A stretch of 64,000 bases of DNA, from assembly GCF_014879935.1 (NCBI RefSeq), contig NZ_JACSRD010000138.1:62001-126000 (forward strand). The letters run 5' to 3'. Made by a program: the position numbers and the translations under genes. The notes below the pieces were generated by a model. The model was not told the DNA's origin, ran no database searches, and saw only the letters and a program-made list of their open reading frames with translations. The stretch comes from Prosthecobacter sp. (lineage in GTDB: Bacteria > Verrucomicrobiota > Verrucomicrobiia > Verrucomicrobiales > Verrucomicrobiaceae). Positions 1 through 64,000 of this stretch are shown one piece after another (the stretch's first letter is position 1; every line of letters begins with the position of its first letter).

Positions 1-1717
1 GATCCGGGCCCAGCGCACGCTGCTGGCCCGAGAGAGCGCGGCGCAGCATCAGTTCCGAGTCCGCATGCCGTCCCTGCTCCTTCAAAGCCACCGCCAGGTC
101 CTTCATCGCCCGCAACGTGTCACGATGTGTGCCGCCGAGCGCCAGCTTGCGCTTTTCCAACGCGCCTTGCAGTTGCCGGTGCGCGTCGTCAGGCTGCGAG
201 ATCGCCAGATAGGTCAATCCGATCGTCTCCTGCGTCCGCGCACCCGCCTCAGGGTTCGACGCCAGCGTGTCGAGGTTCCCGGCGGCTTCATCCAGCATGT
301 TCTTCAGCAGCGTCGTGTCATGCCCCTCCGCCTTTTCCGCCGTCAGTGTCGCGAACATGTCGTGGAAGAACCGTGCGGTCATCGCACCCGACTCCTCGTT
401 GCGCTTTCGGGCCGCTTCGGCCGTTTCCTTGCGATCCTTCACGATCAACCAGCCGATGAGCACCATCACCGTCGTCGCCACCAGCACCAGGCAGGCTGCC
501 AGCGTGCACAGACCCGGATGATCGCGGAAGAAGCTGTTCGTGACTGGCTTCTGATCCTGCGGCTTCTCCTCCACCGCCGCCGCCTCCGTCACGTAACGCT
601 GAAAATCGTTCACCAGCGCGTTCACCGTGCCGTAGCGTTCCTGCGGCCGCTTGTCGAGCGCTCGCATGACGATCCAGTCAAAGTGCTCCTCCATCAGCCC
701 GATGATGCCGGCAGGCGCCACCTGGCGGGCCAGCGAGACACCCGTCAACTGGGCCTTCGGCATGGCCGAAAGACAGGTGGAAGGCTTCGGAGGAGGCAGA
801 TCACACACCCGCTGCCGGATCTCCTCCACATGCTCCTCATCTTCCTTGGGCATCTGGAAGGGCGGCCGGCCCGTGATCAGCTCATACAGCAGCACCCCGA
901 GCGCATACACATCACTTCGCGCGTCGATCCCCGCTCCGCGCACGTGTTCCGGAGAAAGATAAGCCGCTGGCGTGCGGAACACGCCTTCGGGCGTGAGCAG
1001 CGCATGATTCATCGCCTTCGAGACTCCGAAATCCGTCACCTTCACCACTGGCTTGCCGTTTTCATCCCACCGTGCCAGGAAGTTCGAAGGTTTCAGGCCG
1101 CCATGCACCACGCCGTGCTGATGCGCGTGCTGCACGGCATCACAGGCCTGCGCGAACAGGCGCACGCGTTGCAGCATCGAGAGCTTCTGCTCATCACAGA
1201 ACTGTGTGACCGGCGTCCCATGCACCAGCTCCATCACCAGATAAGGTTTTCCGCCCGCCGTCATGCCGCCGCTGTGCGGCCGGGCGATGCCTGGATGATC
1301 CAGCAGCGCCAGCGAATGCTTCTGCGCTTCGTATCGCATCAGAAAATCGTTCGCGCCTGCATGCACCACCTTGATCGCGACAAAATCCGCCACACGCTGG
1401 TTTCGCTCCGCCATCCACATCACGCTGCACACGCTTTCGTCGATGACCTGCAGCAGCCGGTAGGGGCCGACCATGTCGCCCGGCTTCTCCAGCGCCATGC
1501 CATTGGGCGGCGTCTTGGCCACCTTGATCCCGCGTGTGCGTCGCTGCCGGCCTCCGGTGGCCTCCGTCACCGGCCGGTTCCGCAGGCGGTCCCACACCTC
1601 GTTCCACAGGGCGGTGTCATTCCCGCACGCCGCCGTCAGAAACACATGCCGTTCGATGTGATTGGCACGTTCCAGTGCTTCGTTGAAGAGTTGCTCGACG
1701 CGGGCGGAGTCGTTCAT
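1..1717 (-). CDS. Kinase-like (probable pseudokinase) membrane protein with TPR region, 3' end cut off by window
   Basis: This is a bacterial Hanks-type kinase-fold protein that runs off the left edge of the window; 572 codons are visible. The start at 1717 gives MNDSARVEQLF, a typical opening for the PVC kinase-TPR family. The kinase fold spans about residues 85-375. Lys116 in VAIK and the DFG motif (229-231) are present. The catalytic loop, however, reads HGGLKPSN at 205-212, so the HRD Asp is Gly. The glycine loop is also degenerate (IDESVCS where GxGxxG is expected). One transmembrane helix lies at about 403-426 and is followed by TPR-like helices with an LALGG/HRDTL pattern. By family knowledge such proteins are receptor-like kinases; the missing Asp suggests a signalling pseudokinase or scaffold. 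The gene is the last of a minus-strand pair with the SGNH esterase upstream. Confidence 0.88.
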   Translation of the reverse strand, partial: MNDSARVEQLFNEALERANHIERHVFLTAACGNDTALWNEVWDRLRNRPVTEATGGRQRRTRGIKVAKTPPNGMALEKPGDMVGPYRLLQVIDESVCSVMWMAERNQRVADFVAIKVVHAGANDFLMRYEAQKHSLALLDHPGIARPHSGGMTAGGKPYLVMELVHGTPVTQFCDEQKLSMLQRVRLFAQACDAVQHAHQHGVVHGGLKPSNFLARWDENGKPVVKVTDFGVSKAMNHALLTPEGVFRTPAAYLSPEHVRGAGIDARSDVYALGVLLYELITGRPPFQMPKEDEEHVEEIRQRVCDLPPPKPSTCLSAMPKAQLTGVSLARQVAPAGIIGLMEEHFDWIVMRALDKRPQERYGTVNALVNDFQRYVTEAAAVEEKPQDQKPVTNSFFRDHPGLCTLAACLVLVATTVMVLIGWLIVKDRKETAEAARKRNEESGAMTARFFHDMFATLTAEKAEGHDTTLLKNMLDEAAGNLDTLASNPEAGARTQETIGLTYLAISQPDDAHRQLQGALEKRKLALGGTHRDTLRAMKDLAVALKEQGRHADSELMLRRALSGQQRALGPD

Positions 1718-1809
1718 GGGGCGGGGAGCGGTGGCTCCGCCGCCATCATAAGATCCTTCACCGTGCCCGGTATTGAATGTGGCCTTAAACCACGCCTAAT
1801 CCCCCGCGC

Positions 1810-3093
1810 TCACTTGATAATCTCGCCCACCAGAAGAATCGCGCCCGGATAAAACGCTGTTCCATCAAAGCGCTCGGGCTTGTCGATCTTGTTGCCGTTC
1901 TTCGCGAGGATCTTCGCCTTGTCGGGAACCTCAGGGCTGATCTCGATCTTCACGGTGTGAATCGCATCCGGCAGTTCGCTGCCGAGCGATAGTGTGGCCA
2001 GACGATGATAGGTGCAGTAAGCGTCGATGCGCGGCACAAGCTTCGCGGGCTGGTCATCGACGGTGACGCTCACCTGGCCGCAATCAGGCCCGATGATGTC
2101 GTAGATCGACGCACGGGTGCCTTTGAACTTGAAGGTGATTGAATCCCCGGCGCTCCCGGCTCTGTGCAGGGCGCTCATCCGATTGCTCCAGCGCTTCGCG
2201 AACTCGGCTGGCGCCGGCTGAAACCCGCTGGAGAGCGTGGCATCGGTGATGGGCACCAGCTTGGCCTGCTCGTAGTTTGTGGCAATGAACGGAGCGCCCA
2301 ACGGGTGAGCTGTGGGTGCTTTCGAGGCTGCCTTGATCGGCTCCATTGAGCGCACGATGGCTTCGAGATACAACTCATGACCCGTTTCCGGATGGGGATG
2401 CACGCTGTCGGGCGCGAACACGAACTTGCCCTCGAGCGCCTTCTTCTCCTCGTCTGTTTTCGGCAGTTTCGCCCTCCATACGAGCTTGCCTTCCTTCGCC
2501 AGTTTCGCCACTTCCATCCCCATGTGGATCGTCGGGATGCCGTAGTGATCGGCGATCTTCTCCATCGCACTCGCCGAACGCTGGAACTTGCCGTCGAGCA
2601 TCGCAGGCGCGAGCGCCTCGGTCAGCGTATAGACAAAACAGATGTCGCACTCCGGCAGCGCTTTCCAGGTCTGGCGCACGATGCCTTCCATGCAGCGGAA
2701 GATCTGTTCAGGCTGCGCTCCACCATCGTTCACGGCGAATTCGACAAACATGAGATCCGGTTTGTGATCCAGCACGTCCTGCTTCAGCCGGAACACGCCC
2801 AGGTCCGAGCCCGTGCCCCCGATCGCCGCGTTGATCTCGTTGAACTTCGCCTGCGGAAACGTCTTCTGAAGATACGCCAACGTCTTCGGCCTCCAGCCGC
2901 TCTGCGCCGTGATCGAACCACCGAGATAACCAATCTTTACCTCCGCACCCGGCGTGTTCGCCTTCGCGAGGAAATTCGGCAGCCCGTTCCGCGGACGGCA
3001 TTCCTTGGCCTCGACGAGCGGAAATTCATCCGCAGCGAAGGACGTGGTCGTGAATGAAACGAAGCAAAGCAGGGCAGGAAGGAACGATTTCAT
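1810..3093 (-). CDS. Secreted SGNH/GDSL-family esterase
   Basis: A 427-residue exported hydrolase of the SGNH superfamily. The start at 3093 was chosen because it opens directly with a signal peptide (MKSFLPALLCF...SFAA); the reading frame is open further upstream but without plausible protein sequence. Block I is GGSIT near residue 53 with the Ser nucleophile, block II is GGTGSDLG, block III is VEFAVND, and block V is DSVHPH, which supplies the Asp and His. The C-terminal half resembles a carbohydrate-binding or beta-sandwich extension. By family knowledge such enzymes remove acetyl or other acyl esters from glycans (sialate O-acetylesterase-like). It is divergent from the aldolase gene at 3249, and the 155 bases between them presumably hold both promoters. 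The substrate is unknown. Confidence 0.85.
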   Translation of the reverse strand: MKSFLPALLCFVSFTTTSFAADEFPLVEAKECRPRNGLPNFLAKANTPGAEVKIGYLGGSITAQSGWRPKTLAYLQKTFPQAKFNEINAAIGGTGSDLGVFRLKQDVLDHKPDLMFVEFAVNDGGAQPEQIFRCMEGIVRQTWKALPECDICFVYTLTEALAPAMLDGKFQRSASAMEKIADHYGIPTIHMGMEVAKLAKEGKLVWRAKLPKTDEEKKALEGKFVFAPDSVHPHPETGHELYLEAIVRSMEPIKAASKAPTAHPLGAPFIATNYEQAKLVPITDATLSSGFQPAPAEFAKRWSNRMSALHRAGSAGDSITFKFKGTRASIYDIIGPDCGQVSVTVDDQPAKLVPRIDAYCTYHRLATLSLGSELPDAIHTVKIEISPEVPDKAKILAKNGNKIDKPERFDGTAFYPGAILLVGEIIK

Positions 3094-3248
3094 GGCGGGA
3101 CATTCATAGTGGGCCATGACTGCAGCGGCGCAAAGAATTCGTTGTTCCTGCGTGACGAAACGTCGTCCTGTTCTCGTGGTAGAGGGACGCTTAACGGACG
3201 AACCGCTCCTTTCCTCTTTCGTGTGTTTCGTGTATGCCGTGGTCAGCC

Positions 3249-4259
3249 ATGAGTTTCCGCCAGCAGCTTCAACACGGCGTCGCCATTCCCGCGCATCCGC
3301 TTGCGCTGAATGCGCAGCGCAAACTCGACGAACGTCGCCAGCGGGCGCTCTCTCGTTACTACATCGCTGCTGGTGTTGGCGGACTCGCTGTCGGTGTGCA
3401 TACGACACAGTTTGCGATCCGCGATCCGAAGGTCGGTTTGTTTCGTCCCGTGCTCGAACTGGCGAAAGAGGAGATGGATCGCGCTGCAAAACCGCTGGTG
3501 CGTATCGGCGGCATCTGCGGAACGACGAAACAGGCCGCAAGCGAGGCCGAGCTGCTGCGCGTGCTCGGCTATCATGCCGGTTTGCTGAGCCTCGGCGCGA
3601 TGCGTGAGGCCTCCGAGGACGAAATGATCGCGCATTGCCGTGCGGTGGCTGACGTGCTGCCGGTCGTGGGCTTTTATCTTCAGCCAAGCGTCGGCGGGCG
3701 TGTGCTGCGCCATTCATTCTGGCGTCGCTTCGCCGAAATCGACAATATCGTCGCCATCAAGATCGCGCCGTTCAACCGCTACCAGACACTCGACGTCGTG
3801 CGTGCCGTGATCGAGGCCGGACGCGATGACATCGCGCTCTACACCGGCAACGACGACAGCATCGTGGCTGATTTTCTCACGCCGTTCCGCTTCGATGGCA
3901 AGGAGCGCCGCATCGTCGGCGGTCTGCTCGGTCATTGGTCGGTGTGGACGCACCGTGCGGTCGAACTGCTCGAACGCTGTCGCAACGCCGATGCCACGCC
4001 CGAGTTGCTTCGCCTCGGCGTCGAGGTCACGGACAGCAACGCGGCCTTCTTCGACGCAGCGAATCGATTCCGCGGCTGCATTGCCGGTTTGCACGAAGTT
4101 CTGCGCCGTCAAGGCCTGCTGGAAGGCCTCTGGTGCCTCGACGAGCACGAATCCCTCAGCCCTGGCCAGCTTGAAGAAATCGACCGCGTTTATGCTGCCT
4201 ATCCGCAGCTCAACGACGACGATTTCGTCGCTGGGCATCGCGATGAATGGCTGCGGTAG
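3249..4259 (+). CDS. Dihydrodipicolinate synthase-family aldolase/lyase
   Basis: A (beta/alpha)8 barrel protein of the DapA/N-acetylneuraminate lyase family, 336 residues from the ATG at 3249 (an in-frame ATG at 3234 adds only MPWSA). The Schiff-base Lys is likely the one in NIVAIKIAP, and the catalytic Tyr lies in GFYLQPS. The usual GTTGE substrate loop is replaced by a GVHTTQF-type sequence, so it is probably not the lysine-biosynthesis enzyme but a catabolic 2-keto-acid lyase. The C-terminal part is longer than in DapA. It lies head-to-head with the SGNH esterase and overlaps the GNAT gene by about 13 bases if that gene uses its first ATG, which suggests co-expression with the GNAT. Confidence 0.8.
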   Translation: MSFRQQLQHGVAIPAHPLALNAQRKLDERRQRALSRYYIAAGVGGLAVGVHTTQFAIRDPKVGLFRPVLELAKEEMDRAAKPLVRIGGICGTTKQAASEAELLRVLGYHAGLLSLGAMREASEDEMIAHCRAVADVLPVVGFYLQPSVGGRVLRHSFWRRFAEIDNIVAIKIAPFNRYQTLDVVRAVIEAGRDDIALYTGNDDSIVADFLTPFRFDGKERRIVGGLLGHWSVWTHRAVELLERCRNADATPELLRLGVEVTDSNAAFFDAANRFRGCIAGLHEVLRRQGLLEGLWCLDEHESLSPGQLEEIDRVYAAYPQLNDDDFVAGHRDEWLR

Positions 4260-4996
4260 GTTCGTTTCCCCACCTCATGACTTTTTCCCGCGACACGTGG
4301 CTCCAGCACCTGTGGCGTCGTTTCCGATTCGGTTTCCGGCTGCCGCATCCACGTTATCTGGTCGAGCATCAGATGCTGCCCCCGCGAATTCAGGGGGTCG
4401 TGCTGCGTCGCTACGAAGACAAAGATTTTGAAGCCTGCCGGGCCTTGCATGACCTCAATGCAACGGACCGCTTTCCGCAGGACAGCGCCTTTGATCAGAT
4501 CCGTTACCTGCGTTCATCGCCCCGGACGAACCTGGTTGCGGAGGTGAATGGCGAGGTGATCGGCTGCGGCGGCTACCAACTGCATCATCCAGACTTCGCC
4601 ACCTTTGTGTATGGCCTCGTGCATCCCCGGTGCCAGGGGGCGGGCATCGGTCGTCTGCTCGTCTTTGCACGTGTGGCCCAGTTGCCGCTGATCAAGACGG
4701 AGACCTGTGTGCAGATTGCCACGGTAAAACGTGCCATGTCATACTACGCACAGTTTGCCTTCCAGTCGTCAGGCCTCACCTGGAAAGATTCGAAGGGCGT
4801 CGAACATCCCCACGCCACGCTTGGCCTGAATGCCTACATCATCTCCATGGCACGACGCTACCTCGAGACATTGGGCGTTCCCTTCCCCGACTTGAGAGAT
4901 GAGCCGCCGATGAATCCGCAGCTTGTCCGGGAAGCGAATGCCGCGGACGGCCACAGTGCAGTCTCTTCCGGCAACAGCCTGCCTTACGAGCAGTGA
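4247..4996 (+). CDS. GNAT-family N-acetyltransferase
   Basis: A 249-residue GNAT protein. The acetyl-CoA loop is visible as HPRCQGAGIGRLLV (Q/R-x-x-G-x-G), preceded by the usual beta strand GCGGYQL and followed by a helix ending in the VKRAMSYYAQFAF region typical of the C-terminal GNAT beta-bulge. An N-terminal hydrophilic extension of about 45 residues precedes the domain. The first ATG overlaps the preceding aldolase gene by 13 bases; an ATG at 4277 is an equally plausible start. The acceptor substrate cannot be told from sequence. Its TGA abuts the stop codon of the convergent NlpC/P60 gene with no intervening base. Confidence 0.82.
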   Translation: MAAVGSFPHLMTFSRDTWLQHLWRRFRFGFRLPHPRYLVEHQMLPPRIQGVVLRRYEDKDFEACRALHDLNATDRFPQDSAFDQIRYLRSSPRTNLVAEVNGEVIGCGGYQLHHPDFATFVYGLVHPRCQGAGIGRLLVFARVAQLPLIKTETCVQIATVKRAMSYYAQFAFQSSGLTWKDSKGVEHPHATLGLNAYIISMARRYLETLGVPFPDLRDEPPMNPQLVREANAADGHSAVSSGNSLPYEQ

Positions 4997-6196
4997 TCAC
5001 TGGCGGAAGAAGCGTCGCACGGAGTTCACGGCGTTATCGACGGACCTCTCAAGCTGGCTTTTCGGCGGTGCGGGAGGCGTTTTGCGACGAGTCGCCGACG
5101 AGGCACTGCTGCTTTTGCTCGTGCTCGTGGATTTGGGTTTCGCTGTCGTGCTTGCGGCCACGGTCTTCTTCAGCTCCGGCTTGGTTTCCGTCTTTGAGCT
5201 TTTCAAGCTGTCTTCGGTCTTTGTGGCTGCCTCGGATTTGGATGCCGGGACGACGACAATCACTTTCTTGGGATCAGGCATCCTTTCTGAAGCGGCTGCG
5301 GGCTCATTGGCGATGGCCACGGCCTTCCGCACTTCTTCTTTGGCCTCCGGTTTCGCCACTGTTTGAGGTGCAGTTTTTTCGATGGTCACCGGTTTTTCGA
5401 CCGGCTTGGAGCTGGCGGCGATGATGACCGGTTCTGGTTGTGCGGGCAGCAGACCGGGCGCGGCACCGTAGCCGTGAAAATGTGTGGTGCCTTCCGGCTT
5501 TGGCAGATGAAAGTCAAACACACTGACACCACTACGACGTTGTCCCTCAAAGCTGCGGCCGTCGCTGGCGCCGAAGACGATGCGCTTGCCGGTCTTCTTC
5601 TGCTTGCCGAGGTAAATCATGACGTGTGTCACCGGCAGTTTGCGTTTGGTCTCAGTCGTGTTGGTCCAGAATAGCAGATCACCGGGCTTCAAGGCGGCAA
5701 ATTCGGCGCTGTCGAAGCTGGTGGCGGTGGGTGTGAGGTGGAGCTGCGTCTTCTTTTCCACCCACTGGCACATTTCGTCTGACTGTCGCGGCACGTCCTT
5801 CAGGCCCTGGAACTTGAGCACGTGGTAAACGGTGCCGGAACAGTCCATGCCGCCTTTGGCTGGTTCGTGGGAGCCATACAGATAGCCCAGCTCAAGATGC
5901 GTCAGGGCGAGTGCGCTTTGCACGAGGCTTTGCACCTGCCTCGGATAATCCTCGAATCCGCTGATGTCCTCGATGCTCATCGTGGAGACCGCGGCTGGAC
6001 GGGGCAAGACTGGGTCTGTAGGCGAGCCTGCAGGTGACCGGATGGGATCGTTTGCGGACTTGGCGGTGGCCTTGTCTTTTTCAGAAGCCTTCGAAGGCGT
6101 TTTGTCTTTCGCTGCCTGCGAATGTGTCTCGCCTTGAGATTCCACCGTCCATGCTGCGAAAAGGATGAACAACAAAAGTCGCTGGGATGTTTTCAT
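4997..6196 (-). CDS. Secreted NlpC/P60-family cysteine peptidase with Lys/Ser/Thr-rich tail
   Basis: A 399-residue exported cell-wall hydrolase candidate. The start at 6196 gives a signal peptide (MKTSQRLLLFILFAAW). The NlpC/P60 domain spans about residues 85-240. The catalytic Cys is C119 in GGMDCSGTV and the His is H191 in VTHVMIYLGK, the canonical pairing for dipeptidyl endopeptidases that cut gamma-D-Glu-meso-DAP bonds. Residues 20-75 and 250-380 are low-complexity, rich in Lys, Ser, Thr, Ala and Pro. This suggests disordered wall-spanning linkers; the tail ends in a short amphipathic RSVDNAVNSVRRFF segment. It is convergent with the GNAT gene and shares a TGATCA stop junction. Confidence 0.85.
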   Translation of the reverse strand: MKTSQRLLLFILFAAWTVESQGETHSQAAKDKTPSKASEKDKATAKSANDPIRSPAGSPTDPVLPRPAAVSTMSIEDISGFEDYPRQVQSLVQSALALTHLELGYLYGSHEPAKGGMDCSGTVYHVLKFQGLKDVPRQSDEMCQWVEKKTQLHLTPTATSFDSAEFAALKPGDLLFWTNTTETKRKLPVTHVMIYLGKQKKTGKRIVFGASDGRSFEGQRRSGVSVFDFHLPKPEGTTHFHGYGAAPGLLPAQPEPVIIAASSKPVEKPVTIEKTAPQTVAKPEAKEEVRKAVAIANEPAAASERMPDPKKVIVVVPASKSEAATKTEDSLKSSKTETKPELKKTVAASTTAKPKSTSTSKSSSASSATRRKTPPAPPKSQLERSVDNAVNSVRRFFRQ

Positions 6197-6278
6197 GGGC
6201 TCAGGAAGTTGAGTGCGATCCTGGTTTGACGCGCTGACGGTGGATTTGATCAATGATGGGGCCTGCGGTGGCCTCGTT

Positions 6279-7226
6279 TCACGCCCCGGCCAGTTTCAGG
6301 CCCCAGGCGATGACCAGTGGTGTGGTAAAGCAACTCACCACCGTCGTGGCGATCACCACCTGTACCGCCGTGGGCGCGTGTCCGCCGTAGAGCTTGGCGA
6401 TCATGATGTTGAACACGGCGGAAGGCATGGCCCCCTGCACGATGATCACGCGCTTCAGTTCCGTCGAGACCGGCAGCCAGCAAGCTGCGGCGAGAAACGC
6501 GAGCGGAATGATGCCGAGGCGCAGAACAGGGCTGAGCAACGCCACATTCCACCGCATGGCCTCCTGTCCCCAGAGATCCGCGATCGACGCTCCGATGAGC
6601 AGCACCGCCAGCGGCACCGCGCAGGCTCCCAGCATGGTGAAGGTGTTGTGCGCAAGCTGCGGCACATGCGCGTGCAGCCCGGTGAAGTTCAGCATCAGCG
6701 ATGTGAGGATCGTGATGACCGGCACATTCAGCGCCAGGCGCCATGGGGCCTTGTCAAATCCCGTCAGCATGCCGACTCCGGCCGTCCAACAGGCGATTTC
6801 CACGCCGAGGGTGAAGGTGAACAGCACCCCGAGCGTGCCTTTGTCCGGAAACAAAGCCGTGACGATGGGAATGGCCACGAAACCGTAGTTTTGCAGCCCG
6901 CAGGCCACGCTGAACGTGCGGCGGCCCTCGCCGCGCTTCAATCCGATGAGCGGGGCCACGAAATAGGTGAACGCGATCCCCAGCACGACCAGCGTGAATC
7001 CAAGGCCCGCCGCGATCACGACGGGCATGGGCTCCATCACGGAAGGATTGCCAACGACGCGCTCGATGATCAGCGCCGGTGTCAGCAGCATGACGGACAG
7101 CTTCATCAGGCTGGTGTCCGCCTCCGGCTTCAACAGTCCTGTGCGCCGTGCCATCGCTCCCGCGGCCATGGTGAGATACACCGGCACGGCCACCGAGAGA
7201 ATGCTGAGGTAGTCGAGATTCGACAT
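6279..7226 (-). CDS. AEC-family (auxin efflux carrier-like) permease
   Basis: A 315-residue integral membrane protein with about ten hydrophobic helices. The N-terminal pattern (VAVPVYLTMAAGAMARRTGLL), the NYGFVAIPIV motif in the middle helix and the C-terminal GAMPSAVFNIMIAKLYGG segment are typical of the AEC family (PF03547). By family knowledge these export or exchange organic acids such as malate and malonate; no substrate can be assigned here. It is the last gene of the minus-strand run that contains mnmM, 66 bases upstream, and may be transcribed separately. Confidence 0.87.
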   Translation of the reverse strand: MSNLDYLSILSVAVPVYLTMAAGAMARRTGLLKPEADTSLMKLSVMLLTPALIIERVVGNPSVMEPMPVVIAAGLGFTLVVLGIAFTYFVAPLIGLKRGEGRRTFSVACGLQNYGFVAIPIVTALFPDKGTLGVLFTFTLGVEIACWTAGVGMLTGFDKAPWRLALNVPVITILTSLMLNFTGLHAHVPQLAHNTFTMLGACAVPLAVLLIGASIADLWGQEAMRWNVALLSPVLRLGIIPLAFLAAACWLPVSTELKRVIIVQGAMPSAVFNIMIAKLYGGHAPTAVQVVIATTVVSCFTTPLVIAWGLKLAGA

Positions 7227-7292
7227 GCGCGTCCCTTAGCTAGGCCGCGAAGGGGGCTCGTGCAAGCTTGAGGGGATTCATGTTTGCGGCAT

Positions 7293-7898
7293 TCAGCCGC
7301 GCCTCCACACGACCCAAAGCTCTGGTGGCGTGGCCGAGCGATTGATCGGGCGCAGGTGCTGGGCCTCGTAGTGCCGCGAGTTCAGTGCTGCCGCCCAGTC
7401 GGCGACACACCGGCCCTCATCGGCACCGCCGTCATGGCCGGGATACACGACGATGGTGAGGATGCCGCCCGGCTTCAGCAGCTCCAGTGCCTGCCAGACA
7501 GCCAGCATCGTCGTGTCCGTGTGCGTGATGAGCGTTTTGTCCGTCCCCGGCAGATAACCGAGGTTGAACATCACCGCGCTGATGCTGCCATGAAGCTCCG
7601 CAGGCACATGCTCCTTCATCGTTTCATGCCCGGCGTGGATCAAGGTGGTCACCTCCGCCGGAACACGCTTCCGCGTCTCCTCCAGCGCCTTCTCCTGCAC
7701 ATCAAAGGCATACACATGCCCGCCCGGAGCCACGCACTGCGTCAGAAACAGCGTGTCATGTCCATTGCCCATCGTGGCATCGACCACCACGTCGCCCGGC
7801 CGCAGACGATCGCGCAGAATCAACTGCGCCCACAGCACCGATGACGGCAGGCCGCCATTGGGACTGGCGAGGTGGGGAAGTTCTGTCTGGCTGTTCAT
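7293..7898 (-). CDS. mnmM: MnmM/YtqB-like tRNA (mnm5s2U34) methyltransferase
   Basis: A 201-residue class I SAM-dependent methyltransferase of the YtqB family. Motif I is VDATMGNGHDTLFL, the acidic ribose-binding residue is in VYAFDVQ, and the family signature MFNLGYLPGTDKTLIT is clear. In Bacillus and plants this family methylates nm5s2U34 to mnm5s2U34 in tRNA. The start at 7898 avoids overlap with the toxin gene, whose stop ends at 7904; an upstream in-frame ATG at 7928 would overlap it. The neighbours are significant: three genes upstream in the same orientation lies an MnmC2/MnmL-like FAD oxidoreductase that could make the nm5 substrate. Confidence 0.8.
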   Translation of the reverse strand: MNSQTELPHLASPNGGLPSSVLWAQLILRDRLRPGDVVVDATMGNGHDTLFLTQCVAPGGHVYAFDVQEKALEETRKRVPAEVTTLIHAGHETMKEHVPAELHGSISAVMFNLGYLPGTDKTLITHTDTTMLAVWQALELLKPGGILTIVVYPGHDGGADEGRCVADWAAALNSRHYEAQHLRPINRSATPPELWVVWRRG

Positions 7899-7903
7899 GG
7901 GCG

Positions 7904-8305
7904 TCAGGCCTGGATGATCGTCATCCACTCCGCAAGTTCATCGAAATGGGCGTCCATGCAGTAAAGCGGCAGGCCATGACTCTTGGCAGTCGCAGCAATC
8001 CACAAATCGTTTTCCGGGATGGGGCGGCCTTTGGCGGCGAGCGCTTGTTTCAGCTCGGCATACGCGGTGGCGGTGGCGTCATCTGGCTGCAGCACCACGA
8101 CCTCGCGTGAAAAACGTTCCCACTGTTCGACAGCCCGCCGGCTGTTGCCCACACGTTGGATGCCAAAGCGCATTTCTCCCAGTGCAGTGAGCGGCAGATA
8201 AAGCTCTGTGGCCGCCTTCAGCCGGGAGGCAATCGCAACATCCCCGGTCCGCATGTGACGGACGATCACGCTGCTGTCCAGGGCAAGGCTACCAGGCGCT
8301 TTCAT
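7904..8305 (-). CDS. PIN-domain (VapC-like) toxin ribonuclease
   Basis: A 133-residue PIN domain. The acidic metal-binding residues are visible: Asp in LALDSSVIV, Glu in ALGEMRFG, Asp in PENDLWIAA and Asp in CMDAHFDE. This four-acid layout is that of VapC endoribonucleases, which cut specific tRNA or rRNA sites. The start overlaps the end of the upstream antitoxin gene by 17 bases, typical of toxin-antitoxin pairs. The stop lies only five bases before the mnmM start, so toxin and tRNA methyltransferase are probably on one transcript. RNA target unknown. Confidence 0.85.
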   Translation of the reverse strand: MKAPGSLALDSSVIVRHMRTGDVAIASRLKAATELYLPLTALGEMRFGIQRVGNSRRAVEQWERFSREVVVLQPDDATATAYAELKQALAAKGRPIPENDLWIAATAKSHGLPLYCMDAHFDELAEWMTIIQA

Positions 8306-8504
8306 CGACGGTGCTGCATTCAGCGAGGGCCGTTTCGAGTGCCTCGCCGTCTTCTCCGACCAGACTCCCGGCGGTGGCGTCGATCATGGCTTCACGGCTG
8401 CGACGGCGATCCTTGAGCAAGGTGTGAATGAAATCGGCTGTCTCCTCCAACTGGTCGGCTGGGAGGCGGCGCAAATCATCGAGAAATGGCAGCACGGATG
8501 TCAT
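8289..8504 (-). CDS. Antitoxin partner of the PIN toxin
   Basis: A 71-residue acidic protein directly upstream of and overlapping the PIN toxin gene by 17 bases. The N-terminal half (VLPFLDDLRRLPADQLEETADFI) resembles the DUF2281-type antitoxins, with a helix that scores peptide-binding Leu and Phe residues. The C-terminal half is acidic (GEDGEALETALAEC), as expected for a toxin-neutralising tail. The functional call is by context plus this weak similarity. Autoregulation by DNA binding is usual for the class, but I see no clear operator in the 60 bases upstream. Confidence 0.7.
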   Translation of the reverse strand: MTSVLPFLDDLRRLPADQLEETADFIHTLLKDRRRSREAMIDATAGSLVGEDGEALETALAECSTVDESAW

Positions 8505-8563
8505 GGTGGCGAGAATACGTCCGAGGCAGCCTCATGTCGATGGCCTTTTGCCCGACCAGCCGC

Positions 8564-9613
8564 TCAAATGTCGTTCTCCTGCAAATCGAAGGCCTCATCA
8601 AGCATCGCCCCATCGAGGAGATGCTCGATGAGATGACGGGCCAGCCAGGGGGCGCGGAGAGAGCCTTTGGAACCGAGGCCGTTGAGGAAAGCGACGCGTG
8701 GATGGGTGGGATGTGTGCCCATCAGGGCCTGACGGCCTTTGATGATGGGGCGCACGGCGCTTTGGGCGGTGATGATGTCAGCAGGCGTGTGCAGCAGCGT
8801 GCCGAGGGTGGCTTCGAGCTGTGCGACTTGCTCCGGCGATGGCGTGTTCGGATCGGTGAAAGTCCATTCGTAGGTGGAGCCGGCACGGCAGGTGCCGTCG
8901 TTGCGTGGCAGCAGCCAGCAACCTCGGTTCACGATGCGCTTGTCGCCGTGCAGATCGGCTTTGACGGTCAAAATCGTGCCGAGGGCGGATTGAAACGGCA
9001 CCCAGCTGAGCAGCGGATGCTGCGCTGCGTTCCAGCCGTTCGCCCAGATCACGTGCGAAAAGCGTTCGCCCCTCCAATCGATGCCATTGGCATCGTCCAG
9101 CACCTCAGAGGGACTTGCATCGGCCTGCCGCCATGAATCCAGCGAGTCAAAGAAGCGGCGGCTGGCCTCCAGGAAGGCGGTGGTGTCCAGCCAGGCGGCG
9201 TGCCGTTGCTGAAAGCCGTTTTGCGGGTCACGAAACACGTCTGCGCTCAGTTTCGGCTCTCGCGGGTGGAGGAAGCCCTGCATGTCGGCATCGTGACGGC
9301 GCTTTTGCCACTTCGTCACCTCCTGCTCGCTCTTCAGCAGACGGACGTAGCCGCGGGGGAAGAAGAAGCGCTGCCGCAGTTGCTTCCCACGCTGGCGATA
9401 GAATCGCAGTGCTTCTCGATAAAACATCGCGTAGCGCCAGCTCACAGTGAGGCGCATGCCGGTGATCGGCGTGATCAAGCCGGCGGCGACTTTGGAGCAG
9501 GTGACCGGTTCGTCGCGATCCACGATCAGAAACGGCACGCCGCGCTCCCACAACCGCCACGCCAGCGCCGTGCCGGCGAGTCCCTGGCCGATGATGAGGA
9601 TGCGGGATGCCAT
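8564..9613 (-). CDS. FAD-dependent oxidoreductase, DAO family (MnmC2/MnmL-like)
   Basis: A 349-residue flavoprotein. The N-terminal Rossmann motif is ILIIGQGLAGTALAWRL with Asp/Glu-type ending VDRDEP. The C-terminal FAD-contacting segment is NGLGSKGSLRAPWLARHL, which resembles the GSRGL..AP..A motif of the MnmC FAD domain. That domain, and its stand-alone Bacillus counterpart MnmL (YurR), converts cmnm5(s2)U34 to nm5(s2)U34 in tRNA. The fold assignment is firm; the tRNA role is inferred from this motif and from the mnmM-like gene downstream. It lies 18 bases after the hypothetical secreted protein gene and 59 bases before the antitoxin gene, all in one orientation. A generic D-amino-acid or glycine oxidase remains possible. 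Confidence 0.72.
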   Translation of the reverse strand: MASRILIIGQGLAGTALAWRLWERGVPFLIVDRDEPVTCSKVAAGLITPITGMRLTVSWRYAMFYREALRFYRQRGKQLRQRFFFPRGYVRLLKSEQEVTKWQKRRHDADMQGFLHPREPKLSADVFRDPQNGFQQRHAAWLDTTAFLEASRRFFDSLDSWRQADASPSEVLDDANGIDWRGERFSHVIWANGWNAAQHPLLSWVPFQSALGTILTVKADLHGDKRIVNRGCWLLPRNDGTCRAGSTYEWTFTDPNTPSPEQVAQLEATLGTLLHTPADIITAQSAVRPIIKGRQALMGTHPTHPRVAFLNGLGSKGSLRAPWLARHLIEHLLDGAMLDEAFDLQENDI

Positions 9614-9631
9614 TCTCCTGCCGAGTCGGGA

Positions 9632-10441
9632 TTACTTCGTCACCATCTCCTGCATCAGCGCCTTGAGCTTCTCGCTGGTCTCCGCCGCCTGTTCTTGGGT
9701 AAGCGGGGTCGCTTCCACATTTTTCCAGGCCTGGCTGGTCTGATCGACCGTGGAGCGAATCCGCGTGAGCAACGGCAGTTCACGCCTTTCCGCACTGATG
9801 CGGCCGCAGTTCTCGCGCAAATCTTGAAGCAGGTCCGGCGTGCCGCTGCACAGGCCGCGCACATCGCTTTCCGGGGCGGCGACGATGATGGCGGAGACGA
9901 TTTCCATGAGGCGCAGACCGACTCCGATGTCGATCAGCAGGGCCAGATCCTCATCCATCTGCTCGCGCAACAGACGCAGCGCCTCCTGATGACCCTCGAC
10001 CAGCTCCTGCCGCAGCTCCTTCCACGCGTTCTGCTCAGCCAGGTTTCCCTGCGTCATCAATCGCGGCAAAAGCTTTTCTCCCAGGCCAAGCGTGCGGCAG
10101 TAGGCGAGCACTTCCTGGTTGTTGTTGCGGAACTGCTGCGCGTCGGTGGCCTGCAAGACGAGGAAACTGTCCCCCAGCAAGGTCCCCAGCACCAAGGCGG
10201 AGCGATGGCGCTCAGCGGAAGGCGTCGGCGGTGGCGGGCGAAACAGAAGACGCCAGCGCGCCTTCGTGTGCATCCCCACGGTGTCGAGAAAATCGGCCGG
10301 ACTCGGCGTGGCCGGAACGGCAGGTGCAGCCGCAGGCTTTTCCTCGGCGGGTTTGTTCTCAACAGCCTGCGAGGGGCTCACAACGCCACCCAGCACGACA
10401 AAAAGGGTCACGCGAAGGAAGCGGGCGAGGTCGGCAGGCAT
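9632..10441 (-). CDS. Hypothetical exported protein
   Basis: A 269-residue protein I do not recognise. It opens with a probable signal peptide (about residues 8-26, LRVTLFVVLGGVVSPSQA) followed by a short Pro/Ala/Glu-rich linker. The rest is predominantly helical, with several charged heptad-like stretches (ELRQELVEGHQEALRLLREQ) that suggest a helical bundle. No catalytic motif is visible. It sits between glmS (27 bases upstream) and the FAD oxidoreductase (18 bases downstream), so it is probably co-transcribed with both. Confidence 0.7.
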   Translation of the reverse strand: MPADLARFLRVTLFVVLGGVVSPSQAVENKPAEEKPAAAPAVPATPSPADFLDTVGMHTKARWRLLFRPPPPTPSAERHRSALVLGTLLGDSFLVLQATDAQQFRNNNQEVLAYCRTLGLGEKLLPRLMTQGNLAEQNAWKELRQELVEGHQEALRLLREQMDEDLALLIDIGVGLRLMEIVSAIIVAAPESDVRGLCSGTPDLLQDLRENCGRISAERRELPLLTRIRSTVDQTSQAWKNVEATPLTQEQAAETSEKLKALMQEMVTK

Positions 10442-10468
10442 GTGTGAGCAGGAGGATAAACCTCATTA

Positions 10469-12322
10469 TTACTCAACGGTCACGCTTTTTGCCAGATTTC
10501 TCGGCTTATCAACATCGCAACCGCGGGCGACGGCGGTGTAGTAGCTGAGGAGCTGGAGCGGAATGACATTCAGGATCGGCGTGAGGTAGCTGGGGCAGTC
10601 AGGGACGTAGATGACGTCCTGAGTGAGGCGCTCCAGCTCCGTGCGGCCCTCAGTCGTGACGGCGATGACGGGGCCTTTGCGGGCGAGGACCTCCTCGATG
10701 TTGCTCACGTTCTTGTCGAAGACGGCGTCGTCGGGCGCGATGAAGATGGAAGGCATGTCCGGCTTCACCAACGCGATCACGCCATGCTTCAGCTCGGCAC
10801 TCGGATGGCCGCTGGCGTAGATATAGCTGATCTCCTTCATCTTCAGCGCTCCTTCGAGAGCCACGGGATAGTTCGCCTGGCGCCCCATGAACAGCATGCC
10901 CTCGGCGTGGCAGTGCTTCTCCGCGATGGCTTTGATCTTGTCGGCCTGTTTGAGGATGGTGACGATCTTGTCCGGCAGCGCTTCGAGCTGATCGATCATT
11001 TCGAGGCCATCCACGCTCGAAAGGTGGTGGATGCGGCCGAGAAGCAGGCTGAGCAGCGTGAGAATCGTCACTTGCGATGTGAAGGTCTTCGTCGCCGCCA
11101 CGCCGATTTCCGGCCCAGCGTGAATGTAAACACCGCCATCGCTCTCGCGGGCAATCGTGCTGCCGACGGTGTTCACGATACCGAGGCAGCGGATGCCTTT
11201 GCGCTGGCCCTCACGCATGGCGGCGAGCGTGTCGATCGTCTCGCCGCTCTGGCTCATCACGAACTGCAGCGTGTTCTTGTTCGCCGGAACGTTGCGATAG
11301 CGGAACTCGCTGGCGATCTCGACCTCGGTGGGCACGCGGGCGAGCGTTTCGATCAAGTACTCACCCACCATCGCCGCATGATACGCTGTACCGCAGCCAG
11401 CGAGGATGATGCGATCAATTTGAGCCAGCTCACGCGGGGTCATGTTCAATCCGCCGAGCACGGCGGTGCATTCATCGCGGGAAAGACGGCCGCGCATCGC
11501 GTTGCGGAGGCTTTGCGGCTGCTCGTAGATTTCCTTGAGCATGTAGTGCGGGAAGTCGCCCTTCTCCGCATCGTCGGCGCTAAATTCCACACGGCTGACT
11601 TTCACCTCCGTGGGCGTGCCTTGATGCGATTGCACGTCGTAGCTGTCCTTGGTGATCGTGACGATGTCGTAGTCGTTCAGATAGACGACATCGCGCGTGT
11701 GATTCACCACCGCCGCCACGTCGCTGGCCAGGAAATGCTCGTTTTTGCCGAGACCGACGATCAACGGGCTGCCAAGACGTGCGCCGACGATCACGCCGGG
11801 CAGGTCCGCGTGCATCACGGCGATGCCGTAGGTGCCTTTGACGCGGCTGAGCGCTGCTTTGACGGCACCGACGAGACGTTGCGTGCCGTCTTTCTCCTTG
11901 GATTCGTCAAAGAAGGTGCCGACGAGATGGGAAAGGACTTCCGTGTCCGTCTGCGAGTGGAAAACATGGCCTTTGGCGGCCAATTGATCGCGGATCGACT
12001 GGTAATTCTCGATCACGCCGTTGTGCACCAGCACCAGGTTGCCGCCCTGGTCGGGATGCGGATGGGCGTTTTCATCGGTGGCAGGGCCGTGCGTGGCCCA
12101 GCGGGTGTGGGAGATGCCCATCGTGCCTTCCGGTTTCGCTTCATCGACGGCCTGGCGCAGATTGTCGATGCGACCGGCCTTTTTCACGATCCTCAGCCCG
12201 GCCGGGCCGCCGCAAAGCGCCACGCCAGCGGAGTCATAGCCGCGATATTCGAGACGCCGAAGTCCGTCGAGAAGAATGGGGCTGGCCTGACGATTGCCGA
12301 TGTATCCAACGATGCCGCACAT
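10469..12322 (-). CDS. glmS: Glutamine-fructose-6-phosphate aminotransferase (isomerizing)
   Basis: A 617-residue GlmS, the first enzyme of UDP-GlcNAc synthesis (fructose-6-phosphate plus glutamine to glucosamine-6-phosphate). The start at 12322 puts Cys at position 2 (MCGIVGYIG), the Ntn-hydrolase nucleophile after Met removal; the upstream in-frame ATG at 12388 would bury it. The glutaminase domain has THGPATDENAHPH. Two SIS domains follow, with CGTAYHAAMVGEY, MSQSGETIDTL and the ASGHPSAELKHGVIALV loop, and the terminus is LAKSVTVE. I see no glmS ribozyme upstream: the 127 bases before the start show no recognisable catalytic fold. Confidence 0.97.
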   Translation of the reverse strand: MCGIVGYIGNRQASPILLDGLRRLEYRGYDSAGVALCGGPAGLRIVKKAGRIDNLRQAVDEAKPEGTMGISHTRWATHGPATDENAHPHPDQGGNLVLVHNGVIENYQSIRDQLAAKGHVFHSQTDTEVLSHLVGTFFDESKEKDGTQRLVGAVKAALSRVKGTYGIAVMHADLPGVIVGARLGSPLIVGLGKNEHFLASDVAAVVNHTRDVVYLNDYDIVTITKDSYDVQSHQGTPTEVKVSRVEFSADDAEKGDFPHYMLKEIYEQPQSLRNAMRGRLSRDECTAVLGGLNMTPRELAQIDRIILAGCGTAYHAAMVGEYLIETLARVPTEVEIASEFRYRNVPANKNTLQFVMSQSGETIDTLAAMREGQRKGIRCLGIVNTVGSTIARESDGGVYIHAGPEIGVAATKTFTSQVTILTLLSLLLGRIHHLSSVDGLEMIDQLEALPDKIVTILKQADKIKAIAEKHCHAEGMLFMGRQANYPVALEGALKMKEISYIYASGHPSAELKHGVIALVKPDMPSIFIAPDDAVFDKNVSNIEEVLARKGPVIAVTTEGRTELERLTQDVIYVPDCPSYLTPILNVIPLQLLSYYTAVARGCDVDKPRNLAKSVTVE

Positions 12323-12449
12323 GGGAGAAATAAGGGGGAGTTTGAGGGAGCCTGCCGTGTGACAGGTCCGTACGATACCGCCCTGCAAATTCCACGCCAG
12401 CAGTTCATGGCACGACCCTTTTTCTTTATTGGAACGAAGTCTTCACGGC

Positions 12450-13862
12450 TCACCCCATGATCCCCGGCACCAGCTCGCCGTGGATGTCGGTGAGGCGGTA
12501 GTCGCGGCCTTGGTAGCGGAAGGTGAGACGTTCGTGGTCGAGGCCGAGCAGGTTCAGCACGGTGGCATTCAGATCGTGCGTGTGGACGGGATTTTCGGCG
12601 ATGTTGAAGCCGAAGTCGTCGGTCTTGCCGTAAACCGTGCCCGGTTTGATGCCGCCGCCGGCCATCCACATGGTGTAGGCGTCTTTGTGGTGGTCGCGGC
12701 CGGGGGCGGTCTTGGTGCCGTCGCCATTGATGCCCTGACGCAATGGCGTGCGGCCGAATTCGCCGCCCCAAATCACCAGCGTCTCGTCCAGCAGGCCGCG
12801 TTGCTTCAAATCACGCACGAGGGCGGCCATGGGACGGTCCACGTCCTTCGCTTTGGCGGTGATGCGTTGCTTGAGGCCGCCGTGGTGGTCCCAGTCGGAG
12901 TCAAAGAGCTGCACCATGCGCACGCCGCGTTCGATCAGCCGGCGGGCGAGGACGCAGTTGTTGGCGAAGGAGGCTTTTCCCGGTTCGGCACCATACATGT
13001 CGAGCGTGGCCTTGTTTTCCTTCGTGATGTCCATCAGCTCCGGCACACTGGCCTGCATGCGGTAGGCCATTTCATACTGGCTGATGCGGGTGGCGATCTC
13101 AGGATCACCCACGACGCCGAGCTGCTGCTCGTTGAGCGCTTTGACGGCATCGAGCACCTTGCGGCGGTCTTTGCTGCTGTGGCCGGCGGGATTGCCCAGA
13201 AACAGCACCGGCTCGCCGCTGCCGCGGAATTGAATGCCCTGATACACGCTGGGCAGGAAGCCGGTGCTCCACAGCGAGGTGCCAGCGCCGCCGGGCGGAC
13301 CGGACAAAAGCACGACGTAGGCGGGCAGATCGCGGTTTTCCGCGCCGAGACCGTAGGTGACCCACGCTCCCATGCTGGGCCGGCCGCCCTGGCCGAAACC
13401 GGTGTGCAGAAACATCTGCGCTGGCGCGTGATTGATCTCGTTGGTGTGGAGGGATTTCACCACGCAGATGTCATCGGCCACGGTGCCGAGATTTGGCAGC
13501 AGCTCGCTCAATTCGAGTCCGCTTTGGCCATGACGCTGGAATTTGAACTCGGTGCCTGCGAGGGTCATTTCGCCACCGATGAAGGCGAAACGTTTGCCCT
13601 TTGTCAGCTCCTCCGGGCACTTCTGGCCGTCCATCTTCTGCAGCAGCGGCTTGTAATCATACAGATCGAGCTGCGAGGGTGCGCCGATCATGTGCAGGTA
13701 GATCACATGCTTCGCCTTTGGCGCAAAATGCGGCCGTGGAGCCGGAGCCGCGGGCAGATCCCGCGCCAGCAGTGAACCCAGGGCCGCCGAACCGAGCCCA
13801 AGCCCGGACCGGTGGAGAAAATGGCGGCGTGAGACGCGCAGGAAATCAGGCGTGGCAGTCAT
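12450..13862 (-). CDS. Tat-exported DUF1501 protein
   Basis: A 470-residue DUF1501 (sulfatase-fold) protein. A Tat signal is visible: [20 protein letters not shown]. Family motifs include [19 protein letters not shown] near the start, [13 protein letters not shown], the [10 protein letters not shown] block and WGGEFGRTP, followed by [24 protein letters not shown]1501 genes are abundant in Planctomycetes and Verrucomicrobia and normally follow a DUF1549/DUF1553 cytochrome partner. No such partner is in the window: the upstream gene is a small membrane protein. Biochemical function is unknown. Confidence 0.92.
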
Positions 13863-13904
13863 GATGTGGCTGAAACGGTGCTTTCGGCCCGCAAGTTTCC
13901 TGAA

Positions 13905-14315
13905 TCAGGCCTCCGGCCGTCTGGCGAAGCAGCGTGCCCCAAACACGAGCGCCAATGTCGTCATCGCGCCCGTGGCATCCGCGATGAGATCCCGCATGGT
14001 TTCGTGGATGCTGTGCTGGATGTGCGTGTGATAGACGACATCGGACAACAGCTCCGCGAACTCCCAGAACAGCCCGACGGTGCAGGCCAGGGCAAAGGTG
14101 AAGAGATAACGCGCAAAGGCCGTCAGCGTGCCAAACCACGACGCAAAACAGTCCAGCGCATGCCAGAGGAAGTAGGAGATCGCGACTCCGCCGCTGTAAT
14201 GCATGACAAAGTCGAGCGGCTGACGCCAAGGTGTGTTGAAGATGACCCGGTGGAAGATCAAGACGGCGACTGGAGCCCAGCCGGCACGTAGCATGAGCCG
14301 GATCAGCGGCGTCAT
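13905..14315 (-). CDS. Small integral membrane protein
   Basis: A 136-residue protein with about four hydrophobic helices (VAVLIFHRVIF, GGVAISYFLWHAL, LFTFALACTVGLFW, TGAMTTLALVFGA). The segment WEFAELLSDVVY followed by DLIADATGA resembles the DUF2238/VanZ-like arrangement of an acidic loop before the last helix; this is a weak match and no function follows from it. The start at 14315 was chosen because it overlaps the stop of the exonuclease gene as TGATG, implying translational coupling. The longer open frame upstream is basic, non-protein-like sequence inside the exonuclease gene. Confidence 0.7.
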   Translation of the reverse strand: MTPLIRLMLRAGWAPVAVLIFHRVIFNTPWRQPLDFVMHYSGGVAISYFLWHALDCFASWFGTLTAFARYLFTFALACTVGLFWEFAELLSDVVYHTHIQHSIHETMRDLIADATGAMTTLALVFGARCFARRPEA

Positions 14316-14860
14316 CAGGCGGCCCAGTTGACCTTCACGCTTTGTTCGCGGCCGTTGCGGTCGTGATACTTCACGTGGCCGTTCTGCGCGCCGTATTCGT
14401 GCACGCACTTGGTCACTTTGACGTCGTAGCAGCAGTATTCGGCGATCTTTGCCACCTCGCCCTGCTGCCACCACTTCAGCGCATCCAGGCCGTCAGCGGT
14501 CTTGCCCATGCCCAGCGTGGCGGCGGCGACGGCATCGAGCTTGATGCGATGGCCGAGCGCTTTTTCCAGGTCGATGAGCATGTCGAGGCTGCGCAGTTGA
14601 TCGCGGAAGTCGAAGATGCTGTGGCCCATGAGCACCTCGTAGTCGAAGCCCACATGGTTGAAGCCGACGACGAGATCGGCCCGACGGAGCTGCTCGATGA
14701 GGGCGGAGGATTCATCCTCCGTGTAGATGGTGTACTCGTTCAGCTTTGTGCTGAAGGTGACGGCCACGGAGATGCCCATCATGTGTTTGTTACCCCAGCC
14801 GCCCACGTCATTCGCGGTGCGGCGTGTTTCGAGGTCGAAATAAACGATGTCTCCGGCCAT
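14315..14860 (-). CDS. DEDD-family 3'-5' exonuclease-like (RNase H fold) protein
   Basis: A 181-residue protein with the DnaQ/YprB-like exonuclease layout. Exo I is YFDLET (Asp9, Glu11), Exo II is VVGFNHVGFDYEVL with Asp in the usual place, and Exo III is AEYCCYDVKVTK with Tyr and the last Asp, i.e. a DEDDy set. The region resembles the predicted PolB-like or YprB ribonuclease H superfamily (PF13482). By family knowledge it would trim 3' ends of DNA or RNA in the cytoplasm. It lies 21 bases after infA and is coupled to the membrane-protein gene downstream by a one-base stop/start overlap. Confidence 0.8.
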   Translation of the reverse strand: MAGDIVYFDLETRRTANDVGGWGNKHMMGISVAVTFSTKLNEYTIYTEDESSALIEQLRRADLVVGFNHVGFDYEVLMGHSIFDFRDQLRSLDMLIDLEKALGHRIKLDAVAAATLGMGKTADGLDALKWWQQGEVAKIAEYCCYDVKVTKCVHEYGAQNGHVKYHDRNGREQSVKVNWAA

Positions 14861-14881
14861 GATCGCGATGCAGGGCGAAGA

Positions 14882-15298
14882 TCAGCCGATGCGGTAAACG
14901 ATGCGTGCCTTGTCCATGTCGTAGGGCGACATCTCGATCTTCACAGCGTCGCCGATCACGAGACGGATGAACTTCTTGCGCATCTTGCCCGAGATGTGGG
15001 CGAGCACTTCGTGTCCGTTGCGCAGCTTCACGCGGAACATGGTGCCGGCGAGCACGGCGGTGATGACGCCGTCGAGCTCGATGGCTTCTTCCTTGGCCTT
15101 GCCACCTTGTTCGGGTTCCGGCTCACGCGGCGGTGGCGGAGTGTAACGCTGCTGGGGACGCTGGGAGGGGCCGCCGCGATTTGGCGGACCGCCCCGGCCG
15201 GGAGGACCACCACGGTTGGGCGGGCCGCTCCGATTTGGGGGACCACTACGGTTGGGTGGGCCACTGCGTGACGGGCCGCGATTTGGAGGAGGAGGCAT
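14882..15298 (-). CDS. infA: Translation initiation factor IF-1 with Arg/Gly/Pro-rich N-terminal extension
   Basis: Residues 67-138 are a complete IF-1 ([15 protein letters not shown]..., then [18 protein letters not shown] and ending [11 protein letters not shown]), the OB-fold factor that occupies the 30S A site. Usual length is about 72 residues; here 66 extra residues precede it, built of GPPNRSG/GGPPGRG-type repeats and a [11 protein letters not shown] spacer. The codons for residues 2-71 contain no Met, Val or Leu, so no internal ATG, GTG, TTG or CTG start exists before the IF-1 core, and the extension must be translated. The extension is disordered and RG-rich, so RNA binding is an inference. 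It is transcribed towards the exonuclease gene and divergent from the ECF sigma gene. Confidence 0.93.
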
Positions 15299-15446
15299 GC
15301 TGGGAAAAAGTAGGCCGTGAGAATGCTGCCACAGACGGGGAATACAAGGGTAAAATTGCCGGGGGCCGGGCGGAGTTGCACTGGTGGGCAGCTCAGGCAG
15401 ACAAAAACCTCGCCCTCATGCGTCCTGTCCGTGAAACTGTCCTCCG

Positions 15447-15959
15447 ATGCCTGCCGCGCCCACCTTGCCTGAACTCTACGACGCTCATGCGGCCGGGCTG
15501 TTTCACTACTTCAGGAGCTTCACGCGTGAAGAGGCCGATGCAAAGGACCTGCTGCATGACTTCTTCATCAAACTGGCCCGGCAGACGATTCCACCGGGCA
15601 TTTCCAACCTGCGTGCCTGGCTGCTGCGGCTGGCGCATCATCACGCCATCGACTGGCTGCGTCGGCATCGTGTGCGGCGTCGGGCGGAGGACCAGTCGCA
15701 GGCCTTGGTGGAAATGTTTGCTCCGCAGAATGATCCGGATCAGGAGGCGCTGGCACGACGCTTGACGCAGGCGCTGGCCATTCTGCCGCTGGAGCAGCGC
15801 AGCGTGGCGCAATTGAAGCTCTGGGATGGACTGACCTTTGAGGAGATCGCGGAAGTGCAGGGCATTCCGCTGAACACGGCTGCGAGCCGTTATCGCTACG
15901 CCCTGGAAAAGCTGCGCAGCGAGCTGCGGCCGCTCTACGACGAACTGAAACCGTCATGA
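15447..15959 (+). CDS. ECF-family RNA polymerase sigma factor
   Basis: A 170-residue sigma-70-family ECF factor. Region 2 is visible as LYDAHAAGLFHYFRSF...ADAKDLLHDFFIKL, with NLRAWLLRLAHHHAIDWLRRHR as the -10 recognition helix. Region 4 is LPLEQRSVAQLKLWDGLTFEEIAEVQGIPLNTAASRYRYALEKLR, a helix-turn-helix contacting the -35 element. It redirects polymerase to a small regulon. The stop overlaps the start of the next gene by four bases (ATGA), so the product of that gene is its likely partner. No typical ECF autoregulatory promoter stands out in the 148 bases upstream. Confidence 0.93.
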   Translation: MPAAPTLPELYDAHAAGLFHYFRSFTREEADAKDLLHDFFIKLARQTIPPGISNLRAWLLRLAHHHAIDWLRRHRVRRRAEDQSQALVEMFAPQNDPDQEALARRLTQALAILPLEQRSVAQLKLWDGLTFEEIAEVQGIPLNTAASRYRYALEKLRSELRPLYDELKPS

Positions 15960-16246
15960 ACATGAATCACGATGCCTTTGAAAACGATCTGCACGCCCTG
16001 TGCCGTCGCGAACTGCCCGCTGCCTGGCGTGCGGAGATCCTGGGTGCGGTCAAAACGATCCGGCCGGCCCCACGCACGCCACGCTGGCTTGTCGCAGGCT
16101 GGAGCACGGCCTGGGCGGCGATCGTGCTGATGTACTTCACCATGCCGGTTGATTCGGAAACGTCATCGCCATCCGCGCATCGCGCACCGGTCATGCCACT
16201 GGATCAACGTGCTGCGCTGATCGATGCGCTGCTGGCTTCCAACTGA
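15956..16246 (+). CDS. Small single-pass membrane protein, candidate anti-sigma factor
   Basis: A 96-residue protein translationally coupled to the ECF sigma gene by an ATGA overlap. Residues 1-40 are a charged, cytosolic-like helix pair (HDAFENDLHALCRRELPAAWRAEIL). One transmembrane helix follows at about 44-60 (WLVAGWSTAWAAIVLMY), then a short exterior tail of about 35 residues. This is the topology of an ECF anti-sigma factor reduced to a minimum. The zinc motif HxxxCxxC of the ZAS class is absent. The role is inferred from context only. Confidence 0.65.
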   Translation: MNMNHDAFENDLHALCRRELPAAWRAEILGAVKTIRPAPRTPRWLVAGWSTAWAAIVLMYFTMPVDSETSSPSAHRAPVMPLDQRAALIDALLASN

Positions 16247-16272
16247 TCTCCATCCCTTCATTCTCGCTTCTC

Positions 16273-17805
16273 ATGATCCGCAAACTCTTCTCTCGTCGTG
16301 CCGCACGTGTTTTGTGCTGGATTCTCGTCACCTTGGTCACTCTCGTCGTGCTTTTGTTCGTGTGGACGAACTGGAGCGGCAAACGTCGCTGGGCGGCGAC
16401 GAAGGCGATGATTGAGAAAGAGGGCGAAACGCTGGATTTCCGGTCGCTGCTGCCACCAGCACCCCCTGAATCGCAGAACTTGCTGGCGATCAAGCCGCTA
16501 CAGGGTCTGGCCCACGTTGTCGATGGCGATGCTTCAAAAGGCGAGCCCGGGGCCAAGCGTGCCGCCTTGGCCGCAATGAAGTGGGAGGGTGTCGCCCCTT
16601 CGGGCAGCGGTGTCACCGTTGGCAAGGCCTCGGAGATCCAGGCATGGCAGAAGTTTCTGAGCGAGTCGAAGTTCCTCGAACTGCCCGCCAGTTCGCCAAC
16701 TCCCGGCCGCGACGTGCTGGCTGCGCTCGACGCCAAGTTTCCAGTGCTGAAACAGCTCGCCGATGAAGCCCCCCGTCGGCCGAAAGCGATGTTCACTCCG
16801 GCCCTGAGTGAGCGCGAGCTGCCGGACATGCTCTTCAGCCTGAGCATGGCGCACTACACCGGGGCGCAAAACCTGGCCCGGCTGCTGAATCTGCGTGGGA
16901 GAGCGGCCGTGGATGCCAAAAATGGCGCTGAGTCGGTCAACAGCATCATCGCGGCACACCGGATTGCTCAAGCCTGCGAACAGGAGCCGCTGCTGATTGG
17001 TCTGCTGATCGGCATCGCCATCGAAGCGCAGGCCTCGGAGGTGCTCTGGCTCGGATTGCGGGATCGTGTGTTCACCGAGGCAGAACTGCGGGCGTTGCAG
17101 GAGCTTTACACTGGAGCCGATGCTGCGAAAGCACTGCACCACGCGATGCGAGGCGAACTGGCCGCTGGCATGGACACGCTCGAATACATGCAAGATGTGG
17201 CGGCCGGCCGGAAGCGAATTGAGAAGCCGCTTGGCGCTGATGGAACGGATCTGAACTCGGCTGCATACGGCTTGCTGCCGAGCGGCTTGTTTGATCACTG
17301 GAAAAGCGTTGTCGGTGAGATCGAAGTCAAACACCTCATCCTGCCGTTGAAACAGGGCATTCCTGCCGCCGTTCGTGCCGCCACGGCGCTGGAGCAGGAG
17401 ATGATGAACCACCACAACTTGCTGCGGCATCCTGACTGGGTGATGGTGCGTCTGATGGTGCCTGCGATGAGAAAGGTCAGCCTGAACGCCTGGCAGACGG
17501 CGGCTCGGAATCACCAGGCACTGACGGCGATCGCGTTGGAGCGGTTTTTTGCCAGCAAGGGCCGTTATCCGGCCACTCTGACCGAACTGGTGCCTGAATT
17601 CCTTCCTGCGGTACCTGCCGATCCGTGTGATGGCCAGCCGATGCGCTATCGCACGACTCCGGGCGGTCGTTTTGTCCTCTGGTCCGTGGGATTGGATGGC
17701 AAAGACGACGCTGGCAAGGTGACCGTGGATGAGAAGAGCTCGGCCAAGCTCAACAAGCCGGACTACCTGGGCGACTGGACCTGGCAGTATGAACCGGTGA
17801 AGTGA
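16273..17805 (+). CDS. Membrane-anchored protein with GspG-like C-terminal region
   Basis: A 510-residue protein, 26 bases after the anti-sigma candidate. It has an N-terminal transmembrane anchor (about residues 14-34, VLCWILVTLVTLVVLLFVW), a large helical middle region of unknown fold, and a C-terminal segment of about 75 residues. That segment (ALERFFASKGRYPATL, then LPAVPADPCDGQPMRY and LWSVGLDGKDDAG) strongly resembles the end of type II secretion pseudopilins (GspG), including the calcium-loop-like DGKDD. I do not recognise the middle region. Such proteins are frequent beside ECF genes in Verrucomicrobia, so it may be the regulated output or sensor of the sigma factor. Its TGA abuts the nadC stop. 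Confidence 0.72.
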   Translation: MIRKLFSRRAARVLCWILVTLVTLVVLLFVWTNWSGKRRWAATKAMIEKEGETLDFRSLLPPAPPESQNLLAIKPLQGLAHVVDGDASKGEPGAKRAALAAMKWEGVAPSGSGVTVGKASEIQAWQKFLSESKFLELPASSPTPGRDVLAALDAKFPVLKQLADEAPRRPKAMFTPALSERELPDMLFSLSMAHYTGAQNLARLLNLRGRAAVDAKNGAESVNSIIAAHRIAQACEQEPLLIGLLIGIAIEAQASEVLWLGLRDRVFTEAELRALQELYTGADAAKALHHAMRGELAAGMDTLEYMQDVAAGRKRIEKPLGADGTDLNSAAYGLLPSGLFDHWKSVVGEIEVKHLILPLKQGIPAAVRAATALEQEMMNHHNLLRHPDWVMVRLMVPAMRKVSLNAWQTAARNHQALTAIALERFFASKGRYPATLTELVPEFLPAVPADPCDGQPMRYRTTPGGRFVLWSVGLDGKDDAGKVTVDEKSSAKLNKPDYLGDWTWQYEPVK

Positions 17806-18642
17806 TCAGAACAAATCCAGCGCCAGATCCAGCGCACGAGCGGAATGCGTGAGCGCACCGACAGAAATCGCGTTCACGCCGGTGGCGGCCACGTCTCTGA
17901 TCGTTTCGAGCGTGATGCCGCCACTGGCTTCGAGCCACAGCCTGCCGTTCACGAGTTTCACGGCCTCGCGTTGCTGGTCGGGCGTCATGTTGTCGAGCAG
18001 GAGCATGTCCACGCCTTCGAGCGTGAGAAAATCGGCCACTTGCTTCAAGGTGGCGGCCTCAAGCTGGACGCGGACGCCGGGGCGCTCCGAGCGCAGCTTG
18101 CGGATGGCAGCCTGGAGCGCCGGGAGGTCGCTGTTGGCGGCCAGGTGGTTGTCTTTGACCATCGCGTGATCGTAGAGGCCCATGCGGTGGTTCGTGCCGC
18201 CACCGTGTTTGACGGCGGCTTTTTCGATCAAACGCCACCCCGGGGTGGTTTTCCGCGTGTCCCAGACCTGGACGGGGTGTGGTTTGACGGCATCCACGTA
18301 TGTTCGGGTCTGCGTGGCCACTCCGCTGAGGCGCTGGAGGAAGTTCAGGGCCGTCCTTTCGGCGGTGAGAAGGGATCGTGTGCTGCCGGCTGCTTTCATG
18401 AGGATGCTGCCGCGCTCGAACGGGCTGCCGTCCGGGATGCAGGTCTCGACTTCCAGGGTCGGGTCGATCTCGTGGAAGACCGTGGCGGCGATTTCGGCTC
18501 CGGACACGATTCCGGGCTCCCGGGCCACGATTTCGGCCCTGGAACGTGAGTTTTCGGGGATGAAGTAGAGCGAAGTGACGTCGCCGGTGCCCACATCTTC
18601 GGTGATGGCGGCGCGAATCAGGGCAAAAGTCGAGGGTTCCAT
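17806..18642 (-). CDS. nadC: Nicotinate-nucleotide diphosphorylase (carboxylating)
   Basis: A 278-residue quinolinate phosphoribosyltransferase, which makes nicotinate mononucleotide from quinolinate and PRPP in de novo NAD synthesis. Hallmarks are the RTALNFLQRLSGVAT block, DTRKTTPGWR, the KHGGGTNHRMGLYDHAMVKDNH segment, and the C-terminal barrel motifs VDMLLLDNMTP and LEASGGI. Length is standard. No other NAD genes are adjacent. It is convergent with the GspG-like gene, with no base between the two stop codons. Confidence 0.96.
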   Translation of the reverse strand: MEPSTFALIRAAITEDVGTGDVTSLYFIPENSRSRAEIVAREPGIVSGAEIAATVFHEIDPTLEVETCIPDGSPFERGSILMKAAGSTRSLLTAERTALNFLQRLSGVATQTRTYVDAVKPHPVQVWDTRKTTPGWRLIEKAAVKHGGGTNHRMGLYDHAMVKDNHLAANSDLPALQAAIRKLRSERPGVRVQLEAATLKQVADFLTLEGVDMLLLDNMTPDQQREAVKLVNGRLWLEASGGITLETIRDVAATGVNAISVGALTHSARALDLALDLF

Positions 18643-18673
18643 GGGTGAGGCCCAGTTCTAGGCCCTAAACGGG

Positions 18674-18700
18674 CCGGTTTCCAGCACAGGGAAAAACCGG
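18674..18700. repeat. Inverted repeat in the rplS upstream region
   Basis: CCGGTTT (18674-18680) and AAACCGG (18694-18700) form a perfect seven-base stem with a 13-base loop, between the divergent nadC and rplS starts. Ribosomal-protein leaders often carry structured autoregulatory elements, but it is not clear from sequence whether this hairpin is transcribed or is a DNA operator. The rest of the 152-base gap shows nothing else I can name, apart from the AGGAG ribosome-binding site at 18782-18786. Confidence 0.4.
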
Positions 18701-18794
18701 TTGCCAAATCGGCGAAACTGTCCACCTTCACCGCCCCCTCGCCCCCGGCCTGACTGATTCACGGCCCTCAATGCGAGGCTCAGGAGAGCGTGTC

Positions 18795-19166
18795 ATGAGC
18801 AAAATCATCGAAAAGATCAACCAGGAACAAGTGAAGAAAGAAGTCGCCGCCTTCAATGTGGGCGACACTGTGAAGGTCCATACGCGAGTTGTCGAAGGCG
18901 ACAAGGAGCGTATCCAGATCTTCGCCGGCATCGTGATCGCCCGTAAAGGCCACGGCATCAATGAGGCCTTCACCGTCCGCAAGATTTCCTATGGTGAAGG
19001 CGTGGAGCGCGTTTTCCCGCTGCACAGCCCGAAGGTGGCGAAGATCGAAGTCACGAAGTCAGGCCGCGTCCGCCGTGCCCGCCTGCACTACCTTCGCAAG
19101 CGCCAGGGCAAGGAGGCGATGTCTGTGAAGGATCAAACGCAGCAGCAGACCGCCGAGGCGGCTTGA
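18795..19166 (+). CDS. rplS: 50S ribosomal protein L19
   Basis: A 123-residue L19. The start at 18795 was chosen because [16 protein letters not shown] matches the family N-terminus and an AGGAG ribosome-binding site lies at 18782-18786; the ATG at 18771 would precede it. Conserved blocks are [52 protein letters not shown] and RRARLHYLR. The usual neighbours (trmD, rimM, rpsP) are not adjacent. A strong intrinsic terminator follows, so it is probably a single-gene unit. Confidence 0.97.
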
Positions 19167-19205
19167 CCGGTTTTTTTCAGACCGTGTGTGTTAATCAAAG
19201 AAGAA

Positions 19206-19233
19206 GGGAGGGCCTTGCGGCCCTCCCTTTTTT
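19206..19233 (+). terminator. Intrinsic terminator of rplS
   Basis: A nine-base perfect GC-rich stem (GGGAGGGCC, 19206-19214, with GGCCCTCCC, 19219-19227) closes a TTGC tetraloop and runs straight into six T residues (19228-19233). This is a textbook rho-independent terminator 40 bases after the rplS stop. The upstream AAGAAG gives little U-tract in the reverse direction, so it would terminate the convergent minus-strand gene only weakly. Confidence 0.92.
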
Positions 19234-19254
19234 GGAGTGAAACTGGAAGGTGGC

Positions 19255-20907
19255 TCAGCCTTTCTTCTTCTTGCCACCTGACAGGGCGGCGATGAGGACG
19301 ATGACGACGACGCCAGCTCCGATCAGAAGGAGCGTGTTGGTGCTGAGGCCAAGAGTTCCTTCGCTTTCATCAACGGCCGGAGCCGGGGCGACAGGTGCGG
19401 GGGCCATCGGCGCACCCGCTGGATAACCGGGCTGCGCCTGAGCCGGATAACCCGGTTGTGCCTGCGCTGGATAACCGGGCTGTGCCTGGGCCGGATAGCC
19501 GGGCTGCGCCTGGGTCGGATAACCAGGTTGTGCCTGGGCCGGATAACCTGCCTGAACGCCTGGCTGCACGGCCTGTGCGGCACCTGGTGCCACCGTGCCA
19601 GGCATGGCACCTGCGGCGGCGGCGCCTGCGGCAGGCGCTCCAGTGGCTGGCGGCGGGGTGCCACCTGCGGCGGCGGCGAGGGCCGCAGCCACTTTGTCAT
19701 CCATACCCGGCGTGCCTCCGGTGCCGCCGATGGCGCTGGAGCCGCCTGCGGCCGGGGCTGCGGGGGCCTGACCTTGCGCGGACTGCATGGCGAGCTGCTG
19801 CTGGGCGTAGGCATAGCGCTGGCGGTAACCGCCGAAGACGGTCGAGTAGAACTGCCGCGCGTTGGGCTCCGTGATGGCTCCGGCGGCGGTTTCCCCTTCG
19901 AGAATGGCCTCACCCATGGTCTTCAGTTCGGCGGCATCCTTTCCAGCCTTGGCATCGGCGCGCATGATGCGTGCGATGGCGTCATTGGCCTTGGTGATGC
20001 TGGCGAGGTCGAGCCCCTGGAGGCGGTTCTTCTCGGTCACAATGGCGGTGGAGAGGGCCTTGAGGCTGGGCAGATCGTATTTGTACGGAGTGAACCACTT
20101 CCCGGATTTGCGCTCGAGGTCGTAGGTGGTCTTCCACTGTTCCTTTTCACGGGTGATGGCGTCCTTCACCCGGGTGAGATCTGGCTCGATCAGCTTTTTG
20201 GTGTTCTCGTCGCGCAGCTTTTGCAGGGTCGGCTGATCTTTGATCATCTGCTCGATCTGCGCCTCGTATTTGGTCAGAACAGCGAGGATCTCCTCGACGG
20301 CTTTCGGATAATGAATCGAGGCGACGTAGCCGGTCTGGGGATTGGCCAGCTTGTCGAACTCCTTCAAAGCGCCGCTGTAGTCCTTGGCCTCGGCCTTCTC
20401 CAGCATCGCAGCGCGTGCGGCGTAGGCCTTGATGTTGTAGCTCTCTGCTTTCGCTTCGTCGGGCGTGAGCCACTTGCCTTCCATCTTGATGCCGCCGGCA
20501 ACGACTTTCTCCTTCTCCTCCTGCACCTGGGCGATGAGCTTTTCGACCTCGGCGGCCTCCTTGGTGCCGGGATAGCGGTTCACGAAGGGCCGCAGGCGAT
20601 CCTGGATCAACTGCTCATACTTCACCGCCGTCATCAGATCGACCGTGGGAAAAAGCTTCTTCAGCTCGATCAGCTCCACCTCCTCAGGCTTCTGTTTGAT
20701 GATCTCCGCGATCTCGGTGCGGGGGATGTCCTTGTCGTCCCAGATTTTCGGCGTCAGCTTGTAGCGCATGTGGATCGACTGCGGATTCTCCGCAGTGATG
20801 CTGCCTTCCAGGCGCTTGCCGTCCTTCAAAACCACGATGTCGGCGTGCAGAAATCCGGCGCTGCAGGCCAGCGCGATCAAGACAGGTCGAAAACGGCTTA
20901 ATTTCAT
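19255..20907 (-). CDS. Exported Pro/Ala-rich repeat protein with C-terminal membrane anchor
   Basis: A 550-residue protein; the start at 20907 opens a signal peptide (MKLSRFRPVLIALACSAGFLHA). The first 60 residues after it (DIVVLKDGKRLEGSITAENP) resemble a small beta-rich domain seen in many Verrucomicrobia/Planctomycetes exported proteins. A long helical, Lys/Glu-rich part follows, to about residue 350. Then comes an Ala/Gly/Pro low-complexity region with five GYPAQAQP-type octapeptides, and finally a transmembrane helix (LLLIGAGVVVIVLIAAL) ending in a KKKK stop-transfer tail. I cannot assign a function; a surface or periplasmic scaffold anchored at its C-terminus fits the layout. Confidence 0.75.
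   Translation of the reverse strand: MKLSRFRPVLIALACSAGFLHADIVVLKDGKRLEGSITAENPQSIHMRYKLTPKIWDDKDIPRTEIAEIIKQKPEEVELIELKKLFPTVDLMTAVKYEQLIQDRLRPFVNRYPGTKEAAEVEKLIAQVQEEKEKVVAGGIKMEGKWLTPDEAKAESYNIKAYAARAAMLEKAEAKDYSGALKEFDKLANPQTGYVASIHYPKAVEEILAVLTKYEAQIEQMIKDQPTLQKLRDENTKKLIEPDLTRVKDAITREKEQWKTTYDLERKSGKWFTPYKYDLPSLKALSTAIVTEKNRLQGLDLASITKANDAIARIMRADAKAGKDAAELKTMGEAILEGETAAGAITEPNARQFYSTVFGGYRQRYAYAQQQLAMQSAQGQAPAAPAAGGSSAIGGTGGTPGMDDKVAAALAAAAGGTPPPATGAPAAGAAAAGAMPGTVAPGAAQAVQPGVQAGYPAQAQPGYPTQAQPGYPAQAQPGYPAQAQPGYPAQAQPGYPAGAPMAPAPVAPAPAVDESEGTLGLSTNTLLLIGAGVVVIVLIAALSGGKKKKG
19421..19552 (-). repeat. 24-base tandem repeat encoding GYPAQAQP
   Basis: GGATAA/GGATAG units begin at 19421, 19445, 19469, 19493, 19517 and 19541, an exact 24-base period inside the minus-strand gene. 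The units encode GYP(A/T)QAQP. Third-position differences between units show the array is old enough to have diverged, but is conserved at the protein level. Confidence 0.9.
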
Positions 20908-20973
20908 GAGATGCGGTGTGAGGGTGAAGGGGGGGCTTGGTTGCTGTGCGCGTTGATTCTGCGCGGGTTTTAA

Positions 20974-21003
20974 AAAATAGCTCAAAACCGCTCGGCGAGT
21001 AAA
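20974..21003 (-). promoter_or_regulatory. Candidate promoter of the repeat-protein gene
   Basis: Read on the minus strand: TTTACT (21003-20998), an 18-base spacer, and TATTTT (20979-20974), about 70 bases before the start at 20907. The surrounding stretch is clearly AT-rich for this GC-rich genome. The hexamers match sigma-70 consensus only partly. Confidence 0.35.
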
Positions 21004-21043
21004 GAACGAACCTGATTTTCCTGCGCTTTGGGCCGCCGGGGGC

Positions 21044-21499
21044 TCACTTGCTCCGGCGCCGCAGGAAAATGCGTTTGAACCGGGCGGCACCGTCCTGGCT
21101 CACGCTCATGACGTCCGGGTCGTTGGCAAAGACGTTGTGAACCAGCCGGCGGTAGTAGCTGTTCATGGGCGGCAGATCGGCGCTCTGGCCGGTGGCCCGC
21201 ACCCGTTCTCCGAGCTCCCTGGCACGGGCGACCATCTTGTCCTCCCGCATGGAACGATAGAACTCCACATCCACGCGGATGCGTGGTGCGTCCTTGATGT
21301 GGCGCTGGAGGACGCGGTTCACCAGGTACTGGATGTCATCCAGCGTCTCGCCCCGGCGGCCGATCAGCGCGTCCGAATCGTCGGTGAGCACCTGGAGCGT
21401 GGGGCCATCCGGGCCATTGTCCTCCTCGATCTGGACCACAAAGCCCAGGTAGCCCAGCATGGTGTCGAGAATGTGGCGGGCGTGTTCGATGGGCGTCAT
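21044..21499 (-). CDS. khpB: KH-R3H RNA-binding protein KhpB (Jag/SpoIIIJ-associated)
   Basis: A 151-residue protein with a KH domain (DALIGRRGETLDDIQYLVNRVL, GxxG loop as GRRG) and a C-terminal R3H domain (LPPMNSYYRRLVHNVFANDPDVMSVSQD, with the R-x-x-x-H core). The N-terminal Jag_N domain found in Firmicutes is missing, as is common outside that phylum. KhpB is an RNA chaperone-like protein linked to cell division and almost always encoded after yidC, as here (104-base gap). It is the last gene of the rpmH-rnpA-yidD-yidC block. Confidence 0.9.
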   Translation of the reverse strand: MTPIEHARHILDTMLGYLGFVVQIEEDNGPDGPTLQVLTDDSDALIGRRGETLDDIQYLVNRVLQRHIKDAPRIRVDVEFYRSMREDKMVARARELGERVRATGQSADLPPMNSYYRRLVHNVFANDPDVMSVSQDGAARFKRIFLRRRSK

Positions 21500-21544
21500 G
21501 ACAAAATTCGCGGTTCGCTGTTCTCTGCTCCCGGTTTACCGCCG

Positions 21545-21586
21545 CTGGTTCGCGACCACAATCGCGAACTGTGACCGCAGAACCAG
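21545..21586. repeat. Nested inverted repeats between yidC and khpB
   Basis: GTTCGCGA (21548-21555) pairs perfectly with TCGCGAAC (21562-21569) around a CCACAA loop. An outer, partly competing pair is CTGGTTC (21545-21551) with GAACCAG (21580-21586). No T-tract follows on the minus strand, so it is not a canonical terminator; an mRNA processing or stability hairpin in the yidC-khpB transcript is more likely. Confidence 0.55.
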
Positions 21587-21603
21587 GCTCGGGTGCTGTC
21601 CGG

Positions 21604-23400
21604 CTAGCCTCCCAGCTTGGGCGGCTTGGGACCTTTCTTTTTCTCTTTCTGTCCCTGGGAACTGAAGAACGGGTTCTGCGGCGCAGGTCCTTTCGGCTGC
21701 TGCCGTGGCGCCACCTTTTCCAGCTTCGGCTCCGGCATGTACAGCTTCATCACCCAGGTCTGGGCGATGCTGAAGATGTTCTGCGTGGACCAGTAGAGCG
21801 CCAGCGCGGCTGCGAAGTTGTAGCAGATGAACAGGAAGAAGAACGGCATCAGCATCATGATGCGCTGCTGCGTCTTGTCCACGGTGGCGGGCTGCGGCGT
21901 GAGCTTCATCTGGGCGATCATCGTGACCCCCATCAGCAGCGGCAGCGGGTTGATGTCGAAGCCGCCCAGTTGCGCCACTGTGTCGGCGGCGGAGAGGTCA
22001 TTCACCCACAGGAAACCCTGTCCGCGCAGCTCGGCGGCGTATTCCAGCACCCGGTAGAGGCCGAAGAAGATCGGGATCTGCAGGAACAGCGGCAGGCAGC
22101 CGCCCAGCGGGTTCACCCCATAGTCGCGATAGAGCTTCATCACCTCCATCTGCTGCTTCTGCGGGTCGTCCTTGTACTTTTCCTGCAACTCCTTCATCAT
22201 GGGGCCCAGCAGACCCATGCGCTTCATCGTGTAGGTGGATTTGGCGTGGATCGGCCAGATGCACAGGCGCACAAAGATCGTCAGCAGGACGATCGCCACG
22301 CCCCAGTTGCCCGTCACGTCATGCATCCAGCGCATCACCCAGGACAGGAAGATGCTGATCGGTTTGAACCACCCGTAGAACATCGCAAAACTGCGCTGCT
22401 TGCCGATCTTGTTCAGCCGGTCGTACTCCTTCGGGCCGAGGTAAATCTGGTAGGTCTCCGTGTGGGTGCCCCCGGGTGCCAGATCGATCGTCGGGAGACC
22501 CAGCGAGGCCTCGAAGGCGTGGTCTTCGATCTCCGCCTTTCCTGCGTGCTCCGCATTGATCGGCTTCGCCAGCTTGCGACGGGAGGACCAAACCTTCCCC
22601 GGCGCGTCCTTCGCCGCCACACGAGTCACGATGTGGGTGTAAAAGCGTCCCATCACGCCCGCGTAGCGCAGAGCCTCGAAGGATTGACGAAACTCCGTCT
22701 TCTGCTCGCTGAACCACGGCTTCGCGTAGTAGTCCGCCTGGTGGAAGTCCGCGTCGCCCGCGTCATTCCAGAAAAAGCCCTCGTAGCGTGCGTCGTCATG
22801 CTTCAGCGCGGTCGATGCACCCGCATAGAGATAATATTCCTCCGAGCGATGCTGTGCGGTGCCGGTGTTCTTCAGCGTGATGGCGAGATCGATCAGATGC
22901 TCGTCGCTTTCCTCGCCCTCGGTCAGGGTGTACTCCTTCGTCACCTCGATGCCTTCGGCATTGGTGCCCACAAAGGTGGCGCTCTTGTCACTCTTCGCCG
23001 TCAGCTTGTAGGAGATCGCATCCAGTCCAGCGGGTTCGCGACGCAGGGCGCCGATGGGCTCCAGCGCGTTCTGGTTCAAGGTCACCTGATCCGTGCCGGC
23101 CAGCAGCGCACGGGCGATGCCGCCGCCTTTGGAGGTGAGTTCAAACGTCACGCTCCCGGCTTTCAGCGAGTGCTTTTCCTCCGGAGCCTCCGGCACTGGC
23201 GGCTGGGCTGGCGTCGCTGGCGCTGCTGTCTGGGTTGGTGCGGGTTTCGCGGCCGCCTCGGCTGCCTTTTTGGCTTCCTGCTCCTGCTGCTGGCGGGCTG
23301 CCTCTGCCTGCGCCGCCTTCTGGTTTTCCTGCATGTAGTGCCAGTTCACCCCCATGAGGATGACACAGAGCGTGACGATGATCCAACCTTTGCGGTCCAT
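21604..23400 (-). CDS. yidC: Membrane protein insertase YidC
   Basis: A 598-residue YidC/Oxa1 insertase. The start at 23400 puts the first transmembrane helix at residues 5-20 (GWIIVTLCVILMGVNW). It is followed by an Ala/Gln/Pro linker, the large periplasmic beta-supersandwich domain (about 70-340) and the five-helix core (from GVAIVLLTIFVRLCIWP onward), which holds the hydrophilic-groove Arg. Later helices include NPLGGCLPLFLQIPIFFGLY and MMLMPFFFLFICYNFAAALALYW. It inserts inner-membrane proteins with or without Sec. It lies 96 bases after yidD and before khpB. Confidence 0.97.
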   Translation of the reverse strand: MDRKGWIIVTLCVILMGVNWHYMQENQKAAQAEAARQQQEQEAKKAAEAAAKPAPTQTAAPATPAQPPVPEAPEEKHSLKAGSVTFELTSKGGGIARALLAGTDQVTLNQNALEPIGALRREPAGLDAISYKLTAKSDKSATFVGTNAEGIEVTKEYTLTEGEESDEHLIDLAITLKNTGTAQHRSEEYYLYAGASTALKHDDARYEGFFWNDAGDADFHQADYYAKPWFSEQKTEFRQSFEALRYAGVMGRFYTHIVTRVAAKDAPGKVWSSRRKLAKPINAEHAGKAEIEDHAFEASLGLPTIDLAPGGTHTETYQIYLGPKEYDRLNKIGKQRSFAMFYGWFKPISIFLSWVMRWMHDVTGNWGVAIVLLTIFVRLCIWPIHAKSTYTMKRMGLLGPMMKELQEKYKDDPQKQQMEVMKLYRDYGVNPLGGCLPLFLQIPIFFGLYRVLEYAAELRGQGFLWVNDLSAADTVAQLGGFDINPLPLLMGVTMIAQMKLTPQPATVDKTQQRIMMLMPFFFLFICYNFAAALALYWSTQNIFSIAQTWVMKLYMPEPKLEKVAPRQQPKGPAPQNPFFSSQGQKEKKKGPKPPKLGG

Positions 23401-23496
23401 GAAACTTGAAGTGGGAGAGGGTTTGAGAATGAAGGGGCGACAGACTGGCAGGCGGGCCGGGTTCTGCCATTGCAAACTGAGCGAAAAATCAATTCA

Positions 23497-23745
23497 TCAG
23501 CCAGCGGATGTCTTCCGGGCTGGCACCGGGTCGTGTCCATGTCCGCCCCACGGATGGCAGCGGCCGATGCGGCAGAGGCCCAGCCAGCTCCCACGCAGCA
23601 CACCGTGAGTCTCCACGGCCTCAAGAAAATACGCCGAGCACGTCGGCGTGTAACGGCAGCCAGAGCCCGGACCTCCGAGGGCGTGGATCACGGGCGAAAT
23701 GAACACCTGATAGCCGCGAATGAGCAGACGGATGAGCCATTTCAT
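23497..23745 (-). CDS. yidD: Membrane protein insertion efficiency factor YidD
   Basis: An 82-residue YidD. Typical features are the amphipathic N-terminus [18 protein letters not shown], the Cys-containing [16 protein letters not shown] motif, and the second Cys cluster [20 protein letters not shown]. The start at 23745 overlaps the rnpA stop by four bases (ATGA), giving translational coupling in the order rnpA-yidD. It is a peripheral membrane helper of YidC-dependent insertion. Confidence 0.95.
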
Positions 23746-24113
23746 GGAGCGGGGTCGGCGGAGGGCGGCTTTTGCAGCAGATTCATGCGGCGAGCCAGCC
23801 GCAGCCAGTCCTTTTCCAGCTCCTCCAGCGTGGCCTGGGGCGCACGCCAGCGGGCGATGACGACCAACTGCCAACCGGGAGCGATCTCGGCGCGATGGGA
23901 CCGGATCACCTCCCGCAACAAGCGGCGGATGCGGTTGCGCACCACAGCCTTCCCCAGTTTCGCACCCGTGATCAGGCCGAACTGGAACTCCTCCAGCTCC
24001 TCCGTCTTCAAAGCACCCAGCACCAGGAATTTCCCGGCCTGGCTGCTGCCCTGCGATTTCACCCGCGCGAAATCACGCGCCAGCTTCATCCGCAGGTTTG
24101 AGGGGAGGCGCAT
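23742..24113 (-). CDS. rnpA: Ribonuclease P protein component
   Basis: A 123-residue RnpA, the protein cofactor of RNase P for tRNA 5' maturation. The family signature is [15 protein letters not shown], preceded by KLGKAVVRN; the N-terminus [22 protein letters not shown] is also typical. The start at 24113 is preferred; Met at 24089 (MKLARDF) is possible. The long open frame upstream of it is only a shadow over rpmH. It follows rpmH by 23 bases. Confidence 0.93.
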
Positions 24114-24136
24114 GGCAACGGGGCGCCGGGGCAGGA

Positions 24137-24325
24137 TCAGGCGTGCTGCTGCGTGTGACGCTTGAAGTGGATTTCCACGCCCTTCGGCAAGAGACGCTTG
24201 CGTCCGGCGGCACGGCGGCGGCGCAGGATGTCGCGGCCGTTCTTGGTCTTCATGCGGGCGCGGAAACCAAACTGCTGCTTGCGCGTGCGCTTGGAGGGCT
24301 GGTAGGTCCTGAATGTTTTGGGCAT
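24137..24325 (-). CDS. rpmH: 50S ribosomal protein L34, slightly extended
   Basis: A 62-residue L34. The conserved core [19 protein letters not shown], followed by [16 protein letters not shown], is intact. The usual length is 44-47 residues. Here there are about three extra residues at the N-terminus and about 15 at the C-terminus ([16 protein letters not shown]), the latter basic and not part of the normal exit-tunnel protein. First gene of the rpmH-rnpA-yidD-yidC-khpB block, with a sigma-70-like promoter upstream. Confidence 0.95.
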
Positions 24326-24407
24326 GGGCGTGTGGGGTGGTGAAAACTTTTTGAAATAACAGGCTCAGGCCGGGCAAACCACGACCTCCCTCCGAAAAGG
24401 GGGCGGG

Positions 24408-24435
24408 AGACTAGCGGGAGCCGCTCGTTTGTCAA
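24408..24435 (-). promoter_or_regulatory. Sigma-70-type promoter of the rpmH block
   Basis: On the minus strand a perfect TTGACA (24435-24430) is followed, after 16 bases, by TAGTCT (24413-24408). Transcription would begin near 24401, leaving a leader of about 75 bases before rpmH. The divergent esterase gene starts at 24487. I looked for a replication origin here, because rpmH often neighbours oriC, but saw no clustered DnaA boxes and no dnaA. Confidence 0.6.
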
Positions 24436-24486
24436 TCAGGCGATCATTTCGCGCGAACTTCGGCCGTTTCAGCGTTAATCCGGCCC

Positions 24487-25347
24487 ATGATCCGCCCCAT
24501 TCTCGCCCTTTTCACCCTCCAGGCGGCTGTTCTCGCCGCCGAACTGCCCAAAAATCTCCCTCCAGCCATTCCCCTCTGGGAAAAAGGTGCCCCCGGTTCA
24601 GAGGCCCGGGCCGCTGAGGCCGAGCAAATCGAAGGCACCAACGTCTGCAACGTCCACAATCCCACCATCACCCCATACGTCCCCGCCGCCGACCAATCGA
24701 CCGGCACCGCCGTCATCATCTGCCCTGGCGGCGGTCATTCGAAACTCTGCCTCGGTCACGAAGGCTACGCGCTCGCCGAATGGTTCCAGGAGCGCGGCAT
24801 CGCCGCCTTCGTGCTGAAGTATCGTCTCGCCCGCGAAAAAGGCAGCACCTACACCATCCAGGACCACGCCATGGCCGACGCCCGCCGCGCGATTCGCCTC
24901 ATCCGCAGTCGTGCAGACGAATGGCACCTCAAAACCGACCGCCTCGGCATCCTCGGCTTCTCCGCTGGCGGAGAACTGGCCGCCTTTGCCGCCATGAAGA
25001 ACGATCCCGGCCAAAAAGACGCCACTGATCCCATCGAGCGTCAGTCCAGCCGTCCCGATTTCCAAGCCCTCATCTACCCCGGCACCTCCGCCCTCTTCTC
25101 CGCCGAAAAAGGCATGCCACCGCTCTTCATCGCCGCCGGTTACAGCGACCGTCCCGACATCTCCGAAGGCATGGCCACCCTCTATCTCAAATACAAAGCC
25201 GCCGGCGTGAAGGCCGAAATGCATATGTATGCCAACGCCGGCCACGGCTTCGGCTACAAACCCGACGCCAAACCCAGCGCCGCCGCCCGCTGGCCCGAAC
25301 GCTTCACCGAATGGCTCACAGATAGCGGTTTGTTGGAAGCGAGGTAA
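24487..25347 (+). CDS. Secreted alpha/beta-hydrolase (esterase/xylan-esterase-like)
   Basis: A 286-residue exported serine hydrolase. Signal peptide MIRPILALFTLQAAVLAA; oxyanion-hole segment IICPGGGHSKL; nucleophile elbow GFSAGGE; catalytic His in NAGHGFGYK. The Asp is probably in AAGYSDRPDIS. This pattern is that of the BD-FAE/acetyl-xylan esterase-like group, acting on acyl esters of plant or algal polysaccharides. It is divergent from rpmH and ends four bases before the convergent sulfatase gene. Confidence 0.86.
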   Translation: MIRPILALFTLQAAVLAAELPKNLPPAIPLWEKGAPGSEARAAEAEQIEGTNVCNVHNPTITPYVPAADQSTGTAVIICPGGGHSKLCLGHEGYALAEWFQERGIAAFVLKYRLAREKGSTYTIQDHAMADARRAIRLIRSRADEWHLKTDRLGILGFSAGGELAAFAAMKNDPGQKDATDPIERQSSRPDFQALIYPGTSALFSAEKGMPPLFIAAGYSDRPDISEGMATLYLKYKAAGVKAEMHMYANAGHGFGYKPDAKPSAAARWPERFTEWLTDSGLLEAR

Positions 25348-25351
25348 GCGC

Positions 25352-26683
25352 TCACTCCTTCGCCTTCTTCTTCCGCTTCCCTTTCTTCTGCTCCTTGCGG
25401 CTTTCCTCACCATTCCAGCGCTGGTCTTCCCAGCGTGGGGGTTGCATGGCGGCGTTCCATTGGTCGAAGAGCTGTTGCAGGGCCCGGGCTTTCTCCGGCT
25501 CCTTTGCGGTGAGGTCGGTTTGCTCGCCGGGATCGGTGGCCAGGTTCACCAGCATCGGCTGCATGTCCTTGGAGGCTTTCACGAGCTTCCAATCGCCCTG
25601 CCGCACAGCTTGTTGCACGCCGAAGCGGAAATAGAGTTCACGTGGAGCCAGCTTGTCGGCCTTTCCTTCGAGCAGCGGCAGCAGGTTCACGCCATCGAGC
25701 GGGATGTCGGTGCGGGCGGCGGCTGCGGCGAGCGCGGTGGGCAGCACGTCGAGCTGGATGACCGGTTCGTGGCTCACACGACCAGCCGGGATGCGGCCTT
25801 TCCAGGCGGCGATCCATGAAACGCGAATGCCGCCTTCCCAGACGAACCACTTGTGGCCGCGCAGGCCGCCCATCTCGGCGCCTTTATAGGCTCCGCCGTT
25901 GTCGCTGATCAGAAAGATGAGCGTGTTCTCCTCCTGCTGCGATTCCCGCAGCTTGGTCATCACAGTGCCGACGGCTTCGTCGGCCTCGGCAGCCAGCGCG
26001 GCATATTGCGCGTCGTGTTTGGGCAGATGCTGGAACTTTTCGAGCCACTTCGCCGAGGCGACGTGGGGAGAGTGAACCGCATTGAAGGAAAGGTAGAGAA
26101 ACCAGGGCTTGCCGCGGCTGGCGTCGATGAATTTCACCGATTCCTGCGCATAAAACGGCGAGGTGGCGGGTGCCTCCGGCTGCTCCTCGACCAAATCCTT
26201 GCCACGGAAGAAGGACGGGCCTTTTCCCTCGCCCAAATTGCCCACCGTGCCGATGGCGAAGTCGAATCCGCGAGCCAGTGGCATGAACTCGGCGCTGGTG
26301 TCGCCGAGGTGCCATTTCCCCACGATGCCGGTGCTGTAGCCGGCGGATTTGAGGTGCTGCGCCATCGTGGTCTCGCTCAGCAGCAGCTCGCGGCCTTCCC
26401 GCGTGGGATTCGCATCGTGACCGGTGCGCGCCTGATAGCGGCCGGTCATGAGGCCGACGCGTCCCGGTGAGCAGACGCAGCCGGAGGAGTAGCCGTGGGT
26501 GAAACGCACGCCGCCTGCGGCCAGTGCATCGATGTTGGGCGTCGGCGCCATTTTGCCGCCGTAGCAGCCCGGCTGTGCCCAGCCCATGTCATCCAGGTAG
26601 AAAATGAGGACATTCGGCTTCGATTCCGCAGCGAGAGCAGAAGACGCGAGCGCGAGGCTGAAAAACAAGGGGATCAGTTTCAT
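25352..26683 (-). CDS. Secreted sulfatase with CSPGR formylglycine site
   Basis: A 443-residue type I sulfatase. Signal peptide MKLIPLFFSLALASSALA; metal ligands DD in FYLDDMGW; the Cys converted to formylglycine is C71 in CSPGR (CxPxR rule, with the uncommon Gly where Ala/Ser is usual); GKWHLG and LFLISDNGGA provide the remaining active-site His and Asp-Asn. The C-terminus is a Lys/Glu-rich tail. It would desulfate a glycan or related substrate in the periplasm or outside the cell. No maturase gene is in the window. Confidence 0.93.
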   Translation of the reverse strand: MKLIPLFFSLALASSALAAESKPNVLIFYLDDMGWAQPGCYGGKMAPTPNIDALAAGGVRFTHGYSSGCVCSPGRVGLMTGRYQARTGHDANPTREGRELLLSETTMAQHLKSAGYSTGIVGKWHLGDTSAEFMPLARGFDFAIGTVGNLGEGKGPSFFRGKDLVEEQPEAPATSPFYAQESVKFIDASRGKPWFLYLSFNAVHSPHVASAKWLEKFQHLPKHDAQYAALAAEADEAVGTVMTKLRESQQEENTLIFLISDNGGAYKGAEMGGLRGHKWFVWEGGIRVSWIAAWKGRIPAGRVSHEPVIQLDVLPTALAAAAARTDIPLDGVNLLPLLEGKADKLAPRELYFRFGVQQAVRQGDWKLVKASKDMQPMLVNLATDPGEQTDLTAKEPEKARALQQLFDQWNAAMQPPRWEDQRWNGEESRKEQKKGKRKKKAKE

Positions 26684-26737
26684 GGCGAAGAGCAGTGCGC
26701 CCTCCGAACGAAGCCGTGTGGCGGTTATATCAGGGCA

Positions 26738-29536
26738 TCAGGCCAGTTGCGTGTCCGTTCGCAGGTGTGCGGCCACGTGCAGGGCATCGGCCAGCCCGCT
26801 CAACTGCTCGCGGTCCGTGATTTTCTGGCCGTGGTCGTCCTGAATGTAGATGGTGTCGATGGCGACACCTTTCTCCGTGTTGATGCGGGCATGCGTGACG
26901 CTGTGGCCGAGACGGCCGATGGCCATGAAAAGGTCGTAGAGCAGGCCGAGCCGGTCCACGAGCTGCACCTCCACCACGTTCTGGTTGGGAGAGAGGTTGT
27001 TGTTCAGGTAGATGCGCTGCGGGATCTCATCGCCGATTTGATCGAGCATCGTGGCCGATTTGCCCAGCTTTTCAGCGATGGACTGGCTGAAGTCGAAATC
27101 CGATCCGCTGAAGGCTTTGCGCACCGACTCCTCAATGCGGTTGCGGGCGCTCTTCGACGTGACGGCGGCGAAGTTCGTGTTGCAGATGCGGAAGATGTCC
27201 AGCACGAGGTTGTCGCTGCGCTGGAAGAGGTCGGCGCTGAGAATGTTGATGCTTTCGGCGGCCAGCGCACCGGAGATGCGGGCCAGCAGCAGGTGGCGGT
27301 CCCAGCAGACGACGGTGAGCTCGGTGTAGCCCTGGTCCACGTGATCTTCCCACACCATCACCGGCAGCAGCCCGGCCGCGGCTTCCTCGCGGATCAATTG
27401 CTCGAAGAAGGTGCGGAAATGCCGGATGTGCGTGGCCACCACGTCCGCCTCGCGGAAATTGAAGTAAGCCGGCGGCATGTGCTGGAAGTGCGCCTCCACC
27501 TCGGCCTCGAAATCGCCGCCCAGACGTCGCAGGACGTCGCCCTGCAGCTCATCGAGCGGTGTCTGTACCTGCTTCATGTAATCCGCTGGTGCGTCCATGA
27601 AGCGCAGCGTGCTGTGATAGAGCTGGCGGATGGAGGCCTCCTTGTAGCCGGACCAGCTCTTGTCGCTCGTACCCTTTGAATCCGCGTAGGTCATGAGCAT
27701 CAGCGTGTCCAGATACTCCTTCGTGCGCACCACGGTGACAAACTCCTCGATCACCTGCGGATCTTCCAGGCTCTTCGTCGTCGCGGTGCGGTACATCAGC
27801 AGGTGGTTGTCCACCAGGAAGAGCAGCAGGCGGCGGCGTTCGCCTTTGAGCTGGAGACGGCGGCAGACCGCGGCGGCCAGAGTCGTGCTTTCATCGCTGT
27901 GCGTCTTCTTGTTCGCCGCACGGCCGGCATCATGCAGCAGCAGCGCAAGATAGAGCACGTACGGCTGCTGCAGGTCATGGAACAACTGCTGGAACAGCTC
28001 CACGCCTTTCAGCGTCGGGTCGCTCAACTCGTCCAGCTTGTCGATGGTGCGCAGCGTGTGCTCATCTGCGGTGTAGAGGTGGAAAAACTCGTGCTGCACC
28101 AGGTTCGTGAGCGCGCCGAACTCCGGCATGAAACGGCCGAGGAAGCCGACGCGGTGCATCTGCCGCAGCGTGCGGGACGCGTCGCCTTTCTTGGAGAGGA
28201 TGGTCTCAAAGGTCTCCCGGTTCGCCTTGCTGTAGCGGAAGCTGGTGTCCACCAGCCGGAAGTTCTCCTGGATGAGCTGGAAGAGGTCCGGGCTCAGCCG
28301 CAGATGACGCTGCTGCGTGTGCAGAAACAGGCGCATCAGCCGCTGCGGGTCGGCTTTGAAGATGCCGTTGTCCTCCGGATAGACGCGCTCATGCTTGCGG
28401 ATGAAGCCGTCGAAGCGCTCCTGCTGCTTCTCGGAGCGCTTGCGTGCCAGGAAGCCCATCAGCCGCTTTTTCTGCCCGTCGTGCTCGAGCTGCTCCAGGT
28501 GGAAGCGGTCCATGATCTCGCTGCTGCGCTGCAGGATGTCACGGGTGGCGGTGTAATAGTCGTGCATCAGCGCCTCGATGCGGCGCAGCAGTTTTTTATG
28601 GCGGTAGCCCAGGTTCGTGGCCACCGGACCCTGCAAACGCAGCGTCAGCAGATCCTCCGCCCGCTTCTCGGTGTAGTGCATCTCATTGCGCACCCGCAGG
28701 ATGAACTCATACGCCTGCTCCACCTCACGCCAGCCAGATTTCGAAATAAGACCGAGGCCCACGAGGTCCTTCGGGTTCAGCGTCCGATGCTGTGCATACG
28801 TCATCCAGATCAGGTTCTGGTAGTCGCGCAGGCCGCCGCAGCCGTTCTTCACGTGCGGTTCCTGCACGAAGGGGGTGCCGCCTTGTTTCTTGTGGCGTGC
28901 CGCCAGGTCGATCTGCCGCAGTTTGAGGAACTCCTCGTCACGGCCGTTCATGCATTCCTTGTCAAAACGGGCGCGAAACTCCTCAAACGCCTTCGGCTGG
29001 CCGGTCAGGAACCGCCCCTCCATCAGTGCTGTCTTCGTTTCGATGTTCTCGTTCGCCAGATTGATGCACTCGCCCACGCTACGCGAGCCGTGGCCCACCT
29101 TGAATTTCAGATCGTAAAAGTAGAGCAGGAAGTCGCGGATCAGTTGCGCCACCTCATTGGACACGCGGCTTGTGTTCCCCGGAAACATGAAGGTCAGGTC
29201 CACATCGCTGCCCGGACTCATCACGCGGCGGCCGTAGCCGCCATGCGCCACCACGCTCACGTTCAGCCCGGCCCGCACCGGCTCCGGCAGCGCAGACACG
29301 CTCTCCTCCCACAGCACCCGGACCAGGTAGTCGATCACGTCTGAGCGCATGCGGCAGACCTCCGCCCCGCCGCAGTTGCCGCTGCGATGCCGCTGCTTGA
29401 TGCGCTGCTCCTTGATCTTCAGGAAACGCTTCGCCTGGCGCAGCGCATCGGCCCGGCCACGCGGCAATGCCTCGCCGGGAGGGAAAAAAGCCTGCGCGCT
29501 TTTGTTCAGGTGGCGCAGATACTCGCGTTCCGTCAT
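26738..29536 (-). CDS. glnD: GlnD-like [protein-PII] uridylyltransferase
   Basis: A 932-residue protein with full GlnD architecture. The nucleotidyltransferase motif is GGYGRR (99-104) with SDVDL (110-114). An HD hydrolase domain has LALLLHDAGRAANKK, and two C-terminal ACT domains have LTVVCWDRHLLLARISGAL and VQLVDRLGLLYDLFMAIG. In proteobacteria GlnD uridylylates and deuridylylates PII according to glutamine level; the ACT domains sense glutamine. No glnB/glnK or amtB is in the window. It lies 12 bases after apt in the same orientation, so the two are probably co-transcribed, an unusual pairing. Confidence 0.93.
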   Translation of the reverse strand: MTEREYLRHLNKSAQAFFPPGEALPRGRADALRQAKRFLKIKEQRIKQRHRSGNCGGAEVCRMRSDVIDYLVRVLWEESVSALPEPVRAGLNVSVVAHGGYGRRVMSPGSDVDLTFMFPGNTSRVSNEVAQLIRDFLLYFYDLKFKVGHGSRSVGECINLANENIETKTALMEGRFLTGQPKAFEEFRARFDKECMNGRDEEFLKLRQIDLAARHKKQGGTPFVQEPHVKNGCGGLRDYQNLIWMTYAQHRTLNPKDLVGLGLISKSGWREVEQAYEFILRVRNEMHYTEKRAEDLLTLRLQGPVATNLGYRHKKLLRRIEALMHDYYTATRDILQRSSEIMDRFHLEQLEHDGQKKRLMGFLARKRSEKQQERFDGFIRKHERVYPEDNGIFKADPQRLMRLFLHTQQRHLRLSPDLFQLIQENFRLVDTSFRYSKANRETFETILSKKGDASRTLRQMHRVGFLGRFMPEFGALTNLVQHEFFHLYTADEHTLRTIDKLDELSDPTLKGVELFQQLFHDLQQPYVLYLALLLHDAGRAANKKTHSDESTTLAAAVCRRLQLKGERRRLLLFLVDNHLLMYRTATTKSLEDPQVIEEFVTVVRTKEYLDTLMLMTYADSKGTSDKSWSGYKEASIRQLYHSTLRFMDAPADYMKQVQTPLDELQGDVLRRLGGDFEAEVEAHFQHMPPAYFNFREADVVATHIRHFRTFFEQLIREEAAAGLLPVMVWEDHVDQGYTELTVVCWDRHLLLARISGALAAESINILSADLFQRSDNLVLDIFRICNTNFAAVTSKSARNRIEESVRKAFSGSDFDFSQSIAEKLGKSATMLDQIGDEIPQRIYLNNNLSPNQNVVEVQLVDRLGLLYDLFMAIGRLGHSVTHARINTEKGVAIDTIYIQDDHGQKITDREQLSGLADALHVAAHLRTDTQLA

Positions 29537-29548
29537 CGCTTTGGGGTG

Positions 29549-30082
29549 TTAGTAGCTGATGAGCGCGTGCACCGGCCCGTGGCCCCGCAGTTTCTCGCGA
29601 CCATTGAGGAAGGACAGCTCGATGAAGAACGTGCTGCCCACGATCTTGCCGCCGGATTGCTCGATCAGCGCCAGCGCTGCCCCTGCGGTGCCGCCCGTGG
29701 CCAGCAAATCGTCCGCCAGCAGCACCGTCTCGCCCGGCGCAATCGCGTCCTGGTGGATCTCGATCGAATTGGAGCCGTACTCCAGCGAGTAATCCGCGCC
29801 CCGGGTCATCCACGGCAGCTTGCCCTTTTTACGCACCGGCACGAAGCCCGCGTTCAGCCGCTGGGCGATCAAAGCGCCAAAAATGAAGCCCCGCGCGTCG
29901 ATTCCCACCACTTTGTCCACACTCAGGACGCCCGTGGCATCGATCATCCCGTCGATCGAGCGGGCCAGCAGCGCAGGATCGGACAGCACGGGCGTGATGT
30001 CCTTGAACAGGATGCCTGGCTTGGGGAAATCCGGCACGTCACGGATCGTGGCGCGGATGTGATCGAGGGTCTGCGAATTCAT
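29549..30082 (-). CDS. apt: Adenine phosphoribosyltransferase
   Basis: A 177-residue Apt that converts adenine and PRPP to AMP. Features are IRDVPDFPKPGILFKDITP at the N-terminus, GIDARGFIFG, FVPVRKKGKLP and the PRPP-binding loop VLLADDLLATGGTA. The start at 30082 (MNSQTLDHIRATIRD) matches the family N-terminus; the frame extends to an ATG at 30118 but that adds an atypical dozen residues. The 110 bases upstream, before the convergent-free end of the halogenase-like gene at 30193, hold nothing I can name. Confidence 0.95.
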   Translation of the reverse strand: MNSQTLDHIRATIRDVPDFPKPGILFKDITPVLSDPALLARSIDGMIDATGVLSVDKVVGIDARGFIFGALIAQRLNAGFVPVRKKGKLPWMTRGADYSLEYGSNSIEIHQDAIAPGETVLLADDLLATGGTAGAALALIEQSGGKIVGSTFFIELSFLNGREKLRGHGPVHALISY

Positions 30083-30192
30083 GCGCCCCGATGATGGAGG
30101 AGATGCGTGGATGCGCAAGCCTCATGCACCGCGGATCAAGGCATGAACGATCGACGGTGCGGGCCGGAAATCCGGGCGGCCTCACCAGCCGA

Positions 30193-31449
30193 TCACGCCG
30201 CCATCGGCATGCCGTAGGGCAGTTCGTCCGGAATCGGTGCGAACTCGCGGATCTTGGACCACAAACTCGAATAATCCTTGTTCACGTCTCCGCTGAGGCA
30301 GTCGGTGATTTCGCCGCCGGCATCGGGATACTTCATCACGACCTCTTTGAAGGAAAAATTCGGGTCGTAGAAGGCATAGACGAGCTTGCGCATGTTCTCG
30401 ACGCCTTCGCGCATGAGGCGGCTGTACTCCTCGAAACGCTGCGGCGAAAGATCGTTCGCCTGCAAGGCCGCGTGAACCGCATCCGCGGCCAGGACTCCGC
30501 TCTTCAACGCCAGCATGACGCCGCTGCTGAAAACGGGATCGAGAAAGGCATACGCGTCGCCCACCAGCAGGAGACCCGGCGAGGCGCCGAACTTCGAATG
30601 GAAGCTGTACTCGCTCGTGATCCAGTAGTCGCCTGTCGAGGCGCCCTCGGAGAGATGCTCCTCGATCCATTTGTTCTCGCAGATCTCACGCTCGAACATT
30701 TTCTTGGGATCTTTGACTCCCTCGCGGCTGAGGTACTTCCCTTCAGCCACGACGCCGACGCTGACCATGTCATCATGCATCGGAATGTGCCAGAACCAGC
30801 CCTTGTTCGGCACAAAGGCGATCGTGGTCGCTCCTTCGTCGATGCCCGTTTCACGCTTGGAGCCTTTGTAGTAGGTCCACACGGCCACTTTGTTGAGGTA
30901 CGGGTCCTTCATGCGCCAGCCCTCACGCAGGGTGGAGAAGGCTTCCTTCCCGGAGGCGTCGATGACGAGCTTGGCCAGCAGGTGCTCCTTCTTGCCGTCC
31001 TTGGTCTGCACTTCGACACCGATCACGCGGCCATTGTCGTCCTTGAGCAGCTTTGTCACGGTCGTTTCTTCACGCACTTCGGCTCCCTTCGCACGCGCGT
31101 GGTTCATCAGCATGAGGTCAAACTCCGAGCGCTGCACCTGCCAGGTCTGCGCGATGGTCTCGCGGTCGTAGCGGTTGAAGAAGTAGAAGGGCTGTGAGCG
31201 CTTCCCGTCCGGCTGCACAAAGCTGACGCTGTACTTCTTCGTGAAGTGGCTTTTCTTCATCGTGGGGATCAGCCCCAGCCGCTCCAGCGGACCGAAGGTG
31301 AACGGGATCAACGACTCGCCAATGTGGTAGCGTGGGAACTTCTCCCGTTCGATGACGAGCACCCGGTGGCCGTGGTCTGCGAGGATGCAGGCGGTGCTGG
31401 TCCCGGCAGGACCGCCGCCGATGATGAGGACGTCGTGATGGCTGTTCAT
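30193..31449 (-). CDS. Flavin-dependent halogenase-like/geranylgeranyl-reductase-family oxidoreductase
   Basis: A 418-residue FAD enzyme. The start at 31449 places GGGPAGTS (Rossmann) at residues 11-18; upstream sequence is non-coding. Motifs of phenolic (variant B) flavin-dependent halogenases are present: RYHIGESLIP (40-49), a Lys pair at 71-72 in FTKKYSVSF at the position of the chloramine-forming Lys, WFWHIP (WxWxIP), and FLDPVFSSGV (Fx.Px.Sx.G). A GDAYAFLDP segment binds FAD phosphate. By family knowledge it would use FADH2, O2 and halide; a related reductase or monooxygenase role is the alternative. No carrier protein, PKS/NRPS or flavin reductase is adjacent. Divergent from the DUF3500 gene. 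Confidence 0.75.
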   Translation of the reverse strand: MNSHHDVLIIGGGPAGTSTACILADHGHRVLVIEREKFPRYHIGESLIPFTFGPLERLGLIPTMKKSHFTKKYSVSFVQPDGKRSQPFYFFNRYDRETIAQTWQVQRSEFDLMLMNHARAKGAEVREETTVTKLLKDDNGRVIGVEVQTKDGKKEHLLAKLVIDASGKEAFSTLREGWRMKDPYLNKVAVWTYYKGSKRETGIDEGATTIAFVPNKGWFWHIPMHDDMVSVGVVAEGKYLSREGVKDPKKMFEREICENKWIEEHLSEGASTGDYWITSEYSFHSKFGASPGLLLVGDAYAFLDPVFSSGVMLALKSGVLAADAVHAALQANDLSPQRFEEYSRLMREGVENMRKLVYAFYDPNFSFKEVVMKYPDAGGEITDCLSGDVNKDYSSLWSKIREFAPIPDELPYGMPMAA

Positions 31450-31607
31450 ATAGATGACAACGCTGTTACGCAGGAAAGCTGTCCGCCGATACCGATGCTC
31501 ACAATACCATTTCAGCATCGCCTCCATGCCGGTTCGTGATGAGGGCGGTTGCTTGCTGCGGAAAACAAAAACTTCCCACGGCCGGCCGCGTTTGATACAA
31601 CCCCGCC

Positions 31608-32585
31608 ATGAACACGCACCCAACCTCGCTTTCCCGTCGTGAAATGATCACCCGCGGCGTCCAGGCCGTCACCGCGGGCTTCCTCGGCTCCGCTTTGGCT
31701 GAAACCAAGGCCGCCAGCTCCGAAACGCTCGTTCAGCAGCTCTACGGCAGCATGGACGAGGCCCAGCGCAAGACGCTCTGCTTTGCGTGGAGCGACCCGC
31801 GTCGCCTGAAGGTCGATAATAACTGGCACATCACCCCGCAGAAGATTCGCGACGTTCTCAAACCCGATCAGCAGGAGCTCGTGCGCGAGATTTTCGACAA
31901 GCTTCACAGCGACGAGTACAAATCCGAGGTCTGGCGCCAGTTTGATCACGACAACAAAGGCGACGGCGGCTTCGGCAGCGCCTCCATCGCGCTCTTTGGC
32001 GAGCCTGGCACCAGCCAGTTCGAGTTCGTCCTCACCGGACGCCACTGCACGCGTCGCTGCGATGGCGACAGTGAGAAGGGCGTGGCCTTCGGCGGCCCGA
32101 TCTTTTACGGCCACGCAGCCCAAGGCTTCAACGAGAAGCCGGATCACCCCGGCAACGCCTACTGGTATCAGGCCAAGCGTGCGAATGAGGTCTTCCAGGC
32201 GCTCGACGGCAAACAGCGTGATCTGGCCCTCCTCGGCGAATCCCGCGACGAAGACGGCAACGACACCGTGAAGCTCACCGGCAAGACCAAGGGCCTCGAA
32301 GGCATTCCGCTGACGGAACTCAGTGCCGATCAGAAGGATCTCGTCAAAAAAGTCATCGCCGACCTTCTGAAGCCCTTCCGCCAGTCTGAACGCGAAGAAT
32401 CCATGAAGTACATTGAGGCTGGCGGCTTCGACAACCTGCACATGGCCTTCTTCAAGAATCAGGACGTCGGCAAAGACGGCGTCTGGGACGTCTGGCAGAT
32501 CGAAGGCCCGAACATGGTCTGGTTCTTCCGCGGCGATCCCCACGTCCACTGCTGGGCGCACATTCGTGCGCCGCAGAAGGCGTGA
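31608..32585 (+). CDS. Tat-exported DUF3500 protein
   Basis: A 325-residue protein of the DUF3500 family, recognised by GRHCTRRCDG, GPIFYGH, and the C-terminal WQIEGPNMVWFFRGDPHVHCWAHI. The N-terminus carries a Tat-like signal (SRREMITRGVQAVTAGFLGSAL). The clustered His and Cys residues suggest metal binding, but the family has no assigned reaction. It is convergent with the ceramidase-like gene (six bases between stops) and divergent from the halogenase-like gene. Confidence 0.85.
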   Translation: MNTHPTSLSRREMITRGVQAVTAGFLGSALAETKAASSETLVQQLYGSMDEAQRKTLCFAWSDPRRLKVDNNWHITPQKIRDVLKPDQQELVREIFDKLHSDEYKSEVWRQFDHDNKGDGGFGSASIALFGEPGTSQFEFVLTGRHCTRRCDGDSEKGVAFGGPIFYGHAAQGFNEKPDHPGNAYWYQAKRANEVFQALDGKQRDLALLGESRDEDGNDTVKLTGKTKGLEGIPLTELSADQKDLVKKVIADLLKPFRQSEREESMKYIEAGGFDNLHMAFFKNQDVGKDGVWDVWQIEGPNMVWFFRGDPHVHCWAHIRAPQKA

Positions 32586-32591
32586 TCGCCG

Positions 32592-33965
32592 TCACTTTGC
32601 CGTCTTTGCCTCATTGAGCAGCTTCAGCGCGACCTCGACCAGTTTTTCCCCGCTGCCAGCCTCGCCGCGGGCGCTGACGATCTCGTAGTTGCCCTGCGGG
32701 TAGGCTTCCTTGTTGGGCACGTAGCCGATGCTTCCGTTCGAAAGCTCGGCGATGAAGGTGTGCTTGAATGGCGAGGCTTTTTTGAGTGCGAGGCCGAGTT
32801 CGACGAAGATCTCACCGGGCAGCGCAACCACAGCGACGTCGTCGCTGATGGCGATGACCTGCACCTCGGCGAGCAGCGGCTTGTCCTTCTTGTCGAGCGT
32901 TTCGAGGATGCACACCGTCTCCGCCATCGGCACGGTGCCGAACTTGGTCGTCAGCATGTTCGCCACCATGTCCTTCGCCTTGGCGATTTGTGCCTCTGTG
33001 AACGTGCGACGCCTGAGCGTGACCTGCTCGGAGCGGACGCGTGGGGCAAAAGTGCCCACCACTTTGAGATTCGGCCACGCGGCATCCGCCGCATCGGCCA
33101 GAGCGGTGCCGAGTTCCAGCGTGCTGCGGCGTTTGCCGGTGATGTAGTCGGTGTGATTGATGTTTCCGCAGGTTCCATTCGCAAAGACGGAGATCATCTC
33201 CGGTCCATGGCGTTCGCTGACCAGTTTCGTGAACACACCGGGATAGTCGGCGGAGATTTTCACACCGCCGCCGACCGAGGTGGGATGCATGGCGAAGTTC
33301 AGCAGCGACGCGACGGGCGTGGCATCGGTCCCCGCTCCCTGAAACAACAGTACGCCGACCTCGGGATCGACCGGGCCTGCGGGGCGATCCTTCGCCGTGA
33401 GCGCCTTTGGCTGCCAGATGGCCTCCTGCTGGCCTTCGCGCAGGATACGGCGGTTGAAACTGATGCCCTCCGCCTTGCCGATGGCGACAGAGGCATTCAC
33501 CGGCGCGAGCTTCGCCTTCGCCTGCTTCACGGACTCGGTGATGCGTCCCGGCAGGGCGCTCATGTAGGCCACGCCGGGGGGCGAGTTGACCTTCGTCAGG
33601 TCATCCATCATCGATCCGCGTGGCTGCTGCGGCCCGGAGTGCGTGTGCGTTCCGGAAATGAGCACGTGGTCGCCTTCGATGCCGCATTGCTCCTGAATCA
33701 GCTTCCGCGTGGCCGCCACAATCGGCCGCACCGTGCCAGACAGATCGAGCACGACGATCACCGCGTGTGTGCCGTCCTTCTCCATGACAATCGTCTTCGC
33801 ATAAAGCGGGTCGAGCACGCCTGCAGAGCCACGAAAGTGATAGTAGCCGCCCAGCGGCGTGCCGTCCTTTGGCGTGATGTCCACACGTGCGGCTCCGACG
33901 CGAAAGTCGCCGGCATGAAGTGGGAGTGCGATCAGGGAGAAGCAGAGCAGCAGGCGTGTGGTCAT
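32592..33965 (-). CDS. Secreted neutral/alkaline ceramidase-like hydrolase
   Basis: A 457-residue exported protein of the neutral-ceramidase N-terminal family. Signal peptide MTTRLLLCFSLIALPLHA, then VGAARVDITPKDGTPLGGY, the HTHSGPQ zinc-ligand motif, NFAMHPTSVGG and NGTCGNINHTDY. True ceramidases run to about 700 residues; this shorter form is the version widespread in Planctomycetes/Verrucomicrobia, whose substrate is not established. The start at 33965 is 22 bases after the sulfatase stop, so sulfatase and this gene form an operon. Confidence 0.83.
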   Translation of the reverse strand: MTTRLLLCFSLIALPLHAGDFRVGAARVDITPKDGTPLGGYYHFRGSAGVLDPLYAKTIVMEKDGTHAVIVVLDLSGTVRPIVAATRKLIQEQCGIEGDHVLISGTHTHSGPQQPRGSMMDDLTKVNSPPGVAYMSALPGRITESVKQAKAKLAPVNASVAIGKAEGISFNRRILREGQQEAIWQPKALTAKDRPAGPVDPEVGVLLFQGAGTDATPVASLLNFAMHPTSVGGGVKISADYPGVFTKLVSERHGPEMISVFANGTCGNINHTDYITGKRRSTLELGTALADAADAAWPNLKVVGTFAPRVRSEQVTLRRRTFTEAQIAKAKDMVANMLTTKFGTVPMAETVCILETLDKKDKPLLAEVQVIAISDDVAVVALPGEIFVELGLALKKASPFKHTFIAELSNGSIGYVPNKEAYPQGNYEIVSARGEAGSGEKLVEVALKLLNEAKTAK

Positions 33966-33987
33966 GCGACGAATACGCCTGCGGAAG

Positions 33988-35472
33988 TCACTTCTTGAAC
34001 CCCTTCGGTGTGCCAAACCACGCATCCATCTCTTTCGCGAACGGCGCGATGACTTCCGGCGGCTCCGGAATCGCGCCACGGTCGCCTGTTTCGACGATCC
34101 AAGTGTCGAGTGCGGCACGCAGTCGCATCAATGCCTCGCGGTGCTCCGGCTTCGTCGAATCGACGAGGTTGGTGATCTCATCGCGATCTGCCTGCGTGTC
34201 GTAAAGCTCCTCGCAGGGGCCCGTGCGCTGCATGATCTCCAGCGGCGCTCCTTTGAGCGTGCCTGCGGCCTGCATCTCGCGCATCAGAGGCAGAATGGGG
34301 AAGCATTTCTCCTTGTAGCGGTTCAGCGAGGCAAACGTCGGCCCGTTCGTGAAGGTGCGGATGTAATGATAGCGCGCGTCATGCACCGAGCGGATGCACT
34401 GCACCGTTTCATCGATGCGATCACGTGCGGCAAAGGCAAACTGGCGCGGTGATTCTGCACGCGGACCGAGGATGACGCGGCCCTGCATCAACGGCGGCTT
34501 CGTGATGCCGGCCAAATCGAGTGTCGTCGCCGTGACATCGATCAAACTCACGATCTGATCGCTCACGCTGCCGGCAGCACAGCCTTCGGGCGCGGGGAAG
34601 TTTTTCGGCCACTTGATGATCATCGGCACGCGCAGGCCGCAGTCGTAGCACCAATGAATGCCGCGTGGTTCCAGCCGGCCGTTGTCGGCGAAGAAGATCA
34701 CGATCGTGTCGTCTTCGAGCCCGTCCTGCCGCAGTTGGTCGAGCACCTGGCCGATGCGCACATCCATGCCGGACACGGAGTTCAAGTAGCGTGCCCACTC
34801 CTCGCGCACGAGCGGATGATCCGGGTAGTAGGGCGGCGGTGTGACGTTGTCCGGCGTGGCATGCTTCACATGCTCGCGCTCGCCCACCCACTCGACCCGC
34901 TCTTTCCTCCAGCTCTGGCGGTCATAGATGTCGTACTCGACCTCGTGCGAGTTGATCTGCGCAAAGAACGGCTGCTTCAATTTCAGCGACGCCCAGTCGT
35001 CCGTCTGGTAGATCGGCCCTTCGTTCACAAAGTTCAGATCGAGCTTGCCGGTGCCGACGTTGTGCCCGCCGGCCAGCTTGACGTTCGCCGTCGTGTAACC
35101 CGCGTCCTGCAGGCGGTGCGTCATCGGTCGCACGCCCGGTGGCAGCTTGAAATCATCGTCGCGATGCGAGCGCATGTGCTGCGTGTCCGTCGTCGTCTGA
35201 TACATGCCGACGAGAAAGGCCGAGCGGCTCGGCGCGCAGGCGGGATTCGTCGAAAACACGTTCGTGAAGCGCACGCCGTGCTTCGCAAGTTGGTCGAGAT
35301 TCGGCGTGTGCACGTTCTTCGCGCCGTAGCAGCCCAGATCATGCGAAAGGTTCTCGCCGACGAGCCAGAGGATGTTGGGCCTGCGCGTTGGAGCCTTGGC
35401 GGAATCGGGCTGTTTGGCGTTCAGGCTGCTGATCGCGAAGCAGAGCAGCGTAAGGGGCAAAAGGCGCTTCAT
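33988..35472 (-). CDS. Secreted sulfatase, N-sulfoglucosamine sulfohydrolase-like
   Basis: A 494-residue sulfatase. Signal peptide MKRLLPLTLLCFAISSLNA; formylglycine site C79 in CAPSR. The N-terminal metal pair reads GENLSHDLGCYG instead of the usual ADD, the form seen in heparan-N-sulfatase-like and several PVC sulfatases. FFADNGRLEP holds the DN metal ligands. It is the first gene of a two-gene operon with the ceramidase-like hydrolase and lies head-to-head, 52 bases apart, with the SDR gene. Confidence 0.92.
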   Translation of the reverse strand: MKRLLPLTLLCFAISSLNAKQPDSAKAPTRRPNILWLVGENLSHDLGCYGAKNVHTPNLDQLAKHGVRFTNVFSTNPACAPSRSAFLVGMYQTTTDTQHMRSHRDDDFKLPPGVRPMTHRLQDAGYTTANVKLAGGHNVGTGKLDLNFVNEGPIYQTDDWASLKLKQPFFAQINSHEVEYDIYDRQSWRKERVEWVGEREHVKHATPDNVTPPPYYPDHPLVREEWARYLNSVSGMDVRIGQVLDQLRQDGLEDDTIVIFFADNGRLEPRGIHWCYDCGLRVPMIIKWPKNFPAPEGCAAGSVSDQIVSLIDVTATTLDLAGITKPPLMQGRVILGPRAESPRQFAFAARDRIDETVQCIRSVHDARYHYIRTFTNGPTFASLNRYKEKCFPILPLMREMQAAGTLKGAPLEIMQRTGPCEELYDTQADRDEITNLVDSTKPEHREALMRLRAALDTWIVETGDRGAIPEPPEVIAPFAKEMDAWFGTPKGFKK

Positions 35473-35524
35473 GCGCCGATGAAACGCATGAAAGAGTCGT
35501 TTCACTCCGCCGATTCCTTGTTCC

Positions 35525-36307
35525 ATGCCCGTCCTCGATCACTTCAACCTCGCCGGCCGCCGTGCCCTGATCACCGGAGGCTCACGTGGACTCGGGCTGG
35601 AAATGGCGCGGGCGCTTGCCGAGGCCGGTGCGGAGGTGATCATCACCGGCACGAGCGAGGAGAACCTGCGGCAAGCCTGTGAGTCGATCACTCTGGATCA
35701 ATGCTGCGCCGTGACCGTCATTCAGGCCGACCTCTCGAAGCCGGAGGAAGCCGAACGCCTCTGCGATGTCGTGCTGCATGATCACGCACCCATCGACATC
35801 CTCATCAACAACGTCGGCGGACGTCGCATCAACACGCCCACGGAGGATCTCGCGCTCGAAGACTGGCAGCGCATCGTCGATTTGAACCTCACGCAGGCCT
35901 TCATCCTCACGAAACGCATCGGCGCGGCGATGATTCCGCGCCAATGGGGCCGCATCATCAACATCTCCTCCATCAACGCCCTCTGGCCCGGCAAAGCGAT
36001 GCGCGGCCGCAGCTACGAGACCTCCAAAGGGGCGCTGACGATGTTCACGAAAGCCGTCGCCGCCGATTGGGCCGTGCACGGCATCACCGTGAACGCCATC
36101 GCGCCCGGCCCCTTCCTGACGGACGCCAACCGCCGCTGGATCGGCGAAAAGCCCGAGTTTGAAGGCGAAGTCGCCGCCAGCATCCCCATGGGCCGCTGGG
36201 GCAGGCCGGAGGAGATCGGCCCGCTCGCCCTCTACCTCGCCAGCGACGCCAGCAGCTACATGACCGGCAGCCTGCTCGTCATTGATGGCGGCAAGCTGCT
36301 GTGGTGA
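35525..36307 (+). CDS. SDR-family oxidoreductase (gluconate 5-dehydrogenase-like)
   Basis: A 260-residue classical short-chain dehydrogenase. Cofactor motif TGGSRGLG (17-24), NNVGG, active-site Ser in INISSINAL and the YxxxK pair as YETSKGA, then NAIAPGPFLTD. The pattern resembles gluconate 5-dehydrogenase/KduD-type enzymes that interconvert keto and hydroxy sugar acids. It is divergent from the sulfatase operon and near an aldolase-family gene, which fits sugar-acid catabolism; the exact substrate is unknown. Confidence 0.87.
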   Translation: MPVLDHFNLAGRRALITGGSRGLGLEMARALAEAGAEVIITGTSEENLRQACESITLDQCCAVTVIQADLSKPEEAERLCDVVLHDHAPIDILINNVGGRRINTPTEDLALEDWQRIVDLNLTQAFILTKRIGAAMIPRQWGRIINISSINALWPGKAMRGRSYETSKGALTMFTKAVAADWAVHGITVNAIAPGPFLTDANRRWIGEKPEFEGEVAASIPMGRWGRPEEIGPLALYLASDASSYMTGSLLVIDGGKLLW

Positions 36308-36314
36308 CGCTTAC

Positions 36315-36361
36315 AACTAAACGAAAGCAGACTTGCGTTTAGTTTAACCAAACGATATTAT
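36315..36361 (+). promoter_or_regulatory. Promoter with three operator-like repeats before the DUF4143 ATPase gene
   Basis: AACTAAACGA (36315-36324), its inverted copy CGTTTAGTT (36336-36344) and a direct copy AACCAAACGA (36346-36355) flank a good sigma-70 match: TTGCGT (36333-36338), 17 bases, TATTAT (36356-36361). The -10 box ends eight bases before the ATG at 36370, so the transcript would be nearly leaderless. The first two copies can also form a nine-base stem with a 12-base loop after the SDR stop. The stretch is strikingly AT-rich. Confidence 0.6.
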
Positions 36362-36369
36362 GGTTTCAT

Positions 36370-37512
36370 ATGGTTAAGAGGCGTTTCTGGCTCAATTGCA
36401 TCGAAAAGCAGTGGAAAGCGCGGCCTGTCCTATGGCTGCGCGGGGTGCGGCGTGCCGGAAAAACCTCGCTCGCCCAATCGCTGGGTGACGTGGAGTATTT
36501 TGACTGCGAACTGCCACGCGTGCGCCGGGCGATGGAGGATCCAGAGGAGTTCTTAAAGCAGATGAAAGGGAGACGCATCGTGCTGGATGAGGTGCACCGG
36601 TTGCCGAATCCCTCCGAACTGCTCAAGATTGCGGCAGATCACTTTCCAGGCACGCGGGTGCTGGCGACGGGTTCTTCGACCCTGGGGGCGAGCAGCCGTT
36701 TTCGTGACACGCTGGCGGGGCGGAAGAGTGAGCTATGGCTCACGCCTATGATCGAGGCCGATTTGGAGGATTTTGACAGCGGTGACTTGAACCAACGGCT
36801 GTTGCATGGCGGGCTGCCGCCGTTCTTTCTCTCGCCCGAGCCGCCAGAGCGGGATTTCCAGGAGTGGATGGACGCCTATTGGGCCAAGGACATCCAAGAG
36901 CTCTTCCGGTTGGAGAAACGGGTTTCGTTTCAGAAGTTTGTGGAGCTGCTCATGGCACAAAGCGGCGGCATTTTTGAGGCGACGAAGTTCGCGGCACCTT
37001 GTGAGGTGTCGCGGGTGACCATCATGAACTACCTCGGTGTGTTGGAGGCAACGTCGGTGGCACTGGTGCTGAGGCCTTTCAGCACGCGTCTGTCGAACGA
37101 GATCGTGGCCGCGCCAAAAGTTTATGGCTTCGACACGGGCTTCGTCTGCGCCCACCGCGGCTGGAGCGAACTGCGCAGCGATGACCGCGGGCGGTTGTGG
37201 GAGCACTATGTGCTGAATGAAATGAGCGCCCGCGTGCCACTCTCCAGCCTGCATTACTGGCGGGACAAGCAGGCGCACGAGATCGACTTCATCTGGCAGC
37301 CGCGCGGCAGGGCGGTGACGGCCATTGAGTGCAAATGGTCGGCGCGGGATTTTGATCCCACGAATTTCCAAATCTTTGCCAAATCGTATCCGAAGGCCAC
37401 GCTCCTCGTGGTCGCCACAGACGCGAGGCCTTCTTTCACTCGAGAGTACGGCGGCGTGAAGGTGGAATTCATCACGCTGAACACGTTGGTGGAGCGGATC
37501 ACCTCCAAATGA
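36370..37512 (+). CDS. AAA-type ATPase with DUF4143 domain
   Basis: A 380-residue ATPase. The Walker A motif is GVRRAGKTS, Walker B is RIVLDEVHRL, and sensor ATGSS follows. The C-terminal DUF4143 domain includes LLMAQSGGIFEATKFA...VSRVTIMNYLGVLEAT (a winged-helix-like segment) and a PD-(D/E)xK-like end: WRDKQAHEIDFIW then AIECKWS. These proteins are common, scattered, probably horizontally moved ATPases of unknown role. It overlaps the downstream aldolase-family gene by four bases (ATGA). Base composition is less GC-rich than that of the neighbours at its upstream edge. Confidence 0.9.
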   Translation: MVKRRFWLNCIEKQWKARPVLWLRGVRRAGKTSLAQSLGDVEYFDCELPRVRRAMEDPEEFLKQMKGRRIVLDEVHRLPNPSELLKIAADHFPGTRVLATGSSTLGASSRFRDTLAGRKSELWLTPMIEADLEDFDSGDLNQRLLHGGLPPFFLSPEPPERDFQEWMDAYWAKDIQELFRLEKRVSFQKFVELLMAQSGGIFEATKFAAPCEVSRVTIMNYLGVLEATSVALVLRPFSTRLSNEIVAAPKVYGFDTGFVCAHRGWSELRSDDRGRLWEHYVLNEMSARVPLSSLHYWRDKQAHEIDFIWQPRGRAVTAIECKWSARDFDPTNFQIFAKSYPKATLLVVATDARPSFTREYGGVKVEFITLNTLVERITSK

Positions 37513-38438
37513 TGTACCACATGAGCACCTCCCACCCACTCCGCGGCGTCCTGCCGGTTTTTCAGACGCCTTGGCTCGAAGACGAGACGCTGGATCTTGA
37601 AACCCTCCAGCGGGAGATCGCGTGGCTCTACGAGTGCGGTGCGAACGGCATCGTGATGGCGATGGTGTCCGAAACGTTGCGGCTGGACAGTGAGGAGCGT
37701 GAGCAACTCGCTGCTGAGGCATGCAAATTCGGCAAAGACCGCGGTGTCGTCGTCATCAGCGTCGGTGCGGAATCATCCAAGACGGCTGAACGCTATGCGA
37801 AGCATGCGGAAGGCGTGGGCGCGGACGCGGTGATGGCGATTCCGCCGGTTTCCATCGGCATCGGCGAGAGTGAACTGCTCGCATATTACACTCGCATCAT
37901 CAACGCGATCCAAATTCCAGTCATCGTGCAGGATGCGAGCGGCTATGTCGGCAAACCGATGCCCATCGCGATGCAGGCGCGGCTTTTGGACGAGTTCGGA
38001 CCCGAGCGCGTGCAATACAAGCCCGAGGCGAGTCCCATCGGTCCGAGGCTCTCCGAACTCCGCGACGCGACGAAGGGGCGTGCACGCGTGTTTGAGGGCA
38101 CGGGCGGCATAGCGCTGGTGGATTCGTTCAAACGCGGCGTGGTGGGCACGATGCCGGGCGCGGATCTGATTCGCGGCCTCGTTCCGCTTTGGAAGGCGCT
38201 GGAGGCCGGCGACGCGGAGAAGGCAGATCGCATCCACGGGCCGCTTTCGGCACTGATTTCGATGCAGACGAGCCTCGACGGCTTTCTGGCGGTGGAGAAG
38301 CATCTGCTGAAACGGCAGGGCATCTTCAAAAACACCCTCGTCCGCGGTCCGGTGGGCTTCAAACTCGACCCAGAGACTACGCGCGAGGTGGAGCGGCAGT
38401 TCGCCCGGATGATGGAAGCCGTAGAACGAGTTTCCTAA
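37509..38438 (+). CDS. Dihydrodipicolinate synthase-family protein (catabolic type)
   Basis: A 309-residue DapA-family barrel. The Schiff-base Lys is in RVQYKPEA. The GTTGE loop is replaced by MVSETLRL, and the usual YNxP Tyr segment by VIVQDASGY, so it belongs to the divergent group of keto-acid lyases/dehydratases rather than DapA. Start 37509 overlaps the ATPase stop; ATG at 37521 (MSTSHPLRG) is an alternative. Its 3' end overlaps the convergent sulfatase gene by 62 bases. Confidence 0.82.
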   Translation: MMYHMSTSHPLRGVLPVFQTPWLEDETLDLETLQREIAWLYECGANGIVMAMVSETLRLDSEEREQLAAEACKFGKDRGVVVISVGAESSKTAERYAKHAEGVGADAVMAIPPVSIGIGESELLAYYTRIINAIQIPVIVQDASGYVGKPMPIAMQARLLDEFGPERVQYKPEASPIGPRLSELRDATKGRARVFEGTGGIALVDSFKRGVVGTMPGADLIRGLVPLWKALEAGDAEKADRIHGPLSALISMQTSLDGFLAVEKHLLKRQGIFKNTLVRGPVGFKLDPETTREVERQFARMMEAVERVS

Positions 38439-39762
38439 CTCGTTTCTCAAAGGTCGGAGCGATGGTGCCTTTCTCCCATTCGGCGATGGCGGCGGTGAGC
38501 TCCTTCACGATCTCCGGTTTTTCGGCGGCGAGGTTTTTGGTTTCGCCGACATCAGCCGCGAGATCGTAGAGTTCAGGCTCCGCTTTGCCGAGGCGGACGA
38601 GCTTCATGCTGCCGCGACGCACGGCGTTGTTGCCGCCGGGACCGCCGCTGCGCCAGAAGAGCAGGTCGTGCGGCGCGGTGGTCTTTTCGCCGGTGAGGAA
38701 GGGCAGCAGGTTCACGCCATCGAGGTTCTTCGGCGTCAGGTCGGCCGACTCAGCGGCTGCGAGAGAGGTGGGCAGGAAGTCGAGCGCGATGACTGGCTGG
38801 TCGTAGGTGCCCGGTTTGATCTTCGCCGGCCAGCTCACGAGGAACGGCACGCGCATGCCGCCCTCATAGACATCGCCCTTCGCGCCACGGAGCGGCGCGT
38901 TGTCGGTGAAATTGGTGAGGCCCCTGAAGGAAAGATTCGGCCCACCGTTGTCGCTGACGAAGAAGATCAGCGTGTTGTCGGTCTGCTTCGTTTCTTCGAG
39001 CTTCTTCATCACACCGCCCACGGCTTCATCCATCGCCGCGACCATCGCGGCATAGGTCTGGCGGTTTTTGTCGGCGATCTGGGAAAACTTGTCGAGCCAG
39101 GCCTGCGGTGCCTGGAGCGGCGTATGCGGCGCGTTGAAGGCGAGGTAGAGCATCCACGGCTTCACTTCGCCCGCATGACGGCCCACGAAGGCCACGGCCT
39201 CGTCGCCGAACTGTTCGGTGAGGTATTTCGTCTGCTTCTCGTCCTTGCCGTTGCGATTGAGCGGGATGGTGTATTCCGCGCCGCCTTTGTCGCCGGGGAA
39301 ATCCTGATGCCCGCCGCCGAGCGCGCCGAAGTACTCGTCAAAGCCGCGTTGGTTCGGATGGAACTGCGGATGCGCCCCGAGATGCCATTTCCCGACTGCG
39401 CCCGTCGTGTAACCGGCCTGCTTCATGAGCTGTGGATAGGTCTTTTCCGTCAGCGGAAGCCCGGCAACGGTGTCATTCGGCAGCCATGCGGGATTGTTCT
39501 CATGCCCGAAGCGATGCTGGTAACGCCCGGTCATGATTCCGGCCCGCGTCGGGCTGCAAAACGGGTGCGAGACGTAGCCATTCGTGCAGCGCAGGCTGCG
39601 TGCGGCCAGTTTGTCGAGATGCGGTGTGGGAATCTCTTTTGAACCTTGGAAGCCCACGTCGTTGTAGCCGAGGTCGTCGGCGACGATGACCAGCACGTTG
39701 GGTTTGGCGGCAAAGGAGGACGCCGTGAGCAGCAAGGAAACGAGAAAAACGAAGGAGCGCAT
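38377..39762 (-). CDS. Secreted sulfatase with CSPTR site
   Basis: A 461-residue sulfatase. Signal peptide MRSFVFLVSLLLTASSFA; metal ligands in IVADDLGY; formylglycine Cys C69 in CSPTR; GKWHLG; FFVSDNGGP. The last about 20 residues (KRVRKLVLRLPSSGR...) are basic and lie over the 3' end of the convergent aldolase gene, suggesting the original stop was lost and the frame extended. It follows the HEAT-repeat gene by 36 bases and is probably its operon partner. Confidence 0.92.
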   Translation of the reverse strand: MRSFVFLVSLLLTASSFAAKPNVLVIVADDLGYNDVGFQGSKEIPTPHLDKLAARSLRCTNGYVSHPFCSPTRAGIMTGRYQHRFGHENNPAWLPNDTVAGLPLTEKTYPQLMKQAGYTTGAVGKWHLGAHPQFHPNQRGFDEYFGALGGGHQDFPGDKGGAEYTIPLNRNGKDEKQTKYLTEQFGDEAVAFVGRHAGEVKPWMLYLAFNAPHTPLQAPQAWLDKFSQIADKNRQTYAAMVAAMDEAVGGVMKKLEETKQTDNTLIFFVSDNGGPNLSFRGLTNFTDNAPLRGAKGDVYEGGMRVPFLVSWPAKIKPGTYDQPVIALDFLPTSLAAAESADLTPKNLDGVNLLPFLTGEKTTAPHDLLFWRSGGPGGNNAVRRGSMKLVRLGKAEPELYDLAADVGETKNLAAEKPEIVKELTAAIAEWEKGTIAPTFEKRVRKLVLRLPSSGRTAAPPRA

Positions 39763-39798
39763 GGTGAGGTGCCGAAACGTGGCGGCTTCAGGCATGTT

Positions 39799-42700
39799 TC
39801 ACTTGTCCTTGGTCCTGCTTGGGAGCGGAAAACTGAGCAAATCGCCATTAATTGCGAGAAAGATCGTGTTCGTGCCGGCATCGACCCAAAAATCCATGCT
39901 GGTGAAATAAAGGCGCGGGAGTTCGACGAGCTGCGTGAAGGTGAAGCTGCGCAGGTCGTAGCGACCGATGCTGGTGGACCACACATCATCCTGGTCCCGC
40001 TTGGGCAAAGCGGCCCAAACCACATTCGGTTCATCCGTGGCTTGCAACGGGCGCCAGGATTCATCTTCCAGAGGACGAAACTCGCCTGTGACACGTTCCA
40101 ATGAACCATTGGCAGGGTCAAGAAGGTGGTATTCGGGTTTCTCCGGGCCCGCCTCCGGCTCGATCCCTGGAGCATGTTCATCGCGTGAGCGAGAGACGAG
40201 GATCCTGCCAGAGTGCGGCAGCCTGGCCACCGGATCGAAATTGTCCGCCGGTGCGAGCTTGAGTGGAATGATTTCACGGGTGGCCACATTGACTCGCACC
40301 ATGTCATTCGGCTCCGCCCAGGAACTGCCCAGCACACGTCCGGCCACGGCCCAGGCACCGTCCAACGAGGCAATGGGGGTGCCGAATGTTCCTTTCGCAA
40401 TGAGTTCAGGCTCCTGTTTCTCCCTGCACAGCCAGATGCCGCTCATGTCGTCCTTCTTGCGTCGTTCGGCCCGTAATTGTCCGTCCATGATGGTGCTACG
40501 CCAGGAGGTGTTGGGAGAGTACTCGTCCACGGCCAGATGCTCAGTAAAGCCCGCGTCGTGCATCCGCAGCATCGGGCCTCTAACCTGGGATTTCGGTATG
40601 AAGGAGCCGTCGGCATTGACGGCCATCCAGCGCCCCTTCCGATCTTCTGGTGCTGCTTTGTTCACCATGAGCACGCCTTCCTGCCGCATCACGGCGTTGA
40701 TACTCTGCTGCTCGCGCGGAACGACGATCCGCAGCCCTTTCACTTTGTCCGCAATGCCATAAGACACAGTAAGTTTGGATTTGTCCGCCACCAGCTTCTC
40801 GAAAAGCTTCACCAAGCAGACATAGACGGAGTCATTCTCGTCTTCGGAGATTTTCTCCTCACCTTGCTCAAGAGCACGCATGGAGTACGAGCCGGGATTG
40901 TTCATGAACACACGCCTGCCGCCTTCGGCGGTGAGGTGGACGTACTCGTACTGGATGCCGTCATGCACATCCAGCGTCAGCGGCGGCAGTTCGTCCACAC
41001 GGTGCCCGGACATGTAAGCGCGAAGCTCGGCGAGTTCGGCCGCCATCAGCGTTCTCGTGCGATACCTCTCTCCGCCTTGATCGTTGACGAGCCGAGCCTT
41101 GTCGCCTTCGATCTCGATCCACGTCTGGCCGACATCACCCCAGTAGCCTGCGCTCAGCAGCGCATGAATCTCCAGAGGCTTCCCGGCGGTGAGAACACGC
41201 TTGCGCAGCATGTTTTGGAGGCGGCCAAGGTCTCCATACGAATAGTGACCGGGATCATGACGCATGCGGGCGCCGAGAATGCGCGCCTCCCCTTTGAAAC
41301 GGCGCAGGATGAGCGCTCGCGCCTCCGGGCTGTCCTCCGCCTCCAGAAATCGCTCCGCTCCGCGAGCGCATAGAATGTGCTTGGATTCGAGCAACCGCGC
41401 GACTTTTTCCAGAGGAAGAGGCGTGCGCTTCAGCCGGGCGCAGGCCAGTAGCATCGCCTGGGCATCAGGAGCACCCTCATCCAAAATCAGATGCATGCGT
41501 TTTTCATCCTTCAACAGCAGCGCAACGATGGCGACGCTGCTTCCAGGCAGTCCTTGAAGCGTTTTGAGTACATCCGCAGGCAGGTGAGTGGTGTGCAGGA
41601 GGTCGTGCAGCCAGGATGCGTCATAGCGGCCCTCACGCAGCCGAGACGCCACCAGCCGGATGCCGGCAGGCGTGTGCCAAAGGCTGATCCGCGCTTCAAT
41701 TGCCTCGGCCAGTTCCTGCTTGTTGTCCTTCCGCAGCTCATCAACTCGTTTGACGAGCGCCTCCGCCAGGGCGGGGGATTGAAATGCAGTTTCGTCAACC
41801 AGCACAAGACCTGCGGTCGCCAGCAGCCGCTGCTCCGGGGCGATGATCGACTTCACCTCACGAAAAGGAGGTGAATACCACTCCTCCTGCAAGGCGTCGC
41901 GGTTCTCCTTGGTGAGCGTCAGGGATTCATACAGTTCCACCGCCCGAGCCTGCTCTTCGGACGTCAATCCTTCCAGATCGAGCAGAGACTTGGTCAATGA
42001 TTTCCGATCATGAAGCCCGGCCTCCTGCTCAACTATCTTCCGCAGTCCAGGCACGGCCTGGGTGGCGTGGTAATGGGCCAGCGCGGAGGCGGCCGCCTCC
42101 AGTGTATGTTCGGAGTCATGCTCCAACGCCCAGAGCAATCCCTGCACGCTTTCGGGCAGGTTCACCGAGTCCAAGGTCTGCAACAGACGCAGCCGGCCAT
42201 CGTGATTCTCATCGAGCGCCCATGCGGGATTCGACAACCAAGGCAGCAGCGCTCTCAACGCATCCTCTCGTTTGTTTTCCAGATGGAACTGGGCCAGGCA
42301 ACGCACGGCATTGTCATGCACAACCCGATTTGGATTTCCCACCCAAGGAATGACCTTCGGCACCCAGAAATCCGGCGCTGACTGCACCATCAAGGCCAGC
42401 GGTTCTTCTTTGTCATACTGGTTTACTTGAACGAAGCCGAGGGCGGCGTCCTGGAAGAGGCCCGGCACCCACTCCGCCTTGCCCGGCCATTCCACATTCC
42501 GGAGCGCTTTCAAGGCGCGGGCACGGATGACGGCCGGGGCATCGCTGGTGACAAGTGCTTGCAACTCGGCCCGCCAACGGCCGGCCTGCACATCTTGCAT
42601 GGCATGCAGACGCAGAAGGGCGGTGCAACGTGCGGTGGGCAAGGCCGCTGCCGCTTGTTTTACCAACAGGGCTTTGGCTGCTTCAGGTTCGAACTTTTGA

Positions 42701-43275
42701 TATGCCTCGAAAGCGGCTGCCCGGCCAACGTCGTCGGGCTCAACGAAGTGCGACTCCGCTTCGCGTTGCAATTCATCTCGGAACAGGCCTGCCTCGGTCA
42801 TCAGCCAGTGGCGCACCTTGGGCAACGCATCCCGGGCCTCCTCGTCTTTTGAGGCAGTGGTGGCGAGGCGGTCATGCAGCTTCAGGATGCGCCGCACCAT
42901 GCCTTCCTGCGTGGCGGGAAAACGCCCGGCCAGCGTTTCAAACAACGCGGGGTGTTCCTCACAATAGACCAGCAGTCGTTCACGCATGGCTGCGCTCGGC
43001 TCACCCATGCTGGGGGACCAGGAGCGGTCAGTCCGCCAGCAGTTGGCGAGCTTGTCGATGTCAGCCGAGTCTTCTGGCGCAAGAGAGGGAAGCGGCGGCG
43101 GCACCCAGCCTGCCTGCTTGCGCTTCTTTAGATGTTCCTGCCAGTCCTCCGCAGGAACCGAGTACGAAAGCAGTTCTGAAATGCCCGCGTCTGCACGAAC
43201 ACTGCTGGCAGGTTGTGCCAAAGCTCCGCATCCCAAGCTCGTGAGCAGCAAATGGACAAAGACAGGGAAGCGCAT
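39799..43275 (-). CDS. Very large exported HEAT-repeat protein with propeller-like C-terminus
   Basis: An 1158-residue protein. The start at 43275 opens a signal peptide (MRFPVFVHLLLTSLGCGALA). From about residue 170 to 560, short helical repeats of HEAT/PBS-lyase type are visible (for example AVIRARALKALRNVEWPGK, VVHDNAVRCLAQFHLENK, HTLEAAASALAHYHATQAVP). The C-terminal about 350 residues contain repeated beta-rich segments with SLDGAWAVAGRV, GRILVSRSRDEH and MDFWVDAGTNTIFLAI, suggesting a beta-propeller or similar fold. I do not recognise a described family. It is the first gene of a pair with the sulfatase. Confidence 0.75.
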   Translation of the reverse strand: MRFPVFVHLLLTSLGCGALAQPASSVRADAGISELLSYSVPAEDWQEHLKKRKQAGWVPPPLPSLAPEDSADIDKLANCWRTDRSWSPSMGEPSAAMRERLLVYCEEHPALFETLAGRFPATQEGMVRRILKLHDRLATTASKDEEARDALPKVRHWLMTEAGLFRDELQREAESHFVEPDDVGRAAAFEAYQKFEPEAAKALLVKQAAAALPTARCTALLRLHAMQDVQAGRWRAELQALVTSDAPAVIRARALKALRNVEWPGKAEWVPGLFQDAALGFVQVNQYDKEEPLALMVQSAPDFWVPKVIPWVGNPNRVVHDNAVRCLAQFHLENKREDALRALLPWLSNPAWALDENHDGRLRLLQTLDSVNLPESVQGLLWALEHDSEHTLEAAASALAHYHATQAVPGLRKIVEQEAGLHDRKSLTKSLLDLEGLTSEEQARAVELYESLTLTKENRDALQEEWYSPPFREVKSIIAPEQRLLATAGLVLVDETAFQSPALAEALVKRVDELRKDNKQELAEAIEARISLWHTPAGIRLVASRLREGRYDASWLHDLLHTTHLPADVLKTLQGLPGSSVAIVALLLKDEKRMHLILDEGAPDAQAMLLACARLKRTPLPLEKVARLLESKHILCARGAERFLEAEDSPEARALILRRFKGEARILGARMRHDPGHYSYGDLGRLQNMLRKRVLTAGKPLEIHALLSAGYWGDVGQTWIEIEGDKARLVNDQGGERYRTRTLMAAELAELRAYMSGHRVDELPPLTLDVHDGIQYEYVHLTAEGGRRVFMNNPGSYSMRALEQGEEKISEDENDSVYVCLVKLFEKLVADKSKLTVSYGIADKVKGLRIVVPREQQSINAVMRQEGVLMVNKAAPEDRKGRWMAVNADGSFIPKSQVRGPMLRMHDAGFTEHLAVDEYSPNTSWRSTIMDGQLRAERRKKDDMSGIWLCREKQEPELIAKGTFGTPIASLDGAWAVAGRVLGSSWAEPNDMVRVNVATREIIPLKLAPADNFDPVARLPHSGRILVSRSRDEHAPGIEPEAGPEKPEYHLLDPANGSLERVTGEFRPLEDESWRPLQATDEPNVVWAALPKRDQDDVWSTSIGRYDLRSFTFTQLVELPRLYFTSMDFWVDAGTNTIFLAINGDLLSFPLPSRTKDK

Positions 43276-43319
43276 GAGTGCGCAAGTTTGGCGTGAATGC
43301 CGCTGACGACGCAATATCA

Positions 43320-43343
43320 AAGTTCGGGTCACGGGCAGAACTT
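43320..43343. promoter_or_regulatory. Inverted repeat in the divergent HEAT-protein/LRR-protein gap
   Basis: AAGTTC (43320-43325) and GAACTT (43338-43343), with 12 bases between, lie in the 109-base gap between two divergently transcribed exported-protein genes. It could be an operator serving both, but six-base arms are weak evidence. Confidence 0.25.
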
Positions 43344-43384
43344 CAAGCTTGCAACACGGGCCGGATTCCGGCATGCCCGTGGGC

Positions 43385-44311
43385 ATGAAAAGCCGCCATT
43401 TGCACCTGCCGCTCGTCGCTTTGTCCATGCTGACGCATTGCGGTGATGAATCGAAGAAATCCGCCGCCTCGCCTGCGCCATCGCCAAAACCGGTCGCAGA
43501 AAAGCCTGCCGCGCCTGCTGCCGCCAAGCCGGAGCCGAAAAAGGTCTATTGGACGCAGGAGATGATGCACACGGAGATCAAGTATCACAATCCGGGCTAC
43601 GAGGGGAACGGGGAGTTCAACATTGAGGGCGGGAATGTGATCGCACTGAGCTTGCGCGGCGCGAAGATCGACAATGTGAAGTTTTTGCAGCACATCGAGC
43701 CGCTGGTGCTGGACCTGAGCGAGACACCCATCAACGACCTGCGCCCATTGCAGGGCAAGAAGCTGGTGGAGCTGTATCTGGAGGACACGAAGGTGCGCGA
43801 CCTCTCGCCGATCCGTGGCATGCCGCTGCAGAAGCTCTACCTGAGCCGCACGCCGGTTGAAAATCTCGGCGCGCTGGAAGGCATGCCGCTGGTGGAATTG
43901 AACGCGGTCGGCTGCCCGATCGGCGACATCGCCGGCATCGCCAAATGCCCGATTCAGATGCTCTGGCTGACCGATTGTCCGGTGGAGGACATCCGGGCGC
44001 TCAAAACGGTGCCCCTGGTCAGCGTGACCCTGCATCGCACGAAGGTGAAGGACCTCACGCCGCTGAGCGGCACCGCCTTGCAGCGCCTGCACATCGCCGA
44101 GACGCCGGTGACAGATCTGTCACCGTTGAAGGGCATGCAGCTCACGCGGCTCGTTTTCACGCCAGCGAACATCACCGCAGGCATCGACGTGGCGAAATCA
44201 CTCCCGCTCCAGGAGATTGGCACCCGTTTTGACGAGGAAGGCAAGGATTTGCAGCCGCCGCAGAGTTTTTGGGCCGCTTATGACGCGGCGGTGAAGGCCG
44301 CCACAAAATGA
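43385..44311 (+). CDS. Exported leucine-rich-repeat protein
   Basis: A 308-residue protein. The start at 43385 (MKSRHLHLPLVALSML) opens a hydrophobic export signal ending near Cys19, an imperfect lipobox (LTHC). An Ala/Pro/Lys linker follows. From about residue 85 it carries about eight leucine-rich repeats of exactly 21 residues (L-x-G-x-x-L-x-x-L-Y-L-x-x-T-x-V-x-D-L-S-P). This short bacterial LRR type is frequent in Planctomycetes/Verrucomicrobia kinase and lipoprotein families. Probable binding protein of the envelope; ligand unknown. In-frame ATGs at 43349 and 43373 are alternatives. Confidence 0.78.
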   Translation: MKSRHLHLPLVALSMLTHCGDESKKSAASPAPSPKPVAEKPAAPAAAKPEPKKVYWTQEMMHTEIKYHNPGYEGNGEFNIEGGNVIALSLRGAKIDNVKFLQHIEPLVLDLSETPINDLRPLQGKKLVELYLEDTKVRDLSPIRGMPLQKLYLSRTPVENLGALEGMPLVELNAVGCPIGDIAGIAKCPIQMLWLTDCPVEDIRALKTVPLVSVTLHRTKVKDLTPLSGTALQRLHIAETPVTDLSPLKGMQLTRLVFTPANITAGIDVAKSLPLQEIGTRFDEEGKDLQPPQSFWAAYDAAVKAATK

Positions 44312-44312
44312 G

Positions 44313-44326
44313 CAAGATTTATCTTG
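44313..44326. promoter_or_regulatory. CAAGAT-TT-ATCTTG palindrome
   Basis: A perfect 14-base dyad (CAAGAT 44313-44318, ATCTTG 44321-44326) directly after the LRR gene stop and 42 bases before the cNMP-binding protein start. It is the right size and place for a dimeric regulator's operator. Its regulator is unknown; the downstream protein lacks a DNA-binding domain. Confidence 0.35.
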
Positions 44327-44367
44327 TCCCGGAGTGAGGTCTCCTGACAGAATCCCGGGCAAGTACC

Positions 44368-44967
44368 ATGAAAGAATTTGCCTACATTCATGACGCGAAG
44401 CAGAACCCGTCGCCCCTGCGCGCGGTGCCTGCGCTCGCCAGTTTCAGCGACGACCAGCTCGACGATGTTTTGAACTCCAGCAGCCTGCTCCAGTGCGAGC
44501 CCGGCGACCACATCATCCAGGAGGGCAGCATCGACTCGCGCATCTACGTCCTGCTCAACGGTGAGCTCGAAGTGCGCGTCGGCGGCAAGAAAGTCGCAGC
44601 CATCACCCGCATCGGCGAGGTGTTCGGGGAACTGGCGCTGGTGAACCAGGACAAGCGCCTCGCCTCCGTCATCGCCTCCACGAAGGCCGTCTGCCTCGCG
44701 GTGGACCAGAAATTTCTCCAGGACATCCATCCGCGCGAGCAGGACCCGGATTTCCACGCCGCGCTGTATGAGTTCGTCGCCCGTCTCGTGGTGCGGAAAC
44801 TGGAAGCGACGTCGAAACGCCTCGCCGAGGTCGAAAAGGAACTGCGTCAGCTCCGTGAGGCGCAAACGATAGCCCAACCGGCGCCGGTGGCACCTGCGGC
44901 GGTTCCGAAGCTCAAGCGGCCGGTGAAACGCGTCAGCGCGGCCCGGAAGCCCGCGAGACGTCGCTGA
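44368..44967 (+). CDS. Cyclic-nucleotide-binding-domain protein without HTH
   Basis: A 199-residue protein with one cNMP-binding (CAP-ED) domain. DHIIQEGSIDSRIYVLLNGELEV forms the beta-roll, and FGELALVNQDKRLASV is the phosphate-binding cassette with the Glu and Arg needed for nucleotide binding. Crp-family proteins then have a helix-turn-helix. Here the domain is followed instead by a coiled helix (RLAEVEKELRQLREAQ) and a Pro/Ala then Lys/Arg-rich tail. It may be a sensor that acts through protein or nucleic-acid contacts of the basic tail. Its 3' end overlaps mtnA by 35 bases. Confidence 0.85.
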   Translation: MKEFAYIHDAKQNPSPLRAVPALASFSDDQLDDVLNSSSLLQCEPGDHIIQEGSIDSRIYVLLNGELEVRVGGKKVAAITRIGEVFGELALVNQDKRLASVIASTKAVCLAVDQKFLQDIHPREQDPDFHAALYEFVARLVVRKLEATSKRLAEVEKELRQLREAQTIAQPAPVAPAAVPKLKRPVKRVSAARKPARRR

Positions 44968-46039
44968 ACGCGGCGCGCAACGCTTCTTCGTCCGCAGGGA
45001 AAACGCCACGCTCGGTGATTAAACCGGTCACCAGGCGCGCAGGGGTCACGTCGAAGGCAAAGTTCGCCAGCGGCGCTGCTGCCGGGACGACACGCACGTT
45101 GTGCAGTGCGCCGCTGGCGTCGGTTCCCTCCATCCAGGCGACTTCTTCGCCGCCACGCTGCTCGATGGGGATGTTTTTCACGCCGTCAGTGATGGTCCAG
45201 TCAAAGGTGGATGACGGCAAGGCGACGTAAAAGGGCACACCGTTGTCCTGTGCCGCCAGCGCCTTCAAGTAAGTGCCGATCTTGTTTGCCACGTCGCCAT
45301 TCCGCGTCACGCGATCAGCCCCGGTGATGACGAGGTCGACCTGGCCGTGCTGCATGAGATGCCCGCCCGTGTTGTCGGCGATGACGGTGTGCGGCACGCC
45401 ATGCTGGGCGAGTTCCCAGGCCGTGAGACGCGCACCCTGGTTGCGAGGGCGAGTTTCATCGACCCAGACATGGATTTTGATGCCCGCATCATGCGCGGCG
45501 TAGATCGGCGCGGTGGCTGATCCGTGATCCACAAACGCCAGCCAGCCCGCGTTGCAATGCGTGAGCACATTCACGACTTCCCCCGGCTTTTTCGCCGCGA
45601 TCTCGCGGATGAGTTCGAGGCCGTGCACGCCGATTTGCGCGCAAGCAGCGGCATCTTCGTCGGCAACCGCCTCTGCTTCGCGTTTGGCGATGCTTCCCCA
45701 CATGGCGACAGGCTGATTTCGCAGCGCGGCGAGCTGCCGATTGACCGCCCAGGCCAGATTCACGGCGGTTGGACGTGTTTCGATCAAGGACCGGGCCAAA
45801 GCCTCAAGTTCCGCATCATTTTGCACCTCGATGGCCGCCAAAGCCATGCCGTAGCCCGCTGTCGCACCGATGCAGCCCGCACCACGCACCGCCATGTCAC
45901 GAATGGCATGCGCCACCTCCGCCACCGACTTCAAATCGATGATTTCAAACGCCCACGGCAGCCGGCGCTGGTCGATGATGCGCACGAGGCCCGGCTCGGG
46001 CATCCAGACGGTGCGGTAATGGTGGCCGTGGGCGAGCAT
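44933..46039 (-). CDS. mtnA: S-methyl-5-thioribose-1-phosphate isomerase
   Basis: A 368-residue MtnA of the methionine-salvage pathway (MTR-1-P to MTRu-1-P). Conserved blocks are RGAGCIGATAGYGMALA, LTHCNAGWLA with the catalytic Cys, WVDETRPRNQGARLTAWEL, and ITGADRVTRNGDVANKIGTY with the catalytic Asp. Length is standard. No other salvage genes are adjacent. It starts three bases before the end of the PIN toxin gene, so it is probably read from the toxin-antitoxin transcript or from rlmN. Confidence 0.95.
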   Translation of the reverse strand: MLAHGHHYRTVWMPEPGLVRIIDQRRLPWAFEIIDLKSVAEVAHAIRDMAVRGAGCIGATAGYGMALAAIEVQNDAELEALARSLIETRPTAVNLAWAVNRQLAALRNQPVAMWGSIAKREAEAVADEDAAACAQIGVHGLELIREIAAKKPGEVVNVLTHCNAGWLAFVDHGSATAPIYAAHDAGIKIHVWVDETRPRNQGARLTAWELAQHGVPHTVIADNTGGHLMQHGQVDLVITGADRVTRNGDVANKIGTYLKALAAQDNGVPFYVALPSSTFDWTITDGVKNIPIEQRGGEEVAWMEGTDASGALHNVRVVPAAAPLANFAFDVTPARLVTGLITERGVFPADEEALRAAFSDVSRASGPR

Positions 46040-46042
46040 GAG

Positions 46043-46468
46043 TCAGTAAAGCCAGTTTTCGAAACGCAGGCCGGGGACTTGAACGAAGTCGCGGGCATTG
46101 GCGGTCAGGAGCAATGCGCCGTGGGCCAAGGCGATCGAAGCAATCTTCAAGTCCATCGTTCCAATGCGCACCCTGGCTTTTCGCAGGGCTGTCGTCGTTG
46201 CCGCAGCGGTTTGATCGAACGGAATAATCCTCCAGGCCGAGAAAAAACGCACCAGATCAACCAGCCTTTGATAGTGGGCCGGTTGTCTCATGACATCTAC
46301 TGTCGAATGAATCTCAGCCAGCCATCCACGCATCTGTTCTTCCAGTGTGACTGCCGACACGACGAAATCCTGGTCTTGAGAGCTGTCGATGCGCATGTGC
46401 AGGCGGATGGAAGCCTCGCCGTCACGATACTTCAGGGCTGACCAGTGATCTGTGTCGAGGATGATCAT
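46043..46468 (-). CDS. PIN-domain (VapC-like) toxin ribonuclease
   Basis: A 141-residue PIN protein. Acidic residues are visible as Asp in MIILDTDHWSAL, Glu in AVTLEEQM, Asp in GTMDLKIASIA, and the VapC-type ending LLTANARDFVQVPGL. It overlaps the antitoxin gene by four bases (ATGA). As with the first pair in this window, it sits directly between RNA-methyltransferase and metabolic genes in the same orientation. Confidence 0.87.
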   Translation of the reverse strand: MIILDTDHWSALKYRDGEASIRLHMRIDSSQDQDFVVSAVTLEEQMRGWLAEIHSTVDVMRQPAHYQRLVDLVRFFSAWRIIPFDQTAAATTTALRKARVRIGTMDLKIASIALAHGALLLTANARDFVQVPGLRFENWLY

Positions 46469-46671
46469 CCTCGTCTGGCTTTACGACCTTCGGAACGCCG
46501 AATGGCAGCTCCCTGCGCATCGATGCGCTTCATGAGATCATCTCCATCAAACATGCCGACGGACTTTTTCCAGTCATCACGTCCAGGTTCATGAGGCTGA
46601 AGACGGCCCATGAGTGTTTCCATCGTCTTTTCGAGTTTTGCCACACGGGCGGCGAGTGTTACAGTTGCCAT
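46465..46671 (-). CDS. Antitoxin partner of the second PIN toxin
   Basis: A 68-residue protein with an N-terminal coiled-coil (LAARVAKLEKTMETLMGRL), a short Trp-containing DDWKKSVGMFDGDD toxin-contacting-like segment, and a basic C-terminus (IRRSEGRKARRG). This is the layout of coiled-coil VapC antitoxins. Coupled to the toxin by a four-base overlap. It starts 45 bases after the rlmN stop. Confidence 0.78.
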   Translation of the reverse strand: MATVTLAARVAKLEKTMETLMGRLQPHEPGRDDWKKSVGMFDGDDLMKRIDAQGAAIRRSEGRKARRG

Positions 46672-46716
46672 GAAAGAAGATGTTTTCGGGAAAACGCATT
46701 GCCAGTGGTTTTTGCA

Positions 46717-47841
46717 TCATCCTCCAGCTCCAATCGTGATGCGCTTTGCCGGGATCGGCGATTCGATGATGCCGAGTTCGGTCTCCTGTTTCAGACGGAG
46801 CTGGCCGCAGGCGGCGGCGATGTCGTGGCCTTTTTCGCGGCGGAGGGTGGCGGTGACACCGGCTTTCGTCAGCACGTCGAGGAAGGCGTCCTGCTGCGGT
46901 TCGCTGGGGCGCACCCACGGCAGGCCTTCGACCGTGTTGTAGGGGATGAGATTGACCTTCGCATTCACGCCGCGGGCGCGTTTCGCGAGCACGCGGGCCT
47001 GGTCGAGGCTGTCGTTGATGTTTTCGATGAGGATGAACTCGAAGGTGAGGAACTGCTTCCGGCGTGCATTCCAGTCTTCAAGCGCTTCAAACAGCTCCGC
47101 GAGGTTGTGCTTGCGGTTCACCGGCATGATTTTCTCGCGCACCTCGTCGGTGGCGCCGTGCAGGGAGATGGCGAGGCGGATTTGCAGCGGAAAATCAGCG
47201 AGTTTCTTGATCTGCGGTGCCAGACCACTGGTGCTGACGGTCATGTGACGTGCGCCGATGCCGATGCCCCAGTCGGCGTTGAGGATTTCGATGGCTTTGG
47301 TGACGTTCGAGTAGTTCGCGAGCGGCTCGCCCATGCCCATGAAGACGAGATTGTCCACACGTTCGCCCGCATGGGCCTCGACTTGAACGATCTGCTCCAC
47401 GATCTCGCCAGCGGTGAGATTGCGCGTGAATCCGGCGAGGCCGCTGGCGCAAAATTTGCAATCGTAAGCACAGCCGACCTGGCTGGAGACGCAGAGCGTG
47501 CGGCGGTCGGATTTGCCGCCGTAAAGCGCGGGATTTGCCGGGATGAGCACGGTTTCGACGTAGCGGCCGTCGTGCAGCTTGAGGAGGAATTTGCGCGTGG
47601 TGTCGGCCGAACCGGTCACTTTGGCGATCTGCATCGAGCGCGTGACAAATCGCGTCGCCAGGGCTTCGCGCGTCGCCTTAGGCAGGTTCGTCATTTCATC
47701 GAAACTGGCGGCGCGTTTGGCGAAAACCCACTCCACGAGCTGTTTCGCGCGAAACGCCGGCTGTCCGAGCTCCGCGAACACGGCGGCGATCTCCTCCGGC
47801 TTCATGCCGAGGAGCGCTTGGGGCGTGTTTGCGATGCTCAT
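46717..47841 (-). CDS. rlmN: Dual-specificity RNA methyltransferase RlmN
   Basis: A 374-residue radical-SAM enzyme that methylates C2 of A2503 in 23S rRNA and A37 in some tRNAs. The iron-sulfur CxxxCxxC motif is in CAYDCKFCAS, and the two methylating Cys residues are expected near FMGMGEPLAN and in DIAAACGQLR. The N-terminus MSIANTPQALLGMKPEEI is typical. Upstream it is divergent from a small membrane-protein gene; downstream lies the PIN toxin-antitoxin pair. Confidence 0.96.
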   Translation of the reverse strand: MSIANTPQALLGMKPEEIAAVFAELGQPAFRAKQLVEWVFAKRAASFDEMTNLPKATREALATRFVTRSMQIAKVTGSADTTRKFLLKLHDGRYVETVLIPANPALYGGKSDRRTLCVSSQVGCAYDCKFCASGLAGFTRNLTAGEIVEQIVQVEAHAGERVDNLVFMGMGEPLANYSNVTKAIEILNADWGIGIGARHMTVSTSGLAPQIKKLADFPLQIRLAISLHGATDEVREKIMPVNRKHNLAELFEALEDWNARRKQFLTFEFILIENINDSLDQARVLAKRARGVNAKVNLIPYNTVEGLPWVRPSEPQQDAFLDVLTKAGVTATLRREKGHDIAAACGQLRLKQETELGIIESPIPAKRITIGAGG

Positions 47842-47903
47842 TCGATGACAGTGGCAATGAAATGACGATTTGAAATTCGAGATTTGAGTTTGATGCTCGC
47901 CCC

Positions 47904-48296
47904 ATGGGAATCCCGGGCCTCATCCTGCTGCTGGTCATGCTTGTGCTGATCGGTGTGGGCATCGCCGTGGGTTTGTTCGCCTGTGCGATCGCGGCGGCAC
48001 TGGTCACGCTGGGCGTGGTGTCGAGTTCGGTGGCACTGGGCTTTTTCACCAAGCGACCGGAGACGGCGGTGCGCGCGTTTCTGCTGCAATGTGGAGTGCT
48101 GGCAGGCATCCCGGCGGGTGCGGTGACGGCATGGCTCGGACGTGCGCTGCTCGAAAAAGCGGACCAAAGCTGGTTGGTGGCCGTCTATGGCGGCATCGGC
48201 GGCGCTTTCGCGGGTGCCTTGTTGGCACTGCTGCTGGATTTCATCTTCCGCCGCACGCATGCGTGGGTCGAGCAGCGTGTGAATGCGGCGGCGTAG
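47904..48296 (+). CDS. Small membrane protein
   Basis: A 130-residue protein with a long N-terminal hydrophobic hairpin (residues 4-45, very Leu/Val/Gly-rich) and a second pair of helices (GVLAGIPAGAVTAWL and AVYGGIGGAFAGALLALLLDFIF). I do not recognise the family. Glycine-zipper-like spacing in the last helices suggests oligomeric membrane packing. It is followed immediately by a repeat cluster. Confidence 0.7.
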   Translation: MGIPGLILLLVMLVLIGVGIAVGLFACAIAAALVTLGVVSSSVALGFFTKRPETAVRAFLLQCGVLAGIPAGAVTAWLGRALLEKADQSWLVAVYGGIGGAFAGALLALLLDFIFRRTHAWVEQRVNAAA

Positions 48297-48468
48297 GCGG
48301 ATGTGTTCGGCGTGTGAGACGAGGCTGCTGGAAGGGTTCTCTTTGCCGAACCATCCGGCTTCGAGGTGTGCGCAAACCGGGCTGCCAGGCGCGACCACCC
48401 AGCGCCGGATAGTTTGGCGAAGGATGCTGACGCGGCAGCGCCGACCTTTCCCGCCAAACACATCCGGC
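48297..48468. repeat. Four alternating copies of a 16-17-base palindromic element (BIME-like)
   Basis: Consensus GCCGGATgtGTTtGGCG occurs at 48297-48312 (+), 48345-48359 (-), 48404-48419 (+) and 48452-48468 (-), i.e. strictly alternating orientation in the 177 bases between the membrane-protein and AraC genes. Copies 1/2 and 3/4 can each form a cruciform or hairpin of about 60 bases, and copies 1/4 a larger one. The arrangement resembles REP/BIME elements. Nothing else is visible in this gap. Confidence 0.7.
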
Positions 48469-48473
48469 CTGCT

Positions 48474-49352
48474 TTACGGCTGCCGTTCCTGCTCACGGAA
48501 CTGCGTGGGCGTGAGCTTGGTCATCTTCTTGAAGTCCTTGCTGAAGAAAAACTGGTCGTGGTAGCCGACCTGGCGGGCGATTTCCTTCACCGGGTCGTCG
48601 GATTCGATGAGACGGCGCTTCGCCTGGTTGATGCGTTCGCGGCGCAGCCAGTCGATGGGGCTGGTGCCGATGGCGGCCTTGAACTGGCGGCTGAAATGGC
48701 TCTCGCTCATGCCGCTGAGGTTGGCCAGTTCGGCGACACGCATCGGCAGGTGGAAGTAGAGCCGCATGCGTTCAAGCGCCTTGGCAACGGCAGTCGGGAG
48801 TTCCGGCTGCACGAGGCCGGGTTCGGAAAGTCGCACGTGGAAGGCGAGGCCGATCAGGGCGGCGACGGCGGCGCTGGCGAGCGCGGCATCGCTCGGGCGC
48901 GTGCCGCTCATGAACTGGAAGGCGTTTTCAAATTCACGCACCACAGCCTGCTCGTTCACGCCTTCCAGCACGGGCTGGGAGCGCACCTGGAGCAGTTCGG
49001 CGATGCGATCCAGCGGTCTGCCTTCGACACGCAGCCAGAAGAGCTCCCAGGGATCGCGATTGTAAGCGCCGTAGAGGTGCGGGTGGTGGCAGTTCACCCA
49101 GACGAGGGCACCAGGGCCCACATCATGGCGTTTGCCGCCCACTTGGACCCAGCCGCGGCCGCGGAGGCAGAAGATAAGCTCGTGGCCGGGGTAGGTTTCG
49201 CGCTCGATGCGGTGCTCGCAGCCTGCCCGGAGGTGGCCGCCACGGACCACTGAATAAAACAAATCGCGCTGCCAGTCCGCAGGAGTGGCATAGAGATTCT
49301 TCAGGAAGACGGTTTCCTGGAACAGCGTGACGGCCATGGCCGGATAATACAT
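48474..49352 (-). CDS. AraC-family transcriptional regulator
   Basis: A 292-residue AraC/XylS regulator. The N-terminal cupin-like sensor has PGHELIFCLRGRGWVQVGG and VWVNCHHPHLYG. The C-terminal double HTH has MRVAELANLSGMSESHFSRQFKAAIG and DPVKEIARQVGYHDQFFFSKDFKK, ending with the usual LTPTQFREQ. A second ATG at 49337 (MAVTLF) is an alternative start. It probably senses a sugar-like ligand. The target is not evident, since no sugar operon is adjacent; it is divergent from fmdB. Confidence 0.92.
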   Translation of the reverse strand: MYYPAMAVTLFQETVFLKNLYATPADWQRDLFYSVVRGGHLRAGCEHRIERETYPGHELIFCLRGRGWVQVGGKRHDVGPGALVWVNCHHPHLYGAYNRDPWELFWLRVEGRPLDRIAELLQVRSQPVLEGVNEQAVVREFENAFQFMSGTRPSDAALASAAVAALIGLAFHVRLSEPGLVQPELPTAVAKALERMRLYFHLPMRVAELANLSGMSESHFSRQFKAAIGTSPIDWLRRERINQAKRRLIESDDPVKEIARQVGYHDQFFFSKDFKKMTKLTPTQFREQERQP

Positions 49353-49414
49353 TCACCACCACTTCCCTGTCGAGCGCAGATTGCATGCTGCAAAGCGGGC
49401 GCGGGGAAAATCCT

Positions 49415-49443
49415 TTGCAGCCCAGTTCCCGGCACGGCATAAT
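49415..49443 (+). promoter_or_regulatory. Candidate sigma-70 promoter of the FmdB gene
   Basis: TTGCAG (49415-49420), 17 bases, CATAAT (49438-49443), 54 bases before the FmdB start at 49497. The -10 box is close to consensus, the -35 box weaker. Confidence 0.5.
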
Positions 49444-49496
49444 CGCCGCCCTTTGTTGCGCGTCACCCAAACCCCCGCGCACGATCTTCTGAACCT

Positions 49497-49850
49497 ATGC
49501 CCACCTACGATTACGAGTGCCAGACGTGCGGCCACCAGTTCGAGGCCAAGCAGTCCATGAAAGACCCGCACCTCACCGATTGCCCGCAGCAGGACTGCGC
49601 CGGTCCGGTGAAGCGCAAGATCGGCGTTGGCGCCGGTTTCATCTTCAAAGGCAACGGCTTCTACATCACCGACTACCGCAGCGATTCCTACAAGGCGGCG
49701 GCGAAAAAGGATGCCGAAAGCGCCTCGGCTTCATCCAGTGCGAGCACGGCGGCCAGTTCCACCAGCGCGAGCAGCAGCGGCAGCAGTAGTTCCGGCGGTT
49801 CGTCGGCAGGCAGCAGTGCCGCGCCGGCAAAGACGGGTGCGGCGGCCTGA
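49497..49850 (+). CDS. FmdB-family zinc-ribbon protein with Ser-rich tail
   Basis: A 117-residue protein. Residues 1-40 are the FmdB zinc ribbon (MPTYDYECQTCGHQFE then DCPQQDC), followed by the family motif KRKIGVGAGFIFKGNGFYITDYR. The last 45 residues are a Ser/Ala/Gly low-complexity tail. FmdB proteins are putative regulatory or chaperone-like proteins of unknown partner. It is followed, 28 bases on, by an exported-protein gene in the same direction. Confidence 0.9.
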   Translation: MPTYDYECQTCGHQFEAKQSMKDPHLTDCPQQDCAGPVKRKIGVGAGFIFKGNGFYITDYRSDSYKAAAKKDAESASASSSASTAASSTSASSSGSSSSGGSSAGSSAAPAKTGAAA

Positions 49851-49878
49851 GCCTGCGGTCATTCATCCCGACACTGAC

Positions 49879-50451
49879 GTGAAACACCGCCTCCTCCAGA
49901 CATTCCGGCTGCTGATCATCAGTGCGCTGGCTGGAGCCGTGTGGGTGGCGCATCGTCCTGAGACACTGCCACGCACTCCGGCGGCAAACAACGCCAAGGG
50001 GGATGACATGCTCGACATGCTGCGTCAGTCCGCCATCAAGCGCGCGTCTTTGATGGAGATCACCGAGGCGGAGATCAACCGCCACCTTGCCGCGAATGTC
50101 TCCAGCAAGATGGCCGCCATGTTCGGCGGCTGGATCAAGTTTGAAGGCGCACGGGTGGATTTGGAGCCGGAAAGCGCCCGTGTGTTCCTCGTCTGGAACC
50201 TGAAGGGCCAGATCCGCACCGCCAGCGTCGATCTCGCCATCAGCCGCGAGGGGGAAAACTTCCACGTCGAGCTGCTGCGCGGCGCCTACGGCCACCTGCG
50301 CATGCCCCGGGGCATGATGCGGCCGTTGTATCCGGCCTTGGAGGCAGTCGCTGACACTCTGCAGCCGGAAATCCGCGCCTTGTTTCAGATGACGAAGATC
50401 ACCATCGCCAAAGACAAGCTCGTGCTCGATCCCCGTTTCCCCTCCGCATGA
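49879..50451 (+). CDS. Membrane-anchored protein of unknown function, GTG start
   Basis: A 190-residue protein. No ATG is suitably placed: the GTG at 49879 gives VKHRLLQTFRLLIISALAGAVWVA, an N-terminal signal-anchor. An ATG far upstream lies inside fmdB in another frame and would add implausible basic sequence. The exterior part has DMLRQSAIKRASLMEITEAEINRHLAANV and a beta-rich IKFEGARVDLEPESARVFLVWNL, like lipid- or ligand-binding sheets, but I do not recognise it. It overlaps the next gene by four bases (ATGA), so the two products are probably made together. Confidence 0.72.
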   Translation: MKHRLLQTFRLLIISALAGAVWVAHRPETLPRTPAANNAKGDDMLDMLRQSAIKRASLMEITEAEINRHLAANVSSKMAAMFGGWIKFEGARVDLEPESARVFLVWNLKGQIRTASVDLAISREGENFHVELLRGAYGHLRMPRGMMRPLYPALEAVADTLQPEIRALFQMTKITIAKDKLVLDPRFPSA

Positions 50452-53135
50452 TCTGTCGCCCTTCCATCGCCCAAACCGGTTTTGCGCTGCTCATTGGCAC
50501 CTGGAGCCTTCACGCCCAAACGCCCGCGCCCCCGGTGCCGCCTACGAAGGAGCAGAAGGAAGCCGCCGCTGCTGTCGAGGCGCCAAAGACCTTCGCGCCA
50601 CCCCCGCTTCCAGGGCAGCTGCAGAACAGCGCTCCGGCTTCGACGCCGAAGACGCCTGAAATGCCGAAGGCTGCGGTGCCGCCGCCAGTGCCGCCATCGG
50701 CACCGGCCAGCAATTCCGCCAGCAAGATGCAGGCGCTGGAGGCCGCCACGCAGGCCCCAGCGGTGAAGGAAGTGCCGCGCGTGACCGCACCCTCGGACAA
50801 GCTGCCCATCACCACCTCCACCAGCACCAGCGGCCAGTTTGTGGTGCATGGGAAGGTGTTCGAGACGCGCAGCGCCATGTCCTCCCGCTGTGAGGACATC
50901 TCCCAGGAGCTGCGCAAGGTGCTCAACGACAAGGAGCCGCATGTCCTGCCGATCGTGGTCGTGCTCAAAACGGGCGAGGATGCCGCCAAGGCGACGGGGC
51001 CGGCCATTTCCACCGCCATCACCGAGCTCACCCACGGTGGTTTCCATCTGCAGGTCACAGTGATCGACCGGGCCGGTCTCAAAATGGAGGATTTGCGCAA
51101 GGAAGTCGTCCGCGCCCTCCTGGCCGAGCGCATCCTGCGCAATCAAACGAAGATCGTCACGCCCGAAGGCCGCCTGCTGCTGCCCGACTGGGTCATGACC
51201 GGTGTCCTGCTGGCCATGGATTACAAGGCGAGCGCCCGTCCGAGCGCGATGTTCGCCACCATCTTCCGCAGCGGCAAAATCTACGGCATCGAGGAGATCA
51301 TCTCCGCCTCGCCTGTCACCATGGACGGACTTTCCCGGACGATCTATGAGACGTCCTGCTGCGCGCTCGTGCTGGCGCTGGCAGACCAGCCGCACGGGCC
51401 GCAGAACTTCAACAAATTCCTCAACTCGCTCGCCAGCGATCCGCGGTCCGAGCGCGAACTGCTGAACGTGGCCTTCCCGAATTTCGCGGCCTCCGCCTCC
51501 AGCCTGAACAAGTGGTGGGCGCTGCAGCTCGCCGCGCTTTCAAAGCCGGGCATCGCCGAGCCGCTCACACCAGCGGAAACCTTCAAGGCCATCGGCGACG
51601 CGATCCAGATCCGCTACGAGGCAAAGCCGGATGAAGTGCCGGAGAACATCAAACCGCGCCCGTTTGTGCTGCCGCAATCGCTCGTCTTGACGATGAACGA
51701 GCCAAAGTCCGAACCACCGCCCACCCGCTCGTCAGACGAAACGACCGCACCGAAGGCAAAGGCCAAGGACACGCCGCCCACGGCATCGACAGAGACGGCG
51801 GAGGCCACCACGGACGAGACATCCGAGGAAAAGCTCAAGCGCCCGCTGTGGCGTCGCCTTTTGTTCCTTGGACCCGCCGATGCAAAGAGCGATGCAGAGG
51901 CCCAGAAGACCGAGGAACCGGTGGTGGTGGAGAAAGAGGAGCCTCCGGCCGAGGAAAGCGATGATAAGAAGCCCAGTTTTCTCAGCCGCCTGTTTGGGGG
52001 TGGAGGCTCGGCCGAAAAAAATCAGGATGACCCACCTGAGCCCAAGGAGGAGCCGAAGCCTGCGGACGCCAAACCAGTGATGGAGGCGAAACAGGCCGAA
52101 ACCCAATCTGCGGAGCCGAAGAAGGCCGAGGAGAAGCCGGTGGAGGCAAAAAAAACCGCCGAGACGAAGAAGCCCGGGCCACCCGCCGAAGAACCGCCCG
52201 CAGAAGAGCCTGAGGCTGAAAAAAAACCCTCCTTGCTCAACCCGATGAACTGGTTCCGCGGCGGCAAGAAGCCAGCGGAGGACAAAGCGCCGGAAAAACC
52301 CGCTGCGGAGGCGAAATCCGATGAGAAGCCCGCCAAGGACGAACAAGCCTACGCCACGCCTGCGGAGGTGGACTTCACCCGATTGATCGCGCCTTCACTC
52401 GCGGATGCCTGGCAGCTCCTGGCCCCATCTGGACCGCGGCAGGCCATCGGTCCCCTGTTTCGTCGCAAACCGAAGGTCGAGGAAGAGAAGAAGCCCGAAT
52501 CCGAACCGGCTGAGGAATCCAAAAAGGCCGCTGATAAACCCAAGGCGGAGCCGAAAAAGGAATCGAAGCCGAAGACCACCAATCCCAACGCCAAATCGAC
52601 TTCCAAGCCAGCGGCCGCCTCAGGGGAGACACGGACGAACAATCCAAACTCCAAGCCAGTGCCGGCGGCGATGGTCAATCCTGGCACGGCGGGCACCCCG
52701 ACGGCCTCCAAATCCGGTCTCGTGCCGGTCACGCTGCCGCTGGAGGAGTACAAGCACATTCTGAAGCATCGGGACCGCGAGAAGATCCTGAATCACAACA
52801 TCGCCACGCTGCGTGCGCTGGAGCTGCGCGTCAGCGTGCTGTTCCGCCCGGTCGTCATTGGCTATCTCAGCGCGTTCCTGGATTTGCAGGAAGGCAAGAC
52901 CAAGGACATGGACAAACGAATCGCCGCCCTGCGCCAGTTTGCGGTGGTCGCGTATCAGAAATCCATCGCCGTCCGCGATTATCTCGACTGGTTCGAGGCC
53001 AGCGAAAGCGGCCGCGTCTCCGGCAAGTTCGACGACTACCTGAACCTGCCCAAGATCATCGAGAAAGAACTGCCGCCACGCACCGACCCGATCTCGAAGT
53101 ATCTCGACGCGATCGACAAGGAGTTCTCGAAATAG
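50448..53135 (+). CDS. Exported 895-residue protein with degenerate metallopeptidase-like domain and Lys/Glu/Pro-rich repeats
   Basis: Signal peptide ending near LHAQ (residues 1-23) is followed by a Pro/Ala linker and a globular domain at about 135-400. The latter resembles gluzincin MA peptidases in secondary-structure order, with LRKEVVRALLAERIL where HExxH would be and LPDWVMTGVLLAMD where the substrate-side W(L)xEG helix would be; the zinc ligands are missing. Residues 410-740 are acidic/basic disordered sequence carrying three short hydrophobic-basic insertions (KRPLWRRLLFLG, KKPSFLSRLFGGGG, KKPSLLNPMNWFRGGKK). A helical C-terminal domain (about 760-895) follows. Function unknown; the peptidase ancestry is inference. 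Confidence 0.7.
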   Translation: MICRPSIAQTGFALLIGTWSLHAQTPAPPVPPTKEQKEAAAAVEAPKTFAPPPLPGQLQNSAPASTPKTPEMPKAAVPPPVPPSAPASNSASKMQALEAATQAPAVKEVPRVTAPSDKLPITTSTSTSGQFVVHGKVFETRSAMSSRCEDISQELRKVLNDKEPHVLPIVVVLKTGEDAAKATGPAISTAITELTHGGFHLQVTVIDRAGLKMEDLRKEVVRALLAERILRNQTKIVTPEGRLLLPDWVMTGVLLAMDYKASARPSAMFATIFRSGKIYGIEEIISASPVTMDGLSRTIYETSCCALVLALADQPHGPQNFNKFLNSLASDPRSERELLNVAFPNFAASASSLNKWWALQLAALSKPGIAEPLTPAETFKAIGDAIQIRYEAKPDEVPENIKPRPFVLPQSLVLTMNEPKSEPPPTRSSDETTAPKAKAKDTPPTASTETAEATTDETSEEKLKRPLWRRLLFLGPADAKSDAEAQKTEEPVVVEKEEPPAEESDDKKPSFLSRLFGGGGSAEKNQDDPPEPKEEPKPADAKPVMEAKQAETQSAEPKKAEEKPVEAKKTAETKKPGPPAEEPPAEEPEAEKKPSLLNPMNWFRGGKKPAEDKAPEKPAAEAKSDEKPAKDEQAYATPAEVDFTRLIAPSLADAWQLLAPSGPRQAIGPLFRRKPKVEEEKKPESEPAEESKKAADKPKAEPKKESKPKTTNPNAKSTSKPAAASGETRTNNPNSKPVPAAMVNPGTAGTPTASKSGLVPVTLPLEEYKHILKHRDREKILNHNIATLRALELRVSVLFRPVVIGYLSAFLDLQEGKTKDMDKRIAALRQFAVVAYQKSIAVRDYLDWFEASESGRVSGKFDDYLNLPKIIEKELPPRTDPISKYLDAIDKEFSK

Positions 53136-53167
53136 GCGGACTGGAATCCAGGCGGCATCGCAGTGGC

Positions 53168-53611
53168 TCAAAATGAAATGCCGCTGCGCCATACCTCATC
53201 GCCATCCAGCAGCAATCGTTCACGATGTTGAAATGGCATGCCGTTTTTGTCCAGATGGCTGATTATCTCCTCGCTCTCCGCCCGCCCCTTTTGATTTTTA
53301 TAGTGATTTTTCACCAACAGAAAATGCTCCGCCCCCCGACGAAACAAGATTCCAGCCAATTCTATTTTCGGCACGTCTGCGGGGACGGGTTTCCCCCCTG
53401 CTACATCAATCAGCAAACCAAGCGTCGCTCCTTTTGGCAGGTGATAATGTCCTGGGCGTTTAAATCCTCCTGAAATGGCAACCACGTGAATGGTTCCAGG
53501 CACTGGATCACCATAGGTTGGCAGTTGATCCCTGGGGACGAAATCTCTGCAGCAATCTGTCAGGCAAAGAGCGGCAACCGAGACAAGGAGCGCCCCCTTT
53601 TTAGTGGCCAT
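53168..53611 (-). CDS. Exported SLBB-domain protein
   Basis: A 147-residue protein with a hydrophobic N-terminus ending in CLTDCCRD (an imperfect lipobox) and an SLBB-like beta-grasp: HVVAISGGFKRPGHYHLPKGATLGLLIDVAGG. Such domains bind polysaccharide or cobalamin in Wza-type exporters; here it stands alone. Codon use and base composition are noticeably more AT-rich than those of its neighbours, suggesting recent acquisition. It lies 16 bases after the YqgE gene stop. Confidence 0.75.
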   Translation of the reverse strand: MATKKGALLVSVAALCLTDCCRDFVPRDQLPTYGDPVPGTIHVVAISGGFKRPGHYHLPKGATLGLLIDVAGGKPVPADVPKIELAGILFRRGAEHFLLVKNHYKNQKGRAESEEIISHLDKNGMPFQHRERLLLDGDEVWRSGISF

Positions 53612-53627
53612 ACAATTGCGCCCTGAT

Positions 53628-54191
53628 TCAATTTAAGCTCACGTCCTCGGGCATCTTCGCCATCACCTTGTAAACGGGGCCCATCTCCTCAAGGATCGCG
53701 CCCCAGAGCTGGGTGGGCGCTTTCACTGTGAGCACCAGCGGACGGGCGGTGGTGGTGATCCAGGAGCGATGCTCCAGCTCGTTTTCGAGCTGGCCGCCGC
53801 TCCAGCCGGAGTAGCCGACGAATCCACGCACGTCATGGCCCAGGCTGAGCGCGTGGAGCGCATCGGCGACGGAAAGGTGCGTCTGACAGCGCAGTGTGCG
53901 CCGCTTCCGGTTCCACTGAAGCGCGGCGAAGGCCAGCTTGTCCGTGGCGACCGGGCCACCCATGAACACGGGCACCTCTCCAAGCGCACCGAGATCCTGA
54001 TCCGGCAGCAGATCAGCGACACGCTGCTCCAGCGGCCGGTTCAGGATATAGCCGAAGGCTCCATCCTTGGCGTTGTGCGCCGCCATGAAGACCACGGAAC
54101 GCGAAAAATTCGGATCGCGCATCGCAGGCGAGGCGAGCAGCAGAGTTCCGCTGAGTGACGACGAGGAATCGTTGTTCGTGTCCGATGACAT
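53628..54191 (-). CDS. YqgE/AlgH family protein (DUF179)
   Basis: A 187-residue UPF0301 protein. Motifs LSGTLLLASPAMRDPNFSRSVVFM, GYILNRPLEQRV, VFMGGPVATDKLAF and FVGYSGWSGGQLENEL are all present. The start at 54191 (MSSDTNNDSSSS) is preferred over 54224. The family is conserved and of unclear biochemical role; alginate-regulation claims are specific to pseudomonads. The gene after it in the same direction encodes the SLBB protein. Confidence 0.93.
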   Translation of the reverse strand: MSSDTNNDSSSSLSGTLLLASPAMRDPNFSRSVVFMAAHNAKDGAFGYILNRPLEQRVADLLPDQDLGALGEVPVFMGGPVATDKLAFAALQWNRKRRTLRCQTHLSVADALHALSLGHDVRGFVGYSGWSGGQLENELEHRSWITTTARPLVLTVKAPTQLWGAILEEMGPVYKVMAKMPEDVSLN

Positions 54192-54248
54192 GATGAGGTC
54201 TGACGCAATATTTACGCCAGCCACTCAATCGCGCACCGAAAAAGTTCT

Positions 54249-55613
54249 TCACGCCGCCGCGGCGACTTCGAAGCCCTGGCGGTAGGTCTTCGTGAGCAGT
54301 TTGTCGGCTTCCGGCGCGTTGGTGAAGCGCAGGTTTGCTGCGTCCCATTCCAGCACCTTGTTCGCCTCCTCCATGCGTCCGGTGACCGGATCGATCTTCG
54401 GAATGGCAAGCCGCGTGGCCACATTGCCAAGCTGCACCGTTTCGGCCAGCGGACCGGCGTAGTGGAAGCCATCGCTGGTCTTTTTGCCGGCGAGGCAGGC
54501 GTCCACCCATGTGTGCCAGTGGCTGCGAGCTTCCTCTTTGGGGTATTGGAAGCCCTTGAACTTGTCCAGCGGGTAAAGCCGCGGTCCGGCGACGTGCGCC
54601 AGCACCATCGTGCCGCCTTCGCCGATGAAAATCGATCCGCTCGATGGCAGATCGATGTCGCCGGGCATCTGCGCCAGCTTGTGGCTCGGCTTCAGGCCGC
54701 CGTCCATCCACGTCAGCTTCATCGTCTTGCCCGCCGTGTATTCGGTGCCGGGGAAGACGTAGTTGATCGTCTCGTGCGTGGGCCAGATCTGGTTGTTGAT
54801 GCCGCTGTTCTTGGCCACGACGCTGATCGGCGCGGTCAGGTCCAGCGCGGTGAACACCGGGTCCATGATGTGGCAGCCGAAGTCGCCCAATCCACCGCCG
54901 CCGAAGTCCTGCCAGTCACGCCAGATGAAGGGATGATACGAGGGTGCATACTCACGCATCGGCGCGGCACCGATCCACAGGTCCCAGTTCAAATGGGCCG
55001 GGACAGGCGCGGAAGGCGGCGGCTGGAACATGCGGGTGCGTTCGTTGCCCGTCACACCGACCCAGGAATACACTTCTTTGATCTTCCCGATCGCGCCTTC
55101 CTTGATCAGCCGCGTGCCCATGCGGTACTCGATGGCGGAGTGGATCTGATTGCCCATCTGCGTGGTGAGATTCTTCTTCTCCGCCCACAGACGCATCTGG
55201 CGCGCCTCCCACACCGTGTGTGCCAGCGGCTTCTGGCAATACACATGCTTTCCACGCTGCATCGCCGCCACGGCGACCGGAGCATGCATGTGATCGGGAA
55301 TGCCGACGGTCACCGCATCAAAGCCATCGCCCAGCGTGTTGAACATCTCACGGTAGTCGGCGAAATGCTTCACGCCGGGGAACTCCTTGTCCGCCTTGTC
55401 GAAACGATTCGCGTCCACGTCGCAGAAGCCGACGAACTTCACCGCCGCGTGCGAGCCGACATTGTGCAGATCGCTGTAGCCCATGCCGTTCACACCCACG
55501 CAGGCCACCTGCAGCTTGCTGTTGAGATTCTGGCCACGCACCAGCGCCGGGAAAGCGACGGCGGCTGAGGTCAAAGCGGTATTCTTCAGGAAGGAGCGGC
55601 GTGAGTCAGGCAT
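54249..55613 (-). CDS. Tat-exported Gfo/Idh/MocA oxidoreductase
   Basis: A 454-residue protein with Tat signal SRRSFLKNTALTSAAVAFPAL and the NAD(P)-binding fold VACVGVNGMGYSDLHN. The (E/C/Q)KP catalytic-Lys motif is QKPLAHTVWEARQM, preceded by VTVGIPDHMHAP. Exported members of this family in Verrucomicrobia and Planctomycetes act on sugars and retain a tightly bound cofactor. Divergent from the PIG-L gene. Confidence 0.91.
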   Translation of the reverse strand: MPDSRRSFLKNTALTSAAVAFPALVRGQNLNSKLQVACVGVNGMGYSDLHNVGSHAAVKFVGFCDVDANRFDKADKEFPGVKHFADYREMFNTLGDGFDAVTVGIPDHMHAPVAVAAMQRGKHVYCQKPLAHTVWEARQMRLWAEKKNLTTQMGNQIHSAIEYRMGTRLIKEGAIGKIKEVYSWVGVTGNERTRMFQPPPSAPVPAHLNWDLWIGAAPMREYAPSYHPFIWRDWQDFGGGGLGDFGCHIMDPVFTALDLTAPISVVAKNSGINNQIWPTHETINYVFPGTEYTAGKTMKLTWMDGGLKPSHKLAQMPGDIDLPSSGSIFIGEGGTMVLAHVAGPRLYPLDKFKGFQYPKEEARSHWHTWVDACLAGKKTSDGFHYAGPLAETVQLGNVATRLAIPKIDPVTGRMEEANKVLEWDAANLRFTNAPEADKLLTKTYRQGFEVAAAA

Positions 55614-55760
55614 GATGAAGGCGTGTTGGTTTGAGTGATGCAAACCTACGCTGCGACAACAGGCGATCACGCGTCCACGTGGCACAAAATGCACGTCCAC
55701 GCTCACCAGCATCTCAGGAATGTGAACGACGCTCCGCTTCCGCTGCGTAATCCTGCCGCC

Positions 55761-56648
55761 ATGATCCGCCTGCTTCTCTCATTCCTTGCCCTCGCCACGT
55801 TTCTCCATGCCCAGACAGAGGATGGGAAGCTGCGCATCATCGTCTTCGGCGCCCATCCGGATGATGCGGAATACAAAGCGGCGGGCACGGCGGTGAAATG
55901 GGCACGGCTGGGGCATCATGTGAAGCTCGTCTCAGTGACGAATGGTGACATCGGCCACTGGAAGGAGGCCGGCGGGCCGCTGGCCCTGCGTCGTGCCGCT
56001 GAGGTGAAGGCCTGCGCGCAGAAGCTCGGCGTGACCTCACAGGTGCTGGACATCCACGATGGCGAATTGATGCCGACTCTGGAGAACCGCAAGCTCATCA
56101 CGCGGGTGATTCGGGAGTGGAAGGCGGACATCGTGATCGCGCATCGCCCCTGGGATTATCATCCGGACCATCGCTATGTCGGCGTCCTCATGCAGGACGC
56201 GGCCTTCATGGTGGCGGTGCCGTTCATCTGCCCGGACGTGCCGCCGCTGAAGAAAAATCCGGTGTTCCTCTATTCCAGCGATGGCTTCCAGAAGCCTTAC
56301 CCCTTCACGCCGGACATCGCAGTCGGTGTGGACGATTCCTTCGAGCAAAAGCTCGACGGCATTCATGAACTGACCTCTCAACACTACGAAGGAGGTGCCA
56401 ACGGCTCCGAGGAGCACGTGAAGAACGTGCCGCCTGCCAGCGACGAGGCCGGCCGTCGTGCGTGGTTGAAGCGCCGCTGGGGTGCCCGCCAGGGCAGCGA
56501 GGCGGACAAGTATCGCGATCTGCTGATCAAGCTCTACGGTGAGGAGAAGGGCAAGGCGGTGAAGTACGCCGAGACCTTCGAGATCTGCGAGTATGGCCGC
56601 CGTCCCTCACTGCAGGAGATCAAGCAGCTCTTCCCTTTTTACGACTGA
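55761..56648 (+). CDS. Secreted PIG-L/LmbE-family deacetylase
   Basis: A 295-residue protein. The start at 55761 opens a signal peptide (MIRLLLSFLALATFLHA). Zinc-binding motif GAHPDDAE near residue 32, a second His cluster in VIAHRPWDYHPDHRYVG, and a C-terminal WLKRRWGARQG segment. PIG-L enzymes remove N-acetyl groups from GlcNAc-type sugars. Its closeness to an exported Gfo/Idh/MocA protein suggests work on amino sugars outside the cytoplasm. The longer frame upstream of 55761 is not protein-like. Confidence 0.9.
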   Translation: MIRLLLSFLALATFLHAQTEDGKLRIIVFGAHPDDAEYKAAGTAVKWARLGHHVKLVSVTNGDIGHWKEAGGPLALRRAAEVKACAQKLGVTSQVLDIHDGELMPTLENRKLITRVIREWKADIVIAHRPWDYHPDHRYVGVLMQDAAFMVAVPFICPDVPPLKKNPVFLYSSDGFQKPYPFTPDIAVGVDDSFEQKLDGIHELTSQHYEGGANGSEEHVKNVPPASDEAGRRAWLKRRWGARQGSEADKYRDLLIKLYGEEKGKAVKYAETFEICEYGRRPSLQEIKQLFPFYD

Positions 56649-56657
56649 GACCGGGCC

Positions 56658-57332
56658 TCACGCCGCCGCGTGCCGCCACACACGCCCGGGAGCGCAGATC
56701 CAGTGTTCTTTGACCGTCCGGCTGGCATAAGCGCCACCGGCCGCCCAGGGTGAAAACGCCGGGAGAATCCAGCGTTCCCGCGATTGGGCGATGAGTTCAC
56801 GCACGAGTGCGGGCAGCTTCAAACGCAGGCCTGCGCCATCACTCAGCGACACAGCAGGATGCTCATGGCCGGTGATGTGCACCGCGTCTCCGTCCGTGGC
56901 ATGGTTTTCGACCTTCTTGAAGTGGTGGCCGTGGGAGAACAGGAAGCCTTCCTCACGATGCGTCTCGACAAACGGCCAGCTCCTGCGCAACGCGGGCCGG
57001 TCGTGATTGCCCAGGATGCAGATGATCTCCGCGACGTGAGGCTGGAGGCAGGCGAGCAGGTTCAGCGTCTCCTCGGCCGAGCCTGAGCCATCCATGATGT
57101 CGCCCACCAGGATGAGACGGCGCGGCAGGTGATCTGCGATCAGGGCCTTCAGTGTCTGCTCGATCTGCGGCATGCCAAAGTCCGGCAGCAGCGCGCCTTT
57201 TTTCGCCTGATGCACCTCGTAGCCGAAATGGATGTCCGCCACAGCCATCCAGCGCTGCGTGGCATGCACCAGCGCCCGGCGGCTGTCGAGCAGCACGTCA
57301 TCCTCGATCCGGGCCACCACAGGCGGTTTCAT
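56658..57332 (-). CDS. pdeM: PdeM-like metallophosphoesterase
   Basis: A 224-residue calcineurin-like phosphoesterase of the ligase-associated PdeM group. Metal-binding motifs: AVADIHFGYE, LVGDIMDG, ILGNHDRPAL, FSHGHH and ITGHEHPAV. PdeM normally accompanies a DNA ligase, an exonuclease and a helicase (LigD-like or lhr operon) in DNA repair; none is here. Instead its start overlaps the stop of a hypothetical exported-protein gene by four bases. Confidence 0.88.
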   Translation of the reverse strand: MKPPVVARIEDDVLLDSRRALVHATQRWMAVADIHFGYEVHQAKKGALLPDFGMPQIEQTLKALIADHLPRRLILVGDIMDGSGSAEETLNLLACLQPHVAEIICILGNHDRPALRRSWPFVETHREEGFLFSHGHHFKKVENHATDGDAVHITGHEHPAVSLSDGAGLRLKLPALVRELIAQSRERWILPAFSPWAAGGAYASRTVKEHWICAPGRVWRHAAA

Positions 57333-58177
57333 GGCTTCAGTGGCTTGAAACGATCGCCGAGGCCACGCAGGGCTGCCTCGTTGCGGCGGTTTTTGCGGCC
57401 CAGTTCGCGCACCAGGGTGGCCGCGCGCATCGGATCACCTGCCTTGAGCAGATCGTCCGCGTGATTGGCCAGATCCGTCTGCTGGGCGCTGAGACCTGTC
57501 GCCCGCGGCGTGAGATTGGAGATGCGTTGAACGCCCTGCGCATGCCCGCCAAACACGTCCTGCAGGGTCAGCCACCATGCCTCGGTGCCATCCTGGGAGA
57601 AGGCCACCCAGACCACGGCATGGTTCTCGCCCTGGATCTCGAGCACGCGCCGGTTGGCGACGACCGCGTCCGCTTTCTCCACGTGCCACGCGGAGGTTTT
57701 GGCTCCGACTTCCAGGTCGGTGCCATTCCAGCGGAGCTTCAGGGGGGTCTCGCCGTTCCGGCCTTCCCAGACGACGTTGACGATGTCCTGGGGGAAGTTT
57801 TTCACCGGCTTCGTCGCCGTGCCGGCCTGCGCCTTGAACTCGACGATGCCGCTGATGTTGATGGGCGTGATCGTCTGTAGATCGTCGCTGACGAAATACC
57901 AGCCGGCACGCGATTCGCCAAACGTGAGCTGGAAGACACCGGCATCGACAAACGCGTGCTCCCTGAACTGGCTGCGCGACTGCCCGGTCGGTGCCAGGGC
58001 GTGAAAGCTTGTGCCATCAAAACGGAGGTGCTTGAGCGAGTTCGTTCCGCGCAGATCCCAGGTGATGTTGGTGATGTTCTTCGAGAACTGCTCCACCTCC
58101 GGCCACGTTTTCTCCTGGCTGTGAAGCAGTCCGGCGCCCAGGAGGCAGAGAATCAATGACCTTTGAAGCAATCGCAT
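57329..58177 (-). CDS. Hypothetical exported protein
   Basis: A 282-residue protein; the start at 58177 gives the signal peptide MRLLQRSLILCLLGAGLLHS. The body contains two similar beta-rich segments (NITWDLRGTNSLKHLRFDGTSF and NVVWEGRNGETPLKLRWNGTDL), suggesting an internal duplication. A C-terminal helical tail is rich in Arg and Leu. I do not recognise it. Coupled to pdeM downstream by an ATGA overlap and divergent from lysS. Confidence 0.75.
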   Translation of the reverse strand: MRLLQRSLILCLLGAGLLHSQEKTWPEVEQFSKNITNITWDLRGTNSLKHLRFDGTSFHALAPTGQSRSQFREHAFVDAGVFQLTFGESRAGWYFVSDDLQTITPINISGIVEFKAQAGTATKPVKNFPQDIVNVVWEGRNGETPLKLRWNGTDLEVGAKTSAWHVEKADAVVANRRVLEIQGENHAVVWVAFSQDGTEAWWLTLQDVFGGHAQGVQRISNLTPRATGLSAQQTDLANHADDLLKAGDPMRAATLVRELGRKNRRNEAALRGLGDRFKPLKP

Positions 58178-58282
58178 GCTCCCACACTGGCATCCACCTG
58201 ACGGGCTGGCAAACAGGAGGTTTTGCGGTGGCAAAGCGTGTGGAAGCGGCTAAAGACACCGCCCCCAATCAACGCCCAAGCC

Positions 58283-59752
58283 ATGGAACCGCAAGCCAAC
58301 GCTCCCTCCGAATCCGAACTGCTCCAAATTCGCCGCGACAAGCTCGACGAATTGACGAAAACGGGCGTGGACGCGTTTGGCGGCCGTTTTGACACCACAC
58401 ACCAGCCCGGCGCGTTGAAGGCGAACTTCGAGGAAAACCTCACTGTGAGCGTCGCGGGCCGCATTTTGAGCCGTCGCGAGATGGGGAAGGCCACTTTCTT
58501 CGACCTCGGTGACATCTCCGGCCGCATGCAGTGCTACCTGAGCAAGGGCGATGTGGGCGACGAGGCTTACAAGCAGTTCAACCACCTCGTCGATATCGGC
58601 GACTTCGTCGGCATTGAGGGCTTCACCTTCATCACCAAGCGCGGTGAGAAGTCCATCCACGTCAAAAAACTCACGCCGCTGTCCAAGGCGCTGCGTCCGC
58701 TGCCGGACAAGTGGCACGGTGTCACCGACAAGGAGATCAAATACCGCCAGCGCTACCTCGACCTCATCTCGAATGAGAAGAGCCAGGATGTCTTCCGCAA
58801 ACGCATCCAGATGGTCGCCGCCATCCGCAACTACATGCAAGAGCGCGGCTTCCTCGAAGTCGAGACGCCGATGATGCAGGACGTGCCCGGCGGTGCCGCG
58901 GCAAAGCCCTTCGAGACCTTCTTCCACGCGCTGAACCAGCCGATGTTCCTGCGCATCGCCCCGGAGCTGTATTTGAAGCGCCTGCTCGTGGCAGGCTTCA
59001 CGCAGATTTTCGAATTGAACCGCAACTTCCGCAATGAAGGCCTCAGCCGCCGTCACAATCCGGAGTTCACCATGCTGGAGGCCTATTGGGCCTACGCCGA
59101 CTTCGAAAAGATGGCCGACCTCGTCGAAGGCATGATCTGCCACCTCGCTGAAAACTTCTGTGGCGGCCTCAAGATTGAGCACAAGGACGAGGAGGGTAAT
59201 GTCACCAAGACCATCAACCTCGCGCGTCCATGGAAGCGTGCCCGCTACACCGATCTGCTCAAGAGCATCGACCCGAAGTGGTATGACTACACGCCTGAAG
59301 AGCGCAAAGAACGCGCCAAAGAACTCGGCGTCGAGATCGGTGCCAACTTCGAGGACTACGAGGTCACGCAGCATGTCTTTGAGCGCCTCATCGAGGCGAA
59401 GCAGTTCGATCCGCTCTACGTCACCCATTGCCCGAAGGAACTCGTGCCTTTGGCGAAGCAAAACGCCGAGGACGACAGCATCGTCGATGTCTATGAACTC
59501 GTCATCAACGGCCAGGAGATCAGCCCCGGTTACTCCGAGCTGAACAACCCCATCGTCCAGCGCGAGCGCCTGGAGCACCAGGCCGGCGAGGAGACGCAAA
59601 AGATCGACGAGGAGTTCATCCTCGCCCTTGAGCACGGCATGCCGCCCGCCGGCGGCATCGGCATCGGCATCGACCGCCTCATCATGATGCTCACCGGCGC
59701 CGAAAGCATCCGCGATGTGATCCTCTTCCCGCAGTTGAAGCGGAAGGAGTGA
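58283..59752 (+). CDS. lysS: Class II lysyl-tRNA synthetase
   Basis: A 489-residue LysRS-II. The start at 58283 (MEPQANAPS) is preferred over the in-frame ATG at 58223. The OB-fold anticodon-binding domain comes first (VSVAGRILSRREMGKATFFDLGD). Class II motif 1 is near VETPMMQ, motif 2 is RNFRNEGLSRRHNPEFTMLE, and motif 3 is GGIGIGIDRLIMMLT. Length and order are standard. Upstream 105 bases separate it from the divergent exported-protein gene. Confidence 0.97.
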   Translation: MEPQANAPSESELLQIRRDKLDELTKTGVDAFGGRFDTTHQPGALKANFEENLTVSVAGRILSRREMGKATFFDLGDISGRMQCYLSKGDVGDEAYKQFNHLVDIGDFVGIEGFTFITKRGEKSIHVKKLTPLSKALRPLPDKWHGVTDKEIKYRQRYLDLISNEKSQDVFRKRIQMVAAIRNYMQERGFLEVETPMMQDVPGGAAAKPFETFFHALNQPMFLRIAPELYLKRLLVAGFTQIFELNRNFRNEGLSRRHNPEFTMLEAYWAYADFEKMADLVEGMICHLAENFCGGLKIEHKDEEGNVTKTINLARPWKRARYTDLLKSIDPKWYDYTPEERKERAKELGVEIGANFEDYEVTQHVFERLIEAKQFDPLYVTHCPKELVPLAKQNAEDDSIVDVYELVINGQEISPGYSELNNPIVQRERLEHQAGEETQKIDEEFILALEHGMPPAGGIGIGIDRLIMMLTGAESIRDVILFPQLKRKE

Positions 59753-59772
59753 TGTGACACAATCCGCGCATC

Positions 59773-60315
59773 ATGAATGCCCTGCTTTCATTGCCGAAAA
59801 TCAAAAATCAGACGGCCTTCAATCTGGACCGCTGGGATGAGATCGGGCGTGATCCGGAGATTCGCCGCTGGCACGGCAAGGTGGAAACCGACCGCTACGG
59901 AAACGCGATTATGATGTGCTACGCTGAATTCTCGCACGGAGGCAAACAGGCTGATCTTGTGACCCTTCTTCGCACCCATGCCCCTGCTGGCAAAGTGACC
60001 GTCGAATGCCCCATCTCGACCAGTGCTGGCGTCAAGGCGGCGGATGTGGCCTGGGTGTCCAAAAAGCGTCTCCTTCAAATCGGCGGACGCACGGCGCTGA
60101 AGGCAGCGCCGGAAATCTGCGTTGAGGTCATCTCACCGTCGAACAAACGCGGTGAGATCGAAGAGAAGCGTCGTCTCTACTTTGAGGCCGGTGCCAAGGA
60201 AGTCTGGGTCTGTGACAAGCAGGGACGGCTGACCTTCTTCCTCAAGCAGGCGCCTGAAACCGCCGCTTCCGGTTCCGGGATCTGTCCGAAGATGCCGCGG
60301 TTGATCGAAGATTGA
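59773..60315 (+). CDS. Uma2-family (DUF820) PD-(D/E)xK endonuclease-like protein
   Basis: A 180-residue Uma2 protein. The nuclease core is visible as Asp in KAADVAWVS, then PEICVEVISPSNKRGEIEEKRRLYFEAGAKEVWV with the Glu and the ExK-like residues. Uma2 proteins are abundant in cyanobacteria and PVC bacteria and are of unknown role, with mobile-element-like distribution. It lies 20 bases after lysS, ahead of the serpin gene. Confidence 0.87.
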   Translation: MNALLSLPKIKNQTAFNLDRWDEIGRDPEIRRWHGKVETDRYGNAIMMCYAEFSHGGKQADLVTLLRTHAPAGKVTVECPISTSAGVKAADVAWVSKKRLLQIGGRTALKAAPEICVEVISPSNKRGEIEEKRRLYFEAGAKEVWVCDKQGRLTFFLKQAPETAASGSGICPKMPRLIED

Positions 60316-60352
60316 TCTGGTCGTTTCGTCGTCGCAGATTCAAAGTGGCGGC

Positions 60353-61609
60353 ATGAAGCGCCTCTTTCTCGCTACGCTGTTGTCCCTCGCAGCCTCCGCG
60401 ACTGCGGCCACGCCGGAAACGGCTGCGCAGGCGGTGAATGCCTTCGGGCTCGATCTTCACCGGCAGATGCCGAAAGAGGGGAATGCATGCCTTTCGCCCT
60501 ACTCGATCCAATCGGCGCTCGGGATGACGTATCTCGGTGCCAGCGGGGCGACGCAGGAGGAGATGGCTCGTGTGCTGCATTTTCCTGAGGACAAGAAAGC
60601 GCTTGGAGAGTCATTCGCGGCGCTGAAGGCCGCGCTGGCGGAGGCGCAGGAAAACTCGGAGAAGCAGGTGGCGCAGTCGAAAAAGTATGGCGGTCCTTCG
60701 GAGGCGCTGAAGCTGCATGTGGCGAACCGGCTCTTCGGGCAGAAGGGCTATGAATTCCGCGAGACGTTTCTCTCTGGTGTGAAAAGCCACTTTGGAGCGC
60801 CGATGGAGCTCATGAACTTCATCAAAGACCACGAGGGAGAGCGAGAAGAGATCAACCACTGGGTGGAGAAGCAGACACAGAAGCGGATTCGCGATTTGAT
60901 CCCCAAAGGCGGCCTCAGTGGGGATACACGGCTCGTTTTGGTGAATGCGCTGTATTTCAAAGCGTCATGGCAAAGCGAATTTCCAGCCCATGCGACCGCC
61001 CCGATGGCTTTTCATGCGAATGGGGTCAAGGCGACGGTTCAAGTGCCAGCCATGAGCCAAAAGATGCAGATGAAGTATGTGAATGGTCGCGGCTTTCAGG
61101 CGGTATCGCTGCCGTATGCGGGCAATGACCTGCATTTCCTGCTCATCGTGCCAGATGGCATCAGCGGCGTGTCAGATGTGGAACTGAAGCTGACGGCAGA
61201 AACGCTGCTCTCCTGCGCGAAAGCCGAGACTCGCGAAGTCATCCTGCATCTGCCGAAATTCAAAATCACGCCGCCGACGGTGCCGCTGGGCGAGGTGTTG
61301 CAAAAAATGGGCATGACAACCGCCTTCGACAAACCTCAAGGAAGCGCGGATTTTGACGCGATGGCTCCGAAGAAGCCAGATGATTACCTCTGCATCTCCG
61401 AGGTCTTCCACAAAACCTTCCTCGAACTCGACGAAAAAGGCACAGAGGCCGCTGCAGCGACGGCGGTGGCGATGGCCAAAGCGGCCGTCGCTATTGCCGA
61501 GAAGCCAAAACCCATCGAACTCAAAGCCGACCGACCTTTCCTTTTTGCCATCCAGCATGCGCAGAGTGGTGCGTGCTTGTTTTTCGGACGAGTGAGTGAT
61601 CCTCGGTGA
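60353..61609 (+). CDS. Secreted serpin-family protease inhibitor
   Basis: A 418-residue serpin. Signal peptide MKRLFLATLLSLAASATAA, then SPYSIQSALGMTYLGASGATQEEM, LVLVNALYFKASWQ and the C-terminal PFLFAIQHAQSGACLFFGRVSDP, the serpin signature. The reactive-loop hinge EKGTEAAAATA has the small residues of inhibitory serpins. The loop is about seven residues longer than in antitrypsin, and by length either Ala or Lys could be P1. It probably inhibits a serine or cysteine protease outside the cell; the target protease is not in the window. Confidence 0.93.
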   Translation: MKRLFLATLLSLAASATAATPETAAQAVNAFGLDLHRQMPKEGNACLSPYSIQSALGMTYLGASGATQEEMARVLHFPEDKKALGESFAALKAALAEAQENSEKQVAQSKKYGGPSEALKLHVANRLFGQKGYEFRETFLSGVKSHFGAPMELMNFIKDHEGEREEINHWVEKQTQKRIRDLIPKGGLSGDTRLVLVNALYFKASWQSEFPAHATAPMAFHANGVKATVQVPAMSQKMQMKYVNGRGFQAVSLPYAGNDLHFLLIVPDGISGVSDVELKLTAETLLSCAKAETREVILHLPKFKITPPTVPLGEVLQKMGMTTAFDKPQGSADFDAMAPKKPDDYLCISEVFHKTFLELDEKGTEAAAATAVAMAKAAVAIAEKPKPIELKADRPFLFAIQHAQSGACLFFGRVSDPR

Positions 61610-61617
61610 GCATAGGC

Positions 61618-61718
61618 GCGATAGCGTTTTGGACTGCTCCAGCCCTCTGGAGCTTTTCGCAGGTCTGGAGACGTTCGAAAGCGCCGGAGGACAGGCGCAC
61701 TCCAAGACGCTGCCGCGA
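61618..61718. repeat. Imperfect palindrome of about 100 bases
   Basis: The left arm, about 61618-61661, matches the reverse complement of 61675-61718 at roughly three-quarters of positions, with few or no gaps. The centre itself contains GTCTGGAGAC, another dyad. Together it can form a long hairpin or cruciform between the serpin stop and the convergent esterase stop at 61726. It has no coding frame of its own that looks real. Such an element is either a dispersed repeat or a structural terminator serving both genes. Confidence 0.65.
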
Positions 61719-61725
61719 TGTAGGG

Positions 61726-62532
61726 TCACATTTTGGCGTCGATAAACTCGATGGCCTTCTTGAGCCACTCCGCTTTCGGCGGCGAGTGGCCGTGGGCGGG
61801 GATGTTGAGCATCTCGACGGCCTTGAAGCCTTCTTTTTGGAAGCCGTTGGTGAAGACGGCCTGGGTGTTGGGGAGGTTGAAGTCTTTTTCGCCGGTGCTG
61901 AGGACGTAGCGGCATTCGTTCTTCGCGATCTTCACGAAGTCGTCGTGCGGGAGGTAGCCGAGGCGGAAGGTTTGTTTGCCATCGGGCGTGGACACGTCGG
62001 TGTAGAAGTTCACGCCCATGCAGCAGATCGTGGCGGGGAAGAGGTCGGCATAACAGACGCCGAGCATGCTGGCGACGCGAGCACCGCCGGAGAAGCCGGA
62101 GACGATGACGCGGGCGGGATCGATGTTGGCGAGCTTTCGCACGTTGAAGTTCGCGTCGATGGCGAGGCGCATGCGGTCGAAGACGCTGCGCGGGTTGCCG
62201 GATTTATGAGCGCCGATGAAGATGAGCTTCTTTTCGGCCAAAACGGGCTCCCACTCTGCGGGGATGGCCGGTTTGTCGCTGGCGCTGATCCAGATGAAGA
62301 GGCCGTGCGGATCGGCCTCACGATAGTTTTTCGGCAGGAGGATGTCGAAGGTCTCCTTCGTCACGTCGTAAGGCGGTGGAGTTTCTGCGGCGCTGAGGCG
62401 CAGCTTCACTTCGAGCGCGTCGGAGTGCGGCGGTGATTCGTCGAAGGTGATGGTGGTGCGCAGGCCGGGTTTGAGGTCGGCAGAATGCGCCACGGAGACG
62501 AGAAGGCAGAGAACGAGGAGGAGACGAGGCAT
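61726..62532 (-). CDS. Secreted dienelactone-hydrolase/esterase-like protein
   Basis: A 268-residue exported alpha/beta-hydrolase. The start at 62532 (MPRLLLVLCLLVSVAHS) is a signal peptide; the frame upstream is not protein-like. Nucleophile elbow VSGFSGGARVAS; C-terminal catalytic His probably in IPAHGHSPP; Asp in STGEKDF. The N-terminal third has a short beta-rich pre-domain. It is divergent from the sulfatase gene at 62617, so a shared function in polysaccharide deacylation and desulfation is plausible. Confidence 0.83.
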   Translation of the reverse strand: MPRLLLVLCLLVSVAHSADLKPGLRTTITFDESPPHSDALEVKLRLSAAETPPPYDVTKETFDILLPKNYREADPHGLFIWISASDKPAIPAEWEPVLAEKKLIFIGAHKSGNPRSVFDRMRLAIDANFNVRKLANIDPARVIVSGFSGGARVASMLGVCYADLFPATICCMGVNFYTDVSTPDGKQTFRLGYLPHDDFVKIAKNECRYVLSTGEKDFNLPNTQAVFTNGFQKEGFKAVEMLNIPAHGHSPPKAEWLKKAIEFIDAKM

Positions 62533-62616
62533 GATGCGGTCCAAAACGCGGCGAACGAGGCCGGTCGTGCTGAATCTGATGCAATGCGGTGGCGTGGCAG
62601 CTCGTTGGAGGGCCGC

Positions 62617-64000
62617 ATGAAGCATCTTGTTGGCCTTTTCCTCCTCGCCCTGTCCGTCCACGCGGCTGATCGCACGCCGAATGTCATCTTCATCCTCGCG
62701 GATGATCTCGGCTACACGGACGTGGCTTGCTTCGGCTCGAAATACTACGAGACGCCGAACATCGACAAGCTGGCGGACCAGGGGATGAAGCTGACGCGGC
62801 ATCACCACTGCCAGAACTGCCAGCCGACGCGTGCGGCACTGATGAGCGGCCAGTATGCGCCGCGCACGGGCGTTTACACGGTGGGCGGCATCGGACGTTT
62901 CGGGTGGGAGTCACGCCCGCTGCGGCCGGTGGACAACGCGACGGAGCTGCCGCTGGAGAAGGTCACGATCGCGCAGACGATGAAGAAGGCGGGCTATGCG
63001 ACGGGCATGTTTGGCAAATGGCACCTGGGCCAGGAAGGCGAATTTCATCCGGGGAAGCGCGGGTTTGACGAGGCGATCGTCTCGATGGGCAGGCATTTCA
63101 ATTTCTCGACACAGCCGAAGGTGGAGTATCCGAAGGGCCAGTACCTCGCTGATTTCCTCACTGACAAGGCGGTGGATTTCATCCAGCGGCATAAGGACGA
63201 GCCGTTCTTCCTCTACCTGCCGCATTTTGGCGTGCATTCACCCCACGATGCGAAGGAAGACATGATCGCGAAGTTCAAGGACAAGGCGCCTGTGGGCGGG
63301 CATCACAGCCCGGTGTATGCGGGCATGATCGCGAGCGTGGATGAGAGCGTGGGCCGTGTGATGAAGACACTGGACGAACTGAAGCTGGCGGACAACACGG
63401 TGCTCATCTTCAGCAGCGACAACGGCGGCGTGGGGGGTTACGCACGCGAAGGCATCAAGAAAGGCGGCGACATCACGGACAATGCCCCGCTGCGCAGCGG
63501 GAAGGGCAGTTTGTATGAAGGCGGCACACGCGTGCCGTTCATCGTGCGCTGGCCGGGCGTGACCCAGCCAGGAACAAGCTGCGACGTGCCGACGATCCAT
63601 GTGGATCTGTATCCGACGTTCGCGGACATCGGCAAAGCCACGTTGCCAGCAGGCCAGCCACTCGATGGCGAGAGCTTGGTGCCATTGTTCCGCGATTCAG
63701 GGGCGAATCTGAAGCGTGAGGCGATTTACCAGCACTTTCCGGGCTACCTCGGTGCCGGCGAAAACACGTGGCGCACGACGCCCGTCGGTTTGATCGAAGC
63801 GGGCGACTGGAAGCTGATGGAGTTCTTCGAAGATGGCCGCCTGGAGCTCTACAACCTCAAGGATGACATCGGCGAGCAGAAGAACCTGGCGACGGAAAAT
63901 CCCGAAAAGACCAAGGAGCTGCACGCAAAGATGCTCGCATGGCGTGAATCCATCAAAGCCCCGATGCCAACGAAGAACACCGATGTGAAAAGCCCCGAGC
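62617..64000 (+). CDS. Secreted sulfatase with CQPTR site, 3' end beyond window
   Basis: A sulfatase truncated by the right edge; 461 codons are visible. The start at 62617 opens MKHLVGLFLLALSVHA. Metal ligands ADD in FILADDLGY; formylglycine Cys C68 in CQPTR (a second Cys, C65, precedes it); FGKWHLGQ; IFSSDNGG; LRSGKGSLYEGGTRVPFIVRWPG. The His-rich HHHCQNC stretch just before the site is unusual. Divergent from the esterase gene. Confidence 0.92.
   Translation, partial: MKHLVGLFLLALSVHAADRTPNVIFILADDLGYTDVACFGSKYYETPNIDKLADQGMKLTRHHHCQNCQPTRAALMSGQYAPRTGVYTVGGIGRFGWESRPLRPVDNATELPLEKVTIAQTMKKAGYATGMFGKWHLGQEGEFHPGKRGFDEAIVSMGRHFNFSTQPKVEYPKGQYLADFLTDKAVDFIQRHKDEPFFLYLPHFGVHSPHDAKEDMIAKFKDKAPVGGHHSPVYAGMIASVDESVGRVMKTLDELKLADNTVLIFSSDNGGVGGYAREGIKKGGDITDNAPLRSGKGSLYEGGTRVPFIVRWPGVTQPGTSCDVPTIHVDLYPTFADIGKATLPAGQPLDGESLVPLFRDSGANLKREAIYQHFPGYLGAGENTWRTTPVGLIEAGDWKLMEFFEDGRLELYNLKDDIGEQKNLATENPEKTKELHAKMLAWRESIKAPMPTKNTDVKSPE

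Follow-up and report, generated by a model that had tools for sequence, protein, structure and literature searches.

The infA gene of Prosthecobacter sp. in the window (by which we mean the whole analysed stretch of DNA, 64,000 nucleotides in length) codes for a translation initiation factor IF-1 in which the OB-fold core is preceded by a tail of 66 residues. In the loci that we read, such a tail is encoded, selected, basic, spread over the whole order to which this species belongs, and exclusive between the two ends of the protein. IF-1 is usually regarded as a minimal, tail-less OB-fold factor, and the IF-1 proteins of E. coli and Streptomyces are not known to carry a tail. Judging from the sequences, we give about even chances to the idea that the tail acts as a position-tolerant, basic, disordered RNA-binding element which strengthens the hold of IF-1 on the 30S subunit.

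The window gene is a genuine IF-1, and no other was found in its genome (Table 1). The protein was matched by the IF-1 equivalog profile TIGR00008 over residues 69-136 and by PF01176 over residues 73-136, in both cases above the respective cut-offs of 61.15 and 30.2 bits, and its closest named contigs are those of Prosthecobacter/Verrucomicrobiaceae. In the AlphaFold model, for which a 32-row alignment served as input, the core forms an OB fold with pLDDT values of 91-95, the extension reaches 48-66 by blocks of ten residues, and the last strand comprises residues 127-137 of 138 with nothing after it. The best 14 matches of a Foldseek comparison against the PDB were bacterial IF-1 structures (TMt 0.69-0.97), followed by eIF1A/aIF1A. 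The first-pass annotation had raised beforehand the objection that a second canonical infA might carry the function; the search for such a gene returned the window infA as the sole PF01176 match (E <= 0.001) in this genome of 7.7 Mb, which is 97.3% complete, so the objection falls away. In some other genera of the order, a second short, degenerate IF-1-like ORF lacking the KMRK motif was noticed at the loci L215, L216, L217, L219, L220 and L222; the one of L216 scores 36.4 bits with PF01176, and the window genome is without such a match.

Alignment to solved IF-1s places residue 67 at residue 1 of their 72-residue chains (residues 68-136 of the query correspond to chain residues 2-70), in agreement with the first-pass annotation, which had let the core begin at this residue behind an extension of 66 residues. 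It had also held that codons 2-71 offer no ATG, GTG, TTG or CTG start and that the extension is obligatory. When residues 1-80 were scanned for ATG, GTG, TTG, CTG, ATT, ATC and ATA codons, only the ATG at position 1 and ATC at positions 73 and 79 were detected, and Met, Val, Leu and Ile are absent from residues 2-72, which bears out both statements. A start just ahead of the core is thus ruled out, as there is no candidate codon for it. Upstream of the ATG, the frame is open for 39 codons, among which CTG and ATT codons are present and ATG, GTG and TTG are not. Residues 2-66 comprise 23 Pro, 13 Gly and 10 Arg, and units of the type GPPNR(S/G)G span residues 13-43, closing in a stretch (residues 29-43) that conforms to the tri-RGG arrangement, i.e. 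three RGG with spacers of no more than 4 residues. This composition and the low pLDDT fit the earlier description of an Arg/Gly/Pro-rich, disordered-type tail with such repeats. The repeat is visible at the protein level, and no tandem array was reported for the DNA by Tandem Repeats Finder. Acidic residues ahead of the core are common to the IF-1 of many relatives.

Table 1 The infA gene of the window, parts of its product and neighbouring genes (positions within the window).
Feature	Position	Strand	Evidence or remark
infA, translation initiation factor IF-1, 138 aa	14882..15298	-	ATG at 15298; TIGR00008 100 bits, PF01176 79.4 bits
N-terminal extension, residues 1-66, Pro/Gly/Arg-rich	15101..15298	-	pLDDT 48-66; in-frame pN/pS 0.139
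15-residue stretch, residues 29-43, tri-RGG arrangement	15170..15214	-	protein sequence
Glu/Pro hinge EPEPE, residues 59-63, tail/core junction	15110..15124	-	protein sequence
IF-1 OB-fold core, residues 73-136 = PF01176 positions 1-64	14891..15082	-	profile and structure matches
20 bases ahead of the infA ATG, without Shine-Dalgarno-like match of at least 5 bases	15299..15318	-	
Divergent ECF sigma factor	15447-15959	+	neighbour of infA
RNase_H_2-superfamily protein	14315-14860	-	directly downstream of infA
DUF1501 protein	12450-13862	-	neighbour of infA

The extension shows the signature of a translated and selected sequence. Over 19 pairs of related loci, its pN/pS was 0.139 and that of the core 0.029; these pairs were chosen by us (21 tried, 2 identical, 19 used), share branches with one another and were evaluated with the starts picked before ten hand corrections. 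Read in the two other frames, the extension gave pN/pS values of 1.88 and 2.03 (9 equal-length pairs among the 19), and this contrast is so large that it would be hard to obtain without translation in the IF-1 frame. The three-frame contrast and the spread over the order rule out that the extension is an artefact of annotation or chance.

PF01176 is present in 284/288 genomes of the phylum, in 51/56 relatives and in 137/141 genomes of the order. From the latter, of which only part of the matching genomes were fetched, we read 122 loci from 37 genera and six families, with starts picked by rule and the ten corrections made by hand, counting as a tail at least 10 residues at either end; L198 (f62g174, no start codon between stop and core), the paralogue loci L214-L223 and the named loci L061-L120 stand outside these 122. 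An N-terminal tail was found in 98 loci (14-171 residues) and a C-terminal one in 23 (23-66 residues), tails at both ends in none of the 122 and at neither end in a single locus (L193, genus f62g172). By genus, using a median of at least 5 Lys/Arg, 31 of the 37 carry the tail at the N-terminus, five at the C-terminus, none at both and one at neither, so that a basic tail is present in 36/37 genera; the Fisher value on these counts is 1.4e-5, which is not a clean probability since the genera are related. The C-tailed genera all belong to f62, a family that also includes seven N-tailed genera and one with neither tail. The pooled N-tails consist of 22% Gly, 19% Pro, 16% Arg, 4% Lys and 5% Asp plus Glu, and in several genera the tails comprise only 14-35 residues. 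Thus, the extension seen in the window is not an oddity of one gene: it occurs order-wide, and in 23 loci it has its counterpart at the C-terminus.

In the class outside the order, a short C-terminal tail was recognized by eye in 29/35 loci. These comprise 28 of the 29 loci L224-L252, where the tail has about 13 or more residues and is usually Arg-rich as in RNAPIRSFGPRRR (likewise by eye), and one (L007) of six further loci. Outside the class, a canonical start is present no more than 10 codons ahead of the core in 61/64 loci, a count from a sample that is partly best-scoring and partly author-chosen and in which the near start codon need not be the one used. The other three, the f19 loci L027, L310 and L317, have N-extensions of 20-22 codons, and Pro-rich C-tails of about 14-25 residues were seen in the f36 loci L306, L307 and L315; both are perhaps independent IF-1 tails. 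In 15 loci from other phyla (L106-L120), only 2-5 residues precede the core.

Some relatives of the window species appear to start infA at codons other than AUG. In 12/122 loci of the order, the frame contains no ATG, GTG or TTG from the upstream stop to the core. In 11 of these 12, an AAGGAG precedes an AUC or AUU at the beginning of the tail. All eleven (L032-L036, L125, L129, L130, L137, L141 and L178) are from genus g5 (family f2), which we take to be Akkermansia; in each of them the tail begins at the AUC/AUU site and a stop codon is found six or seven codons before. Ten show AAGGAG, then six bases, then AUC (9) or AUU (1), and in L178 four consecutive Ile codons come after the AAGGAG, so that the exact start is ambiguous and was scored as AUU. 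L137 and L141 differ in the third base of the start (ATT versus ATC), and neither has ATG. The twelfth locus, L187, has an AUC without Shine-Dalgarno (SD) sequence. The genus itself is mixed, with 13/23 loci scored as non-AUG and 10/23 as ATG, the latter with mostly shorter tails.

Altogether, AUC, AUU or AUA starts are predicted for infA in 20/122 loci of the order. Closely similar (A)ACAAGGAG...AUC/AUU blocks are also seen in f65g155 and f65g159, with related SD blocks in f2g8 (AUC) and f2g179 (AUA), and the loci of all four genera also hold canonical codons somewhere in frame. Since the start rule favoured an Ile codon with an SD match of at least 5 bases over ATG, the presence of an SD is circular for the 8/20 non-AUG loci with a canonical codon; the 12 loci without one are nearly free of this circularity because 10 of them have a single Ile codon before the core. 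As background, an SD-like match of at least 5 bases precedes 71/722 other in-frame Ile codons. Of the AUG-starting infA loci, 1/101 has such a match and 100/101 have none, among them the window infA, which accordingly is not of the type with a non-AUG start behind an SD seen in the relatives; the 20 bases ahead of these AUG starts are 63% pyrimidine, against 40%. In the f65g155/f65g159 loci L038, L154 and L155, the tail, which seemingly starts at AUC/AUU, contains an ATG three codons ahead of the core, so one gene possibly yields a long and a short IF-1 there.

Genes for infC were read as well. In the window genome, the start of infC (L263 on contig G000:C53, IF3_C match at 8354-8605) is apparently an AUA that follows GGAGG, and the 108 codons from this likely AUA to the conserved IRAPKV are mostly rich in Arg, Gly and Pro (RGP-rich), the C-terminal end of the protein being acidic. 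The IF3 of genome G187 has an RGP-rich N-extension, too. A search of the genome for further RG-rich proteins with the IF-1 extension as query, which is an insensitive approach, did not list the RGP-rich extension of IF3. Across 19 infC loci, the likeliest start in our reading was AUA, AUC or AUU in 13, GTG in 5 and ATG in 1, and an SD-like match of at least 5 bases is present in 9 of these 13. The C-terminal ends of all 19 IF3 sequences, including that of the window species, are rich in Asp/Glu as judged by eye. The RGP-rich IF3 tail in the same genome may reflect a remodelling of both factors, or else a lineage habit and not a mechanism of IF-1.

According to the reading that we prefer, the OB-fold core would, judging by homology, occupy the A site of the 30S subunit in the usual bacterial manner, and the tail would leave the end of the core as a flexible, positively charged RG/P-rich electrostatic tether. 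From there it would touch 16S rRNA and/or mRNA and might raise IF-1 occupancy and the stability of 30S initiation complexes; RNA binding, action on the ribosome and an effect on initiation are what we infer for the tail. Since either end may carry the tail but no IF-1 that we read has it at both, charge and flexibility probably outweigh a fixed docking site, and the mutual replacement of N- and C-tails leads us to favour a position-tolerant rRNA/mRNA contact over a single docking site; that the tail can be placed at the C-terminus at all also argues for a role as charged tether and not for one fixed contact. Counting against a tether, the length (14-171 residues) and sequence of the tail vary widely, as in weakly constrained linkers, its pN/pS exceeds that of the core some fivefold, and one genus has a tail at neither end. 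The variation between species and the higher pN/pS could also mean that a low-complexity expansion under weak constraint is merely tolerated here, or that the tail is removed by proteolysis. We regard this as very unlikely, since a pN/pS of 0.139 and a basic tail in 36/37 genera are not neutral, the tail is N- or C-terminal and never both, and 11 relatives keep an SD with AUC/AUU that can serve the tailed product only.

It is also conceivable that the tail, like the N-terminal tail of eIF1A, reaches the codon-anticodon duplex from the A site, stabilises the closed complex and relaxes start-codon discrimination. According to PMC5756025, the basic N-tail of the homologue eIF1A contacts tRNAi, mRNA or 18S rRNA and favours the use of suboptimal start codons, and the modelled IF-1 matches eIF1A/aIF1A structures after the bacterial ones; the seemingly AUA-started infC of the window genome, the 13/19 infC loci and the 20/122 infA loci with likely or predicted AUA, AUC or AUU starts would suit such relaxed discrimination. 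We nevertheless consider it unlikely, since the C-tails of the same order exit at the opposite end of the core, the eIF1A/aIF1A profiles remain below their cut-offs with the window protein (TIGR00523 32.7 of 102.9 bits; NF003082 25.6 of 108), and non-AUG infC starts are also described for E. coli (ATT) and Streptomyces (ATC) in PMC5472188. The tri-RGG arrangement and the GPPNR(S/G)G units, along with the RGP-rich extensions of IF3 in G187 and in the window genome, are compatible with an RNA chaperone or condensate module of the RGG type that acts off the ribosome and brings IF-1 and IF3 together on free mRNA, e.g. in cold or stress; the tails of 14-35 residues in several genera are small for phase separation, and this proposal seems improbable to us. 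Least probable of all is a pairing of the basic IF-1 tail with the acidic C-terminal end of IF3 that would couple both factors on the 30S subunit: the Asp/Glu-rich ends of all 19 IF3 sequences would allow for it, but the IF3 of G143, outside the order, has an acidic end, too.

As to the consequences of the proposed tether, altered initiation in this group is plausible from the sequences, and the tail together with the rare non-AUG infA starts of some relatives hints at an altered start of protein synthesis. A wider version of this idea is an order-wide remodelling of initiation, with an eIF1A-like tail tuning the selection of SD-less or non-AUG starts and the infA of several genera under IF1/IF3 feedback via the AUC/AUU/AUA start, which we consider rather doubtful. 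If the AUC/AUU starts of the relatives are true, infA would join infC as an initiation-factor gene with this kind of start. The infA of these relatives, including the presumed Akkermansia genus, may then be misannotated wherever gene finders accept ATG, GTG and TTG only. An order with a selected, basic, disordered IF-1 tail at either end also provides natural variants for probing what the tails of eIF1A contribute. We found no description of verrucomicrobial IF-1 tails or non-AUG infA starts in open-licence literature, which is weak evidence of absence.

With bacterial IF-1 (4ql5, 9fco, 1hr0), the window protein shares the core sequence, the OB fold and the single copy found; the solved chains that we found have 71-87 residues, whereas the window IF-1 carries 66 additional N-terminal residues that are RG/P-rich and of low pLDDT. 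Its tail resembles RGG-box RNA-binding tails in having three RGG with three-residue spacers, in being basic and in its predicted disorder, but it sits on a bacterial initiation factor, many of its units are GPPNRSG and not RGG, and RNA binding is putative. The predicted SD followed by AUC, AUU or AUA in infA of the relatives recalls infC of E. coli and Streptomyces, where, according to PMC5472188, the ATT or ATC start lets IF3 repress its own synthesis; the gene concerned here is infA, and the window's own infA uses AUG. By analogy, infA of these relatives might be autoregulated. The nearest functional parallel is eIF1A, which has a homologous OB fold in the A site and disordered tails, the N-terminal one basic (PMC6122471, PMC5756025). 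eIF1A/aIF1A have a helical subdomain after the OB fold, which the window IF-1 lacks, and the tail of the latter is RG/P-rich; the window protein may thus work like eIF1A, but it is not an eIF1A.
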